Assembly (NCBI GenBank): GCA_029547705.1
Contig: JAKPOU010000035.1
Location: forward strand, 1-64,000
Direction: 5' to 3'
Length of the DNA stretch: 64,000 nucleotides
Source of the DNA: Bacteroidota bacterium
GTDB taxonomy: Bacteria > Bacteroidota > Bacteroidia > Bacteroidales > VadinHA17
Each line of letters begins with the position of its first letter. The stretch's first letter is position 1. Both the position numbers and the translations under genes were made by a program. The notes under the pieces are model-generated. The model was not told the DNA's origin and ran no database searches. It was given only the letters and a program-made list of their open reading frames with translations. Positions 1 to 64,000 of the stretch are shown piece by piece.

Positions 1-112
1 AAAAGAAGCTGAGCTATCAAGGTGCACCAGACCTGTGTGTAAATCGCATTTACATTCTCCCCGTAGAAATAATGCAACTGAAAGTTCTGCTTCATTTTCT
101 TGAATAGCAGCT
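1..112 (-). pseudogene. IS4-family transposase, 3' exon (continues beyond window)
   Basis: Minus strand translates LLFKKMKQNFQLHYFYGENVNAIYTQVWCTLIAQLL, the expected C-terminal continuation after KKRWGI(E). Confidence 0.85.
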
Positions 113-168
113 GTCGGGTAAAGGACTGGCGCGGTACCAAAAGGCCCGTTTCCAGCCCCTCCCCATCA

Positions 169-201
169 GAACCACTCATGAAGTTTTCCCTCAAGCGGCT
201 C
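169..201 (-). ncRNA. Group II intron domain V
   Basis: 33-nt GAGCCGCTTGAGGGAAAACTTCATGAGTGGTTC, followed by a domain VI-type helix GGGGAGGGGCTGG...CCAGTCCTTTACCC. Confidence 0.85.
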
Positions 202-256
202 ACCCAATGAGATTCTTCGTAAGGTTTATGTGTCCGGCAGGTCATAGCGTCGACTT

Positions 257-1564
257 TCACTTGTAAGCATCTACGTTACCCAAGGGATGGATTTTCCAAT
301 CCCAAAATAAACCGAGTACCCCGTAGAGATATTCGTTACTCCACCTTCGCCACCCTACACTACGCTTTTGTCGCCGTTTTCGCCTTGTAAGCAAAGTCCG
401 CACTTTCATCTCAAGGTAGTCTCTAACCTCGCTAAAAGCCCGGTTAGAGTTACCAACCCGGAAGTAATTGACCCATCCGGCAAGTGAAAGGTTGAGCCTT
501 GAGATAATATCTTTGGCTGAAGTAGCTCCGCCATTGTTGATAATCTCGCGGATTTTGGCCTTTATAGCTTTGCGGGCCTTCTTGTTTGGGGTCAAGAGAA
601 TAAAATGTCCGGTTCTCTGCCTGTTCGTAACTCGGCGGAAATCAAAGCCAAGGAAACTGAAAGATTCTTCTTTGAGGATGTCCACCACCTGTGTTTTCTC
701 TTCGTTAAGAGTAACACCAAGGGGAACAAGCTGTTCTTTGAGTCGTCTGAGCGCCAGCTTATCCCATCCACTTTTGGTGTGGTGTCCGCTTACAGTAATC
801 ACAATATCATCGGCGAACCGGTGATAGTTTACTGCCTCATAGTCTCCCTCGGCTGTCTTCCTGCGTATGCTATCGAAATACCAGTCAAGATCGTTCAGAT
901 AAATATTCGCTGCCAGAGGACTGAATGGGCCTCCCTGAGGAACCCCGATCTTCCCGGCAGTTTTGATTATCTGTTTAACGAGTCTCATAACTTCAGGGTC
1001 CTTAACTCGTCTTGCTATCTTGTCCAAAAGCAAGGAATGCTGAATTGAATCGAAAAAACTTGTCAAATCAACATCAATTACCCTGCTCATTCGCCTTAAC
1101 ACACTACGTCTTACTTCCGCCAAAGCAAGATGCGGCGATCGTTTTGGCCGAAACCCGTAAGAGTTCGGGCAAAAATCAGCCTCAAATATGGCTTCAAGGA
1201 TTAACTTCAAAGATCCCTGTACAACCCGGTCCCGGATGGTAGGAATTTGAAGTATCCTTGTCTTTCCCTTACCCTTCGGTATCTCAACCTTTCGGTACTT
1301 TTGGGGTTGGTAGCAACCCGAGAGAAGATCATCTCGTATGGAAAGGAGAAACTTATCAAGACACTCCGTCTCAATATCGCTGAAGGTCAAGCCGTCGGTG
1401 CCCGGGGCACCTCCGTTTCTCTTTGCAATCCGGTATGCCTCCCTGAGTGTTTCCATCTTTGCCACGTGGACAAAAATACCCCAAAAGCGATGCGTCTTGT
1501 CTGACTTCGCCTTACGGTATATCCGTCGTCGCAGATCCTGCAGATTAATAAGTGCCTTTGTCAT
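257..1564 (-). CDS. Group II intron reverse transcriptase/maturase (RT + X domain, no obvious HNH endonuclease domain)
   Basis: GTDGLTFSDIE, PKGKGKTRILQIPTIRDRVVQ, PNSYGFRPKRSPH, GVPQGGPFSPLAANIYL, FADD active site, GWVNYFRVGNS; AGGAG about 6 nt upstream of the ATG. Confidence 0.95.
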   Translation of the reverse strand: MTKALINLQDLRRRIYRKAKSDKTHRFWGIFVHVAKMETLREAYRIAKRNGGAPGTDGLTFSDIETECLDKFLLSIRDDLLSGCYQPQKYRKVEIPKGKGKTRILQIPTIRDRVVQGSLKLILEAIFEADFCPNSYGFRPKRSPHLALAEVRRSVLRRMSRVIDVDLTSFFDSIQHSLLLDKIARRVKDPEVMRLVKQIIKTAGKIGVPQGGPFSPLAANIYLNDLDWYFDSIRRKTAEGDYEAVNYHRFADDIVITVSGHHTKSGWDKLALRRLKEQLVPLGVTLNEEKTQVVDILKEESFSFLGFDFRRVTNRQRTGHFILLTPNKKARKAIKAKIREIINNGGATSAKDIISRLNLSLAGWVNYFRVGNSNRAFSEVRDYLEMKVRTLLTRRKRRQKRSVGWRRWSNEYLYGVLGLFWDWKIHPLGNVDAYK

Positions 1565-2084
1565 CTCACTCCTGCCTCAAATTGAACATACGGATTACTC
1601 ATCAGTCCGGGCCCTTCCCTCCCGGCACGTTTTGCTGCATGCCGATCATCAGTACTACGACCCGATCCGTCACCCTGATACCTGCAATCCCATTTCCCAC
1701 TCAAGGTTATAGGGACTGCCTTCTCGGCGATATTTCTTCGCCGGGTATCGAGGGCTTCTCCAGTTTCCACATAACCCTTCACTCCATGCCACCGCTGATA
1801 CCCCGCCGGTGAGAACTGCCGCATCAGACTCTTTTCGGACAGCTCTTGTTGCTTTCGCACGTTATCGACCGTCTCAGCCACCGGAATTAAGTGTAACGAG
1901 GCTACTTCTGCGTTCACTGCACGTTGCAGCCTGGAGTGTTGCTTGTTTCCCATATTTGAAACAATGTCGGAGGGCTTCACCGCCTTAGTTTCCTCCGGCG
2001 GTGCCTCCCAAGCTACGGAGCTCGAGTCTCCTGACCCCGGTCGGACTTTCACCGACTGGGTTATGTGTCCTTCGCTGGACACGC

Positions 2085-2988
2085 CGATGCCCCATCTTTT
2101 TTTATACAGGAACGCTATTTCTTCTGCCGTGATCTCAAAATTATTACTCAAAAATTCATAATACCGGTTCTGGTCATCCTGATAACGAACCCTTCTTAAA
2201 CGAAGCTTTTGGATTTGACGCGTATTCTTCTTTCCGGACTCATCTTCGGGATTATATTCCATCTCAATAATCTCATCACCAAGAACCTTTGCCTGCCCCT
2301 TTTTACGGTAATGTGTCCTTAAGACTTTAATAACTGTAAATACTGCACTCTTTTTCATCCGGGTGACAAAATATACATCTCTTTGGGTCCAGAGTGCAAA
2401 CTGATGATAATAGTTATATGCCCGGTCAAAGACAATCATGCTGTGGGAAATTAACTCAAGGCTCTTTAAGAAGTATTGATCATGAACCTTTGCCTGGGTG
2501 ATTTTAATAAACCGGCCAACCGATTGAACTGCATCTACCAGCATGTGAACCTTTAACCCGCCCTTCTTCTTGCCGTCTCCCTTAGGGTTGCGGCCAACAC
2601 CCTTCAATATATCACTGAACAAGCGGATAGTCGTGGAATCGATCAGTAATACCTCTTTAAATGTCAAGCCAAAGGTTCGGCTGTCCGACAAAAAACTCTG
2701 ATAATGCCTGACAAGGGTAAAATACAGATCCTCAAAAAACTCATGGCTCCTGTTTCGCAATCCATCACATGCCGTACTTTTTGCAGGAGCTTGATCCACA
2801 CCCAGGTGATTAAGCTTGCCGCCCATGGCACGCAGGCCTTCGCATATCTCAGTCATCGAATCGCAACGGCTGAGTATCCCGAACAGCATAGTGAAAAGTT
2901 GCGTCCTGGTCTTGAATGATTTGTAGTAATAATCACTCTCATGCTTTCTTATCAGACCATTTATATCCACTTTTTCCACCAAATTCAT
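2085..2988 (-). pseudogene. IS4-family transposase, 5' exon (intron-interrupted)
   Basis: DDE-type transposase: LLIDSTTIRLFSDILKGVGRNPKGDGKKKGGLKVHMLVDA, IVFDRAYNYYHQF, FLYKKRWGI. The tracked ORF 1561..2988 adds about 175 codons of intron sequence after KKRWGI. Confidence 0.9.
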
Positions 2989-3020
2989 TATCTGTTTGAA
3001 AATCGGCTGTCCGACAAATT

Positions 3021-4100
3021 TTATTTCATTGTAAATCTATAAATTGTCTTTGTTTTAACATTTACACCGGGAGTTATTTCAGTTGATGGGAAATTTGGAT
3101 GATTTGGACTATCTGGAAAATGACTTGTTTCAAGACAAAACCAAGACTTATTCTTTGTTACATAAAATTGTATTCCAGGTTGATCGGTTATCACTTCCAT
3201 AATACGACCGCTATTTGGATCATGAATTATTGCATCCACTTCTTCTATATTATCAAGCACAAAATTGTGATCGTAACCAAAACCTAATGTAAGTTGTTCG
3301 CAGTCCTCATTTATTCTTTCTCCGATTGTGTGTGGTGTTGTGAAATCAAATGGAGAATTTATTACTGGGCGAATTTCTCCCGTAGGAATCATTTGAGAAT
3401 CAATGGGAGTAAAAGATGAAGCTCTCAAAAGTAATAAATGATTTAATACATCACTATTTCCGGCACCGCGAAGATTAAAAAATGTATGATTCGTAACATT
3501 GACAATTGTTTTTTTATCAGTTTTATATTTATAGTCAATAATGATCTCATCATTATTTGTCCACGAGTAAGTGACGCTTATTTTTACATTTCCAGGAAAC
3601 CCCTCTTCCATGTTGGGGCTTAAATAGCTGAATTTGACAGATGGCCTTTTACTATTTTTATTGATTTTTGTGTCCCAAATGACGCTATGCCATCCATTTG
3701 GCCCGCCATGTATTGAGTTTTGGCCATTATTTAAGTTCAGTTTGTATTCAATATTGTTAAGAGTGAATTTGCCATTTGCTATCCTGTTTGCATATCTGCC
3801 AATTGTAGCACCTGCAGATTTGCTGCCACTTAAGATTTTCTCAAAGGTTTCAAACCCTAATGCTACATTATCCATATTGCCATATTTGTCAGGAACAACT
3901 ATACCAGTAATTCTTGCACCATAGTTAGTTAATGTCAAAACACTGCCATTACTATTTCTTAAAGTTATAAGCAAAACATTTTTTTCAAGATATTTGCCAA
4001 TGTGTTCTTGTTTTACCTCTATTTTTTCCTCTTGAAAATTACTGCATGAGTAAATAAATAGAAGTATCAAAATCAGTGCGGTTAATAGATTCGTTTTCAT
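3021..4100 (-). CDS. galM: Aldose 1-epimerase / galactose mutarotase, lipoprotein-type leader
   Basis: GATIGRYANRIANGKFTLN, LNNGQNSIHGG, NVTNHTFFNLRG, GFGYDHNFVLD; leader ILLFIYSCSN. Confidence 0.92.
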   Translation of the reverse strand: MKTNLLTALILILLFIYSCSNFQEEKIEVKQEHIGKYLEKNVLLITLRNSNGSVLTLTNYGARITGIVVPDKYGNMDNVALGFETFEKILSGSKSAGATIGRYANRIANGKFTLNNIEYKLNLNNGQNSIHGGPNGWHSVIWDTKINKNSKRPSVKFSYLSPNMEEGFPGNVKISVTYSWTNNDEIIIDYKYKTDKKTIVNVTNHTFFNLRGAGNSDVLNHLLLLRASSFTPIDSQMIPTGEIRPVINSPFDFTTPHTIGERINEDCEQLTLGFGYDHNFVLDNIEEVDAIIHDPNSGRIMEVITDQPGIQFYVTKNKSWFCLETSHFPDSPNHPNFPSTEITPGVNVKTKTIYRFTMK

Positions 4101-4376
4101 AATTCAGTAATTCAGACTTTTTTTTTAAGAAAATAAAATATTTGGTAGTTGCAGTCTTCTTGATTATGGGTATTAAGTTGAGACAAAAAATATGCTTCAA
4201 ATTACCATGTTAACATCCAAACAGATTAGGCTTTTTGCCTCAATTCATTCCATCGGGCTAGTTGATAAACCTTTATATTCCTTATAAAAGAAACAGTAGC
4301 ATTATAACTACTGTTCCTAATAAAAAAATTTTTTTGTATTTATTGAAAGGTCAAATAATTGTAGTCTTAAACTGAA

Positions 4377-5990
4377 TTAATTTTTAACTATTTTTTCTGT
4401 GAATTTACCATTGTAACCAGTAATTTGCAAGATATATATACCTTTTGGCAAATCATAACCGGCATCATTGGTCCCGTCCCAAAAGATGGTATACTGACCT
4501 TCTTGAGTATATTTATTTGCTAATACTTTAACCTTTTTCCCAAATGAATTGAAAATACTTATCTCCAATTTCTGAGCTATATCCACATTATATTGAATTG
4601 TAGTCCCATGTTTAAAAGGATTGGGAAAGTTCTTGGAAATAGTTAATCCGACTGGTTTTTCAGCTACACTTTTAACTGTTTCTATACCTTTTTTCTGTAA
4701 CCAGATTGCTTTTTTGTCAGGAAAAGCGTTAAGATCTCCTACTGGCAATCCGTCATCCGCTGCGGTGTAAGAGATTGAAGAAGTTGAATAGCCTACATCC
4801 CATTCATAGGGATAAATTTCCGAAAAATTATTTGGGAAAATCCCCGCTTTAGGATATTTTGCCCACCACACGAGAAATTCATATAAATTGTCAGATGATG
4901 AAGTGTTATGAAAAGTCAATTCTTCACGAAAAAAAGCTTTATCGATATCATTACCTAGAAAATGGATGATTGCACTACTTACAGGTGCAGGATCAGCAAT
5001 AGAATCGCCTGGAGGGGTTTGGTTGAAATAATCTACGAATTTTTGCTCATGGTATATATTATTATTTCTCATTATAATAGTTGCAGAAGGTAATACCACA
5101 GAAAGGCTGTCATGAGTTATGACACAAAAATTTTTAACAGGTTGTGTTTGTTCTGATCTCCATCTAGCAGTTAATCTATTACCATAGATCATTGGATTTG
5201 CAAATATGTTATTGGTAATTATTGCTGTTCTTGTTTTACCAAGTTGTACGCATCCATGATAACCCTGCATGTTGATTATTGAATTATGATCCATTTTGTA
5301 ATAATTTATGACTGGAGCCATATTTCGTAAAAATCTGTCTGTAAGGTTATAGAAAGTACTATTCTCAAATACAATTGTGTCTACATAGTTTGGGGCTCGA
5401 ACATCAAGGGCTCGGCCATTTCCGCCTACAGATATCCAATGACCCAGATTACCGAAAATACAATCAGTAACATATATCTTTGTGCCATCCACCAGGGTCC
5501 GGATTGCAGCACTTAGATCATTAGTTATCCAACAGCCTTTTACAATGAATCTGCCGTTTAATCCACGCATGTTGATTGCTCCACTTACAATACTCCCATT
5601 GGTATGTTTGCCGTCAAATTCTATATTTTCAAGAGTGAGGTTTTTGTACGCATTAATAAATGCAGATGAAGTCCCTGCACTGCTAAGGGTATGCAATATT
5701 AGAGGTTTGGGGCCAGGACCTTCCTCCGCACGGATATGCAAATTAAAATCTGTAGCATTTATTGTTGATGTTGCAAGATAGACTTGTCCTCGCTTTAATT
5801 CATATATGACATCCTTATTAGTAGCTCTGTTTACGGCATCATCCGATATTGCTTTGTATATTTGGTCATAAATTAATTCACCGTCAGGAGGAATAATCCC
5901 TTCTATTTTTACTATACGTTTCTGTGCTTGCAATAATCCACATATTGCAAATAGCATCAGAAATAGTATACTCTTAACTATTGTTTTCAT
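4377..5990 (-). CDS. Secreted right-handed beta-helix protein (polysaccharide lyase-like) with T9SS C-terminal sorting domain
   Basis: Signal peptide; beta-helix pattern (NLTLENIEFDG, FIVKGCWITND, YVTDCIFGN, VFENSTFYNL, IITNNIFANP); C-terminus NFPNPFKHGTTIQYNV...LPKGIYILQITGYNGKFTEKIVKN. Confidence 0.85.
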   Translation of the reverse strand: MKTIVKSILFLMLFAICGLLQAQKRIVKIEGIIPPDGELIYDQIYKAISDDAVNRATNKDVIYELKRGQVYLATSTINATDFNLHIRAEEGPGPKPLILHTLSSAGTSSAFINAYKNLTLENIEFDGKHTNGSIVSGAINMRGLNGRFIVKGCWITNDLSAAIRTLVDGTKIYVTDCIFGNLGHWISVGGNGRALDVRAPNYVDTIVFENSTFYNLTDRFLRNMAPVINYYKMDHNSIINMQGYHGCVQLGKTRTAIITNNIFANPMIYGNRLTARWRSEQTQPVKNFCVITHDSLSVVLPSATIIMRNNNIYHEQKFVDYFNQTPPGDSIADPAPVSSAIIHFLGNDIDKAFFREELTFHNTSSSDNLYEFLVWWAKYPKAGIFPNNFSEIYPYEWDVGYSTSSISYTAADDGLPVGDLNAFPDKKAIWLQKKGIETVKSVAEKPVGLTISKNFPNPFKHGTTIQYNVDIAQKLEISIFNSFGKKVKVLANKYTQEGQYTIFWDGTNDAGYDLPKGIYILQITGYNGKFTEKIVKN

Positions 5991-6033
5991 ATTTTATTAT
6001 TTTGATAAGCCATTAATAACAACATTGTAAAAA

Positions 6034-8994
6034 CTACTGCAAATTTATTTCGACTCCTAGATCAAATGTAAATCCATACATATGTTTGTAGGTAGGATAA
6101 ATCGGTTTGTAGCGAAAGCCTCTTTCAGTGGCATTGGTAATATTATTCAAATTAAGAAGAATATTTATTTTCTGAGCAATTCTTTGTTTTGCTGTGATGT
6201 CAATTCGTAAATAACTATCAGTATAAGTATAATAACCTTTTTTATCTGTGTTAGGATTGATACCTGTAAGATTATTTCCTTGATAAGACACTGAAATGCG
6301 ACTGGAGAAACCTTTGAATTCATAACCCAACCAACCATTGGCTGTCCAGTCAACTTGAGAAGGCATTCTATTTTCAGTTTTGTCATAATAGGATTTATTA
6401 AAATCAACCACGAGCATAGGCCGAACATCCTTATACATTACAAGACCTTCTATTCTTCTCCAGACATAGTAATATGTTCCAGACCACAGTCTCGTGAGAT
6501 TAAAACCTAACACAAAGCGGTTATAAGGACTTGGTAAAAAGTTAAAATGAGTATTATATTCAAATTCTAATCCACGAACCCATGATTCGTCCAGATTGAC
6601 ATAGTCTTCACTAAGATTGAATGCTTGTGCAGGAAGTCCCATTTGAACAGCTCTTTCAGGTGAAAGCGTGCCTGAAACCTGGTAAAACATATCATTTATA
6701 TTTTTAAGATAACCTCCAAAAGTAAGTAAACCAAATTTGTTTGTATAAACTGTAATATTTGCATCATAATTCCAGGAAGATGCATGTTTTAGATCAGGAT
6801 TAGCCATTGCAACCACATTACTGAGAGCATTATACCTAAAACGTGGAATAACCCACATATAGTTGGGGCGAGATATTGTTTTTGTTGCAGATAACCTTAA
6901 GTCTAACCAGCTTATTGGTTTGATTTTTAGGTGCATATTAGGTAGCCAATTGCCGTATTTCTGGCCAGATGTGTCAGGATCTGCATATCCATTTTGGCCG
7001 ACATCTCCATTTATTGTTGAATAGACGCCATGATAAATATTATTTGAATATTCATAACGGAGCCCAGGGACAAGGGTGATTAGATCTCCATAATTGAGCT
7101 TTAGCATCAAATATCCTGAAGTAATGGACTCAAAACTATCATAATTGTTTTCCGCGTAATTGTAATCATATGTGTATTCTGTATTACCCCCAACTCCACC
7201 AGCTTCGCTGTGATAAGTATACCAGTCCCTAATCTGTTTTTCAGGTATTGACGGATATATGTTATATTTTCCGTTTTGTATATCTATATTTTTCTGGTCA
7301 TTGAAATTTGACATTTGTACCCTGTGGGTCGCAGTTGTAGCGAGATTATTGCCACGTGGGTCATTGGCAATAGCAAGGTCAGTTAGAGCTGGTTTAAGAT
7401 AATACTGTTGATCTGCGAAATTATCAAAAAAGCGATCTCGTTTTTCTGATCGATATTTTGCACCAATCTTAATAAACCCGGCCAGATTGTTTCCTATTTT
7501 AATAGATCTCTCTAAATCAATGTTTCCAGTATAATTGGTTTGTTCCACAGAGCCGAATGAATAATATGAGTGGTATAAATAAGATAATGTATCTTTTATC
7601 TTATTAACATTATTAAATGCAAGTTCTTTAAGGAAATAGTCTGGATCTGTTACTGTTTTGCCTACCGCCTCAGCATCCAACCCATATGGTGCTGCTAACT
7701 GGAAATTAATCAACATATTATAAGGATTATTTACTTTGGTATAGACGCGATTTAAGTTCCAGTTGATTTTGGTTTTTCTTAAATTTACGTCTCCTCCCAG
7801 ACTATTGTTCAAAGAGTGTGTTATGTTGTCAATGACATTGCCTGAAGTAGTTAACTGACCTGATCTGTCAATTGTTTTGGATTGAGTGAATATATTGCGC
7901 GGTGATGCATTATACATATTAGTGAAATATATACCTCCAAATTTAAATTGATAATCAAGCAAAAGCAGACCGCCGTAACGTTTTGTTATCTGTTTACGAT
8001 CGGTAAGGACTACAGAATTAACGAAAAATGAATCTGCTACCTCAGCATCAGGGTCAAAAAAATTTATTCCGATAGAGTGGGCTCCACGGTCAGTATTTTC
8101 AAAATTTGCTTGGGCCATTATTCCCAATTTCTTATTGAGAAAACGTGATGAGTAATCCCATGAGCCTTTATAATTGCTCAAGGCATTATGTAAACCATGA
8201 TACCCGCCATAAAGTCTGATCTGATTCTTTGTTATATCAGGAGCTTTTGAAATAACTAGATTAATGGAACCGGCTATTGCATCTGCATCCATATCTGCAG
8301 TTGGTGATTTGAAAACTTCAATACCCGTAAGAAATTCAGGGGAGATATTACTTAAATCTATAGATCTGTCACCTTGAGTTCCAAAATCTGTTGAAGGTTG
8401 TGTAATGCCATTAATAGTTATTGTGCTGAATTTTGGATCCAAGCCACGTAGTATGACTTTAGATCCCTCTCCGCTACTTCTTACTATAGAAATACCAGGT
8501 AAGCGGCCTATTGCTTCAGCAGCATTAACATCCGGCAAACTACGGATAGCATCTTTTGAAACCACATTTAGCATTGCATCGGAAGATAATTGTTGATTTA
8601 TTGCGGCATTCTGTCCCATTCTTTGACTGGAAATTACTACCTCGCCTACTGATAATAATGGTTGGTCAAGTTCAATATCAATAATTTTCCTCTCTCCGGA
8701 ATTTAAATTAACATAAACTTCCTGAGTATTATACCCTACATATGAAATTCTTAGTGTATATTCCCCAGGTCTGACATTAGTTAATCTAAATTTACCATAT
8801 TGATCAGTTATGTCACCAAATACTGTTCCTTTAATTGCAACATTGGCAAAGGGTAATGGTTCTTTAGAACTCATATCAGTGATAGTCCCTGATATTTCAC
8901 CAGATTGCAGGACTTGACCGTATATCGAAAACGGTCTAAAACAAACCATACTAATTATTAGCATGAAGAATAATAACTTTTGTTGAGTTTTCAT
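6034..8994 (-). CDS. TonB-dependent receptor with N-terminal carboxypeptidase-like regulatory domain
   Basis: GEISGTITDMSSKEPLPFANVAIKGTVFGDITDQYGKFRL, plug region SDAMLNVVSKDAIRSLPDVNAAEAIGRLPGISIVRS, C-terminal beta-strand ending EINLQ; no SusD gene adjacent. Confidence 0.92.
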   Translation of the reverse strand: MKTQQKLLFFMLIISMVCFRPFSIYGQVLQSGEISGTITDMSSKEPLPFANVAIKGTVFGDITDQYGKFRLTNVRPGEYTLRISYVGYNTQEVYVNLNSGERKIIDIELDQPLLSVGEVVISSQRMGQNAAINQQLSSDAMLNVVSKDAIRSLPDVNAAEAIGRLPGISIVRSSGEGSKVILRGLDPKFSTITINGITQPSTDFGTQGDRSIDLSNISPEFLTGIEVFKSPTADMDADAIAGSINLVISKAPDITKNQIRLYGGYHGLHNALSNYKGSWDYSSRFLNKKLGIMAQANFENTDRGAHSIGINFFDPDAEVADSFFVNSVVLTDRKQITKRYGGLLLLDYQFKFGGIYFTNMYNASPRNIFTQSKTIDRSGQLTTSGNVIDNITHSLNNSLGGDVNLRKTKINWNLNRVYTKVNNPYNMLINFQLAAPYGLDAEAVGKTVTDPDYFLKELAFNNVNKIKDTLSYLYHSYYSFGSVEQTNYTGNIDLERSIKIGNNLAGFIKIGAKYRSEKRDRFFDNFADQQYYLKPALTDLAIANDPRGNNLATTATHRVQMSNFNDQKNIDIQNGKYNIYPSIPEKQIRDWYTYHSEAGGVGGNTEYTYDYNYAENNYDSFESITSGYLMLKLNYGDLITLVPGLRYEYSNNIYHGVYSTINGDVGQNGYADPDTSGQKYGNWLPNMHLKIKPISWLDLRLSATKTISRPNYMWVIPRFRYNALSNVVAMANPDLKHASSWNYDANITVYTNKFGLLTFGGYLKNINDMFYQVSGTLSPERAVQMGLPAQAFNLSEDYVNLDESWVRGLEFEYNTHFNFLPSPYNRFVLGFNLTRLWSGTYYYVWRRIEGLVMYKDVRPMLVVDFNKSYYDKTENRMPSQVDWTANGWLGYEFKGFSSRISVSYQGNNLTGINPNTDKKGYYTYTDSYLRIDITAKQRIAQKINILLNLNNITNATERGFRYKPIYPTYKHMYGFTFDLGVEINLQ

Positions 8995-9048
8995 TATAAT
9001 ATCATTTATACAAATTTCATTTAATTTGTTTGGTAGATTAATAACACT

Positions 9049-11178
9049 TTATAATGTTATATTTTCAAGAATCAACCCTTTATTGGTGTTTCTGTAAGAA
9101 TATCTATATCTTTTCCCATCCTTACTAAAAGAAATATTAAAATTTCCTTTATTATCTAAATTTTTATTAATTGATTTGAAGATATGAAGTGCCTCATTAT
9201 CATCCTTTACAGGTAAAATTATGGTAGCAATAATAGTATTATCCGTGGTTGCTTTTAGATTAGTCCCAAAATATTCCAGCCAAGTGAAGGGTCTAGTGGC
9301 ATTTACTGGCGCACTTGCATGCCTACCTTCAATTATTTCGTATTTCTGGTTAACCACAGGTATCAATGCCATCTTGCCTGATTTACCGTTTAATAATACA
9401 TAATTATCCTTTACATTCTTATCGACACCCGGATGAAAACGGACCTCTATTTCAGCTCCTGGAGTTGTTTTTACTTCATCTACCACTATAGTAACAACTG
9501 GTTTTTCAAGTGTAACATGTCTTCGCCACCCTTTCATCTCAACTCCTGGATAAGCATTAGTAGGATCCATAATTACATAATCTCTTTGTTTACTAGAATG
9601 AAATTCTAAAACTTCTCCTCCGATGTTAAAATTATAAGGTTGTTTGCGCATTTTGCCTGGTAACTGTTTTTCTCCATTAACAAAAACAACATTGTGCCCC
9701 ACGCTTGAAGCTTGAGGATAATCCCAGCGGGCATCGTCAAAATATTTTTCATCATAAGAGCCGCTTCCAAGGTCTGTTATGAAATAATCGCCTTGCCAGT
9801 GAACTACAAAATGGCCAATATCAAGATGTCCGTGGTGTGGGTCATCATTTTTACCAGCTTTTCCGGCAACTAAAACTTTATTGGGATCTTTGAAATCACT
9901 TCGCATAACCCACCAATCTATTGTTCGAAAATGTATGGATGTTTTATTAGGAGCTACCGGAGTTATTGCCGGTTTGGGCCATATAATGTCCCACATATCG
10001 GTACCATTCTTATAAAATTCATTTCGATACCATACAGCCAGGCCACTTTCAGTTTCCATGGCTAATTTGTTGATCAGCCAGGATGCACCAATGATATTTC
10101 CACCTCCTGAATCCTCAAAATTCAATGATCGTTTCCCTTCAACTGAAATGTACAGAGGAAATGTAACAGGATTATTTTTAAGTCTTTCATTTTCAAACAG
10201 ATTATATTTTCCGTCTGTCAGTCTTTTTAAAGCATCTGCAAAAAAAACTGCAGTATGCACTCCATAATTCCAGTATCCACCACCTTCTTGCCAGCCTCCA
10301 TCAATACCTAATTCATTAAGCATTTTGTTAATCCGGTTATATGACTCACTTACTACATCTGTTAAATGAGGATCTTCGGTAAGTAATGCCAAACCTGCTA
10401 AACCAACACCTGAATTACATACACCGCACCAGTTACATCTGTAAGCTGTTGCCCACCAATGATATTCATAGTTTCCTCTCACACGTGTTATGACTTTTTC
10501 AAGTAGTGCTCCACGAATACGATCTCGCTGAGCGGGGGTAAGGGCTTGGTAAAGCCAATCATAAACTGTTGCCATGATCCTGCCTGAATCTCCATTAACA
10601 TGATCAAAGCTGAAATTAACCTGATCGTCAGAAACATTATATGGCATAATACGACTATAAATAATAGGAAATTCATGAGCGCGTACTGTCCAAGTTGTAA
10701 AATCACAAAAAGCATCAGCAAATTCAAATGCTTTATCAGCATATTTTTGCTCTCCTGTAATTTGATACATGAATGCTAATTTTAAGGCATTGTTGCGATT
10801 AGCATACATAACACGGTCATAGTTTCCATCTCGATCATATTCAGTCCAGCCGGCTCGAGTGTTTTTGCCCTGTATAGGAATATTTCTATCAACTGGCATA
10901 TGTAATAATACATTACTTTCAGCCGTAAAACGATTCATTATATCACGGCATTCCGGGCTGCTTTTAATTCGTGCTAGAATTGCAACTTTGTCCGATTCGG
11001 AAAAATGGAGATAGGGATGTTGTAGCTTATTCTTATTTAAGGCCTTGTCAACATCGTTTTTAGTAAGATCTGTAATTCCCAATAAAGGGAAAATTGCTAT
11101 TAAAGATAAAATAATTGTGAATAATTTTTTCATAGATATATTCGGGTTAAGGTTAAAAAAGTTAGATAATCTTATCAA
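9049..11178 (-). CDS. Heparinase II/III-family polysaccharide lyase
   Basis: DPHHGHLDIGHFVVHWQGDYFITDLGSGSYDEKYFDDARWDYPQASSVGHNVVFVNG; alpha-toroid N-terminal region GGWQEGGGYWNYGVH. The mature start is probably the internal MKKLFTIILSLIA. Confidence 0.85.
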   Translation of the reverse strand: MIRLSNFFNLNPNISMKKLFTIILSLIAIFPLLGITDLTKNDVDKALNKNKLQHPYLHFSESDKVAILARIKSSPECRDIMNRFTAESNVLLHMPVDRNIPIQGKNTRAGWTEYDRDGNYDRVMYANRNNALKLAFMYQITGEQKYADKAFEFADAFCDFTTWTVRAHEFPIIYSRIMPYNVSDDQVNFSFDHVNGDSGRIMATVYDWLYQALTPAQRDRIRGALLEKVITRVRGNYEYHWWATAYRCNWCGVCNSGVGLAGLALLTEDPHLTDVVSESYNRINKMLNELGIDGGWQEGGGYWNYGVHTAVFFADALKRLTDGKYNLFENERLKNNPVTFPLYISVEGKRSLNFEDSGGGNIIGASWLINKLAMETESGLAVWYRNEFYKNGTDMWDIIWPKPAITPVAPNKTSIHFRTIDWWVMRSDFKDPNKVLVAGKAGKNDDPHHGHLDIGHFVVHWQGDYFITDLGSGSYDEKYFDDARWDYPQASSVGHNVVFVNGEKQLPGKMRKQPYNFNIGGEVLEFHSSKQRDYVIMDPTNAYPGVEMKGWRRHVTLEKPVVTIVVDEVKTTPGAEIEVRFHPGVDKNVKDNYVLLNGKSGKMALIPVVNQKYEIIEGRHASAPVNATRPFTWLEYFGTNLKATTDNTIIATIILPVKDDNEALHIFKSINKNLDNKGNFNISFSKDGKRYRYSYRNTNKGLILENITL

Positions 11179-11995
11179 AAATAAAAATATTTATTAAATT
11201 TACAAAAGGATTGATTGGTTTTTTAAACACTCTCAAAAGTATAGTTTTGAATGTTTATAATACCATTAAACATTAATTATTTGAAATTTTAAATTTTCTC
11301 GAACAAGGATAAATTCCCCAAATATCAAAAATTGTTTGACAGAAAACGTATTATGATTTATTGAATTTATCTTGAGATGGCTGCAAGGCCGGATGATATC
11401 TCTGAAATTAAAAATCTGTCATCCGTTCATTATAGCCTTACGGAAATCGAAACGGATCCTAAATTTGCTAAAACAGTATATAGTTAAACAATTTTATCTC
11501 AACTGTCAGATGAAGTCTTAACTATTACAATTAACATCAAAAGTGGTTTATCAGTTAATTGCAACTTCTACCTTCAGTATTAATAGAAAGCCCTATTGTT
11601 ACAACGAATTGAGAAATGGTTAAACAGTCAGAACATTTCATAGTTGAAGATTTGTGGCATGATGGACTTTAATCTTTACTTCAAAATAAATCTTACCCAT
11701 TTAAAAAGTTAACATCATTTAAAAAATGGAACATTAATAATTCTTCTCAGTATGGTATATTTGCCAATAGAATTAGAGGTAGGGATTTCTAATTAAAGAA
11801 ATAATACCTTAATAAACATATTATAGTTCCAGATCAGTAAGGTCATTTATTATCTTTTTGATATATTAACTGAAAATTAACCGGCTTCCATAAATAACAG
11901 GAGATAATAATTGAAATACTAGCCTTATAATGGGTTAATTTAATTTTCTAAAAATTCATATATTGCAAATATTCTAAATTAATTAATTATTTATT

Positions 11996-12832
11996 ATGAA
12001 AACGGAAATGAGATATGCGGGGCATCCGGATGATGTCCGGCACTATGACACAACGAGAATCAGAAAGGAATTTCTTATAGAAAAACTATTTATCAGCGAT
12101 GAGATTTTCTTTGTTTATTCCATGTACGACCGGTATATGGTAGGTGGCGCCATGCCAGTCACAAAAGCACTTAAGCTTGAAGCCACCGACGATCTCAAGG
12201 CTCCTGATTTCCTGACCCGCAGGGAAATGGGCATTATCAATACCGGTGGGCCTGCGATTGTTGAGACAGCAGAGGCCAGGTATGAACTGGATTATAAAGA
12301 AGCCCTTTACCTGGGTCAGGGAACCAGGAACGTGGTGTTCAGCTCCACTGACCCGGACAATCCTGCAAAACTGTACATTAATTCAGCTCCTGCCCATCAT
12401 CCTTATCCCTGCAGGAAAGTTACAAAAAAGGATGCTGAGGTAAATGTACTGGGAAGCTCAGAATCGTCAAACCACCGTACAGTGAATAAATTACTTGTTA
12501 ACAGTGTTCTGCCTACATGTCAGCTTCAGATGGGAATGACGGAGCTCAGCCCGGGCAGTGTGTGGAATACAATGCCTGTACATACGCATGGCAGAAGGAT
12601 GGAAGCATACTTCTATTTCGAGGTTCCGGAGAGGCAGGCAGTCTGTCATTTTATGGGTGATCCCGATGAAACCCGGCATATCTGGATGGTGAACAACCAG
12701 GCGGTCCTTTCGCCTTCATGGAGCATACACAGTGCAGCAGGCACATCAGGATATACCTTTATATGGGGAATGGCCGGCGAAAACCTCGATTACGGTGACA
12801 TGGACGTTCGCTATCCTGATACCCTCAAATAA
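11996..12832 (+). CDS. kduI: 5-dehydro-4-deoxy-D-glucuronate isomerase
   Basis: MRYAGHPDDVRHYDTTRIRKEFLIEKLF, VYSMYDRYMVGGAMP, NTMPVHTHGRRMEAYFYFE, HSAAGTSGYTFIWGMAGENLDYGDMD. Confidence 0.97.
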   Translation: MKTEMRYAGHPDDVRHYDTTRIRKEFLIEKLFISDEIFFVYSMYDRYMVGGAMPVTKALKLEATDDLKAPDFLTRREMGIINTGGPAIVETAEARYELDYKEALYLGQGTRNVVFSSTDPDNPAKLYINSAPAHHPYPCRKVTKKDAEVNVLGSSESSNHRTVNKLLVNSVLPTCQLQMGMTELSPGSVWNTMPVHTHGRRMEAYFYFEVPERQAVCHFMGDPDETRHIWMVNNQAVLSPSWSIHSAAGTSGYTFIWGMAGENLDYGDMDVRYPDTLK

Positions 12833-12844
12833 CACGAATACACG

Positions 12845-12916
12845 GTGCAGGTCATTAATTTTTGCAGCAGTATTTTTTTTGTGTCTGCCAATAATTCCGG
12901 AACCTGCACTTTTTTA
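12845..12916 (+). promoter_or_regulatory. Inverted repeat with T-tract between kduI and kduD; possible long-loop terminator or structured leader
   Basis: GTGCAGGT (12845-12852) and ACCTGCAC (12902-12909), followed by TTTTTTT. Confidence 0.35.
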
Positions 12917-12940
12917 ATTATTTTAAATTGAATAAGTCTA

Positions 12941-13750
12941 TTGAAAATGAAAGACCCAGGAAAACTTTTTGATCTGACCGGGAAAGTGGCCCTTGTTACC
13001 GGCGGCACCCATGGAATAGGGCTTGCAACAGGTATGCTGCTGGCCAGGGCGGGAGCTAAATTATGTGTGAATGATATCCAGGAGGACAAACTGGCTTTAT
13101 GCCACAATGCCTACGGGAAAGAAGGACTTGATGTTTACACTTTTAATTTCGATGTAACTGATGAAAAACAAGTGGACCGCGGTATAAGTGAAATTGAAAA
13201 GACTGCGGGAAGCATTGATATACTTGTAAACAATGCCGGTATTATAAAGCGCATTCCCATTCTGAACATGTCTGTTGAGGAATTCAGGGAAGTGATCGAT
13301 GTTGACCTTGTGGCTCCCATGATAGTGGCAAAGAGAGTTGTTCCCGGCATGATTGAAAAAAGATCGGGGAAAATAATCAACATGTGCTCCATGATGAGTG
13401 TCTACGGGAGAAATACCGTATCAGCATATGCTTCGGCAAAAGGCGGCCTGACCCTCCTGACCAGGAGCATGACATGCGAATGGGCGAAATACAACATCCA
13501 GGCAAACGGTATCGGTCCGGGATACATTGCCACTGCCCAGACAGCACCTATCAGGGAGGACGGCCATCCTTTCAATGAACTGGTAATGACAAGAACCCCC
13601 GCGGGCAGATGGGGCAGGCCGGAAGATGTGGCAAATGCAGCATTGTTCCTGGCTTCTGAAGCCAGTGATTTTGTTAACGGACATATTCTGTTCGTTGACG
13701 GCGGCATACTGGCAAACTTTGGTTATGTGAAAGGTGAAAATGAAATCTGA
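12941..13750 (+). CDS. kduD: SDR-family 2-dehydro-3-deoxy-D-gluconate 5-dehydrogenase
   Basis: FDLTGKVALVTGGTHGIGLATG, NNAGIIKR, YASAKGGL; adjacent to kduI. Confidence 0.88.
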   Translation: MKMKDPGKLFDLTGKVALVTGGTHGIGLATGMLLARAGAKLCVNDIQEDKLALCHNAYGKEGLDVYTFNFDVTDEKQVDRGISEIEKTAGSIDILVNNAGIIKRIPILNMSVEEFREVIDVDLVAPMIVAKRVVPGMIEKRSGKIINMCSMMSVYGRNTVSAYASAKGGLTLLTRSMTCEWAKYNIQANGIGPGYIATAQTAPIREDGHPFNELVMTRTPAGRWGRPEDVANAALFLASEASDFVNGHILFVDGGILANFGYVKGENEI

Positions 13751-13844
13751 TTCTGCCTGCTGTCCTGTTGGGGATTTGAGGTTCATTTTAATTGTAAATG
13801 CATGATAATTCCGAATTTTAACTATAAACCAAAATATTGCTGTC

Positions 13845-15218
13845 ATGAGTGAAAAGAATAATTATTCTCGGCGCAAATTTGTGAAACAAAACACAATTGC
13901 AGGAGTAGGGGCTGCTGTCGCAATGAGTGTGACTCCTTCCGTTTTCGCAGGATGTGCCGCAGACACCGGTATTCCGGCAATTCTGGGCGGAACGAAAATA
14001 AGGACAGGGGAATGGCCTTCCTGGCCCTTATGGGATCCGGCTGCCGATGAAGAGCAGGTGATCCGTGTTCTTCGGAGCGGGGTATGGTCACGTGCTGAAA
14101 TGGTGACCAGGTTTGAGGAAACATGGGCAGAACTGATCGGGTCCAGGCGATGTCTGGCAGTTGTAAACGGTACAAATGCCCTGATTACCGCACTGGCACA
14201 GTCAGATATAGGAGGCGGGGATGAAGTCATCGTTCCTCCGTATACATTCATTGCAACGGTTATAGCAGTGCTTCAGACAGGGGCAATGCCTGTATTTGTT
14301 GATACCGATCCGGAAACCTTCCAGATTGATGTCAATAAAATAGAGGAAAAAATCACTCCGAGAACCAGGGCCATTCTGCCTGTACACATTCTCGGCCTGC
14401 CTGCTGACATGAAAAGAATCATGACTATTGCCAGAAAGCACAATCTTGTGGTAATAGAAGATGCCTGCCAGGCGTGGCTGGCTGAAATTGACCGCAGGAA
14501 GGTCGGTACATTCGGAAAAGCCGGCTGTTTCAGTTTCCAGAATTCAAAAAATATTCCCATTGGAGAAGGAGGAGCCATTGTAAGCGATGATGATGAATTC
14601 ATGGACCGCTGTTATTCCTACCATAATTACGGCAATCCATACGGCTCACATGTAGGTACCATAAGTTCAGGAACCCTTATTGCCGGCACAAAACAGAGAC
14701 TGACGGAATATCAGGCAGCCATAGGACTGGCACAGCTGCAACGCCTGGAGGAACAAACCGAAAAAAGAAACAGAAATGCAGCATACCTGAGATCTGAAAT
14801 CAGAAGGATTCCCGGTATCCTGCCGTATAAACTTACGCCCGGTGTCACCAGATGCGCTTTTCATCTTTTCCCTTTCCGTTACAGGAAAGAAGAATTCAGC
14901 GGTCTTTCCAGGGAGCAGTTCCTCAAAGCCCTCGATGCAGAAGGTATACCTGCAATGAGCGGATATACGCCCCTGAACAAAATGCCCTATATGAAAAATG
15001 TGCTGGAATCAAAAAATTTCAGACTGATGTATACGCCTGAAATGCTTGATTATGACAAGTATATGGATAACAATCAATGCCCGGAAAATGACCGGCTGTG
15101 TGAGGAGGCTGTATGGCTTTTCCATCCCTTACTCCTTGCAGAGAAAAAGGATATGGATGATATTGCTGATGCAATCTGGAGAATTTCCAGAAATGCGGAT
15201 AAAATTAAAAATCTCTGA
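13845..15218 (+). CDS. DegT/DnrJ/EryC1/StrS-family PLP aminotransferase with Tat-type leader
   Basis: SRRKFVKQ Tat motif; GTNALITALAQSDIGGGDEVIVPPYTFIAT, VIEDACQAW, SFQNSKNIPIGEGG (PLP lysine context). Confidence 0.9.
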   Translation: MSEKNNYSRRKFVKQNTIAGVGAAVAMSVTPSVFAGCAADTGIPAILGGTKIRTGEWPSWPLWDPAADEEQVIRVLRSGVWSRAEMVTRFEETWAELIGSRRCLAVVNGTNALITALAQSDIGGGDEVIVPPYTFIATVIAVLQTGAMPVFVDTDPETFQIDVNKIEEKITPRTRAILPVHILGLPADMKRIMTIARKHNLVVIEDACQAWLAEIDRRKVGTFGKAGCFSFQNSKNIPIGEGGAIVSDDDEFMDRCYSYHNYGNPYGSHVGTISSGTLIAGTKQRLTEYQAAIGLAQLQRLEEQTEKRNRNAAYLRSEIRRIPGILPYKLTPGVTRCAFHLFPFRYRKEEFSGLSREQFLKALDAEGIPAMSGYTPLNKMPYMKNVLESKNFRLMYTPEMLDYDKYMDNNQCPENDRLCEEAVWLFHPLLLAEKKDMDDIADAIWRISRNADKIKNL

Positions 15219-15242
15219 ATCAACAATATAATTTCACAAATA

Positions 15243-16622
15243 ATGACAAGAAAACTCCTGATCATCCTGTGCCTGTCTGCTGCCATTGCCGGATGCCGGA
15301 ATGAAACAAGGGAAAATCCTGCATCCCTTCCTGTATCAACACCTGATGCAAGGATAAATGCAACGGTCTATGATTCCGGCTTTGAGCATTCGCATGACAC
15401 GTACAACGGATTGTCTTCTGCAAGCGACGGAAAAATATACTATGTCCTCTGCTCCGAACTGATGGATGTGGCCGGACAGTTTTACTGCCTTGATCCTGAA
15501 ACGGGGGAGATTGAACATCTGGGTGATCTGACCGAATTATGCGGCGAGAAGGATATGAAGGTTGTAGCCCAGGGGAAATGCCATACCAATTTCCATGAGA
15601 TGCAGGGGAAGCTGTATTTTTCCACCCATCTGGGATACTACAGCATTATTGACGGAATGGAAAAGCCGGGTATTCCGGAAAAGGGCTATGGCCCGTACAG
15701 GGGAGGTCATCTTCTGGCTCTTGACCTGAAAACGAGAAAAACCGAGGATCTGGGTATAGCTCCCGATAAGTGCGGGATACTGACAATGGGCATGGATACG
15801 GTCCGCGGACTGATATACGGACTTACGTGGCCGCTGGGAAATCTATTCAGGTATAATGTGTTCTCGCGTGAAATGGAAGATCTTGGTCCCTTCACGGGCA
15901 GAGGCGAAGCAGGCAAAGGACAGGAATACAGGGTTATCTGCCGTTCTTTCGCGGTTAATCATGATGACGGTTCCGTCTATCTGACCAATGCCGAAGGCGA
16001 TATAAAAAGGCTGAGACCGGGACAAAATGGAGTGGAAACCATAGCAGAAGAGGATATGAGGAAGGACTATTTCGGTACATATGAGATTTTTACTTCAGGC
16101 AGCATGGCATATAACTGGCGCCAGGTGTTCTGGCATGAACCGGAAAAAAAGATTTACGGCGTTCATGGCAATTCCGGATATCTTTTCAGATTTGATCCGG
16201 AAATCCCGGAGATGGAGGTGCTGGAAAGAATTACTTCAATTCCGTCAAAACGTACCGGAATGGGAGATCAGTTCAGCTACGGCTATCTGGGTTTCAAACC
16301 CGGGCCGGACGGGCATACAATCTACTATCTTACCGGAGCTCCCGTCTATATTGAAGGGAAACGTGTAAGGGGAGCGGCAACAACATCCAGGGGAGAGGCA
16401 AAAGGCCTGGAAGACCTTCACCTGATAACCTATGACATTAACAATGGTCTGTATCTTGATCACGGGGCTGTTTTTTATCCCGACGGACAAAGACCCCTTT
16501 ACGTTAATTCAATCGCCATAGGAAATGACGGTACTGTATACAGCATGGGCAGGATCAACAGGAACGGGAAAACCGTAACAGACCTGTTCAGTATTCCGGA
16601 TCCTTTCAAAAAGTATGATTAA
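15243..16622 (+). CDS. Lipoprotein, predicted beta-propeller-like
   Basis: Lipobox-like AAIAGC leader; repeated blade-like motifs (GKIYYVL, GQFYCLDPETGEIEHLGD, GHLLALDLKTRKTEDLG, GLIYGLTWPLGNLFRYN). Confidence 0.65.
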   Translation: MTRKLLIILCLSAAIAGCRNETRENPASLPVSTPDARINATVYDSGFEHSHDTYNGLSSASDGKIYYVLCSELMDVAGQFYCLDPETGEIEHLGDLTELCGEKDMKVVAQGKCHTNFHEMQGKLYFSTHLGYYSIIDGMEKPGIPEKGYGPYRGGHLLALDLKTRKTEDLGIAPDKCGILTMGMDTVRGLIYGLTWPLGNLFRYNVFSREMEDLGPFTGRGEAGKGQEYRVICRSFAVNHDDGSVYLTNAEGDIKRLRPGQNGVETIAEEDMRKDYFGTYEIFTSGSMAYNWRQVFWHEPEKKIYGVHGNSGYLFRFDPEIPEMEVLERITSIPSKRTGMGDQFSYGYLGFKPGPDGHTIYYLTGAPVYIEGKRVRGAATTSRGEAKGLEDLHLITYDINNGLYLDHGAVFYPDGQRPLYVNSIAIGNDGTVYSMGRINRNGKTVTDLFSIPDPFKKYD

Positions 16623-16832
16623 TTTCATATACGACTGAAAAACAGACTTGTATTTATTGTGATTATTTTGAACCGGACGATAATAACTTCCATCTGAAAA
16701 ATCGTTCCATGACATATCCGGGAAAATCATTTTTTAAGATTCTGGTGGTATATTATTTCAATATCGGGGATGGGAGCAGACATATTGCAGGAACAATTCT
16801 GGAAATTGAATAGTAATAAAACAAAATGAAAC

Positions 16833-18173
16833 ATGAGGAGACGAAAATTTATTTCTGCTGCACTTACAGGTTCGGCAGGACTGGCTGTTGGTGCCGGCGG
16901 CCTGCTGATGTCATCCTGTAAGGGAGCAAATGACAGGGTGGTTCTGGCTCTGATTGGTGCCGGTGGCAGGGGGCTGTCAACCATATCGGCATGTTGCAGG
17001 GAAAATGATGGTGTGGAGATCAAAACCATCTGTGATGTAAATGATCTTAATTCAGCCAGGGCTGCTGCTGAAATCGAAAAACAATTCGGCTACAGACCGC
17101 AGACAGTCAGGTATATGAATGAGATTTTTGCCGACCGGGATATAGATGCAGTATATATTTCCACGCCCGACCACTGGCATGCACTTGCAACAATCAGAGC
17201 CTGCCAGGCCGGTAAGGATGTATATGTTGAAAAGAGCCCGAGTCACTCAATCCGGGAAGGCAGAAAAATGGCAGAGGCAGCCGCAAAGTACCGGCGGATA
17301 GTCCAGGTGGGATTCCAGAACCGGAGTGCCGGCTATAATCATGAAGCCAGGGAATATATCAGCAGCGGCAGGCTCGGACAGGTCGTGCATATCCGTATCT
17401 ATAACCTGCTTCCTGCGGGGAGATGGATTCCCATACCCGAAGAGGCTGTTCCTCCGACACTGGACTGGAATGAATGGATTGGCCCGGCCCCGTTCCGGCC
17501 ATATTCTCCTGCATTGCTAAAGGGCTGGGTTTACTTCTACGATTATTGCCCCGGATTCCTTGACGATGCAGTTCACCAGTTCGATCTGAGCCGTATGGTA
17601 ATGGGTGATCCCGGTCATCCCCAATCGGTTTATGGCTGGGGCGGCAAGCATGTCTGGAATTCTGAACAACAGGCACCCGAAGTGCAGTCAGTAACCTTTG
17701 ATTATGATAAATATACCCTGACCTGCGAAAGCGGCAACGTTACCGCATACATGTCAAAAACGCCGGATGATATCAGGATGGATCCGTCGCGTTTTCCTGA
17801 ATGGAGAACCAATGCTGACAGAATAGAAATTTACGGAACATCGGGTGTGATGTTTCTTGGACGGCAGGGCGGAGGCTGGCAGGTTTACGGACCAAAGGAA
17901 GAGATAGTTGCACAATCGGGCGGGATTCATTCCGACAGGGAGCATCAGATTAATTTCATAGAATGCGTCAGAAAGCGGAAACAGCCAAACAGTACTGTTG
18001 TTCAGGGCCATATGAGTGCTACACTTGCACATATGGCAAATATTGCATACCGTTGCGGCAACAGGCAGTTGCTCTTCGATGCCGGAAATGAACGGTTCAT
18101 AGACAATGAAGAAGCAAACAGGCTTCTGAAGGGCAGTTACCGTGAGAATTATATCGTTCCGGAAAAGGTTTAA
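16833..18173 (+). CDS. Gfo/Idh/MocA-family oxidoreductase with Tat-like leader
   Basis: RRRKFISAALTGSAGLAVGAGG leader; VVLALIGAGGRG Rossmann motif; STPDHWHALATIRACQAGKDVYVEKS. Confidence 0.92.
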   Translation: MRRRKFISAALTGSAGLAVGAGGLLMSSCKGANDRVVLALIGAGGRGLSTISACCRENDGVEIKTICDVNDLNSARAAAEIEKQFGYRPQTVRYMNEIFADRDIDAVYISTPDHWHALATIRACQAGKDVYVEKSPSHSIREGRKMAEAAAKYRRIVQVGFQNRSAGYNHEAREYISSGRLGQVVHIRIYNLLPAGRWIPIPEEAVPPTLDWNEWIGPAPFRPYSPALLKGWVYFYDYCPGFLDDAVHQFDLSRMVMGDPGHPQSVYGWGGKHVWNSEQQAPEVQSVTFDYDKYTLTCESGNVTAYMSKTPDDIRMDPSRFPEWRTNADRIEIYGTSGVMFLGRQGGGWQVYGPKEEIVAQSGGIHSDREHQINFIECVRKRKQPNSTVVQGHMSATLAHMANIAYRCGNRQLLFDAGNERFIDNEEANRLLKGSYRENYIVPEKV

Positions 18174-18191
18174 CTTGAAAATGCGAAAGAA

Positions 18192-19451
18192 ATGTCAGAT
18201 GTAAATGATAAAGTGGTTCTCGCACTGATAGGTGCCGGAGGAAGAGGAACACAGGTTATTCTGAGTATGCAGAAATGCAGCCCTGGAGTGGAAGTAAAAT
18301 ATGTATGTGATGTTGATGAGGAGAGAGGGGGAAGGGCAATAGATGAACTGGAAAAACAGCAGGGCAGGAGACCGGAACGTATAGGCGATATGAGGTTATC
18401 CTTTGACGATAAGGATGTTGATGCAGTAGTGATCTGCACTCCGGAACACTGGCACGCTCTTGCAACAATCAGGGCATGCCAGGCCGGAAAGGATGTATAT
18501 GTGGAAAAAAATATTTCCATGACCATTCCTGAAGGAAGAAAAATGATTGAAGCGGGTAAAAAATATAACAGGATCATTCAGTGTGGATTCCAGAATCGGA
18601 GCGCCCCATATAATTTCTCTGCAAGAAACTATATCAGGGAAGGGAAACTCGGAAAAATTGTTCTGGTGAAGGCCTATTGCATGCTTCCCGGCCATAAACC
18701 GTGGATATACAAGGAAAATGAACCTGTTCCTGATGGACTGGACTGGGATCAGTGGCTTGGTCCGGCTCCCCTGGTTCCCTATAATGTGAGCCGTCATAAG
18801 GGATATAATGAATTCTGGGCTTATTCCTGCGGATTGCCGCTTGCAGACTGTTGTCATGTTATTGACCTTGCAAGAATGGTGCTGGGAGATCCCGCATATG
18901 TGAAATCAGCATATTGTGCCGGAGGACGGGTGTTATACGATGATGAGCGCGATATTCCGGACAACCAGACTATTACATATGATTTTGGAGAGTTTCCCAT
19001 GACTGTGGAGGCTTCTATATACGGGGAATACATGTCGAAGGCAGCACCCGAAATCCGGTATGGCAACTTATTTCCGAACTGGCCCTTTAACAGCGACAGG
19101 ATGGAAATATACGGGACTGAAGGAATGATGTATCTCGGCCGTCATGGTGCCGGATGGCAGGTTCTGGGATCCGGATCCGAAATAATGGCGCAGGAATATG
19201 GTTATTTCCCTGATGAAGCTCATCAGCAGGATTTTATAAACTGTATCCGCAGCCGGAAAGTGCCTAATTCCGATATTGAACAGGGTCACAGGAGCGCCAC
19301 ATTGGTCCATCTGGCCAACCTGTCATACCGTACGGGAAAGAAACAGCTTTGCTTTGATCCTGTAAGTGAAACGCTTATTAATTCTGACGAAGCTAACCGG
19401 ATTTCCCTGGGAACTTACAGAAAGAATTATGAAATACCGGAGATTATCTGA
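18192..19451 (+). CDS. Gfo/Idh/MocA-family oxidoreductase, no signal peptide
   Basis: KVVLALIGAGGRG, CTPEHWHALATIRACQAGKDVYVEKN; close paralog of the upstream gene. Confidence 0.92.
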   Translation: MSDVNDKVVLALIGAGGRGTQVILSMQKCSPGVEVKYVCDVDEERGGRAIDELEKQQGRRPERIGDMRLSFDDKDVDAVVICTPEHWHALATIRACQAGKDVYVEKNISMTIPEGRKMIEAGKKYNRIIQCGFQNRSAPYNFSARNYIREGKLGKIVLVKAYCMLPGHKPWIYKENEPVPDGLDWDQWLGPAPLVPYNVSRHKGYNEFWAYSCGLPLADCCHVIDLARMVLGDPAYVKSAYCAGGRVLYDDERDIPDNQTITYDFGEFPMTVEASIYGEYMSKAAPEIRYGNLFPNWPFNSDRMEIYGTEGMMYLGRHGAGWQVLGSGSEIMAQEYGYFPDEAHQQDFINCIRSRKVPNSDIEQGHRSATLVHLANLSYRTGKKQLCFDPVSETLINSDEANRISLGTYRKNYEIPEII

Positions 19452-19455
19452 AACT

Positions 19456-20208
19456 ATGATCCCTCAGCGGAAGAAGTTATTCAGAAATATAATATTAGTG
19501 GCTTTGGGTGGTCTTTTTCTGCTGCTGTTGCTTGCCGGCTGCCTTATAATGAGAACCCGGGGCCGGACTCTCATACAGGTTGATATACATCAGAATAAGG
19601 AACTTATCTATCTGTCAGCCTTTGCTGAACCTCCTCAGTTTGCTGTCTGGCTGGAGAATCCCGGGACCGGTGATTTAAAGAATATTTTTGTTACCCGCCG
19701 TGTGGCTACCGGCGACTGGGAGGGAAAAGCAAATGTTCCGGTGGCATTGCCGCAGTGGTTCCGGCTGTTCAGGGAGAATGACAATCCATCCGGTTCATCC
19801 GGAAAGGCAGATGACCTTGTGATCAGCGGTGCTACACCAAAGGCTGACTATTTCTCTGTCAGGGTGGAAGTGAAGCCTGAATCTGAATGGATCTGCTGGA
19901 TCGAGATGAATCTTGCCGGTGATTTTAATGAGGCATTTCCCGAGTTTGATCCCGGAACTTTCAGAGAAGATGAATTCGGAAACGGACAGCCCGCGCTACT
20001 GTTCAAAACTGAAGTCAGGGCTGTTGAAAAAAATAATTACACAGCAGCTTTGTGGGCTCAGGCGGTTTGGAACGACGGTTCCGTAAAAATTGAACCCGTA
20101 AGCGAGGGGGTTACAACAGCAAGATATGTGTTTGATACTATTAATGTTTCGATACTCAGACCAAAGCCGAAACTGATAGACAAGTATAAGATCCGTGAGC
20201 CGGAATGA
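19456..20208 (+). CDS. Membrane-anchored extracytoplasmic protein, possibly DUF2271-like
   Basis: The tracked ORF start (19366) lies inside the previous gene; ATG at 19456 gives MIPQRKKLFRNIILVALGGLFLLLLLAGC. The FAVWLENPGTGDLKNIFV...ALPQWFRLF pattern suggests DUF2271. Confidence 0.6.
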   Translation: MIPQRKKLFRNIILVALGGLFLLLLLAGCLIMRTRGRTLIQVDIHQNKELIYLSAFAEPPQFAVWLENPGTGDLKNIFVTRRVATGDWEGKANVPVALPQWFRLFRENDNPSGSSGKADDLVISGATPKADYFSVRVEVKPESEWICWIEMNLAGDFNEAFPEFDPGTFREDEFGNGQPALLFKTEVRAVEKNNYTAALWAQAVWNDGSVKIEPVSEGVTTARYVFDTINVSILRPKPKLIDKYKIREPE

Positions 20209-20265
20209 TTTTACCGGATGTGATCTGTCACGGATAAAAAATTTTAACTTTTTAAAAACCTGAAC

Positions 20266-21681
20266 ATGAACAAGGAAAAAAACACCACATCCCGCAGGAA
20301 ATTCATGCAAACGACCGGGATGGCTGCAGCAGGAGTTGCATTTGGCACAAACAGTTTTAATGCCTTCAGTTATGACCGGATCCCGGGAGCAAATGAGAAA
20401 ATAAGAGTCGGATTCATTGGCACCGGCAATCGCGGCAGCCAGATGCTTGCAACATTTATGGGCATGAAGGATTGTGAGGTTGGCGCTCTTTGCGATATCT
20501 ATGAACCTTACATCACACGTGACCGTGCAAAGGTCGATCCCCGTTATATCAGGGACATGCCCGGATTTATACCGGCAATGGGGGAAACATTTCCCGGAAA
20601 GGTAGAGAGATATACCGACTACCGCAAACTGCTGGAAAATAAAAGTATTGATGCTGTTTGTATTTCCACGCCTGATCACTGGCATGCACTTCAGACCATC
20701 CATTCCATTCAGGCAGGCAAGGATGTCTATGTTGAAAAACCTTTCTCCAAAACCATCAGGGAAGGACGCGCCATGGTCAGGGCTGCTGCAGAGAGCAAAC
20801 AGGTTGTAACGGCAGGCCTCAACAGAAGAGGAGCATCCACATTCATGCAGCTGGCAAAAGATATCCCTGCAGGGAAAATCGGGAAAGTTACCTTTGCCAG
20901 TGCCTGCCATGTAAGCAATATGTATCCTTCCGGCATAGGAAAAATGAAACCGGAAAACCCGCCTGCAGACTTCAACTGGGACGCATGGCTCGGACCAAGA
21001 GCCTACAGGCCATATCAGTATAACATTGCCCCGTATAAATTCCGCTGGTGGGAGGATTATGCAAATCAGATAAGCAATAATGGCGTTCATTATCTTGATC
21101 TTATACGCTGGCTCATCGGTGAGACTGCCCCCGTAACCATAACGGCAACGGGGGGCAGGTATGCTGTTGATGATGACCGTACCATACCCGACACCATGCA
21201 GGCCACCTTTGAGTTTGCCTCCGGCGTGATTGTGACGGTTAATATTATTGAAACCAGTTCAGGCTCATTTATTCCCTATGGCTTCCTGGAAATCAGGGGT
21301 ACGAAAGCTACATTGCTGACAGGGGAAAATGATTACAGGATTGTACCTGCCAAACCGGGCCAGTTCCAGACATGGACAGCACTGGCAGAATCTGAAACAG
21401 TTGATCTGCAGACTGATGATAAAGTGTTTCTTTCCGATGGCAGATACCGTAACAGCACTGCCAACCTGGTTCGTAATTTCCTCGACTGCATCAGGTCCAG
21501 ACAGGCCACCTACTGTCCTCCTGAAGAGGGCCATCGCTCCACGAGCCTTGCCCACCTTGCAACCATTGCCCTGATAACAAAGGAAAGACTTGAGTGGGAC
21601 GGTTCAGCGGAGAGATTTACCAACAGCGAAAAGGCCAATCAGCTTCTTGAATATGAATACAGGAAACCATATAAATTTTAG
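20266..21681 (+). CDS. Gfo/Idh/MocA-family oxidoreductase with Tat leader
   Basis: TSRRKFMQTTGMAAAGVAFG leader; IRVGFIGTGNRG; STPDHWHALQTIHSIQAGKDVYVEKP; NNGVHYLDLIRW. Confidence 0.94.
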   Translation: MNKEKNTTSRRKFMQTTGMAAAGVAFGTNSFNAFSYDRIPGANEKIRVGFIGTGNRGSQMLATFMGMKDCEVGALCDIYEPYITRDRAKVDPRYIRDMPGFIPAMGETFPGKVERYTDYRKLLENKSIDAVCISTPDHWHALQTIHSIQAGKDVYVEKPFSKTIREGRAMVRAAAESKQVVTAGLNRRGASTFMQLAKDIPAGKIGKVTFASACHVSNMYPSGIGKMKPENPPADFNWDAWLGPRAYRPYQYNIAPYKFRWWEDYANQISNNGVHYLDLIRWLIGETAPVTITATGGRYAVDDDRTIPDTMQATFEFASGVIVTVNIIETSSGSFIPYGFLEIRGTKATLLTGENDYRIVPAKPGQFQTWTALAESETVDLQTDDKVFLSDGRYRNSTANLVRNFLDCIRSRQATYCPPEEGHRSTSLAHLATIALITKERLEWDGSAERFTNSEKANQLLEYEYRKPYKF

Positions 21682-21705
21682 AGGTCGCTCTGTAAACCAA
21701 TTATT

Positions 21706-22851
21706 ATGAGAATAAAAAATATCTTACGATTTTTCCTGCCGGTCATCTGTTTCCTGACTTTTTCCTGTCTGCTGACTGCACAGGCATCCGGTTCGGACTT
21801 TGAAAAAATGGAGCAGGAGCGGACAGATCTTTATGCGGGACAGCTTGAGGATTATCTCAGAATGTATCTTGTTGACCGTTACGGGGAACGCAGCGGCTGT
21901 CTGTGGAACCGTGATTACAGCTGTGAAGAGGCTTTTGTCAGAAGCGTTGAACCCAACAGGGAACGCTGGAAGTCCCTGGTGATAAAACCCCCTGTTCTGA
22001 AAAAAACCGGTTCCGTGAACAGGCTGCCATATACGGTGGAAGGTATTGAGGGTGAGTGGCTGGAATTGCCTTTGGGACCGCTTACAGCTCAGGCTTTCCT
22101 TGCTTTCCCGCCCGGAACGGATAAAAATAAACCGGTACCGCTTGTAATTGCACAGCATGGTATTGGCAGTACTCCTGAATCTCCCTATAAGGGGGGTGGT
22201 TATAATTATTACGCGAAGGAATTGCTGAAAGCCGGGTTTGCAGTGCTGGCCCCCATGAACCTGAGATCTGTTGAAAGAAGAAATCGTATTGAAAGGCTGT
22301 GCCGCCTGGCTGATATAAGCCTTCCGGGCATTGAGCTGGCAAGAGTGCAGCATCTTCTTGATGTGGTGCTGGAAGATGCAAGGATCGACTCTGAAAGGAT
22401 AGGGATGTGGGGACTTTCACTTGGGGGCATGGCTACCATGTTCTGGATGCCACTGGAACCCAGGATTAAGGCAGGGATAGTTTCCGCATGGTTCAATCAC
22501 CGTCGCAATAAAATGGCAGTTCCCGATGAAAGATATGTCAGCTTCCTGGTAACAGCCGAGGAGCATGCTTTCTTTACGGGCTGGCTCACTGAATTTTCCG
22601 ATCATGACGTCGTTTCACTCATTTGTCCCAGGCCCCTGATGATACAACACGGGAAAACAGACAGAATAGCCTGGTGGCCACAGGTAATCGAAGAATTCAA
22701 TGTGGCAAAAGCGCATTATGAAAAGCTGAATATCCCTGAAAGAATGGAAATTGATGTTCATGAAGGAGGTCACGATGCTGTCATCATAAGCGGGATACGT
22801 TTTATGACCAGGTACCTGAATCCTGATCCTGCACCTGTTCCTGTTCGCTGA
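21706..22851 (+). CDS. Secreted alpha/beta hydrolase (esterase / dienelactone hydrolase-like)
   Basis: Signal peptide; VPLVIAQHGIG; GMWGLSLGGMAT nucleophile elbow; C-terminal HEGGHD. Confidence 0.85.
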   Translation: MRIKNILRFFLPVICFLTFSCLLTAQASGSDFEKMEQERTDLYAGQLEDYLRMYLVDRYGERSGCLWNRDYSCEEAFVRSVEPNRERWKSLVIKPPVLKKTGSVNRLPYTVEGIEGEWLELPLGPLTAQAFLAFPPGTDKNKPVPLVIAQHGIGSTPESPYKGGGYNYYAKELLKAGFAVLAPMNLRSVERRNRIERLCRLADISLPGIELARVQHLLDVVLEDARIDSERIGMWGLSLGGMATMFWMPLEPRIKAGIVSAWFNHRRNKMAVPDERYVSFLVTAEEHAFFTGWLTEFSDHDVVSLICPRPLMIQHGKTDRIAWWPQVIEEFNVAKAHYEKLNIPERMEIDVHEGGHDAVIISGIRFMTRYLNPDPAPVPVR

Positions 22852-23683
22852 CTGCTTCTTCCCGGGCCCTGCCGTTAAAGTATAAAATGGTACCAAGCAG
22901 CGGAATGAGCGGGTAGAATAAAGCGTTTACAAGCGAGGATAGTACAATATATACCGGATTCTGAATAAAACTGACCGCATTTAATGCCTCTTCTGGTTTT
23001 GTTATGCTCTTAAGCATGCTCCCCGTGAAGGGAATCATTATGACGGAGTTAAGGATCATTGAAACAACTATCAGTATCAGGAGGAAAACGGCAACCCAGC
23101 CGATATTTGACCAGAACCTCCTGTGGGCCAGAATGAAGGTGCGGCTTATCGCATTGGCTATATCAGGCCCTTCAGCCATCAGTACAGGCATGAAGAAGAG
23201 ATACAGGGTCATGACATAGACAAGCGCAAAAACAACACCTATAACAAGCAGCATAAGTCCCAGAACCATGGCCATTGATGCAAATACCGAAAAAAGGATC
23301 ATGATTATCAGGTAGGGCAGATAATATCTCAATGACCTGTGAAGAGATACAAAAATTGTAACCTCACTGTCAAGAGGACTGTAAATGACGTAATAATGCA
23401 AAATAGTAATACAGAGCAGGCTCAGAAGAGTGACAGCCATCATCGGCCAAATCATCCCGCTTAATTTGTCCAGCACCTCCATCGGATCGGTCAGATTCAC
23501 AAGCTCACTGAAGTCAAAAAACAGCGTTACCAGCTGAACTCCCAATGACATGATGAAGGATGTGATGAACAGAATCATGAATCTTTCCCTGTAAAAGGTC
23601 CACAGAGTGCTCATAGCACTGTCAAGATCATGTTTCCTGTAAAGGGGATGGCTGCTGAACCTGTTCATTTTCCTTTCCTCCAC
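22802..23683 (-). CDS. Polytopic membrane protein (glycerophosphoryl diester phosphodiesterase membrane-domain/DUF4013-like)
   Basis: Multiple hydrophobic helices; family guess only. Confidence 0.65.
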   Translation of the reverse strand: MEERKMNRFSSHPLYRKHDLDSAMSTLWTFYRERFMILFITSFIMSLGVQLVTLFFDFSELVNLTDPMEVLDKLSGMIWPMMAVTLLSLLCITILHYYVIYSPLDSEVTIFVSLHRSLRYYLPYLIIMILFSVFASMAMVLGLMLLVIGVVFALVYVMTLYLFFMPVLMAEGPDIANAISRTFILAHRRFWSNIGWVAVFLLILIVVSMILNSVIMIPFTGSMLKSITKPEEALNAVSFIQNPVYIVLSSLVNALFYPLIPLLGTILYFNGRAREEAVSEQEQVQDQDSGTWS

Positions 23684-24264
23684 TCTCTGAGAATGTTTGA
23701 CAGGGGAATTACGTTTTTTCTTTTTCTAGGATGGAAAATTCCTTCATTAACGGCTTTCACATCTTCAATCGTATAAAATGCCTTGGGATTGAACTTGTTA
23801 ATAATATCCAGGACCTCCTCCATTTCGTTTCTTTGAATAATGGTGTAAATGAGATGGACTCTCTCCTTTGCCCCGTGAGCCTGTACTGAAGTGGCTCCGT
23901 AGCCCCTGCCGTTCAATGTCTGGACCAGTTCTTCCGAATTTTTGTGTGTAAACACCCTTATCATCTGAATTCCCATTGCCAGCCTTTCCTCAATAAGCAT
24001 GCCCACGTAATTTCCGGTAGCAAAACCACCCGCATATGCAATATAGGTCAGGTAATTATCAAGGTTCTGCATTATTCTGCTGATTGCCACTATCCAGATA
24101 AGAACTTCAAAAAAGCCCAGGAAGGGAGCAATTTTCTTGTTGCCTTTAGATACAAAGATTATTCTGAGTGTGCCAAGTGAAACATCACAGACTCTGGCAA
24201 TAAAGATAAATGCAGGCAGAATACCGTAACTGAAAATGACAGAATTGAAAAAGGAGGTTTCCAT
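23665..24264 (-). CDS. UPF0316/DUF2179-type membrane protein
   Basis: FIARVCDVSLGTLRIIFVSKGNKKIAPFLGFFEVLIWIVAISRIMQNLDN and C-terminal RGYGATSVQAHGAKERVHLIYTIIQR. Confidence 0.88.
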   Translation of the reverse strand: METSFFNSVIFSYGILPAFIFIARVCDVSLGTLRIIFVSKGNKKIAPFLGFFEVLIWIVAISRIMQNLDNYLTYIAYAGGFATGNYVGMLIEERLAMGIQMIRVFTHKNSEELVQTLNGRGYGATSVQAHGAKERVHLIYTIIQRNEMEEVLDIINKFNPKAFYTIEDVKAVNEGIFHPRKRKNVIPLSNILREWRKGK

Positions 24265-24331
24265 TTGTGAGATTGTTTAATATTTACAAAGTCGATGCCT
24301 GATTATTCATTAATCTGCATTATTATAACAG

Positions 24332-24796
24332 TTATTTTGTATGTCTGAGTTTCAGATTCACTTTTCGCGGAGATGTGTAATAACAGGGTTCATCGCAGCT
24401 GTTTTTGTCGAATTTTACTTTTGGTCTGATGGAGTTTACCACAACATAGGTCTTGTTATCAATATAATAGCTGGCGGCAAAGGTGTATTTTTTGTTGACC
24501 GGCAAATTTACTTCCACTTCCGTTCTTAAAACCTGTATTGACTTGAATATCACATTGTCTTCCAGGTTGCCCTCGTAAATGTCCACGGAAATCATTCCGC
24601 CAGTTACTCCCAGCTCATAGGGGTTCCTGAAAATCATGGTGATATACGCACTCAGAGGTTCTTCTGCAGTGCACTCACTGCAGTTTACCAGGGTCATTGT
24701 ACCCGGTTCCAGCTCGACTTCTTCACAGGAGAAGACAATGGTGAAAAGCAGAAATACAAAGAATATCCTGTATGTTTTTATCATAATCAGTACCAT
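24332..24796 (-). CDS. Lipoprotein of unknown function
   Basis: Leader FVFLLFTIVFSCEE; start overlaps the stop of the ankyrin gene. Confidence 0.6.
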   Translation of the reverse strand: MVLIMIKTYRIFFVFLLFTIVFSCEEVELEPGTMTLVNCSECTAEEPLSAYITMIFRNPYELGVTGGMISVDIYEGNLEDNVIFKSIQVLRTEVEVNLPVNKKYTFAASYYIDNKTYVVVNSIRPKVKFDKNSCDEPCYYTSPRKVNLKLRHTK

Positions 24797-26223
24797 TTTA
24801 TGATTTTTCCCGGAGCCCTGTCCGGGTCAAAGTAGAAATTCACAGAACATCCGATTCTTACCCACAATGGGCCGGTTTTATAAAAGGGTGATCCTGCATA
24901 TTCCATTCCGCCAAAAACCTGTAATATTCTTTTCTCCCATCTGACAGATGCCGAGGGCATAATACGGAGCTTGTTTTCCGGAGTGATCTCAGTCCCTTTC
25001 AGCTTGTTGCCAAAGGAATAGGCTGCAGCCAGGGATGCATGGATAAATATGTTACCCCTCAATACATTGTCTGTAAGCCGGAATTCCCTGAATGCACCAG
25101 CGTAAACCAGACTGCTCCTGTCAAAATACTGGAAAAACAGATCATCCGTCTTTTTTAAAAGTACTCTGGTGTACCACAGCTTCGTATCAATTCCGGCAAT
25201 CAGTCCGGCACGGCTAAGTGGTTCCTTGAATGAGAGGCTCATTCCGCTGTAGAAATCCTTTCCGTTGAATCTGGAAGAAAATGACAGAGCCATCTGATCG
25301 AAACGGGGCTTATAGCGTCCTGGAACTTTTTCCCTTTCAAGCAGCTCAAGTATTTCCGTTCTCCCGTACTTTGCAGCAATATTATAGGGATTAACTGATT
25401 CCCTGGCTTCTTCATGCCATCTGTTTCCTTTTTTCAGAAGAAATTCCGCTGCTTTTACATGATTTGATTTTATTGCAAGTGCCAGCGCATCCCAGTTGTA
25501 TATGTTCCTTGCATAAATGTCAACACCCCTGTCTGCGAGCATATTCATAATCAGCGTGTCGCCATTCTGAGCGGCTATTAGAAATGGTGTGAAACCTTCA
25601 TTGTCCCTTGATTCCATATTTGCCCCGTTTACAATGAGCAGCCCGGTCACATCTGAATAACCGGTCCAGACCGCAGCCATCAGCGGCGTGGTGCCGTCAT
25701 TGTCCTTTGCATCAACTTCTGCATCATAGTAAAGAAGCAGATCCGTCAGCTCAAGGAGGCCGTAAACCGATGTAACATGCAATGGCGTGACACCTGCGCG
25801 GTTTTTAAAGTTGACATCCGCACCGTTCCTTATGAGAATTTCAGCAATATGCAGATCATTGACATTTATGGCAAGAAGAAGCGGATTTTCGTTGTACAGT
25901 GATAATTCGTTAACGTTTGCCCCGTAATCGACAAGTGTTTTTACTGCCTCCGCCCTTTTGTTGATTATGGCGAAAAAAAGCGGGGTGGCTCCCTGGCTGC
26001 TTTTTGCATCCACATCAGCTCCGGCTTTTATCAGTCTTTCAATTTCTGAACTGTATCCGGAAGCAGCTGCTATGGTAAGATTATATTCCAGGGCTCCGTT
26101 AAAAATGAGGGGAAGGTATTCAGAGGTATCCGGTTCTGCAACCTGTTGTGCTCCAGTATGCAGAACAAAACATGTGAGAATTGCTGCTAAAACAAACCGG
26201 CGTATTGGAATTTTTTTTGGCAT
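24787..26223 (-). CDS. Exported ankyrin-repeat protein
   Basis: Signal peptide; tandem ankyrin repeats (GATPLFFAIINKRAEAVKTLVDYGANVN, AGVTPLHVTSVYGLLELTDLLLYYDAEVDAKDNDGTTPLMAAVWTG); C-terminal non-ankyrin domain. Confidence 0.88.
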   Translation of the reverse strand: MPKKIPIRRFVLAAILTCFVLHTGAQQVAEPDTSEYLPLIFNGALEYNLTIAAASGYSSEIERLIKAGADVDAKSSQGATPLFFAIINKRAEAVKTLVDYGANVNELSLYNENPLLLAINVNDLHIAEILIRNGADVNFKNRAGVTPLHVTSVYGLLELTDLLLYYDAEVDAKDNDGTTPLMAAVWTGYSDVTGLLIVNGANMESRDNEGFTPFLIAAQNGDTLIMNMLADRGVDIYARNIYNWDALALAIKSNHVKAAEFLLKKGNRWHEEARESVNPYNIAAKYGRTEILELLEREKVPGRYKPRFDQMALSFSSRFNGKDFYSGMSLSFKEPLSRAGLIAGIDTKLWYTRVLLKKTDDLFFQYFDRSSLVYAGAFREFRLTDNVLRGNIFIHASLAAAYSFGNKLKGTEITPENKLRIMPSASVRWEKRILQVFGGMEYAGSPFYKTGPLWVRIGCSVNFYFDPDRAPGKIIKWY

Positions 26224-26366
26224 AGTACAAAGTTAATTCTTTGATTGAATTTTCAGAGGTGTAAAAACAATGGTTCACAGTCAAAATGTGAATAATTTCC
26301 GTCTGATTTTTATTAAAACAGGCAAAACGGCCGGAATAGTTACAGGAATAGTTTTATTTTTGCTGA

Positions 26367-27701
26367 TTGAAAAGTCGATATCCTTTGTCAGTTCATAAAA
26401 AAATACTGGTCATTGCACTTCTGATAACTCTTGTAAGTTATAATCCCGGAACCGGTGATGAAAGCCCTGAACTTACCAACAAGCTGATGCTGGATAATGT
26501 GCGGCTGACAAATTCGGGTTCTGACGGGCCGCAATTCGAAGACGTGGAAAGATACCTTGAATCATTCATGCGAAAATGGGAGATAAGGGGTGCATCCGTT
26601 GCAGTATCAAAGGACGGTCAACTTATTTACGCCAGGGGATTTGGACTGGCTGATACCGTAACAAAGGAAGAAGTGCAGCCATTTTATAAATTCCGGATAG
26701 CCAGTATCTCAAAGCTGATAACGGCAGTTGCCGTGATGAAACTAGCTGAGGAAGGCCGCCTGTCTTTAAGCGACAGGGTTTTCGGGGGGAATGCCATTCT
26801 TGATGATGTTTATTTCAGTAATCCAAAGGATAAAAGGGTATATGATATTACTGTGGCACACCTCCTGAGCCATGAGGCCGGATGGTCGCAGCGCTGGGGT
26901 GATCAGATGTTTATGCCGGTGGTAATTGCTGATCATATGGGAACGGACATGCCCGTGGACACCAGGACCATTATCCGCTTTGCCCTTGATAAGAACCTTC
27001 ATTTTACTCCCGGAACTGGAAGGGCTTATTCAAATCTCGGATACGCCATTCTGGGACTGGTCATTGAAAAGATATCGGGCATGCCTTATGATGAATATTG
27101 TAAAAAATCAATCCTGGAACCGCTTGGAATTTATGACATGATGCTTGCCCGCAACCTGAAGGAAGAAAAAGCACCCTGGGAAGTGACTTATCATGTTCCG
27201 GAAGATGTCCTGCCAAAACCTTCGGTTTATGGAACAGGAGAACTCCTGTCTCCCTGCTACGGAGGAAATGATATTGAGGCTCTCGGTGCGGCAGGTGCAT
27301 GGCTTGCAACGGCTCCCGACCTGATGCGCCTGTTGCTTGCGGTTGACGGGTTTGATACAAGGCCGGATATATTGTCGGCCCCTAGCATTGAACTGATGAC
27401 AGATAACGGCAAGGGTCTTGCACCGGCCGGATGGAAAACAACCCTGGATAACGGAACATGGTGGCGGACCGGCTCCTTTCCCGGAACAGCCGCAATGATG
27501 AAAAGGGAAGCCGACGGAACGGCCTGGGTTGTTCTTCTTAATACAAGCACCTGGAACGGACCCGAGATACATTCATACATTAACAGCCTTATGCAAAGGG
27601 TCACATCAAAGCTAAACCCCGGAGACAATACCGACCTATTTAATTTTTCAATTCCGGTACCCCTTGTATCTGCCGACGGAAATGAATTATTTATTGGATA
27701 A
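26367..27701 (+). CDS. Serine hydrolase, beta-lactamase class C-like
   Basis: FRIASISKLITAVAVMKLAEEGRLSLSDRV (SxxK), YSNLGYAILG (YxN). Confidence 0.93.
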   Translation: MKSRYPLSVHKKILVIALLITLVSYNPGTGDESPELTNKLMLDNVRLTNSGSDGPQFEDVERYLESFMRKWEIRGASVAVSKDGQLIYARGFGLADTVTKEEVQPFYKFRIASISKLITAVAVMKLAEEGRLSLSDRVFGGNAILDDVYFSNPKDKRVYDITVAHLLSHEAGWSQRWGDQMFMPVVIADHMGTDMPVDTRTIIRFALDKNLHFTPGTGRAYSNLGYAILGLVIEKISGMPYDEYCKKSILEPLGIYDMMLARNLKEEKAPWEVTYHVPEDVLPKPSVYGTGELLSPCYGGNDIEALGAAGAWLATAPDLMRLLLAVDGFDTRPDILSAPSIELMTDNGKGLAPAGWKTTLDNGTWWRTGSFPGTAAMMKREADGTAWVVLLNTSTWNGPEIHSYINSLMQRVTSKLNPGDNTDLFNFSIPVPLVSADGNELFIG

Positions 27702-28423
27702 TGTGCTTTACGGTTAATGTCAATCTGATAAAGGAGGAAATTGAATACCGATACGGGATTAATTTTCCTGATAAATACCGCTACGAACCAAGCTATTATT
27801 ACCATGCCTTCAGTTTCCCGGAACTGGCGGCCATATGTTCGGGTTATTCAACGGTGCGTTTTCTTAAATGGGGACTCATTCCTTCCTGGGTCAGAAATGC
27901 ATCTGAGGCAGCCTCTGTAAGGACAAAAACATTCAATGCACGATCGGAAAGCCTGGATTCGAAACAATCTTTTTCATCCTCATTCAAATCAAAAAGATGC
28001 ATCATTCCCGTCAGGGGGTTCTATGAATGGCAGCATGCCGGAAAGATGAAGATACCCTGGTATGTTTACAGGGCAGACGGCGGGATACTTTCACTGGCCG
28101 GACTATATTCCAGCTGGTACAATAAGGATAACGGCGAGATTGTGGATACCTGTTCGGTTATAACCACTGATGCGAACGAAATGATGGCCGTGATCCATAA
28201 TTCCAGGAAAAGAATGCCCGTTGTGCTGGACCGGAATAATGAAGAAAACTGGATCAGCCCGGATTCTTCACCGTCCCTCTTGTCGGAAATGCTCAGGCCC
28301 TGTCCCGCGGATGTGCTGAAAGCCCATACCATAGGTCCTCTGATAAATGACCGGACCAAAGTCAGGAATACTCCGGAAATAATAAGGGAATATATTTGGG
28401 ATATCCCTCATACACTATTCTAG
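27701..28423 (+). CDS. SOS response-associated peptidase (SRAP/YedK-HMCES family)
   Basis: MCFTV start (Cys2), LKWGLIPSWV, FNARSES, CIIPVRGFYEW, MMAVIHNSRKRMPVVL. Confidence 0.95.
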   Translation: MCFTVNVNLIKEEIEYRYGINFPDKYRYEPSYYYHAFSFPELAAICSGYSTVRFLKWGLIPSWVRNASEAASVRTKTFNARSESLDSKQSFSSSFKSKRCIIPVRGFYEWQHAGKMKIPWYVYRADGGILSLAGLYSSWYNKDNGEIVDTCSVITTDANEMMAVIHNSRKRMPVVLDRNNEENWISPDSSPSLLSEMLRPCPADVLKAHTIGPLINDRTKVRNTPEIIREYIWDIPHTLF

Positions 28424-28518
28424 ATTATATCAATTCCGTTTATTTACGGCGAAATATGCCATGGATTGGGGTTTTTTTACTAAATTGCCGGATTGTCCCT
28501 GAACTTAAACTTAAAATT

Positions 28519-31500
28519 ATGACTTCTAAATTTTTCACTTCCATTATTCTGTTAGCCTTATATTTATCATTGTCAGCGATGGATGAAGCCAGATTGCTGC
28601 GCTTCCCGGCTATCAGCGGCGATAAGATAGTGTTCAGCTATGCCGGCGACCTGTACTCTGTATCTTCTGACGGAGGAATTGCCAGAAAACTGACTACTGA
28701 TACCGGAGATGAAATATTTCCCCGTTTTTCGCCTGACGGCAGATATATTGCCTTCACCGGACAGTATAACGGAAATACTGAAGTATTCATTATTCCCATG
28801 GGAGGGAGGTACTCCCAGGAGGCTGACACATACAGCAACCCTGAGCAGGGATGACATTGGCGACAGGATGGGGCCAAACAATATTGTCATGACCTGGACT
28901 CCTGACGGGAAACATATAGTTTACAGGTCAAGAAGACATTCCTTCAGTGATTTTCTGGGCCAGCTCTTCATGGTACCGCTTGAAGGTGGAATGTCAAAGG
29001 AAATACCCCTGACAAACGGCGGATTCTGCTCATTTTCGCCTGACGGGAAAAAACTGGCATTCAACTGGGTTTTCCGCGAATTCAGAACCTGGAAATATTA
29101 TGAGGGAGGAATGGCTGATGATATCCGGATATTTGATTTTGAATCGGGCAATGTGGAAAAAATTACAGATACCCGGGCCCAGGAAATATGTCCCATGTGG
29201 ATAGGAGAAGAGATATTTTTCCTTTCTGACCGGGACAGGACAATGAACCTGTTTGTATACAACACCCGTACAAAAGAAACCGGAAAAGTAACAGATTTCG
29301 ATACATACGACATTAAATTCCCGTCCAGTGACGGAAACCAGATTGTGTTTGAAAATGGCGGCTACATATACAGGATGGATGCCCGGACACGCAAACCCGA
29401 AAAAGTGACCATTTATATTGCAGATGATTTTGAGTCAGCGAAAAGAGTGACGAAAGATGCATCGGAAAGGATTACCATGGTCAGTCCTTCTCCCGACGGG
29501 GAAAGAGTAGTTATAAGTGCTCGCGGCGATATCTTTGACGTTCCGGTAAAGGAAGGAGTGACAAGAAATCTCACTGCTACTTCAGGTGTTCATGAAAGAA
29601 ATGCACAGTGGTCTCCTGACGGGAAAAATATTGCCTGGGTTTCCGATGCCGGCGGGGAATTCGAGATATGGATGCAGAAAGCCGACAGATCCATGCCGGC
29701 CCGCAGCATAACGAAAGATCAGAACACATATATTTTCGGGATCAGATGGTCGCCTGACAGTAAAAAACTTCTTTACACGACTAAAAAGAATGATCTCAGG
29801 TATGTGGATGTTTCCACAGGCAGGATAACCGTTGTGGATCAATCACCCAAGAGTCCGATGTATAATGCCAGCTGGTCGCCTGACAGCAAATGGATTGCCT
29901 TCGTCAGAAATGAGGTGGGGTTTCCTGTGATCCGTATTTATAATGTGGAAACGGCAAAATCATCGGAAGTGACTGACAAGTGGTATTCATCGGGTGACCC
30001 CGTTTTCAGCGTGGACGGAAAATACCTCTTCTTCACTTCCGAGAGGGATTTCAATCCTGTATACAGCCAGACAGAATGGAATCATGCTTATGTGGATATG
30101 AGCAGAATCTATCTGGTTCCCCTGGCAAAAGACACACCTTCGCCCTTTGCAGCCTCTGATGATAAAATCAGTGAAGGAGAAGAAGCCGCGCCGGCCGAAA
30201 CTTCTCCGGCAAGGGGAAAAAAGACAGCCCCTGCGAAATCCCGGGAGAGTGATTCAAAAAATGTCATAATTGATTTTGACGGAATAAATGACAGAATAGT
30301 ATCCCTGCCGGTGAGGCCGGGTAATTATGGTAACCTGCAGACTGTCGGGGATAAAATATTTTATACTTCCTTTTCCCGTTCAGGCGGTCAGCAGGGAGCA
30401 GGTTATTTTGACCTTAAGGAGAAAAAGGAAGTTGACCTGGGCAGCGGAATATCACTGACACCCGTTCCCAGCGGGAAAAAGATGCTTGTCAGACAGGGGA
30501 ACAGATATGGGATTATTCCGGTTCCGTCAGCAAAGGTGGAGCTGAAGGAAACGATAAATACCGGTGATATGAAAGTACTGGTCGATCTTTCCGAAGAATG
30601 GGAAAATATTTTCAATGAATCATGGAGACAGATGCGTGATTTTTTCTATGACCCTGGAATGCATGGTGTTGACTGGAAGAAGATGCATGAGAAATATCAT
30701 GTATTGCTGCCACATGTGAGCCACAGATCGGATCTGACTTATGTTATCGGGGAAATGATGGGTGAACTGAGCGTGGGACATGCCTATGTGATGAATGGAG
30801 AACGCCCTCAGCCGGAAAGGATACAGACAGGACTCCTCGGGGCAAGGCTGAGCAGGGATGAATCGGGATATGCAAGGATTGACAGAATACTTAAGGGAGC
30901 AAACTGGAACCAGTCGCTTGTTTCACCATTAACGGTCAGCGGTGTTGATGCGAAGGAAGGAGAATACATACTGGCTGTGAACGGAGAACCGGTAAATAAG
31001 GTGAAGGATATTTATGAACTGCTGACAGGAAAAGCCGGGGTGCTTGTTGAGCTTACACTTAATTCCAAACCTGATATGGCCGGAAGCAGGAATGTTATAG
31101 TCAAACCCCTGGCTTCCGAAAAGGAACTTTATTACTATAACTGGGTCCAGGAAAACACCCGTAAAGTCACTGAAGCCACAAACGGAAGAGTGGGCTATAT
31201 TCATATTCCGGATATGCAGGTTGCCGGACTGAACCAGTTTGCCGAGCATTATTACCCTCAGCTTGAGAAGGAAGCACTTATAATTGATGACAGGAGCAAT
31301 GGCGGAGGAAACGTTTCTCCCATGATAATAGAAAGACTGATGAGGACTATGACCTATGTAACAATGAATACCGGGGCAACGGTCGGCGATGTCAATCCGG
31401 GAGGCACACATCTCGGTCCCAAGGTTGCCCTCTGCGACAAGTATTCGGCATCTGACGGTGACTTGTTTTCCTACAGGTTTAAATTCAATAAAATAGGTAC

Positions 31501-31801
31501 TCTTATCGGAACGAGAACATGGGGAGGCGTGGTAGGTATATCAGGTCCGGCTCCTACGATTGACGGTGGCAATATCAATACACCCTCATGGGCTCCTTAT
31601 GCAGCAGACGGAAGCAGCTTTATTGTCGAAGGCTACGGAGTGGACCCTGATATTGTTATAGAAAATGATCCCCACAGGGAATACCTGGGACAGGATGATC
31701 AGCTGAACAAGGCAATAGAGGTGGCTCTTGAAAAGCTAAAGACGGAGAGCAGGAAAGTTCCGGAAATACCGCCATTTCCTGATAAGAGCGGAAGAAAATA
31801 G
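28519..31801 (+). CDS. Tricorn protease homolog (S41, PD40/PDZ), frameshifted at about 28800
   Basis: Start MTSKFFTSIILLALYLSLSAMDEARLLRFPAISGDKIVFSYAGDLY; continues in another frame as EGGTPRRLTHTATLSRDDIGDRMGPNN; C-terminal PDZ and YSASDGDLFSYRFK catalytic region. Track ORFs 28396..28854 and 28709..31801 are two parts of one gene. Confidence 0.88.
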
Positions 31802-31811
31802 TAAATCACCG

Positions 31812-32558
31812 CTACTGCGCTACGAAATGATAGGTTAAGGTTCCCTGCTGAATCCGGGGGGCATTTATATCGGGATTGAATCTTGATATTTTAGCTGTTG
31901 ATACGGCAGTCTCAACCAGGCAGGGATCGCCTGTCGTGCTGAGATCTTCTATTATCACAGCCGACTCTACTGCTCCTTTCTGGTTAACGGCTATTCTGAG
32001 AACAACTTTCCCGGCTCCCCGGCATTTATAGATGGGAATGGGCAGATACTGATGGGTTCTGCCGGCCAGGTCATAATAAATCCTTGTCGGTCCCTGGTAA
32101 TTTGCAGCCATCTCAGCAGAATCAGGCTCTTTTTCCTCTTTTTCCCTGTCCGTTTTCTCTTCATATGCCAGATTCTCATCAGGTCCGGCCTCTGCCCTTC
32201 TTTTCTGCTCATCTATGTAATTGTCGGCTCCCAGCTTTCCGCTTTCAATAAGCTCTTCCTTAACCTTGTCAATATAATCTGCAGGATTAATCTGTTCAAC
32301 AGGCCTGTTGGCAAGATTCCGTGCAATATTCATCAGTTCCTCGTCTCCCTGGAGGATTTTTTCAAGAGCGGATGCCGGTAGTTCAATGAGCTCTTCTTCA
32401 TTTTCCTGATCCGGAATTGCTTCGAATTCAACCATAAATTCACGGGAAAGATCCCTCTGCAGATCATGGACCCTGAAGGACATAAAGATTATTGCTGCAA
32501 TAAGATGAACTATTACAGTTCCAAGAATACCAACCAGTTTGCTGTAAGGATCTTTCAT
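31812..32558 (-). CDS. TonB-like energy transducer / TonB C-terminal-type protein
   Basis: Single N-terminal TM; C-terminal CRGAGKVVLRIAVNQKGAVESAVI...VETAVSTAKISRFNPD. Confidence 0.65.
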   Translation of the reverse strand: MKDPYSKLVGILGTVIVHLIAAIIFMSFRVHDLQRDLSREFMVEFEAIPDQENEEELIELPASALEKILQGDEELMNIARNLANRPVEQINPADYIDKVKEELIESGKLGADNYIDEQKRRAEAGPDENLAYEEKTDREKEEKEPDSAEMAANYQGPTRIYYDLAGRTHQYLPIPIYKCRGAGKVVLRIAVNQKGAVESAVIIEDLSTTGDPCLVETAVSTAKISRFNPDINAPRIQQGTLTYHFVAQ

Positions 32559-33247
32559 CAGTTCCTCTCCTGTTTCTTCTTCTTCTTAATAACTTTCGCC
32601 TGTTGTGGTTTCTTATACGACTGATTCTTTAAAAGTCCTCTTTTTACTTCAGAAATAAATCTTGACCAGGCAAATGGATTCAGGAGATTGTTCACGGGAT
32701 ACTGGTTCCGGCCTGACATGCTTGTGAAGTTCTGTTCCATGGAATAGCGGTAACCCGCTTCAGGTGTAATATTGAGGTTGGATTGGTTGGTTATTGCCAC
32801 GTAAATGGATGCCAGGTTCTCGTTCATGTGCTCAACCAGGGGATCAGCCGGCTTCACTTTTGTAACATCCTTTATGAATTCATCATAGTTCCGCCATGGA
32901 AAAATTGTGACTTCAGCTATGGAAATAGTGTCTGATTCGAGTACAATATCCACCATACAGCGCCTGTCGGTATAATCTTCCGGAATCACGGTATGGTATC
33001 TCTTATAGCCCAGAATCCTGAAAAATACAGTATCGCCCGGAGTGGTTGCAATTGAATAGATGCCGGATCTTTCACTTACACTTCCCCTCCGGAGTTTTTT
33101 TGAAATAACTGCAACTCCCTGAACAGGATTTTGTGCTTCATCCGTTATAATACCGCTGAGCTGAATGAATCTTTCCTGTATTGCCTGTCCGGCAACGGGA
33201 ACAAAAAAAATGAAAAGGAAAAAAACGGTATTTTGTATTTTGTTCAA
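32558..33247 (-). CDS. Exported carboxypeptidase-regulatory-like domain protein
   Basis: Signal peptide; FIQLSGIITDEAQNPVQGVAVISKKLRRGSVSERSGIYSIATTPGDTVFFRILGYK. Confidence 0.75.
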   Translation of the reverse strand: MNKIQNTVFFLFIFFVPVAGQAIQERFIQLSGIITDEAQNPVQGVAVISKKLRRGSVSERSGIYSIATTPGDTVFFRILGYKRYHTVIPEDYTDRRCMVDIVLESDTISIAEVTIFPWRNYDEFIKDVTKVKPADPLVEHMNENLASIYVAITNQSNLNITPEAGYRYSMEQNFTSMSGRNQYPVNNLLNPFAWSRFISEVKRGLLKNQSYKKPQQAKVIKKKKKQERN

Positions 33248-33368
33248 AATGAAAAATCCTAAACTTTAAGCCATTGAATTCTTATATATCTGCAAAGTAA
33301 ACATTATTGGATGTAATGAAAAAGAATTAACTAAATTTTAATAAATTGACAACCTTAAAAAACAGATT

Positions 33369-34973
33369 ATGAAAAGGCTCCTTTTACTGGGAGATGAGGC
33401 TATTGCTCAGGCTGCCATTGATGCCGGACTGAGTGGCATGTATGCTTATCCGGGAACTCCGTCCACTGAAATCATGGAATATATCCGGGCTTCAGAAACT
33501 GCACGGGAGCGGAATATTCACAGAACATGGTCGGCCAATGAAAAGACTGCCATGGAGTCTGCTCTTGGAATGTCCTATGCAGGGAAGAGAGCCATGGTGG
33601 CAATGAAACATGTTGGTCTGAATGTGGCTGCAGACAGTTTTATCAATTCTGCAATTACCGGTGTAAACGGTGGTCTGATAGTGGTTTCTGCCGATGACCC
33701 TTCAATGCATTCATCACAGAATGAACAGGATTCAAGATTTTACGGGAAGTTTGCATTCGTTCCCTGCTTTGAGCCCTCAAACCAGCAGGAAGCTTACAAT
33801 ATGGTTTTTGATGCATTTGAATTGTCTGAAAAATACAAAACCCCTGTTCTGTTCAGAATAACGACCCGGCTTGCCCACTCCAGGACAAGTGTCAGTCTTG
33901 TAAAATATCCGGTTCCGGAGAAAGAGCTGAGTCTGCCCGGGGATCCCGTTCAGTTCGTACTGCTTCCGGCATTCGCGAGAAAAAAATACAAAACCCTGAT
34001 TGCCACTTATGAATCCATGAGATATGATGCAAGGTTGTCGGAGTATAATTTTTTCAGGGATGGAAGGAGAAGAGAACTTGGAATCATCACCTGCGGGATT
34101 GCATACAATTACCTTATGGAAAACCTTTCAGAAACGGAGCCGGATTTTCCCATACTGAAAATCTGTGCCTATCCCTTTCCCCCGGACCTGATAAGGGAGA
34201 TTATGAACAGATGTGATGAAATCCTGGTTCTTGAAGAAGGCTATCCCCTTATTGAAGAAAGTATTACCGGGATCTGTGACAGCGGAAAAAAGGTTTACGG
34301 ACGGCTTGAAGGCACTGTGCCGAGAGACGGGGAACTGAATCCTTCCATTGTGGCAAAAGCTCTGGGAATAAAAAGCTCACAAAAAAGAAGTGTGCCTGCA
34401 GTCGTAAAAATGAGACCACCTTCATTCTGCAAGGGCTGCGGGCATTCCGATACTTTCAATGCACTGATTGAAGCAATGAAGCCCTACGGACCGGGCAGAG
34501 TCTTTTCAGACATTGGATGCTACACCCTGGCAGCACTGCCGCCCTATAGCATTATCAACTCATGTGTGGATATGGGCGCTTCGGTCACAATGGCAATCGG
34601 AGCTGCCGATGCCGGATTGTCACCCTCGGTAGCCGTTATTGGTGATTCCACCTTTACACACTCCGGGATGACCGGCCTGCTTGATGCCGTTACTAAAAAT
34701 TCACCTGTAACGATAATTATTTCCGATAATCTCACAACCGGCATGACCGGCGGCCAGGAATCACCCGGGGCCGGCAGACTGGAAAAGATATGTGCAGGAC
34801 TGGGAGTTGGTGAGGAACACATCAGGACAATGACACCAATCAGAAAAAACCATGAGGAAAATGTACGGATTATCAGGGAGGAACTTGAATTCAATGGTGT
34901 TTCCGTAATAGTCTCATCAAGGGAATGTGTTCAGACACTTTTAAAACGGAAAAAAACTGAATCATCCGGATAA
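33369..34973 (+). CDS. iorA: Indolepyruvate ferredoxin oxidoreductase alpha subunit, without C-terminal ferredoxin domain
   Basis: YPGTPSTEIMEYI, MKHVGLNVAADSFINSAITGVNGGLIVVSADDPSMHSSQNEQDSR, FCKGCGHSDTF, TPP region GDSTFTHSGMTGLLDA. Confidence 0.93.
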   Translation: MKRLLLLGDEAIAQAAIDAGLSGMYAYPGTPSTEIMEYIRASETARERNIHRTWSANEKTAMESALGMSYAGKRAMVAMKHVGLNVAADSFINSAITGVNGGLIVVSADDPSMHSSQNEQDSRFYGKFAFVPCFEPSNQQEAYNMVFDAFELSEKYKTPVLFRITTRLAHSRTSVSLVKYPVPEKELSLPGDPVQFVLLPAFARKKYKTLIATYESMRYDARLSEYNFFRDGRRRELGIITCGIAYNYLMENLSETEPDFPILKICAYPFPPDLIREIMNRCDEILVLEEGYPLIEESITGICDSGKKVYGRLEGTVPRDGELNPSIVAKALGIKSSQKRSVPAVVKMRPPSFCKGCGHSDTFNALIEAMKPYGPGRVFSDIGCYTLAALPPYSIINSCVDMGASVTMAIGAADAGLSPSVAVIGDSTFTHSGMTGLLDAVTKNSPVTIIISDNLTTGMTGGQESPGAGRLEKICAGLGVGEEHIRTMTPIRKNHEENVRIIREELEFNGVSVIVSSRECVQTLLKRKKTESSG

Positions 34974-34992
34974 TGAAATCAACTGATATTTT

Positions 34993-35568
34993 ATGAAAAA
35001 AGATATCATACTGGCAGGTGTAGGAGGGCAGGGCATCCTTTCCATCGCGGCGGTAATCGGCCTGGCAGCCCTTGAGAATAACCTTTTTTTCAAACAGTCT
35101 GAAGTTCATGGAATGAGCCAGAGAGGAGGAGACGTCTATTCGCACTTCCGTCTTTCCCGCAAACCCGTGTCATCAGATCTTATTCCGTATGGCAGTGCCG
35201 ACATGATAATTTCCGTTGAACCGATGGAGTCACTGAGATACCTGCCCTGGCTTTCTCCTTCGGGATGGCTGATTACAAACTCTGATCCCTACATCAACAT
35301 ACCTGATTATCCTCCCCTGGAAGAAATATTTTCCGAAATCAGGAAAATTAAAAATCACCGGATCATTAATGCTGAAACAACAGCCCGGGAAGCAGGCTCT
35401 GTAAAAGCCGTGAATATGGTAATGCTGGGAGCCGCATCACACTATACCGGCCTTGGATGCAGCAGTCTTGAAAACGGAATCAGGAAACTGTTCGGCAGTA
35501 AGGGAGAGAAAATTACAGATATTAACCTTACGGCCTTCCGGGCCGGCCGCAATATCATTAATCCATGA
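34993..35568 (+). CDS. iorB: Indolepyruvate ferredoxin oxidoreductase beta subunit
   Basis: DIILAGVGGQGILSIAAVIG, EVHGMSQRGGDVYSHFRLS. Confidence 0.93.
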   Translation: MKKDIILAGVGGQGILSIAAVIGLAALENNLFFKQSEVHGMSQRGGDVYSHFRLSRKPVSSDLIPYGSADMIISVEPMESLRYLPWLSPSGWLITNSDPYINIPDYPPLEEIFSEIRKIKNHRIINAETTAREAGSVKAVNMVMLGAASHYTGLGCSSLENGIRKLFGSKGEKITDINLTAFRAGRNIINP

Positions 35569-37946
35569 GATATATTAAAATTGTTTTGTTTGTTGCCCTC
35601 TCAGTCAATACAGCCTTTTCCCAGAAAGCTGATTTCAGGGCAGCGGAAAAGTTCAGAGGTGATAATATTGCATCCCGTTACGGGGATCTTTCTGTAAATC
35701 CGGTTTGGCTGGAGAACTCAGATATTTTCTGGTACTCATTCAAGACTTCTTCGGGCAGGAATTTTTACTATGTAAATGCAGCAGCAAAGTCTAAAAAGCC
35801 GCTTTTTGACAGCCGCTATATGGCATCCGAGCTTAAGAAACTGACAAGCCGCCCTTACAATGATCTTGATCTGCCAATAACGGAATTGAAATTCGAAAAG
35901 AAGAGCCTCTCCAGATTCACCTTCCGGGTTGATTCAATCAGGTTTCTTTACGACATGGCAACCAGGAAACTTGTAATCAGGGATACTGTCGGAAAGGAAA
36001 AAAAGCCGTCATGGCCGAACTACTCGCCTGACAGTACATGGTTTGCATATGCCAGGAACTATAATCTTTACCTGATGAAAACAAACGACAGGGACAGTGT
36101 TGAAATACAGCTGACCACCGATGGTGAGAGGTATTATGGTTACAGCAGCTACAGAAGCGGGCAGGACACTGTAAGGGACAAAAAAGTACGGGCCAATGTG
36201 CGCTGGTTCAAAAATGAAAAGAAATTATTTATAATCCGGGAGGATGTCCGTAAGGTAAAGGATCTTTTTGTAATCAATTCGCTCGCTCAGCCCAGGCCAA
36301 GCCTGGAAAGCTACCGCTATTCAATGCCGGGAGAAGAGTTCGTACCTCAGCAGGAGCTGATAATTTTTGATGTCGAAACCCGGGGCCGGATAAATGTTGA
36401 CCTGAAAAAATGGAAGGATCAGACCATCAATGTTGCCTGGTCATCACAGGAAGAAAGCAACAGACTTATTGTCATAAGAAAGGACCGTACTCTCAAAAAC
36501 CTCGACGTATGCATGGTGGATGCTGAAACAGGGGATGTTAAAGTTCTCTTCAGCGAAAAGACCTGGCCCTATTTCAACAATGAATATTCGCAGCTGGCGG
36601 TTCTCAATGAAGGCAGCGACATTATATGGTGGTCGGAAAGAAGCGGCTGGGGCCAGCTGTATCTGTACGACATACACGGGAATATCAAAAAGCAGATAAC
36701 TGACGGTTATTTCGTTACAGGAAGAATAAACCGGATAGATACCCTGGGCAGAGTGCTTTATTTAGAGGCCTTTGGAAAAGAGGACGGAGTACATCCCTAT
36801 TACAACATGAAATACAAGGTATCACTTGATAAGGGAGGAATGACACTGATCACCGGTGAGCCTGCAAATCACTCCATGTCAATGTCAAAATCATGCAGGT
36901 ATTTTGTTGACACTTTTTCCACGGTCGATATGGTGCCCGAGTCAGTCCTGCGTGACAATAACGGAAACACTCTTCTGAGACTTGAGAAAGCCGACCTGTC
37001 CCAGTTGTTTCAGATGGGCTGGAAGATGCCCGAAACAATTAAGGTGAAGGCGAAAGACGGGGTTACTGACCTTTATGGAGTTATGTACAAACCCTTCAAT
37101 TTTGACTCAACAAGAAAGTATCCGGTAATTTCCTACGTCTATCCCGGACCGCAGACCGAATCGGTTCCCTATGAGTTCACCGTTACCGGTGGCAAGAATG
37201 TGGCGCTGGCCCAGCTCGGGTTCATAGTCGTAAATTATGGCCACCGCGGAGGCAGTCCCCAGCGAAGCAATTATTATCACACATTCGGGTATGACAATCT
37301 CAGGGATTATGCCCTGGCTGATGATAAATACGGCATCGAACAACTGGCCGAAAAATATAAATTCATCGATATCGGGAAAGTTGGTATCTATGGCCATTCC
37401 GGAGGAGGATTCATGTCAACGGCTGCAATCCTTTCATACCCGGACTTTTATCAGGTTGCCGTGTCTTCAGCCGGCAATCATGATAACAATATTTACAACC
37501 AGTGGTGGGGAGAAACACATGACGGGGTAAAGGAGGTGGAGAAAAAAAGCAAGGGCGGGGAAGGAGTGAAAAAGGACAGTCTGGATTCAGTGAAGGAAAA
37601 GGAGACAACCGGTAATTCCGGAAGTAAAGGAACAGTTGATAACAGTCAGCAGGACGGGAAAGCGTTTAAATCATCAATAGACAGGAACCAGGATCTTGCA
37701 AAGAATCTGAAGGGTCATCTTTTGCTGGTTCATGGTGATATTGACAACAATGTTCATCCGGGAAATACCTTAAGGGTTGCTGATGCTCTTATAAAGGCCA
37801 ATAAGCGATTTGATTTCATGATACTTCCCGGACAGAGGCATGCCTTTGGAAATGCCACGGCATATTTTGACAGGCTGATGTGGTATTATTTTGCCGAGCA
37901 TCTTCTCGGGGATTACAGGACCAATGTTGACCTGACTGATTTCTGA
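35565..37946 (+). CDS. S9 family peptidase (DPP IV-like)
   Basis: GIYGHSGGGFMS, HGDIDNNVHPGNT, LPGQRHAFG catalytic motifs; DPP IV N-terminal propeller. Confidence 0.95.
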   Translation: MRYIKIVLFVALSVNTAFSQKADFRAAEKFRGDNIASRYGDLSVNPVWLENSDIFWYSFKTSSGRNFYYVNAAAKSKKPLFDSRYMASELKKLTSRPYNDLDLPITELKFEKKSLSRFTFRVDSIRFLYDMATRKLVIRDTVGKEKKPSWPNYSPDSTWFAYARNYNLYLMKTNDRDSVEIQLTTDGERYYGYSSYRSGQDTVRDKKVRANVRWFKNEKKLFIIREDVRKVKDLFVINSLAQPRPSLESYRYSMPGEEFVPQQELIIFDVETRGRINVDLKKWKDQTINVAWSSQEESNRLIVIRKDRTLKNLDVCMVDAETGDVKVLFSEKTWPYFNNEYSQLAVLNEGSDIIWWSERSGWGQLYLYDIHGNIKKQITDGYFVTGRINRIDTLGRVLYLEAFGKEDGVHPYYNMKYKVSLDKGGMTLITGEPANHSMSMSKSCRYFVDTFSTVDMVPESVLRDNNGNTLLRLEKADLSQLFQMGWKMPETIKVKAKDGVTDLYGVMYKPFNFDSTRKYPVISYVYPGPQTESVPYEFTVTGGKNVALAQLGFIVVNYGHRGGSPQRSNYYHTFGYDNLRDYALADDKYGIEQLAEKYKFIDIGKVGIYGHSGGGFMSTAAILSYPDFYQVAVSSAGNHDNNIYNQWWGETHDGVKEVEKKSKGGEGVKKDSLDSVKEKETTGNSGSKGTVDNSQQDGKAFKSSIDRNQDLAKNLKGHLLLVHGDIDNNVHPGNTLRVADALIKANKRFDFMILPGQRHAFGNATAYFDRLMWYYFAEHLLGDYRTNVDLTDF

Positions 37947-37977
37947 TAAGTGACGGGGTGAATATAAAATAATCAAA

Positions 37978-38006
37978 TGAGGCTGTTTCCTTGAAGAACA
38001 GCCTCA
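37978..38006 (+). terminator. Hairpin after S9 peptidase gene, possible terminator
   Basis: TGAGGCTGTT...AACAGCCTCA perfect 10-bp stem; no strong T-tract. Confidence 0.45.
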
Positions 38007-38094
38007 TCAGCACGGCAGAACCGCTTTTTCTGCACCGGGGAACAGCTTCACGGAACCGCAGGAATTGACCTTTCAGCCCGGAACGGCAGCATAT

Positions 38095-38454
38095 TTATTC
38101 TTCTTCAGTCATGCTTTTCGGAGAACGGAGAAAGAGGAGATCCGTCAGAACAATCTCGGTAATATATTTTGTAACACCATTCCTGTCCTCATATGTTCTG
38201 TAGACAATCCGGCCCTCTACTGCCACTTCCCGTCCTTTTTTGAGATATCTTGCCGCCGTTTCGGCAAGCCCGTTCCATGCAACAATATTGTGCCAGGTGG
38301 TTTCCTGTACCTTCTGGCCGTCGGCATTTCTGAATCCCTGATTTGTGGCAATAGTGAAATTAGCCACTTTTTTCCCGTTTTCAAGATCCCTGATCAGAGG
38401 GTCCTGTCCCAGGTTTCCGATCAGGCTTACTCTGTTCCTCAATGAATTGCTCAT
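38095..38454 (-). CDS. ssb: Short single-stranded DNA-binding protein
   Basis: MSNSLRNRVSLIGNLGQDPLIRDLENGKKVANFTIATNQG...TTWHNIVAWNGLAETAARYLKKGREVAVEGRI. Confidence 0.94.
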   Translation of the reverse strand: MSNSLRNRVSLIGNLGQDPLIRDLENGKKVANFTIATNQGFRNADGQKVQETTWHNIVAWNGLAETAARYLKKGREVAVEGRIVYRTYEDRNGVTKYITEIVLTDLLFLRSPKSMTEEE

Positions 38455-38648
38455 GATTTCCTGTTTTAAGTTTGACTATGAATGATTCTCTCAGCAAACA
38501 TAGGCCTGATGTGGAAATTGATCCGGTAATTAATTGTTTATATCCGTCTGAAAGTCCATTATAGTCGTTTGCAAATGATTAAATCAGATTGTTTCTTGTT
38601 TTTCAGGTTTATATAAGTTTATACCGGCTGAGTCGGCAAACCGGGAAA

Positions 38649-38679
38649 TAAAAAAAAGGGTGTCTCTTTGAGACACCCT
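38649..38679 (-). terminator. Rho-independent terminator downstream of SusD-like gene
   Basis: GGGTGTCT-CTTTG-AGACACCC with A-tract on + strand (U-tract on minus transcript). Confidence 0.8.
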
Positions 38680-38701
38680 CCTGTCAGTTATTCTTTACCT
38701 G

Positions 38702-40288
38702 TTAAGGAATCGGGGGAAAGTTTGTATTAACATCCGGCGGGGCAAAATAGAGTGTTGCGCCTATTACATCCTTGCCTCCTCTCAGCTTGCTGGCTGCATC
38801 AGCAACACCCTGCGGATTACTGTTTCTTTCACCTTCCACGAAAGGCATTCTCTGAATGAATCCGTCAGCCGGAATGACTCCCCAGTCTTCGTTGCTGTCG
38901 TTCTTGGGAACATAATGCAGTTTGGGATAACCTGTTCTCCTGTGATCGCACCATACCTCATTGGCATTGGTCAGTGCATCGATCCATTTCTGGGTTATGA
39001 TTTTTTCAAGTTTTATTTCGTTGTCAGCAGTCTCATCCCATGCAACGGTTACAGTTGAACGTGTATTATAGTTGTTCCTGGCATCAATCGGATCAACATA
39101 GTTGATGGGTTTGCTTGTGGCATCTGCAAGATATGCATCAACACCACCTGCACCCCAGTCGGCAAATGACATTTTGATACCGGTTTCATAGTGTTCCCTG
39201 GCATCACCTGCACCGGCCCAGCCTCTGAGAGCTGCTTCGGCAAGTGCAAAATGAACCTCGGCTGCAGTGAAAAATCTTCTGGAGGTAACTGATTTCCAGT
39301 CTTCGCTCACATTTGAAAACTTCTCATGATCATCCTTTGCATTAAGATATGCGCCGCTGGCAATACCCTTGTAGGGAAAGTCAGGATGGGAAGCATACAA
39401 ACTCTCATCAGTTGCCGGTGCGAAATATTTATGGATTCTTGGATCCTTCAAACCGATAAGGAATTCTTCCATACCGGCACTCATCTTGCTGTCCTGCCAT
39501 TCAAAACAGATCACTGCAATCGGCATTTTCCCGCCATACAGTGAAATATTGAAATTGTCAGCATTTGTAAGGATCAGCCCTGCGTCATCGGCGATTGCCT
39601 TTTCACCCTGTTCTTTTGCAAGAGCGGGATCTACCTTGCTGAGGCGGATTGCAAGCCTGAGTCTCATTGAATTGACCAGTTTGAGCCAGCTGCTGATTTT
39701 TCCCTTATAACTGGCATCAAATTTTATCAGTCCTTTGTAATCGGGATTATTCTTGAATACCCTTGAGACATCATCAAGAACCTTGAAAAAAGAGTTATAC
39801 AGATCCTTTTCCGAGTCATAATAAATCGGAGTTGTAGTCTTACCGTATTCCGAATAGATAAGCGGACCATGATAGGCGGTCAGTCTTGACAGTCCTATAA
39901 CCTGGAGAAGCTTTGCCCAGTGTTCAAATACATCATAACCGCCTTCCTGGGCTATTTCTATCACCTGCTTGGAGGGTGACATGACGCTGTTGTAAATACG
40001 GCCCCAGAATGAGTTCCAGGTAACATAGTAGGTAGTATTGTTTCTGTTTGAAACAAAAGGAGTCGGTGTGCCGAAGTGGCGCACAAAACTGTCGGTAAGC
40101 AGGTCTTCCTCAACCTGGTGGCCCTGTAGATTGGCCAGCAAACCCTGAAAATAAGCACCAATGTGATTAAAGTCCTGTTCCAATGATTTTTGAGTGATCT
40201 GATAAGGATTTGAATTGATCTCATCAAAGTTCTTGGTGCAGGCCCCAAGTAAAACCACCAGTACTGCCAGTGATATTATTTTTTTCAT
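38702..40288 (-). CDS. SusD/RagB-family outer-membrane lipoprotein
   Basis: Start corrected to MKKIISLAVLVVLLGACTKNFDEINSNPYQ; RRFFTAAEVHFALAEAALRGW. Confidence 0.93.
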   Translation of the reverse strand: MKKIISLAVLVVLLGACTKNFDEINSNPYQITQKSLEQDFNHIGAYFQGLLANLQGHQVEEDLLTDSFVRHFGTPTPFVSNRNNTTYYVTWNSFWGRIYNSVMSPSKQVIEIAQEGGYDVFEHWAKLLQVIGLSRLTAYHGPLIYSEYGKTTTPIYYDSEKDLYNSFFKVLDDVSRVFKNNPDYKGLIKFDASYKGKISSWLKLVNSMRLRLAIRLSKVDPALAKEQGEKAIADDAGLILTNADNFNISLYGGKMPIAVICFEWQDSKMSAGMEEFLIGLKDPRIHKYFAPATDESLYASHPDFPYKGIASGAYLNAKDDHEKFSNVSEDWKSVTSRRFFTAAEVHFALAEAALRGWAGAGDAREHYETGIKMSFADWGAGGVDAYLADATSKPINYVDPIDARNNYNTRSTVTVAWDETADNEIKLEKIITQKWIDALTNANEVWCDHRRTGYPKLHYVPKNDSNEDWGVIPADGFIQRMPFVEGERNSNPQGVADAASKLRGGKDVIGATLYFAPPDVNTNFPPIP

Positions 40289-40301
40289 AATTATCTGTTT
40301 A

Positions 40302-43300
40302 TTAGAAATTAAGTTTAATGTTAAAGCCGAATGTCCTGGTAGCCGGGACGTTAAAGTTATCAAGTGACTGGCTTCCCAGGCCTGCACTCATTGTCAGTTC
40401 AGGATCATAGGGAGCTTTTTTGTAGAGGAAAAGGAGGTTCTGGCCTACCAGTGAAACGGAAGCAGCCTTGAACGGCAGGTTGAGCTTTCTTACATCAAGA
40501 TCATAGCTCAGCGCAAGCTGGGTTACCCTGATGTTTGTCCTGTCATATACGTAGGCTTCAAGTATTCCGTTCCTGTCGCCGATGGTCCTGTACCAGAGTT
40601 CTACATTCTCCATCTTGTCTTTTTCAGTGCCTTCTGCAGTAACGACCTTAACGTCAACATATCCCTTGTCCCTGTCGTCACCTGATCTCTTGCTTACTCC
40701 GGCTCCGTCGAGCATTGATTCAGTCTGGCTTACGCAGTTGCCTCCGAATATTCCGTTGATCAGGAAGCTGAGGTTAAACTGTTTGAATGACAGATTGTTA
40801 TTCCATCCCAGTGTGAAGTCGGGATCCAGGCTTCCTATCAGTTCGGGCAGCTGGGTCTTTCTGGGTGCGCCTTTGGCATCAAGAACAATTCGTCCCTTAT
40901 CATTTCTTACGAACTGATGACCATAGAGATCACCGAAAGATCCTCCGGCTACGATATAGTTGTAGTAACCTTCTGAACTGCCGAGGTCAACTCTTTTTCC
41001 CGGATCATCCGGCCACAGTTCTGATACGATATTCTTGTTCCTCGCGAAGTTGAATGTGGTGCTCCACATGAAATCGCCGGTAACAACAGGCTGTGCGTCA
41101 AGAGTCAGTTCAACACCCTTGTTGACGATTTCACCTGCGTTCACATACATTGTGGAATAACCGGTACCTACCGGAGCCGGAAGTGAAATGAACTGATCCT
41201 GGCTGTTGATGTTATAGTAAGTCAGGTCAAATCCGAATCTTCCGGTAAAAAATCTCCATTCCGTACCCAGTTCAAGACTTCTCAGCATTTCGGGCCTGGC
41301 ATCAAAGAAGGGAGCAACTGTATTTCTGTCAACTCCGCCACTTCCTGTAATTGAGTGCATGGGGTTGATCCTGTTGAAGGGAACCTCGTTGGCAACAGTG
41401 GTATATGAAGCTCTTACCTTTGAAAAGGTGATAAAGTCGGGCAGGGGCAGCATTTCACTCAGCAGTGCACTAAGACCGATTGAGGGATAGAAATATGATT
41501 CGTTTCCTGTAAGGGCAAGTGTTGAGGACCAGTCATTTCTTCCTGAGAGATCAAGGAAGATCATGTCTTTGAATCCAAACTGCATGTTGGCGAACAGTCC
41601 CTGCTTGACAGCCCTGGATGACAGTGTTGAAAGTACCTGAATGTTCTGGGGCAGGTTCTGGAAATTGAATTCATTGGGGTAGAACAATGAATATGTTCCG
41701 TTGTTGGCTGAAACACCCCGTCCGTAAACTGATTTTTGCCAGCTTCCTCCTGCAAGTGCGTCCAGGCTGAATTCACCGAAACGGGTATTGTAGGTGAAGA
41801 TAGCGTCGGTATACAACAACTGGTCGTCATATTTTTTGTAGTTCCATGTTCCGTTTGCTGAAACGTTGGTTGCATTGGATCCGGCAGCATGGCGCTGTTC
41901 ATTTTCCTTTACGGCGTAGTCAACGCTGGCCCTGGTCTGGAATTTAAGTCCCTTGGCTATGTCATATTCAACGGTTGCACTCGCAATTGCCCTTTTTGTC
42001 TGGTCAACTCTGGGTTCCATATTGATTATCCAGTAGGGGTTTGACTGGTGGTGGTCGGCCACAAACCAGTTCTGCAGATACATGTTCCTGTCGGCATTGA
42101 ATACCTTGTAATTTTCCTTGTAGGACTGGAAATCCCTTTGACGCGGGAAGAAATAGAGTCCTGTCAGGGGATTGAGGTAATATCCGTTGGGCGGCCTGTT
42201 GTCAGCCTGTTCATTGGCAAGCATTACATTGGAGGTAACTTTTACCCTGTCGTTGAAAAATTTCGTTGACTGCTTGAAAGTAACGTTGTTCTTCTGATAC
42301 TTGTTGGTGGGAATCACACCCCTGGCACTTGTGTTACCGTAGGAGAAGTAGGCCTGGGTTCTGTCGGTGCCGCCACTGATTGAAATGGAATTCACAAGGT
42401 TATATCCTCCCTGGAAAAAGTCCTTCACAAACTTGTCGTCATATTTTGAAAGAGGTTTTGTATCCCAGCTTTCCTTTGCATTGCCGATTGCTCCGTATTT
42501 GTACTGGAGTTCCGGATACAGGAGCACAGTTTCAAAAATGGTTCCGGAGTTTATGCTGATGTCAGTGGTACCGGCTTTTCCTTTCTTGGTATTGATTATC
42601 ACAACACCGTTTGCGCCCTGGCTTCCGTAAAGGACTGCAGCATTGGAACCCTTGAGGACACTGATACTTTCAATGTCTTCCTGGTTAATCTGGGAAATAC
42701 CGTCTCCTTCATCCCAGCCACCCCACATTCCTGCCTGGCTTCCTTTTCTGTTGACCATCGGCACACCGTCAATAACATATAGAGGTTCGCTCAGCCCTGA
42801 GAGGGATTTGCTTCCTCTTAAAACCGTCCTGGTTGAACCACCTGCTCCGGAGGCAGCTTTCTTGATTTCAAGTCCGGAAGCCTTGCCGGCAAGACTGCTC
42901 ATGAAGTTGATGTCCCTGGCCCTGGTAATTTCCGCACTGGAAACCTGCTGTGAGGCATAGGTAAGGGTTTTTCTTTCACGGGCGATCCCAAGAGCCGTAA
43001 CGACCACTTCTTCCAGTCCTATACTTTCCGAATGCAGGACAACGTTTACAGTGGTTCTGCCGTTCAAGGGCTGTTCCACAGTGGTCATTCCCACAAAAGT
43101 GAACCGGAGTACGGCATTTGCGTCCGTTACATTAAGAGAGTAATTCCCGCCTAGATCCGTGGTCGTTCCAACGGTTGTCCCGACCTGGACGATCGAAACT
43201 CCGGGAAGAGCCTCTCCGTTTTCATCCGTAACCGTACCGCTTACCCTTACCTGTGCAAACAGCATCGCGGTCGTGGTAAGCAGTGTCACCATAAATAGAA

Positions 43301-43316
43301 ACAATTTTTTCATCAT
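40302..43316 (-). CDS. SusC/RagA-family TonB-linked outer-membrane protein
   Basis: VSGTVTDENGEALPGVSIVQVGTTVGTTTDLGGNYSL, GLEEVVVTALG, NAAVLYGSQGANGVVIINTKKG, C-terminal RTFGFNIKLNF. Confidence 0.97.
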   Translation of the reverse strand: MMKKLFLFMVTLLTTTAMLFAQVRVSGTVTDENGEALPGVSIVQVGTTVGTTTDLGGNYSLNVTDANAVLRFTFVGMTTVEQPLNGRTTVNVVLHSESIGLEEVVVTALGIARERKTLTYASQQVSSAEITRARDINFMSSLAGKASGLEIKKAASGAGGSTRTVLRGSKSLSGLSEPLYVIDGVPMVNRKGSQAGMWGGWDEGDGISQINQEDIESISVLKGSNAAVLYGSQGANGVVIINTKKGKAGTTDISINSGTIFETVLLYPELQYKYGAIGNAKESWDTKPLSKYDDKFVKDFFQGGYNLVNSISISGGTDRTQAYFSYGNTSARGVIPTNKYQKNNVTFKQSTKFFNDRVKVTSNVMLANEQADNRPPNGYYLNPLTGLYFFPRQRDFQSYKENYKVFNADRNMYLQNWFVADHHQSNPYWIINMEPRVDQTKRAIASATVEYDIAKGLKFQTRASVDYAVKENEQRHAAGSNATNVSANGTWNYKKYDDQLLYTDAIFTYNTRFGEFSLDALAGGSWQKSVYGRGVSANNGTYSLFYPNEFNFQNLPQNIQVLSTLSSRAVKQGLFANMQFGFKDMIFLDLSGRNDWSSTLALTGNESYFYPSIGLSALLSEMLPLPDFITFSKVRASYTTVANEVPFNRINPMHSITGSGGVDRNTVAPFFDARPEMLRSLELGTEWRFFTGRFGFDLTYYNINSQDQFISLPAPVGTGYSTMYVNAGEIVNKGVELTLDAQPVVTGDFMWSTTFNFARNKNIVSELWPDDPGKRVDLGSSEGYYNYIVAGGSFGDLYGHQFVRNDKGRIVLDAKGAPRKTQLPELIGSLDPDFTLGWNNNLSFKQFNLSFLINGIFGGNCVSQTESMLDGAGVSKRSGDDRDKGYVDVKVVTAEGTEKDKMENVELWYRTIGDRNGILEAYVYDRTNIRVTQLALSYDLDVRKLNLPFKAASVSLVGQNLLFLYKKAPYDPELTMSAGLGSQSLDNFNVPATRTFGFNIKLNF

Positions 43317-43452
43317 AAAGATTTAATTTAGGGTAAATATTAACTATATGCTGAATCAAAACAGCTTCAGCCAGCTGTTATTCTCTGGTTTATACAAAAT
43401 CTTTTATTGTAAGATATATTATTTAAACAATGCAACGTTCAGTATCTCTGCT

Positions 43453-43487
43453 TATGCGCTACAAGGGCGCATAAAATAAAGGGCGCA
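43453..43487. promoter_or_regulatory. Candidate regulatory element upstream of SusC: hairpin overlapping a 9-bp direct repeat
   Basis: TATGCGC-TACAAGG-GCGCATA (43453-43473) and AAGGGCGCA at 43463-43471 and 43479-43487. Confidence 0.4.
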
Positions 43488-43688
43488 ATATATAAAAAAA
43501 ATTTCGTTAACAAAAGTTAAAGTGTCAGGGAAAAAAATATCCGGGATTTTTAATTAACAAGATATCAATTAAATAAAGATTCTTTTTATAATTTTTTCAG
43601 TGATTCTGTATTTTGGTTTTATTTATTAAAAATTTTCCACATTTCGTTTGTGTTTTATTTATTTTATAAACTTTCCAGGTATTTCCAC

Positions 43689-43725
43689 AAAAAAAGGCTG
43701 TCCTTTTGAGACAGCCCCTTTTTGC
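43689..43725 (-). terminator. Rho-independent terminator downstream of second SusD-like gene (possibly bidirectional)
   Basis: GGCTGTC-CTTTTGA-GACAGCC flanked by A-tract and T-tract. Confidence 0.8.
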
Positions 43726-43741
43726 AATTATTCAATTTTCC

Positions 43742-45373
43742 TTAGGGTTTTTTATCCCACCATAGTTTGGTAGTGCCATTATCAGGTCCGCCAAGCTTGC
43801 TTACTGCCTTTTCCACTTCGGCCTTGTTGTTTGTGTATTCTCCGGTGATAAAGGTGAGCCTTGTCGGCAGTGAAGTCGCCGCTATCAGGGGTTCCTCACT
43901 CTCGAGCCTGTCATAGAGTTTCGGGTATTTTGTAATTCTCCGCACAGTCCATGCTTCAATACTGTTTTCAGGATACAGGCACAGCCATTTTTGTGTGATG
44001 ATCTGCTCCAGTTGCTGTTCCTTGCCGCCGGTTGTCATGAATGCCACTGGCACTGTTGACACCGGCGGAATAACCGTTCCCGGATCTGAAAGGTCTGTGC
44101 CCGGGCTTGCCGGTATCCTGTCGCTTGTGATATAATCTTCCCCTGCCAGGTTCTGATAATCAGAATATCCCCATTCATCAAATGATGCCTTGATACCTTT
44201 TTCATAGAGTTCCTGAGCTGTTCCGCCCATATTCCAGTTTTCCAGGGCACCTTCAGCCCTGAGAAAATATGATTCGTCTGCACCCATTACTCTCCAGGCG
44301 GGCCCGGCAGCACCGAGAGAAACCCAGGATTTGTGCATGTCGGAAGCATGACCGTTAAAATCCAGCTGCTGCCTGTCCGATTTGGTCTGGCCATTCCTCA
44401 TTCCTTCAAAATTAAACACCACATCGTCCGGATCATCTGTGGGGTCAGGAAATTTGGCTTCCTGAAAGTAACTCTGGACACGGGGATCAAGATAACCCTT
44501 CATGATGCTCTCCATGTCGGCACTCATCCTGAATTCCATCCATGAGGTAATGGTACAGTATGCATTGTACCAGTCAATTGAAGTAGCCACTTTTGCATTG
44601 TCGGCAACGTTTTCTATGACACCTGCCGAGACAGCTGCTTCAGCCTGAGTTCTGGCAAGTGTGGGATTGACGTATTTGCAATGCAGAGCCAGCCTGAGGC
44701 GCAGGGAGCTTCCGAGTTTGGCCCATTTTGCTATATCGCCCTTGTAAACATCATCATAGGCTTGCAGGGTAGCTGATTTGCCCTGAGACAGATTGGCCTT
44801 TAGCACCGTTACTGCACTTTCAAGTTCCTCGAAAAACAGAGCGTATAGTTCCTCCAGACTGTCATAGGGAACGGCCTTTTCCATATTTCCGAAATGTGAA
44901 TAAGGTATGGCCCCGAAGGAATCGGCGTATTTTGCAAAAGCATTTACCCTCCATATTTTCATGATTGCTTCTTCGACCGCCAGGCCCTTTTCCTTGGCAA
45001 AATCAACACAGAACTGAATGGGCGGGGCGGCATTCTGATAAAACGAATTGAATGAGCCGTTCAGCCAGCTGCCTACCAGAACATACCTGTCCGACAGGAA
45101 GTTCGGATGGGTTGTTGCAAAATAGTTTGCATATACATCTCCGAAAAGGGAGTGATAGGTCTGCATTCCCGTACTGTTCCGCAGGTAGGAAGTATATACT
45201 ATCGCCCTTTTTGCCACCAGACCGAAGGATGACTGGTCAAGGCTGGCCACGGTGATGGCCTTTGGATTGGTATTTATTTCATCGAAATCCTTTGTACAAC
45301 TGCCTGCGAAAACAGCTAATGCAAGAACTGATATTATTATTAACAGGTTTTTCATATTATTTTGTTTTAACAT
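43742..45373 (-). CDS. SusD/RagB-family outer-membrane lipoprotein
   Basis: MKNLLIIISVLALAVFAGSCTKDFDEINTNPKAIT; SYFLRAEGALENWNMGG. Confidence 0.93.
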   Translation of the reverse strand: MLKQNNMKNLLIIISVLALAVFAGSCTKDFDEINTNPKAITVASLDQSSFGLVAKRAIVYTSYLRNSTGMQTYHSLFGDVYANYFATTHPNFLSDRYVLVGSWLNGSFNSFYQNAAPPIQFCVDFAKEKGLAVEEAIMKIWRVNAFAKYADSFGAIPYSHFGNMEKAVPYDSLEELYALFFEELESAVTVLKANLSQGKSATLQAYDDVYKGDIAKWAKLGSSLRLRLALHCKYVNPTLARTQAEAAVSAGVIENVADNAKVATSIDWYNAYCTITSWMEFRMSADMESIMKGYLDPRVQSYFQEAKFPDPTDDPDDVVFNFEGMRNGQTKSDRQQLDFNGHASDMHKSWVSLGAAGPAWRVMGADESYFLRAEGALENWNMGGTAQELYEKGIKASFDEWGYSDYQNLAGEDYITSDRIPASPGTDLSDPGTVIPPVSTVPVAFMTTGGKEQQLEQIITQKWLCLYPENSIEAWTVRRITKYPKLYDRLESEEPLIAATSLPTRLTFITGEYTNNKAEVEKAVSKLGGPDNGTTKLWWDKKP

Positions 45374-45382
45374 GTTGCTGTA

Positions 45383-48300
45383 TTAAAAATCGAAGTTAAG
45401 GGATACGCCGAATGTCCGGGTTGTTGGCAGTGCGAAAGCTTCACGCCCTTCGTCAGTGTTTGCAGTACTGTTGACAATCTCGGGATCGGAGTGCTCAGCC
45501 TTGTTCATGAAGAAGAACAGGTTTCTGCCTACCAGGGATACCCGGGCTGCACTGAAGAATGTCTTGGCAACAAGATCTTTCGGCAGATTGTACCCGAGAA
45601 TCACTTCCCTGAGCCTGATATTTGTGGCATCTCTCACGAATGCCTCACCGGCCGGATTGTTTCTTCCGCCAACATTATTCCAGAAAGCTTCAGCATTGGT
45701 GGCTTTCGTATTTGCTCCGCCTTCGGGCGTCACACCTTTTTCATTCTTGAAAATATCCCTGCCGAAAAGGAGGGAGCCGTCTTCCCTGCCTATTGCGGTA
45801 TAGTCGAGAATTCCGTTTCCGGCAGTTATGGCCTCGGTGAATGAAATAAAGGAACCACCCCATCTGGCATCAATAAGTGCATTAAGTGACAGGTTCTTGT
45901 ATGTTATGGTATTGCTCAGGCCTCCCAGCCAGTCGGGATTGTAGTTTGCAACCTTCACTGTCATACCGGAAGTAATAAGGGGAAGCCCGTTTGCCTGGTT
46001 TATTATTACATTGCCATTTGCATCCCTTTGAAATCCTTTTGCATATACATCTCCGAAAGCTTCACCTTTTACGAGCTTATACTCCCTTATAAAGTCTGTT
46101 CCAAAGGAGAGAACGTCGAATCCTTCGGCAATTTCAAGAATTTTGCTGACATTCTTCGACCAGTTGAGCATGATGTCCCAGGAGAAATCGCGCTTGTCAA
46201 CCACCACTGCTCCGAGGGTCAGTTCCACTCCCCTGTTCTGGACATCGGCACCATTCTGATAAACGCTGCTCACTCCCGAAGTCACGGGAACCGGAGTGGA
46301 GAACAGCTGATCATAGGTATTTGTCTGATACCATGTTCCGCTCAGCCTGCCCCTGTCGTTGAACATTCTGAGATCAAGCCCGGCCTCAATGGATCTTGTC
46401 CTTTCGGGCTTGAGGTTCGGGTTGGGAAGTGATGTGCTGAGTCCTATTGTGCCCAGGGATACTGAAGCTGACCTGTGGAGATTGTATGCTCCTGCATCAT
46501 TTCCCACCTCGGCATAGGATGTCCTGAGCTTGAAGTGAGTAAATGCAGCAGGCAGGGTCATCAGATCGCTCAGTACAGCCGTCAGCCCTACAGAGGGATA
46601 AAAATATGATCTGCTTGCAGCCGGCAGGGTGGAGCTCCAGTCATTCCGTCCGGTAATATTCAGGAACAAGGCATTTCTCCAGGATAATTCACCGAATCCG
46701 TAAAAGGACTGAACCACTTTCTTTGAATATCCCTCGCCGGGCCTCGGATCTTTCGTGTTGGCAAGGGCGAACATGTTTTCAATATTGAAAATTGAACCCG
46801 AACCGCTTACGTTTTCTGATTCATACAACCTGTGGTTGCCTCCGGCGTTGAGGTCCAGTGCAAATTCGCCAAAATTCTTATTGTAGTTGATGAGGAAGTC
46901 ATTGTTCCATTCATAGGAATTGGAACTGGTTTTTGAAAAAGCTCCGTAATAGGCATTGGTATAGGTGTCGTTGTTGCGCTTCCATTCCGTGTTTGTATAT
47001 GTGCCGTCAAACCCTGACCTGCCCTGAATTGAGAGTCCGGGCAAGAATTCATATTTCAGGCTCATCATTGCAATTGCCCTTTGGCTCTTTGATGGCTGTA
47101 CTGCATTGTAAACGGACCAGTAAGGGTTTCCCGAACCGTTGTCGTTCACTTTCCAGTAGTGCTGGCGCAGCTGACCCGCAGGGTTAATGAATTCATAATG
47201 CTGAATATCTTCCGAACGTATGTTCCTGGGCAACATATAGAGATATCTCATGGGATTCTCAAATGTTTCACCGGTAATAAACACATTGGAATAGTTCCTT
47301 TTAATTACATTAAGTTTTGAATCCAGTGTAAGCTTCCTGGAAAGGTTGGCACGTACCCTCAGGTTGAGGTTATGTCCTTTCAGGTCATTACCGTCAATAA
47401 TCCCTCCATCGTTGCTGTTGGTATATGAGAAGGTTATATTCGACACGTCAGAATTGATGTTCACCCCGAGGTTTGTTGAGAAACTGTTGCCGATCCTGAA
47501 AAAATCCTTTATGTTGTTGGGCTGAGGCAAAAACGGATATTGTTTACCATACATATAGTAGGAGGGGTCGTTTGACCAGTGGTCGACCATCTGCCCTTCC
47601 ATCTTCGGGCCCCATGCCACTGTCGCTGCTTTTGCATACATACCGTTTGCTCCCTGCCCGTAGATATTCTGAACCTTCTGCAGGATCATGGCCTGATTTG
47701 CCTGGTAGGTAAAGCCGAGACTGGTAGTGACACCCTGACGGGCACCCTTCCCTGATTTTGTTGTTACAACAATTGCCCCGTTGTTTGCACGGCTTCCGTA
47801 AAGAGCTGCGGCGTTTGCTCCCTTCAGAACCGAAATGGATTCAATTTCATCGGGACTGATGTTTTCAATTCCTCCGTTGAGCGTAATACCGTCAACCACG
47901 TAAATCGGCTGACTGCTTCCGCTGATGGAGCGGTTTCCCCTGAGCAGAACCTTGGTGCTTCCCCCCACTCCCTGACCGGTCTGTGTAATAAGCATTCCGG
48001 ACACCTTTCCGCTTAGTCCCGACATTACGTTGGGATTTCTTGCCTCGGTAAGAGCATCGGTGGTTACGCTCTGGGCTGCATAGGTAAGTGATTTTGTCTG
48101 CCTCGAAATACCGAATGCCGTGACAATAACATCCTGCAGTGCCATTACATCCGGTTCCAGTGTTACATTGAACACAGTCTGTGTTCCTATTGACAGTTCA
48201 ACCGTTTTCATGCCCACATAGGAGAAGGACAGGCTTTGTGCATCGGTTGGAACATTAAGGGTAAATGCCCCGCTTGCATCAGTCGTGGTACCTATCGTGG

Positions 48301-48442
48301 TGCCCGGCACCACCACAGTTGCCCCGATAATGCCAAGCCCGTCCTCGGCACTTTTTACGGTACCGGAGACAAGCTTCTGTGCAAATACACTCTGCAAGCC
48401 TATAAAAAAGAAGGCTGCAATAAACAAAGTGAATTTTCTCAT
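45383..48442 (-). CDS. SusC/RagA-family TonB-linked outer-membrane protein
   Basis: VSGTVKSAEDGLGIIGATVVVPGTTIGTTTDASGAFTL, ALQDVIVTAFG, NAAALYGSRANNGAIVVTTKSGK. Confidence 0.97.
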   Translation of the reverse strand: MRKFTLFIAAFFFIGLQSVFAQKLVSGTVKSAEDGLGIIGATVVVPGTTIGTTTDASGAFTLNVPTDAQSLSFSYVGMKTVELSIGTQTVFNVTLEPDVMALQDVIVTAFGISRQTKSLTYAAQSVTTDALTEARNPNVMSGLSGKVSGMLITQTGQGVGGSTKVLLRGNRSISGSSQPIYVVDGITLNGGIENISPDEIESISVLKGANAAALYGSRANNGAIVVTTKSGKGARQGVTTSLGFTYQANQAMILQKVQNIYGQGANGMYAKAATVAWGPKMEGQMVDHWSNDPSYYMYGKQYPFLPQPNNIKDFFRIGNSFSTNLGVNINSDVSNITFSYTNSNDGGIIDGNDLKGHNLNLRVRANLSRKLTLDSKLNVIKRNYSNVFITGETFENPMRYLYMLPRNIRSEDIQHYEFINPAGQLRQHYWKVNDNGSGNPYWSVYNAVQPSKSQRAIAMMSLKYEFLPGLSIQGRSGFDGTYTNTEWKRNNDTYTNAYYGAFSKTSSNSYEWNNDFLINYNKNFGEFALDLNAGGNHRLYESENVSGSGSIFNIENMFALANTKDPRPGEGYSKKVVQSFYGFGELSWRNALFLNITGRNDWSSTLPAASRSYFYPSVGLTAVLSDLMTLPAAFTHFKLRTSYAEVGNDAGAYNLHRSASVSLGTIGLSTSLPNPNLKPERTRSIEAGLDLRMFNDRGRLSGTWYQTNTYDQLFSTPVPVTSGVSSVYQNGADVQNRGVELTLGAVVVDKRDFSWDIMLNWSKNVSKILEIAEGFDVLSFGTDFIREYKLVKGEAFGDVYAKGFQRDANGNVIINQANGLPLITSGMTVKVANYNPDWLGGLSNTITYKNLSLNALIDARWGGSFISFTEAITAGNGILDYTAIGREDGSLLFGRDIFKNEKGVTPEGGANTKATNAEAFWNNVGGRNNPAGEAFVRDATNIRLREVILGYNLPKDLVAKTFFSAARVSLVGRNLFFFMNKAEHSDPEIVNSTANTDEGREAFALPTTRTFGVSLNFDF

Positions 48443-48692
48443 AGTTAGAACATTAAGTTAGTTTTAGATAAAAATGAAAATTGAATAAATAATTCTCAAA
48501 TCAGGTTTTAAATATTACTGTTAAGCATATTTGGTAATTCGTGCGTTAAATTATGTTAAATATTTCAAATATCATAGTGTTTTTGTTGTTTTTTTCATTT
48601 TTTGTATTTTCTGAAAATTTCAATACATTTGAAATCTTTCCGGAGATACTGCGCAAAAGGCCTGGTCTGACCCTAAAACAGAAGAAACAGCA

Positions 48693-50249
48693 ATGAAATT
48701 TTCCGAAAAACGGTTGCGAATCAGCAGAATGATATTTCCAGGATTTCTGTTGGTCACATTATTGCCGGTTCTTCTCATGAACTGTGGCAGAGGCAGTCAT
48801 GTTGAAGCAGCAGTAAACATGGAACGCCTTGCGCTGACAGATCCTGATTACTCCGAAACAATAATACCCTGGAATATTGCCCCCATGAACTTCAGCATCC
48901 TGGAGGAATACAAAACCTGTAAAATCAGGTTAAGCGGAACGGACGGCAGTTCACTGACAGTGAATACCTCAGGAAAAACGGTAAGATTCCCCCGGAAAAA
49001 ATGGAAAAAACTGCTTCTCCGGAACAGGGCAGGCAGAATTTCCGTGGAGATAATGGCGGAGAATGGAAGGGAGAAAGCTATGAAGTTCAAGCCTTTTAAT
49101 TTCTATATTGCGGATGAGCATACAGATCCTTACCTGGTTTACAGGATTCTTTATCCGGGATATGAGGCATGGCTTGACATGAAAATAGTTCAGAGATCAA
49201 CTGAAAACTTCAGTGAGAAATCCATTGTGGAAAACCAGCTTCTGGATAATAATTGCGTTAACTGCCATTCCTTTGCCAATAATGATCCCTCTAAGATGCT
49301 TTTGCATGTACGGGGTACAAAATCAGGAACATACATTTCGGAAAATGACAAAATCGTGAGACGCTCCCTGAAAACTGACAATATGCCGGCCAATACGGTT
49401 TATCCTGCCTGGCATCCTTCAGGTAATTATATTGTGTTTTCATCGAATAAAACAGTTCAGGCCTTTCATTCAAGACCGGAAAAGAATATCGAAGTATTTG
49501 ACCTGTTCTCGTCCCTTGTCATCTATGATGTTAAAAGGAATGAAATAATGAATTGCATGCAGGATGATTCTGTTGAATACATGGAGACTTTCCCCTGCTG
49601 GTCACCGGACGGAACATGGCTTTATTACTGCAGAACCCCGCAGGTAAGGGAAGGATTTGATTTCAGGGAAGTTAAATATGATCTGGTGAGAATTCCCTTC
49701 AGCCAGCAATCAGGGAATTTCGGTAAGCCTGAAATGCTGTTCAATGCGGCTGCAGCAGGTAAAAGCGTTTCCTTTCCAGCCGTTTCACCTGACGGCAGAT
49801 ATGTTGTATTTACCCTTCATGATTACGGTACTTTTTCAATATGGCACAGGGAGGCGGATTTGTATATTCTTGACATTTCTGGCGGCAGGATTTCAAAAAT
49901 GCCGATCAACAGCAATGAGTCTGAAAGTTATCATTCATGGTCTTCAAGCGGCAGATGGCTGGTCTTCAGCAGCAAGAGGGACGACGGACTTGCGGCACGG
50001 CCATATTTATGTTATTTCCATTCGGCCGACAGCATTGGAAAACCATTCATACTTCCGCAGAAAGATCCGCAGGTTTACACCCGTATGAAAAAAACATTCA
50101 ACAGACCGGAATTTGTTACAGGAAAAATTGAGACCGGACCCCGTGATTTTGAAAAGGCTTCCCGTTCAGAGCCGGTTCAGGCCGTTTGGACGGGATCTTC
50201 AGAACTGAAAAGCCATAAGGATGAAAGGTACGGGAATGAGAAATACTGA
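48693..50249 (+). CDS. Lipoprotein with c-type heme motif (CVNCH) and WD40-like/TolB-type propeller
   Basis: LLVTLLPVLLMNCGRG leader; NNCVNCHSF at about 49254-49268; PD40-like YPAWHPSGNYIVFSSNK, FPCWSPDGTWLYYC, FPAVSPDGRYVVF. Confidence 0.85.
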   Translation: MKFSEKRLRISRMIFPGFLLVTLLPVLLMNCGRGSHVEAAVNMERLALTDPDYSETIIPWNIAPMNFSILEEYKTCKIRLSGTDGSSLTVNTSGKTVRFPRKKWKKLLLRNRAGRISVEIMAENGREKAMKFKPFNFYIADEHTDPYLVYRILYPGYEAWLDMKIVQRSTENFSEKSIVENQLLDNNCVNCHSFANNDPSKMLLHVRGTKSGTYISENDKIVRRSLKTDNMPANTVYPAWHPSGNYIVFSSNKTVQAFHSRPEKNIEVFDLFSSLVIYDVKRNEIMNCMQDDSVEYMETFPCWSPDGTWLYYCRTPQVREGFDFREVKYDLVRIPFSQQSGNFGKPEMLFNAAAAGKSVSFPAVSPDGRYVVFTLHDYGTFSIWHREADLYILDISGGRISKMPINSNESESYHSWSSSGRWLVFSSKRDDGLAARPYLCYFHSADSIGKPFILPQKDPQVYTRMKKTFNRPEFVTGKIETGPRDFEKASRSEPVQAVWTGSSELKSHKDERYGNEKY

Positions 50250-52017
50250 GAGCGCCCATGATGTTCAGACTGAACGGACACAGGACCGGCTTCTGGCTGC
50301 AGCCCTTTTTTCTGTGTCATTCCTGTTTTTTTACTTTTTCAGAAATACCCTTTTCAACTATCAGGAAAGCACATCATTGTTTATATATACGAATGAGTAT
50401 CTCTCAAAATTTACAGACAAACCCGGGGGACTGCTTGTATATCTCGGAAATTTTCTCAGTCAGGTTTATTTCTCATCTTTTTACGGTTCGATAATCCTTG
50501 CACTGCTTAATATTACCCTCTGTTTCTGTATTGCCAGGGCCGGAACTGCCCTGAATGCAGATTTGATCCTTAAAAGGATATTGTTACTGTCCCTTTTTGC
50601 TGTTATGCTGTTATTCCAGTCGCAGTATGAACATTTCATTCATTACAGCCTGGGCTTTCTGATGGTGGCAGTCTGTTTTTCAGTGATTGTAACAGTAGGT
50701 GCAGGATGGCGAAGATTAATTTATTTTACGGGACTTCCACTGTTTTACTATGTTGCAGGACCCTTTGCAGTTTTGTTTGTCTTAATGCTGATCAGCTGGT
50801 CCCTTGTTTATGAGAAGGGTCGTTTCCGCTTCCTTAATCCTCTTCTCATGATAGTTATCAGCATTATTGCCTGGTTTGTTTTCCGGAATTATCTTTTTTA
50901 CCAGCCGGCCCGGACGCTTGTTCTTTATCCATTGCCCTTCACTTCTTTCAGGCAATTGCATTTCTCCATGATAATTCTGGCATTGTTTTTTGTTTTCCTT
51001 CCGCTTTTTTATAAACTGACTGCTCTTGTCAGGATTACTGGCAGAACCCGGAGCTGTCTTTTTCCGGCCTTTTCACTGGTGCTTTTTCTGCTTCTGCTCT
51101 TTTTATCCCTGAAATACCACAATTCCAGCCTTGTGAAAATAATACGCCTGGAAGGAATGATTGCACGGCAGGACTGGGACGGAGTGATAAGGCAGCAGGA
51201 AGAGTCGCCCGTTGCAAATCTGATAGCCCAGTATTATTACAACCTGGCATTATCAGAAAAAGGATTGCTCTGTGAGAGAATGTTCAGAGCGCCGCAGGAT
51301 TTCGGTGCATCCTCACTCTGCCTTCCCCGGCATGCTGAATTTTATAACCGGTCGGTCCATTTCTATTATTCGGCCGGACTTATCAATGAAGCCCGCCACC
51401 TGGCCTACGAGTCAATGGTAGCATATGGCTACCGCCCGGGAAACATTGACATGCTTATTAAAACCGAACTTATTAACGGAAATTTCAGGGTAGCAGAAAA
51501 ATATATCAATGATCTGAAAAAAACTCTTCATTACCGGACAAAAGCCATTAAATACAGGAAGATGCTCTACAGACCGGAAGCCGTAAAGGCCGACAGGGAG
51601 CTGGGGAGTAAGCTTCTGTTGCTGCCGGGGAACGATTTTTTTATCAGACCTGATGACCGTGAAAACATCAATCTGCTCTTTCTGTCGAACCCATTGAACC
51701 TAAAGGCTTTTGAGTATAGAATCGCATGGATGCTGCTTGAAAAGGATTATAAATCTGCAGTACATGAAATCAGGAGAATGAAATTCCTGGGTTACAATAT
51801 TATTCCCAGACATCTGGAAGAGGCAGTGGTGGGCTATGCAAACATCAGCGGCCGGATGCCTGATCTGGGAGGTCTGAGCCTGAGACCTGAGACGGAAAGG
51901 GATTTCTTCGAATACGGCTCGGCATATAACCTTTTCAGCAGGGATAAAGAGACCCTGGCCGGGGAAATGAAGAAAACAGCAGGAAAAACTTACTGGTATT
52001 ACCTTCAGTTCAAATAA
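50221..52017 (+). CDS. Polytopic membrane protein, DUF6057-like
   Basis: About 9-10 hydrophobic segments followed by a soluble C-terminal region; start overlaps the upstream stop. Family assignment from memory of Bacteroides homologs. Confidence 0.7.
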   Translation: MKGTGMRNTESAHDVQTERTQDRLLAAALFSVSFLFFYFFRNTLFNYQESTSLFIYTNEYLSKFTDKPGGLLVYLGNFLSQVYFSSFYGSIILALLNITLCFCIARAGTALNADLILKRILLLSLFAVMLLFQSQYEHFIHYSLGFLMVAVCFSVIVTVGAGWRRLIYFTGLPLFYYVAGPFAVLFVLMLISWSLVYEKGRFRFLNPLLMIVISIIAWFVFRNYLFYQPARTLVLYPLPFTSFRQLHFSMIILALFFVFLPLFYKLTALVRITGRTRSCLFPAFSLVLFLLLLFLSLKYHNSSLVKIIRLEGMIARQDWDGVIRQQEESPVANLIAQYYYNLALSEKGLLCERMFRAPQDFGASSLCLPRHAEFYNRSVHFYYSAGLINEARHLAYESMVAYGYRPGNIDMLIKTELINGNFRVAEKYINDLKKTLHYRTKAIKYRKMLYRPEAVKADRELGSKLLLLPGNDFFIRPDDRENINLLFLSNPLNLKAFEYRIAWMLLEKDYKSAVHEIRRMKFLGYNIIPRHLEEAVVGYANISGRMPDLGGLSLRPETERDFFEYGSAYNLFSRDKETLAGEMKKTAGKTYWYYLQFK

Positions 52018-52199
52018 ACATTAAAAATTTCTGTTTCAGGCCTGCCAAATATTTTTATTATCGTCAGGAATTATAATATTGCAGAATGTTATTACTTCAT
52101 CTTTCAGTCACAACATTTCACAACAACGGCCCGGTATGTTTCAGCAGCCCGGTAACGGCGAAGATTATCAACCGGCTAATTTAAAACCAAATAACATTA

Positions 52200-55100
52200 T
52201 GAAAAAAATAATCGCATCAAGCTTGTTAACATTGTTCCTGCTGGCTGCCTATGCTCAGGAAGCCAGGATCAGTGAGGAATACATACCATTTACCACCTAT
52301 TCCTTTAATGATCCGGATCCGGTTGCACGCCCCGGATCTATTTTTCCGTACTTCAGGTTTGACGGATTTTCATATACTCCGGAAGTGGTAAAACATAAAA
52401 TGATAGTACTTGAAAACAAATGGATAAAGGTGTGGGTTGCTCCGGATATAGGGGGCAAGGTATGGGGTGCCCTGGACAAAAAAACCAACAAGTATTTCAT
52501 TTATCACAATAATGTAGTGAAATTCAGGGATATTGCAATGAGAGGACCGTGGACCTCAGGCGGTATAGAACATAATTTCGGATCGATTGGTCATGCCCCC
52601 ACCACATCGACGCCCGTTGACTATTCCTGGCAGAAAAATGATGATGGAAGTGTTTCGTGCTTTGTCGGTTCAATGGATCTGTCCTCACGGACAGAATGGA
52701 GGGTGGAGGTAAGGCTGCCGAAAGACAAGGCATGGTTTGAAACAATATCCCACTGGTATAATCCGACAGACCTGAAAACTTCCCTCTATCACTGGGAAAA
52801 TGCCTCGGCTGACGGCACGAATGATCTGAGGTTTTATTTTCCCGGCAAGGCGGAAATAGGGCATGGCGGCGAACCGGGTGACTGGCCCGTGCTGAAAAAC
52901 GGGCGGGATATATCCCTGTACGGGAATAACAATTTCGGATCATCAAAAAGTTATCACGTGCTTGGGGAATATGCCGACTGGTTTGCCGGATTGTATGAAC
53001 GGAGCAACCATGGATTCGGACACTGGTCAAGGCAGCCGGTGAAGCCCGGAAAGAAAATATGGATATGGTCACTTGGAAGGGACGGTGAAATATGGGTTGA
53101 CCTTCTGACCGATACACAGAAAGGTAACACCCAGTATATTGAAATACAAACCGGACTGCTTTATAATCAGGCAGGGGACGGCAGTACCAGGAGCCCTTTC
53201 AAGCATGTGTTCTTTGAACCGGGGGCAGTCGAAAGCTTTACAGAGTTATGGTTTCCCCTGAGCGACCTGGCAGGAGTAAGCACTGTTTCCCCCGAAGGAG
53301 CACTTTTTGCGGAGAAATCCGAAAACAGGTGCACAATCCAGTTCCAGGCCCTTGGCTATGTCAGGGATAAGCTGCAGATAACCGACACAGAGGGTAAGGT
53401 AATCTCCGAATTTGAACTTAATCTGGAACCGGAACAGATTTTCTCCAGGTCGGTTGAACTGGAGAATTTTAACGTAAAAGTCCGCCTGGCAAACGGTGAA
53501 CTCAGGTATAACCTTGCTGACAGAGAAGAAAACTTTGTTGATCGTCCCCTCAGCATGCAGGAAAACTTCGACTGGGAATCAGTTTATGGCTTGTATACCA
53601 GGGGAGTCGAAAAGATGAGACAGCGTCAGTATTCACAGGCTGCCACCCTGCTTGAAAAATGCCTGGAAAAGGATCCGTTCTTTATGCCCGCACTGACAGC
53701 ACTGGCTGAAACAGATATCCGTTTCATGAAATTTGATGAGGCCGAACGGAAACTGCTCGAAGTAATCCGTTTTGATACCTATGATCCTGATGCCAATTTC
53801 CTCTACGGCACACTTCTTATGAGGAAAAAGGAATTCAACAAGGCCCGTGACGCTTTCGGGGTCACGCTCAGGTCAGTGCAGTATAAGGCGACTTCCCGTA
53901 ACAAGCTGGCATTGATAGCCTTAAGTGAAAACAGGCTTGAAGAAGCATGGAAATACGCAATGGATGCCGTGGAATATAACGCCAAGGACAGGAACAACTA
54001 CGGTACGGCAGCTGTTGTGGCAAGGCTGAAGGGAGACAGGGGATCACATGAGGAGCTTCTTGGGAAAATGCTGAAAATGGATCCTCTCAATCATTTTGCC
54101 TTGTTCGAGAAATATTATATGCTGAAGGATGAGACATCAAAAACCGGCTTTTTATCGAGGATTACCGGGGAATTCAAATATGAAACCCATATTGAACTTG
54201 CTCTCTGGTATTTTAATGCCGGCCTTCTGAATGAAGCTATTTCCGTTATGGAAATCTGTCCGGAAAATCCCGTAGCCGATTATCTGACTGCTTATCTGAT
54301 GTCACTGAAAAATAATGCCGAAAAGGCACAGTTTTATCTTACAAGGGCAATTAATGCCGATGATAAACTGGTTTTTCCCTACAGGGAAGAATATGCCGCT
54401 GTTCTTGAATGGGCAGACAAACAGCAGCAGAGCTGGAAAACCAAATATTATTCCGCAATTCTCTACTGGAACAGAACACGTAATGACATCGCGGAAAAAT
54501 ATTTCAGTGAATGCGGTGATCAGCCCGACAGTTATTCCTTTTATCTGAGCAGGGGCAGATTTCATGATGAAACAGGAGGACGGGCCGAAACGGATTACCT
54601 GAAGGCACTGAAACTGGGTGAAAATAACTGGAGGCCCTATCATACCCTTTACAACTATTATGTTGCGCACAACAAATATGACAGGGCGCTGGAGATTACC
54701 CAGAAAGCCATCAACATGTTCCGGGACAAATATGTAATAGCTTTTGATCATGCCATGTCCCTGCTCTACAACGGAAAATATGACGAAAGTGTCAGGATTC
54801 TTGAAAGAATCAGAATCCTTCCGTATGAAGGTGCGGGATATGGGAGAATGGCCTGGAAGAATGCAAACCTGCTGAATGCTTTGGACTATTACTCGGGCAG
54901 AAACTACAGGAGAGCATCCGTTTATGCAGCTAATGCATATAAATGGCCTGAGAACCTTGGGGTTGGCAGACCGTATACAGTCGATGAAAGGGCCGAGGAT
55001 TTTGTAAATGCAATGATTCTGGAGAGGTCGGGAAACAAAAGGAAATCAGCGGAACTGTATGAAAATATTGCACGTTACAATGGCGGAAAACCTGCCGGGA

Positions 55101-55366
55101 ACAGATCTATGAACTATTTATCGCTTGCTGCACTGAAGAAACTCGGACAGAAGCAGGAAGCAGATCTTTACCTGAGGCAGTGGATGGAAATTCCGGGGAA
55201 TGATAAAATAAAGGAATGGGCCCGGCTGATGCAGGAAGGCAGGAAAAATGAAGCCGGCGACATATTGAAATCGCTTGGTGAGTCCGGAGAGGGAACACCA
55301 TGGAATCCCCGCGACACTGATTCTGATTTCCGCCTGGTAAATGAAATTGCACAGAAGATAAACTGA
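52200..55366 (+). CDS. Exported DUF5107-type (mutarotase-like) domain plus TPR protein
   Basis: Start corrected to MKKIIASSLLTLFLLAAYAQ; KWIKVWVAPDIGGKVWGALDKKTNKYFIYHNNVVKFRDIAMRGPWTSGGIEHNFG; C-terminal TPR-like helical repeats. Confidence 0.85.
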
Positions 55367-55449
55367 TCTGCAGTTATTCCTCAGATCCGGATAAATAAGG
55401 TTCCGGGTGCCATTTTCAGTCTGAGTAAGCGGCATCCGGAATTTTATTG

Positions 55450-55887
55450 TCAGAACCAGGTCTGGACCAGAACCTTGTTGTCATGCTGGAACTCACTGAT
55501 CCTGTACCAGATATTATTATCATTCTCAATCTGGTACATCCAGTATCCAAACGGACCCGGTGACTGGTACACCCTCCTCAGATAAAGCCGGTCGCCTTCC
55601 GAAAATTCACACTTCCTTGCATAGGTTGATATCTTCCCGTAAACAGTGTCCTGTGTGGTTTTTATCCAGATAAGGTGCGGTGATCCGATTTTTACCGGAT
55701 CACTGTGCCTTGAATCCACAAACTCACCTACATACTTGCGTGTGATAAACAATTCATCCTCATGCATCATTGCTGACTTGTTTGAGGTGGCGCAGGAAAA
55801 GGCAAGCATTATTAACAGAACAAATCCGCTTTTTTTCATGACCTGATAACTTTTAACCAACACTTCCCGCTGACAGAAAACCCTCAT
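55450..55887 (-). CDS. Small lipoprotein of unknown function
   Basis: Internal start MKKSGFVLLIMLAFSCATSNK gives a lipobox-like leader. Confidence 0.6.
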   Translation of the reverse strand: MRVFCQREVLVKSYQVMKKSGFVLLIMLAFSCATSNKSAMMHEDELFITRKYVGEFVDSRHSDPVKIGSPHLIWIKTTQDTVYGKISTYARKCEFSEGDRLYLRRVYQSPGPFGYWMYQIENDNNIWYRISEFQHDNKVLVQTWF

Positions 55888-56004
55888 GAGTCAACGGGTA
55901 CGATGAAGAATTAAATCAATAATGAAACTGCCGGAAAATCCTTTGCAGCCTCATGCCAAAGATAATGTTTAATGATATGGTTTGCAAACAGATAACCCCA
56001 AGGG

Positions 56005-56084
56005 CCCCGCTTTAAACCTGTTTTTCGGGGTTTTCTGTCAGCCGTATCACAGGCTTCGCTTACTTGTGCCGTTGACTGATGACA
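56005..56084 (+). ncRNA. Candidate structured RNA in intergenic region
   Basis: CCCCG...CGGGG-TTTT hairpin (56005-56034), then an interrupted rod: TGTCAG/CTGATGACA enclosing CACAGG/CTTGTG (56036-56084). Confidence 0.3.
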
Positions 56085-56270
56085 AATTTGGAGACATTGG
56101 TCAAAATTTACAAAAAATCGTATTGCAAAGGGCTTTAAAGCTGAAAACTGTTTCACCGGAAAGGGTTCTGCCTGCTGTCAGTCAAATTCTGAGCAGCGGA
56201 TAAAAGTTTCAGTAGTCGTTTTTAACCGTTTATAAACGGTTTTTATTATCTTTATCAAAACTTCAGTGCT

Positions 56271-56636
56271 GTGGAAAAAAAATGTCTCGACTGCGGCGAA
56301 TCAATCCGTGGCCGCACAGATAAAAAGTTCTGTTCCGATCAGTGCAGGAACAATTACAACAACAGGCTTAACCGTGACACAAACAATTTTGTCCGAAATG
56401 TGCACGGACTGCTGAGGAAGAACAGGAGGATACTTGCCGACCTTTACAGGGAGGGAATGCTGAGAGTACACAAGGATGCATTGTTTGCACTTGGTTACAA
56501 TTTCAGCTTCTTTACCCATATTATTGAAAGCACCGGCGGGTATAAGTACTATTACTGTTTTGAATATGGTTTCCGGGAAGCAGGCAACGACTTCATCGAA
56601 CTTAAGGAGAACAGCCGCTATCTCAATTATCAATGA
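56271..56636 (+). CDS. Small protein with N-terminal zinc-ribbon (DUF2116-like)
   Basis: CLDCGESIRGRTDKKFCSDQCRNNYNNR. Confidence 0.8.
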   Translation: MEKKCLDCGESIRGRTDKKFCSDQCRNNYNNRLNRDTNNFVRNVHGLLRKNRRILADLYREGMLRVHKDALFALGYNFSFFTHIIESTGGYKYYYCFEYGFREAGNDFIELKENSRYLNYQ

Positions 56637-57555
56637 AGGGAAAGTAATGCCTGAGATTATTTTTCGTAAGACGTGTTCCATATCCTGAATCCTGGAAGGC
56701 TTCACAATACCTGGCACCGCCACCTTTCTCCGGTCCGTACATTTCAATAAGTTTTTCCCTGTAAGGCTCTGCGCTTGAGCCATTCTTGCGTGTTCTGCCA
56801 AGCCATTCCCTTCTTTCAGAGTCGGTTGCCGGAACTTCGGCCAGTCCGCCCCTGTTATACGGCAGCCATTCGTACATTTGTGAAGTATGCTGATGGTACA
56901 TGTCAATCTTTTTTTCGATGACATCATCAATGATAACGCATACATCCGGCCTGAACGGCACGGGATTGACAAACCCGTCACTCATATACAGGAAGAGGGG
57001 ATTCTTATCCAGATGCGGTACTCCGGGAAGTATCCTCGGAACAGTGACCATGTATGCCGCATCCAGGACTAGAGTTCCGGTATATCTGTGATCGGGATGA
57101 TAGTCGTACGGGCGGGGAAAAATAACAATATCAGCCTTGTGCTCCCTTATCAGCCTAATCACTTCAAGCCTGTTTTTGTATGTAGGCATAAGTTTCCCGT
57201 CATGGTTACCGAGGGTAATGTATTTAACACCTATTGTTTCCCCGGCTTTTCTCGCCTCTTCTCTCCTGATCTTTGCAAGTTTTGCAGGCTTAATACTCTG
57301 ATGGCCGGCATCACCGCTGGTAAGTGAAACCAGAAGTACATCATGACCAAGCTGAGCCCATTTATAGGCAGTTCCCCCGACCTTGTCGGGATCGTCAGGG
57401 TGTGCACCTATGACAATTATATGAAGCTTTTCCGCCTGGCTGTCCTGTGCCGGTACTGTTTGCGAAAACAAAAACAGTGCAATGATCTGGAAAATTGTTA
57501 CAAGCACTTTCATATCATAAAATTTAAATGTTGAACTCCCTGTTTCCCGGCGCAT
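56623..57555 (-). CDS. PIG-L family deacetylase, exported
   Basis: IIVIGAHPDDPDKVGGTAYKWAQLGHDVLLVSLTSGDAGHQ; PRPYDYHPDHRYTG. Confidence 0.94.
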   Translation of the reverse strand: MRRETGSSTFKFYDMKVLVTIFQIIALFLFSQTVPAQDSQAEKLHIIVIGAHPDDPDKVGGTAYKWAQLGHDVLLVSLTSGDAGHQSIKPAKLAKIRREEARKAGETIGVKYITLGNHDGKLMPTYKNRLEVIRLIREHKADIVIFPRPYDYHPDHRYTGTLVLDAAYMVTVPRILPGVPHLDKNPLFLYMSDGFVNPVPFRPDVCVIIDDVIEKKIDMYHQHTSQMYEWLPYNRGGLAEVPATDSERREWLGRTRKNGSSAEPYREKLIEMYGPEKGGGARYCEAFQDSGYGTRLTKNNLRHYFPFIDN

Positions 57556-57588
57556 GTTCCATTTGTACCGATGCCGGCCTGACTGTTT

Positions 57589-59187
57589 TCACCATTCACT
57601 GTTAGCCAGATCCCAGATATTCACAAAACTGATGCGAATGATCTTTTCCATTATATCCTGATCAATTGTGTGGATCTCATCGGAAGGAGTATGATACTCC
57701 TCCCTGTGGCCTGGCTTGAACCGCATTACCGGTATCCCGGCTTCCACGAATGACCTGTGGTCGCTGCCTCCAGGAGGATTGTCGGAAGGATGGTAATTAA
57801 CTTCCAGGTCGATGCCATATTTTTTCAGATTGGCTTCCGTAATATCCCTGAAAAGGGCCCGGGAAGCAGTATAGGTCATGTCAACCCCTTTTTTGTTTTC
57901 TTCCGAAATATATCTTGAGATCATATCAAAATTAAGGTTCATCCGGATATTCTCCAGGGGAATGACCGGGTTCCTTACAAAATACCTTGAGCCGAGAAGT
58001 CCTGTCTCTTCTGATGACCACAGTGCGATAATTATGGTTTTGCCGGGTTTCACACCGGTTGCCTTCAGGGCCTTTGCCAGCATGAGTGCGCCAACGGTTC
58101 CGGAAGCATTATCATCGGCGCCGTTCCAGATGTAACCGTCTTTCATGCCCAGGTGATCATAATGGGCACCGATCACAATCGCCTGATCCGTATCATCACC
58201 CTCAATAATTCCAATGACGTTTCTAACTGCAACCTGCGACAATATTGCATCAGAGCTGAAGCTGACCGATCTGCCGCTCAGCATCGGCAGGTCATATGAT
58301 CTGTTCTGCCCGGCATGCTTGATGTATTCGGAAATGCTTATGCCTGATCCCTTTAGTATTTCCGCCGCTGCCGCCGCCGAGATTCTTATTCTTATCAGAT
58401 TATCCGGCATGGTTTTTCCGGGAAGATAGTATTGCGGCCTGTATGTATACGGTCCCCGGCTTCTTTCGGCGGGTGACATATTCAGGAATTCGGGTTCCGG
58501 TGCTTTTCCGGCCAATAACAGGCCGGGATCGAATTCAAGTATTCCGGCTGCGCCTTTTTCCCTGGCATAATCTTCAGCAGCACGCAGGGATGTATTTATT
58601 TCATGTGGCGTAAGTCTTTTATCAGCGAATTCGGGATATCCTGATATTATTAATATGAATTTGCCCCTGATATCAGTTTTCCTGAAATCATCGAATTTAA
58701 TTTTTTCATTTCTGAAACCATAACCGGCAAATACTACGGGAGCTTCTGTCCGGACGGACCTGTAAAGGGGGCGTACAGAAAAATCCACGTTATTGGCAAG
58801 GTTTATTGTCCTTGTGCCGTCTCCCGAGCGGATTGAAATGCTGACTGAAGGCTCCCCGGAAGGAAGAGCCCTGATTAGTGAAAAATTCTGAAAATATGAC
58901 CTTTCTCCGGCTGCTCCTGTTATGGTATAGTCAGTTCTCCCGGAATGGTCTCCCCCGGGTTTTACACCGTACAGCCGCAGCATGCTTGCAATATAATCAC
59001 CTGCCAGGTACTCACCGCGTTCTCCTGCTGCCCGTCCTTCCGTCCAGTCTGAGGCAAGAAATCCGAGCTGGGCCATGATGGCATCTGTTGTAATTGCGTG
59101 CAGACCTTTTTCAACCGCGGTAAGCTGCGCATTCAAAATGCTGATATTCAACATGTAAACCAAAAGAATGGCAGGCTTTCCCTTCAT
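57589..59187 (-). CDS. M28 family metallopeptidase, exported
   Basis: IVIGAHYDHLGMKDGYIWNGADDNASGTVGALMLAKAL, LWSSEETGLLGSRYF, SDHRSFVEAGIPVM. Confidence 0.95.
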   Translation of the reverse strand: MKGKPAILLVYMLNISILNAQLTAVEKGLHAITTDAIMAQLGFLASDWTEGRAAGERGEYLAGDYIASMLRLYGVKPGGDHSGRTDYTITGAAGERSYFQNFSLIRALPSGEPSVSISIRSGDGTRTINLANNVDFSVRPLYRSVRTEAPVVFAGYGFRNEKIKFDDFRKTDIRGKFILIISGYPEFADKRLTPHEINTSLRAAEDYAREKGAAGILEFDPGLLLAGKAPEPEFLNMSPAERSRGPYTYRPQYYLPGKTMPDNLIRIRISAAAAAEILKGSGISISEYIKHAGQNRSYDLPMLSGRSVSFSSDAILSQVAVRNVIGIIEGDDTDQAIVIGAHYDHLGMKDGYIWNGADDNASGTVGALMLAKALKATGVKPGKTIIIALWSSEETGLLGSRYFVRNPVIPLENIRMNLNFDMISRYISEENKKGVDMTYTASRALFRDITEANLKKYGIDLEVNYHPSDNPPGGSDHRSFVEAGIPVMRFKPGHREEYHTPSDEIHTIDQDIMEKIIRISFVNIWDLANSEW

Positions 59188-59306
59188 CTGAATCTCAATT
59201 TTTCACTAAATTACTAATATAATCAGAACGGAAAAGAGAATGAACAAGCTGTACAGTATTTTTGTTAAAGAAAAATGGTATTTAAACTATTTATGCGGTA
59301 TAGGAA

Positions 59307-59840
59307 ATGAAAACAAGACAATTTTTTATTCTGTTACTGACGTTCCTCCTGTCAGTATCATGGATCAGTGCTCAGAAAGCTGATGAACGGGGCTATATTG
59401 TAAAAACGGGTGACATGGCTCCTGATTTCACCATCAGGGAGGCCGGGGGCAGAACCTACAAACTTTCGGACCTCAGGGGGAAAATTGTCATGCTTCAGTT
59501 CACTGCAAGCTGGTGTGGAGTATGCCGTAAGGAAATGCCTTTTATTGAAAAGGAAATATGGCTTCCGAAAAAGAATTCAGGCCTGGTTGTTATAGGCATT
59601 GACCGGGATGAACCGGAAGAAACCGTGCTCAGGTTTAAAAAGGACATGGGTATAAGCTATCCGCTGGCACTTGATCCGGGAGCTGACATCTTTGCATTAT
59701 ATGCCTTAAAGGAGGCAGGAGTTACCAGAAATGTGATAATTGACCGGCAGGGGAAAATAATTTTTCTCACCCGCCTGTTCGACCGGGAAGAATTTGACAT
59801 GATGAAGATCCGTATCTTCTCAGCCCTTGAAGGGAAATAA
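59307..59840 (+). CDS. TlpA/ResA-like thioredoxin-fold protein, exported
   Basis: GDMAPDFTIREAGGRTYKLSDLRGKIVMLQFTASWCGVCRKEMPFIEKE. Confidence 0.94.
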   Translation: MKTRQFFILLLTFLLSVSWISAQKADERGYIVKTGDMAPDFTIREAGGRTYKLSDLRGKIVMLQFTASWCGVCRKEMPFIEKEIWLPKKNSGLVVIGIDRDEPEETVLRFKKDMGISYPLALDPGADIFALYALKEAGVTRNVIIDRQGKIIFLTRLFDREEFDMMKIRIFSALEGK

Positions 59841-59979
59841 CTGCCCCGGGTATATTTCTCCTGAAAAGACAGAAAATCTGCATCTTTTTGTAACCTTTTT
59901 AATGTTTGACCGTTTTATTATAAAATCCGGTGTGAAAGTTATTATTTCGAATTAAACCAATTAACTTAAACAGTATATC

Positions 59980-60615
59980 ATGAAAAATCTATTGGCAATT
60001 CTGTTATCAGTATTTCTGGCATTACCTGTGGCCGGCCAGCTGGATTTCGGCATCAAGGCGGGACTGAATACTACTTCAATAACGATGGATGATCTCAAGA
60101 CAGTCGCTTCCGGAGATATTTCATATACCGTTGAAAAGGCAAAGGGTGCGGCTTATGGTTTTCACGGAGGAGTATTTCTCAGACTGGGATTGAATAAAAT
60201 ATTCCTGCAGCCCGAACTGCTTTTTTCCACGAGGACAAATGAATATACCGTGACAAATCTGAAGGAGGATCTTTCATCACTGGAATCACAAAAGTTTAAT
60301 AAACTGGATCTTCCGGTAATGGCAGGCCTGAAATTCGGACCGGTAAGGATCAATGCCGGTCCTTCTGCATCACTGCTCATTAATTCACCGGGAGACCTTA
60401 TCAGGAATCCCGAGTTCAATACAATGTATTCAAGGATGACCTTTGGCTACCAGGCCGGAGTCGGACTGGATCTGTTTGACCTGCTGACCATAGATATACG
60501 CTATGAGGGCAGCCTGAAAAAATATCAGAATCAGATAGAAAACGCTGTCGGAACCAGGGTAGCCCTGGATGACCGGCCAAATGCATTTCTTTTCAGCCTG
60601 GGGATAATGTTCTGA
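59980..60615 (+). CDS. Outer-membrane beta-barrel (porin family) protein
   Basis: Signal peptide; LDFGIKAGLNTTSI; YGFHGGVFLRLGLNKIFLQPELLFS. Confidence 0.88.
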   Translation: MKNLLAILLSVFLALPVAGQLDFGIKAGLNTTSITMDDLKTVASGDISYTVEKAKGAAYGFHGGVFLRLGLNKIFLQPELLFSTRTNEYTVTNLKEDLSSLESQKFNKLDLPVMAGLKFGPVRINAGPSASLLINSPGDLIRNPEFNTMYSRMTFGYQAGVGLDLFDLLTIDIRYEGSLKKYQNQIENAVGTRVALDDRPNAFLFSLGIMF

Positions 60616-60633
60616 GGAACATGGGAGTAAAAG

Positions 60634-60666
60634 AAGGGTCGTGTCAGAGCACTGACCCTTTTTTTT
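60634..60666 (+). terminator. Rho-independent terminator
   Basis: AAGGGTC...GACCCTT followed by TTTTTT. Confidence 0.8.
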
Positions 60667-60922
60667 AATTCATCTGACCGGATCCTGCTGTATTAAATAC
60701 GGAAATACTTCCTGTTGCCTGTCTCATAAAGGCCTGGTCCGTCATCCATTCCGTATGCTGTCCGGGATACCTGTATGTGTCTTAGTGTTATAAATCCGGA
60801 TAAAGGGATGTTGAAGGCCCCGGGGATCCCTGTACTGATTCCGGCCATTATATTGCTTCATTATTGGGACCACGGTTTGATCTTTCTGACAATATCCCTA
60901 ATTTTGCCTTCTTCGGAAAAAG

Positions 60923-61957
60923 ATGAAACACAAAACAGCCAAGACACTGCTTTTCCTGGCGGGATTCCTGATTCTGGCCGGAATTGTACTGTTGATCAAT
61001 ATTTTTTTCAGTCTTCATATTTCTCCCGGTGATGATGATGAGATTGTTCTTTATATCCCGGATAGAGCTTCCTATCCGCAGGCCATGGATTCAATAAAGG
61101 CTCATCTTCCTGTGAAGCACCCTGCCGCCTTTGACTGGATCGCGAAAAGGAAAAATTATCCGGCCAATGTAAAGCCGGGCCGCTATGTGATCAGTCACAG
61201 AATGAGTTATATTGAAGTAATAAACATGTTTCGCTCGGGCGACCAGGTTCCCGTGAATATTACATTCAACAACGTACGTACAATATATGATCTTGCCGGC
61301 AGGGTTGGCGGCCGTATCAGTGCTGATTCCGCTTCAATAACAGGGTTTCTGGAGAATCCTGATAATTATTCAGCTGACGGTTTTAACAGGGAAACCATTA
61401 TTTCCGTTTTTATTCCCAATACCTACAAATTTTTCTGGAATACCGGACCGGCAGATTTTTATTCAAGGATGCTGCGTGAATACAGGAGATTCTGGAATGA
61501 GGACAGACTTAACAAGGCAGGGGAGACCGGGCTTGATCCCGTGGAGGTATCAATTCTTGCATCGATAGTTGATGATGAGGCTGCAAGGTCTGATGAAAAA
61601 CCCAGGATAGCAGGCGTTTATCTGAACAGGCTGAAAAGGGGTATTCCTCTTCAGGCTGATCCCACAATTAAATTCGCACTTGCTGATTTTTCAATGACCA
61701 GGGTTCTCAGGCGCCATCTCAATGTCGATTCTCCCTATAACACCTACAAGTACAGGGGGCTTCCTCCGGGTCCCATCGGCTGCCCGACAATTGAGAGTAT
61801 TGATGCGGTGCTGAATGCCGAGAAACATGATTTTATTTATTTTGTGGCACAGGCCGATTTTTCAGGTTATCATCATTTTTCCCGGACATTGGCGGAGCAT
61901 AACAGATATGCCGCAATCTATCAGAGAGAACTTAACAAGAGGAAAATTTTCAAATAA
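60923..61957 (+). CDS. mltG: Endolytic transglycosylase MltG
   Basis: SILASIVDDEAARSDEKPRIAGVYLNRLKRGIPLQADPTIKFAL, YNTYKYRGLPPGPIGCPTIESIDAVLNAEKHDFIYFVA. Confidence 0.95.
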   Translation: MKHKTAKTLLFLAGFLILAGIVLLINIFFSLHISPGDDDEIVLYIPDRASYPQAMDSIKAHLPVKHPAAFDWIAKRKNYPANVKPGRYVISHRMSYIEVINMFRSGDQVPVNITFNNVRTIYDLAGRVGGRISADSASITGFLENPDNYSADGFNRETIISVFIPNTYKFFWNTGPADFYSRMLREYRRFWNEDRLNKAGETGLDPVEVSILASIVDDEAARSDEKPRIAGVYLNRLKRGIPLQADPTIKFALADFSMTRVLRRHLNVDSPYNTYKYRGLPPGPIGCPTIESIDAVLNAEKHDFIYFVAQADFSGYHHFSRTLAEHNRYAAIYQRELNKRKIFK

Positions 61958-62969
61958 GACCCAGCACTTCAACTTCACGTTCAAGATCAAGTCCGTATTT
62001 TGCTTTTACGGATTTTCTGATTTCCTCAGACAACCTGTAGATATCCGCACCGGTGGCATTCCCGTGATTCACCAGTACCAGGGACTGGCTGTGATGAACT
62101 CCTGCATCCCCGCTTCTCCGCCCTTTCCAGCCGCATTGTTCGATAAGCCAGCCTGCAGCAAGCTTCCTTCCGCCTGAGGGATCATTGTAAACCGGCAGGC
62201 CGGGAAAGGCTTTTTTAAGCTCTCCGGCAAAAACAGGACTGACAACGGGATTTTTGAAAAAACTGCCGGCATTTCCTGATACGGCAGGATCGGGCAGCCT
62301 GCTTCTCCTGATTTTTATAACGGCCTTCCTTATATTCTGAACAGAAGGCCCTCCGAGTCTGTCTGCCTCTTCCCTCAGGTTTCCGTAATCCAGATTGTAA
62401 TGCGGATTCTTCCTGAGCCTGAAAAACACCCTTGTTATCAGATATTTTCCCTTCAATTCATTTTTAAAAACCGAATTCCTGTATCCGAAGCCGCATTCAT
62501 GGTTTTCAAATATCCTTTTTGTTCCGTCAGTTGTGCTGACAGCACTGAGCCTTACAACCGATTCTCCCGCCTCAGCGCCGTATGCTCCGATATTCTGTAC
62601 CGGAACAGCACCGGTCAGACCGGGTATGAAGGAAAGGTTTTCCAGGCCCTGATAACCCTTTTTCACGGTCCATTCAACAAAGCTGTCCCACACTATCCCG
62701 GAACCCGCCGAGATAATTACAAATTCATCATCCTGCCATTCATTCCTGATTCCCCTGATGGCTGATCTGACGATTGTTCCGTGAAAATCAGAAGTGAACA
62801 GCAGATTGCTGCCCTCACCGATTATAAAAACTTCTTCTTTAGCCCGGCCGGCTTTCCTGAAAAATTCAGCAGCTTCCCTTTCGGTATGAACAATCACAAA
62901 ATTGTCTGCCGTACAGTCAATCCCGAAGGTGTTATTCTTTTTTAATGAATATGATTTAATATACAGCAT
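61950..62969 (-). CDS. murB: UDP-N-acetylenolpyruvoylglucosamine reductase
   Basis: FIIGEGSNLLFTSDF, LSFIPGLTGAVPVQNIGAYGAE, AGSFFKNPVV, AAGWLIEQCGWKG. Confidence 0.95.
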   Translation of the reverse strand: MLYIKSYSLKKNNTFGIDCTADNFVIVHTEREAAEFFRKAGRAKEEVFIIGEGSNLLFTSDFHGTIVRSAIRGIRNEWQDDEFVIISAGSGIVWDSFVEWTVKKGYQGLENLSFIPGLTGAVPVQNIGAYGAEAGESVVRLSAVSTTDGTKRIFENHECGFGYRNSVFKNELKGKYLITRVFFRLRKNPHYNLDYGNLREEADRLGGPSVQNIRKAVIKIRRSRLPDPAVSGNAGSFFKNPVVSPVFAGELKKAFPGLPVYNDPSGGRKLAAGWLIEQCGWKGRRSGDAGVHHSQSLVLVNHGNATGADIYRLSEEIRKSVKAKYGLDLEREVEVLGLI

Positions 62970-63028
62970 TGCTTTTACAACCAGGGCAAAGATAATTATT
63001 ACTGAATCAATATTGCTAACTTTGCCTC

Positions 63029-64000
63029 ATGCCCCGCTCAGATGATAAAATCAAAGCAGTTTTTTCAGTCGTGAACTGTATCTGTCACGACCAGAGGGTT
63101 TTGAAGATAGCTGGTGTGGTAAATGATCTGGGATGCAATGTCACAATCATAGGAAGACGGAAAGGAGACTGCTGCAGGGAAAGTGATCTCCCATTCAGGA
63201 CATTCAGATTCAGAATGTTGTTTAACAGGGGATTTCTTTTCTATTCATTTTTCAACATACGTCTGTTCTTTTACCTGCTTTTCCATAACTATGATGTTAT
63301 GATAGCAAACGACCTGGATACATTGCTGCCCAATTTCCTGGTTGCAGTACTGAAACGCAGATCCCTGGTATATGATTCACATGAGTATTTTACTGGTGTT
63401 CCGGAACTGACGGGAAGGATATTTGTGACGTGGGTCTGGAAGACCATCGAAAGTTATATTTTTCCCCGGCTGAAGCATGTAATGACAGTAAGTGATTCAC
63501 TGGCACTGCAGTATGAAAAGGAATACGGCATTCGTCCTGTCACGGTGAGAAATTGCTCTGTATCATCCGCCGGCATTGAAGGATATTCAGGAAATGAAAC
63601 CGGAATAAAGGCCGGGGATCTTCTGCTGATTTTCCAGGGCGGAGGTATCAATATTGACAGGGGAGGGGAGGAACTTGTTGAGGCAATGCGTTATACTTCC
63701 GGAGTAAGTCTTATTGTTGCCGGTTCGGGAGATGTCATCGGCAGGCTTAAAAACAGAGTCCTTGACCTGGAACTGGCGGACAGGATTTTATTTCTTGATA
63801 TGATGCCATGGGAGGAGCTGATGAAGTATACCCGTTCGGCTGATGCAGGGCTCAGCCTCGACAAGGATACCAATATGAACTACAGGTTCAGCCTTCCGAA
63901 CAAGCTCTTTGATTATATTTCGGCCGGAATACCGGTTATAGCCGGAAATCTGCCGGAAGTAGCGGGTATTATAAAAAAATATGACTGCGGTATAATTATT
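63029..64000 (+). CDS. Glycosyltransferase family 4-like protein, 3'-truncated by window end
   Basis: ATG at 63029 opens a frame to the edge: MPRSDDKIKAVFSVVNCICHDQRVLKIAGVVNDLGCNVTIIGRR...YDVMIANDLDTLLPN...LVYDSHEYF. Not in the ORF track because it has no stop. Confidence 0.85.
   Translation, partial: MPRSDDKIKAVFSVVNCICHDQRVLKIAGVVNDLGCNVTIIGRRKGDCCRESDLPFRTFRFRMLFNRGFLFYSFFNIRLFFYLLFHNYDVMIANDLDTLLPNFLVAVLKRRSLVYDSHEYFTGVPELTGRIFVTWVWKTIESYIFPRLKHVMTVSDSLALQYEKEYGIRPVTVRNCSVSSAGIEGYSGNETGIKAGDLLLIFQGGGINIDRGGEELVEAMRYTSGVSLIVAGSGDVIGRLKNRVLDLELADRILFLDMMPWEELMKYTRSADAGLSLDKDTNMNYRFSLPNKLFDYISAGIPVIAGNLPEVAGIIKKYDCGIII

Follow-up and report, generated by a model that had tools for sequence, protein, structure and literature searches.

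The window, by which we mean the whole stretch of 64,000 nucleotides that was analysed, contains three consecutive plus-strand genes for a predicted propeller lipoprotein, a polytopic membrane protein of the DUF6057 family and a protein with a DUF5107 domain and TPRs, next to a SusC-SusD pair. The features are as follows.

43742-48442, minus strand: SusC-SusD pair, divergent from the propeller gene
48601..48631, plus strand: Bacteroidota-type promoter-like site, TTTG-19-TACATTTG, a pattern match ahead of the propeller-DUF6057 pair
48693..50249, plus strand: propeller lipoprotein gene (gene 1), 518 amino acids; PF07676 PD40, E = 3.8e-22; pLDDT 92; nearest PDB fold TolB
48783..48785, plus strand: Cys31 codon, predicted lipidated cysteine; 97% of the 98 homologues aligned have Cys here
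49254..49268, plus strand: CVNCH codons, residues 188 to 192, predicted heme c attachment site on the basis of CxNCH conservation
49932..49934, plus strand: His414 codon, candidate second axial ligand on the basis of histidine conservation across both propeller groups
50221..52017, plus strand: DUF6057 gene (gene 2), 598 amino acids, polytopic; PF19529, E = 1.2e-109; AF2 pLDDT 94.6
52079-55366 (open reading frame call), plus strand: DUF5107-TPR gene (gene 3); DUF5107, E = 1.5e-109, then TPRs

The original prediction treated the three genes as one tightly packed system divergent from a SusCD pair. The description of the individual genes and their divergence from SusCD proved correct, and genes 1 and 2 overlap by 29 nt (14 nt if gene 2 starts at the internal ATG at 50236). 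For gene 3, the open reading frame tool chose a TTG start at 52079, and the natural signal-peptide start is the ATG at 52199 (MKKIIASSLLTLFLLAAYAQ...), which leaves a gap of 181 nt behind gene 2, so the tight packing does not extend to this gene. The promoter-like site ahead of the pair is only suggestive, since the pattern has 4 matches in the 64-kb window versus 1.8 expected by chance. Convergent with gene 3 lies a 145-amino-acid lipoprotein-like open reading frame (55450-55887, minus strand) without a Pfam match.

The system in this region is a two-gene unit, propeller plus DUF6057, that is co-inherited in many Bacteroidales. The two families have an identical distribution, occurring in the same 19 of 149 Bacteroidales genomes sampled (propeller at E <= 1e-60, DUF6057 over its curated cut-off), and for 39 of the 44 propellers in this sample a DUF6057 gene is adjacent on the same strand. 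Among 60 related genomes plus the window's own, 56 of 58 propellers have a DUF6057 gene within 3 kb, and DUF6057 genes within 1.2 kb of a propeller are always on its strand. The clustering in other Bacteroidota that had been mentioned in the original prediction is thus borne out for these two genes, but not for DUF5107. In the 78 pairs taken from named genomes, the two genes are a median of 3.5 nt apart, with 89% of pairs separated by no more than 50 nt or overlapping. Pairwise protein distances of the two families correlate with an r of 0.77 (maximum of 0.10 across 500 permutations), which we regard as supporting evidence only because shared ancestry contributes to it. The propeller gene comes first in 21 pairs and the DUF6057 gene in 57, and the two orders form distinct sequence groups; some loci, L082 and L105 among them, have two or three pairs in tandem. 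A few solitary propellers and solitary DUF6057 genes were found among the relatives and in the Bacteroidales sample.

The named carriers of the pair are mostly Bacteroidales, including gut genera, and a phylum-wide sample, drawn mostly from other classes and hence of limited value, yielded just two further genomes with a true pair (L196 and L197). The titles of three records (L057, L089, and L104) name KSB1 or Gemmatimonadetes, which may reflect transfer or binning error. Within the literature library searched, there was no paper on DUF6057 and none on the propeller-DUF6057 pair. The pair is a genuine conserved system, assembled from catalogued families (PD40 propeller and DUF6057) and apparently undescribed before.

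In the genome to which the window belongs, propeller and DUF6057 genes number three each, and DUF5107 genes two. A second propeller-DUF6057 pair lies on contig C38 without DUF5107. Near it, a NapC/NrfH-type multiheme cytochrome (PF03264) and a formylglycine-generating-enzyme-like domain (PF03781) share a single 512-amino-acid open reading frame (L010:1566-3104). On contig C66 (L011:7988-15716), a propeller gene unaccompanied by DUF6057 precedes, in the same direction, genes for a chorismatase-like protein, a DUF4838/GH67N protein, an FAD oxidoreductase, and a membrane 4Fe-4S protein, which may amount to a redox gene cluster. On contig C11 (L012:7860-9755), a DUF6057 gene that lacks a propeller partner adjoins SusCD, Gfo/Idh, and xylose-isomerase-like genes.

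The neighbourhood of the pair is strongly enriched in SusC genes and recurrently includes SusCD, as would be expected of a component of polysaccharide utilisation loci. Of the 35 pair loci that extend 5 kb or more in both directions, 22 have a SusC gene within 5 kb. SusC coverage amounts to 20 to 27% at distances of 2 to 5 kb and drops to roughly 4% or lower past 7 kb, whereas control regions around CcsA and DUF5107 genes in related genomes show 0% and 1.2%, respectively; the distance profile includes SusC genes cut by locus ends, as well as the control loci. The link to SusCD that was originally proposed is therefore upheld. SusD is the commonest family within two gene positions of the pair; recurrent neighbours of low frequency are Gfo/Idh oxidoreductases, xylose-isomerase-like barrels, a chorismatase-like protein, and various glycoside hydrolases. 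The pair-linked SusC proteins are diverse (median identity of 29%) and lie on either side of the pair in all four orientations, which rules out a single SusC clade or arrangement. The pair thus goes with SusCD loci generally and not with one substrate. The neighbour survey found neither a fixed enzyme set near the pair nor a redox enzyme as a constant neighbour. The chorismatase-like protein, which has an FkbO/Hyg5-like N terminus and a RidA-type C terminus, is encoded immediately after the propeller gene, in the same direction, at 11 loci (L070, L074, L078, L080, L082, L089, L091, L097, L105, L115, and L011); we rejected it as a fixed downstream partner, as most loci are without it and the genes beyond it vary.

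That the gene 1 product is an exported propeller lipoprotein is strongly supported by its sequence, with Cys31 at the lipobox position, an N-terminal beta domain, and a six-bladed TolB-like PD40 propeller. The AF2 model has TolB as its nearest solved structures (E = 1e-14). TolB of the Tol-Pal system shares this fold, in which an N-terminal domain precedes a six-bladed PD40 propeller, and is also the best NCBIfam match. However, the score of 36.4 bits is far below the equivalog cut-off of 343, and while TolB partners Pal and TolA, the window propeller is a CxNCH lipoprotein that is partnered with DUF6057.

Each propeller contains one CxxCH motif, which always takes the form CxNCH (92 of 92 propellers; CVNCH in the window), and this form is kept in 11 of 11 aligned distant paralogues at approximately 27% identity. 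The original prediction had staked its heme proposal on the conservation of this motif, and on that point it stands. For a further paralogue, L188, the contig ends before the motif position. The named loci were collected with the peptide patterns PxNIAP[LM]NF and [ED]SYH[ST]WSS[NSG], which leave the CxNCH count unbiased but bias that of His414 in the named set; the distant paralogues came from whole-genome searches and hence are free of this bias. Residues C188, N190, C191, H192, H414, R151, W104, N406, and N470 are conserved in the pair-type propellers and in the 11 distant paralogues, and H192 and H414 are the sole histidines conserved across both groups. H205, H241, and H385 are conserved in the pair-type propellers together with R207 and C313, and these three histidines are not shared with the distant paralogues.

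The distant paralogues belong to a wider superfamily of CxNCHSF propellers (L181 to L195) that is apparently uncharacterised, also occurs outside the order, and includes some TPR-fused members. L185, L187, and L195 share with gene 1 the N-terminal domain, CxNCH, the propeller, and H414, and they differ in having a TPR array at the C-terminal end of the same chain (702, 735, and 944 amino acids, respectively) and no obligatory DUF6057 partner. We know of no function for such CxNCHSF propeller-TPR proteins.

On these grounds, it is likely that the propeller carries heme c at CxNCH. The conservation pattern is consistent with a heme c whose proximal ligand is His192, and His414 is the best candidate for a second, distal axial ligand, a role that is plausible given its retention in both groups. 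Two marks of a c-type cytochrome are present, an invariant CxxCH in a protein predicted to be exported (cysteine at the lipobox position in 97% of homologues) and a heme c maturation system in the host, whose own genome encodes PF01578. This CcsA/CcmC domain for heme c maturation is present in 19 of 19 pair-bearing genomes compared with 104 of 130 others (hypergeometric P = 0.02). Being common in pair-less genomes, where it serves other cytochromes, and having other CxxCH proteins beside it, CcsA is a necessary but not a specific sign. NrfA exceeds its cut-off in just 9 of the 19 pair-bearing genomes, and the idea that CcsA would serve the propeller alone where NrfA is lacking fails, because several such genomes have other CxxCH proteins next to CcsA. 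In the propeller, none of the cytochrome c families in Pfam exceeds its cut-off (Cytochrom_C, 14 bits versus 21.3), and for this reason we do not file the protein under a known cytochrome c family.

An alternative is that CxNCH has a metal-site or structural role in the core of the propeller, the propeller then being a ligand-binding protein or enzyme and DUF6057 its membrane partner. We consider this unlikely but retain it, mainly because of where the motif sits: in the AF2 model, CVNCH lies within a beta strand (residues 188 to 195; strand 1 of blade 1 by strand order) that, from propeller anatomy, is presumably the innermost one and faces the channel, and a heme c motif inside a beta strand would be unusual. 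The additional conserved residues of the pair-type propellers (H205, H241, H385, R207, and C313) could serve such a site, and both the association with SusCD glycan loci and the presence of a propeller lyase, oligogalacturonate lyase (3c5m), among the fold matches would suit an enzyme. The lyase match is weak, however, and common to all propellers. Moreover, the exact CxxCH order is kept in all homologues, including paralogues that lack H205, H241, and H385, and CcsA accompanies the pair in every one of the 19 genomes; these points argue against this alternative.

Other proteins also combine heme with a propeller. Cytochrome cd1 nitrite reductase, NirS, which is among the gene 1 fold matches, also holds heme in a propeller. 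That propeller is eight-bladed and binds heme d1 non-covalently, with a separate cytochrome c domain, whereas the CxxCH of gene 1 lies within the propeller itself. The alpha subunit of hydrazine synthase likewise combines a propeller and heme c in one protein, but its heme alphaI is housed in a middle domain of its own, with a Tyr ligand and zinc (PMC12758564, PMC12607021), so we dropped it as a model. Were the heme c assignment correct, the superfamily could constitute a structurally new class of monoheme c-type cytochromes, with a heme on the first strand of blade 1, ligation by His192 and His414 near the central channel, and a TPR fusion or DUF6057 partner, acting as a redox or sensing unit with SusCD loci; such a class is a speculative proposal that we would rate as rather improbable at present.

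Gene 2 encodes a full-length member of DUF6057 (PF19529), a family without an assigned function (368 bits against a gathering score of 29.8; residues 24 to 598 on profile positions 8 to 569). The AF2 model divides it into a membrane domain at approximately residues 8 to 300 and TPR-like helical repeats at approximately residues 302 to 598. The chain begins with a long helix, two short ones follow, more membrane helices extend to roughly residue 298, and TPR-like helices occupy the remainder. A Foldseek search with the full-length model gave no PDB match below 1e-3, the best matches being helical-repeat proteins. The helix order resembles that of GT-C enzymes, and E49, the one acidic residue in the membrane domain with strong conservation (89%), lies 19 residues before a PGG, like the DE...PP of PMT_2 enzymes. 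On this reading, DUF6057 would be a distantly related GT-C-type glycosyltransferase that ends in a TPR domain, and the pair would modify a glycoconjugate of the periplasm or surface, but this seems improbable. A profile-profile comparison (hhalign) with 14 PMT_2 proteins gave a probability of 25% and was out of register (1.4% for a CcsA control), so homology is not supported and we keep this reading as a rival only. In addition, a Pfam scan of 76 DUF6057 members gave no GT-C match except DUF2142 in 1 of 76 (E = 0.01), and no GT-C enzyme is among the fold matches listed, although the TPRs in the full-length query may mask one.

Finally, it is most improbable that the DUF5107-TPR protein is a functional third component: its gene is adjacent to the pair on the same strand in the window, and a DUF5107 gene lies within 10 kb in 2 of 80 surveyed loci (L051 and L108, the latter on the opposite strand), but gene 3 has its own signal peptide behind the 181-nt gap, and among 51 DUF5107 matches in 61 genomes (60 related plus its own), none of the 50 others lies within 10 kb of either pair gene. 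None of the 60 sampled relatives has DUF5107 beside the pair, and no constant partner gene was found at the DUF5107 loci. The expected co-conservation of the trio is thus contradicted by the neighbourhood survey, and we reject the trio as a conserved unit; genes 1 to 3 might form a local cotranscript in the window. Gene 3 matches DUF5107 (PF17128) well above the gathering score (366 bits versus 24.4), and its domain is similar to PDB 5cd6, so in family terms it is a DUF5107-TPR protein outside the propeller-DUF6057 module. A DUF5107 match occurs in Escherichia coli too. The mutarotase-like fold of gene 3 had been used to argue for heme-linked glycan handling, and since DUF5107 is not part of the system, that leg of the argument falls.

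As the best explanation, which we put forward tentatively and with less than even confidence, we propose a monoheme c-type propeller that docks on periplasmic TPRs of DUF6057, the two together working for SusCD-linked loci as a redox or sensing module of the envelope. The propeller would be carried into the periplasm as a lipoprotein, where CcsA-type machinery would attach one heme c to CxNCH, the iron being held by His192 and probably by His414 on the opposite side. DUF6057 would reside in the inner membrane, with its C-terminal TPR-like repeats facing the periplasm as a docking platform; we infer this topology. Docking of the propeller on these repeats is plausible, and we are evenly balanced in our judgement of it. 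The conserved residues P529, E534, W592, and Y594 of the TPR helices would be candidates for the contact surface. TPRs are present in cis in some paralogues and on DUF6057 in the pair, and the simplest reading is therefore that DUF6057 supplies the TPR in trans. The role of the complex would lie in redox reactions or redox sensing connected with uptake loci of the SusCD type. Redox transfer or sensing linked to SusCD-imported nutrients is a guess, guided by the heme c reading and the gene neighbourhood, and probably the less likely outcome. Counting against the proposal as a whole are the location of CVNCH in a beta strand, the below-threshold scores for Pfam cytochrome c families, the frequency of CcsA in pair-less genomes, the variable surroundings without a constant redox enzyme, and the few solitary propellers and DUF6057 genes.

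In summary, DUF6057, a family that had no assigned function, is tied here to one partner with an identical genome distribution, and the predicted ligands H192 and H414, along with the predicted docking domain, make its function directly testable. If the heme c assignment is true, the propeller would add a new scaffold or structural variant to the c-type cytochromes. Furthermore, to our knowledge, no redox element has been recognised beside SusCD uptake genes in the gut genera Bacteroides, Parabacteroides, and Prevotella, and a heme-bearing propeller would place one there.
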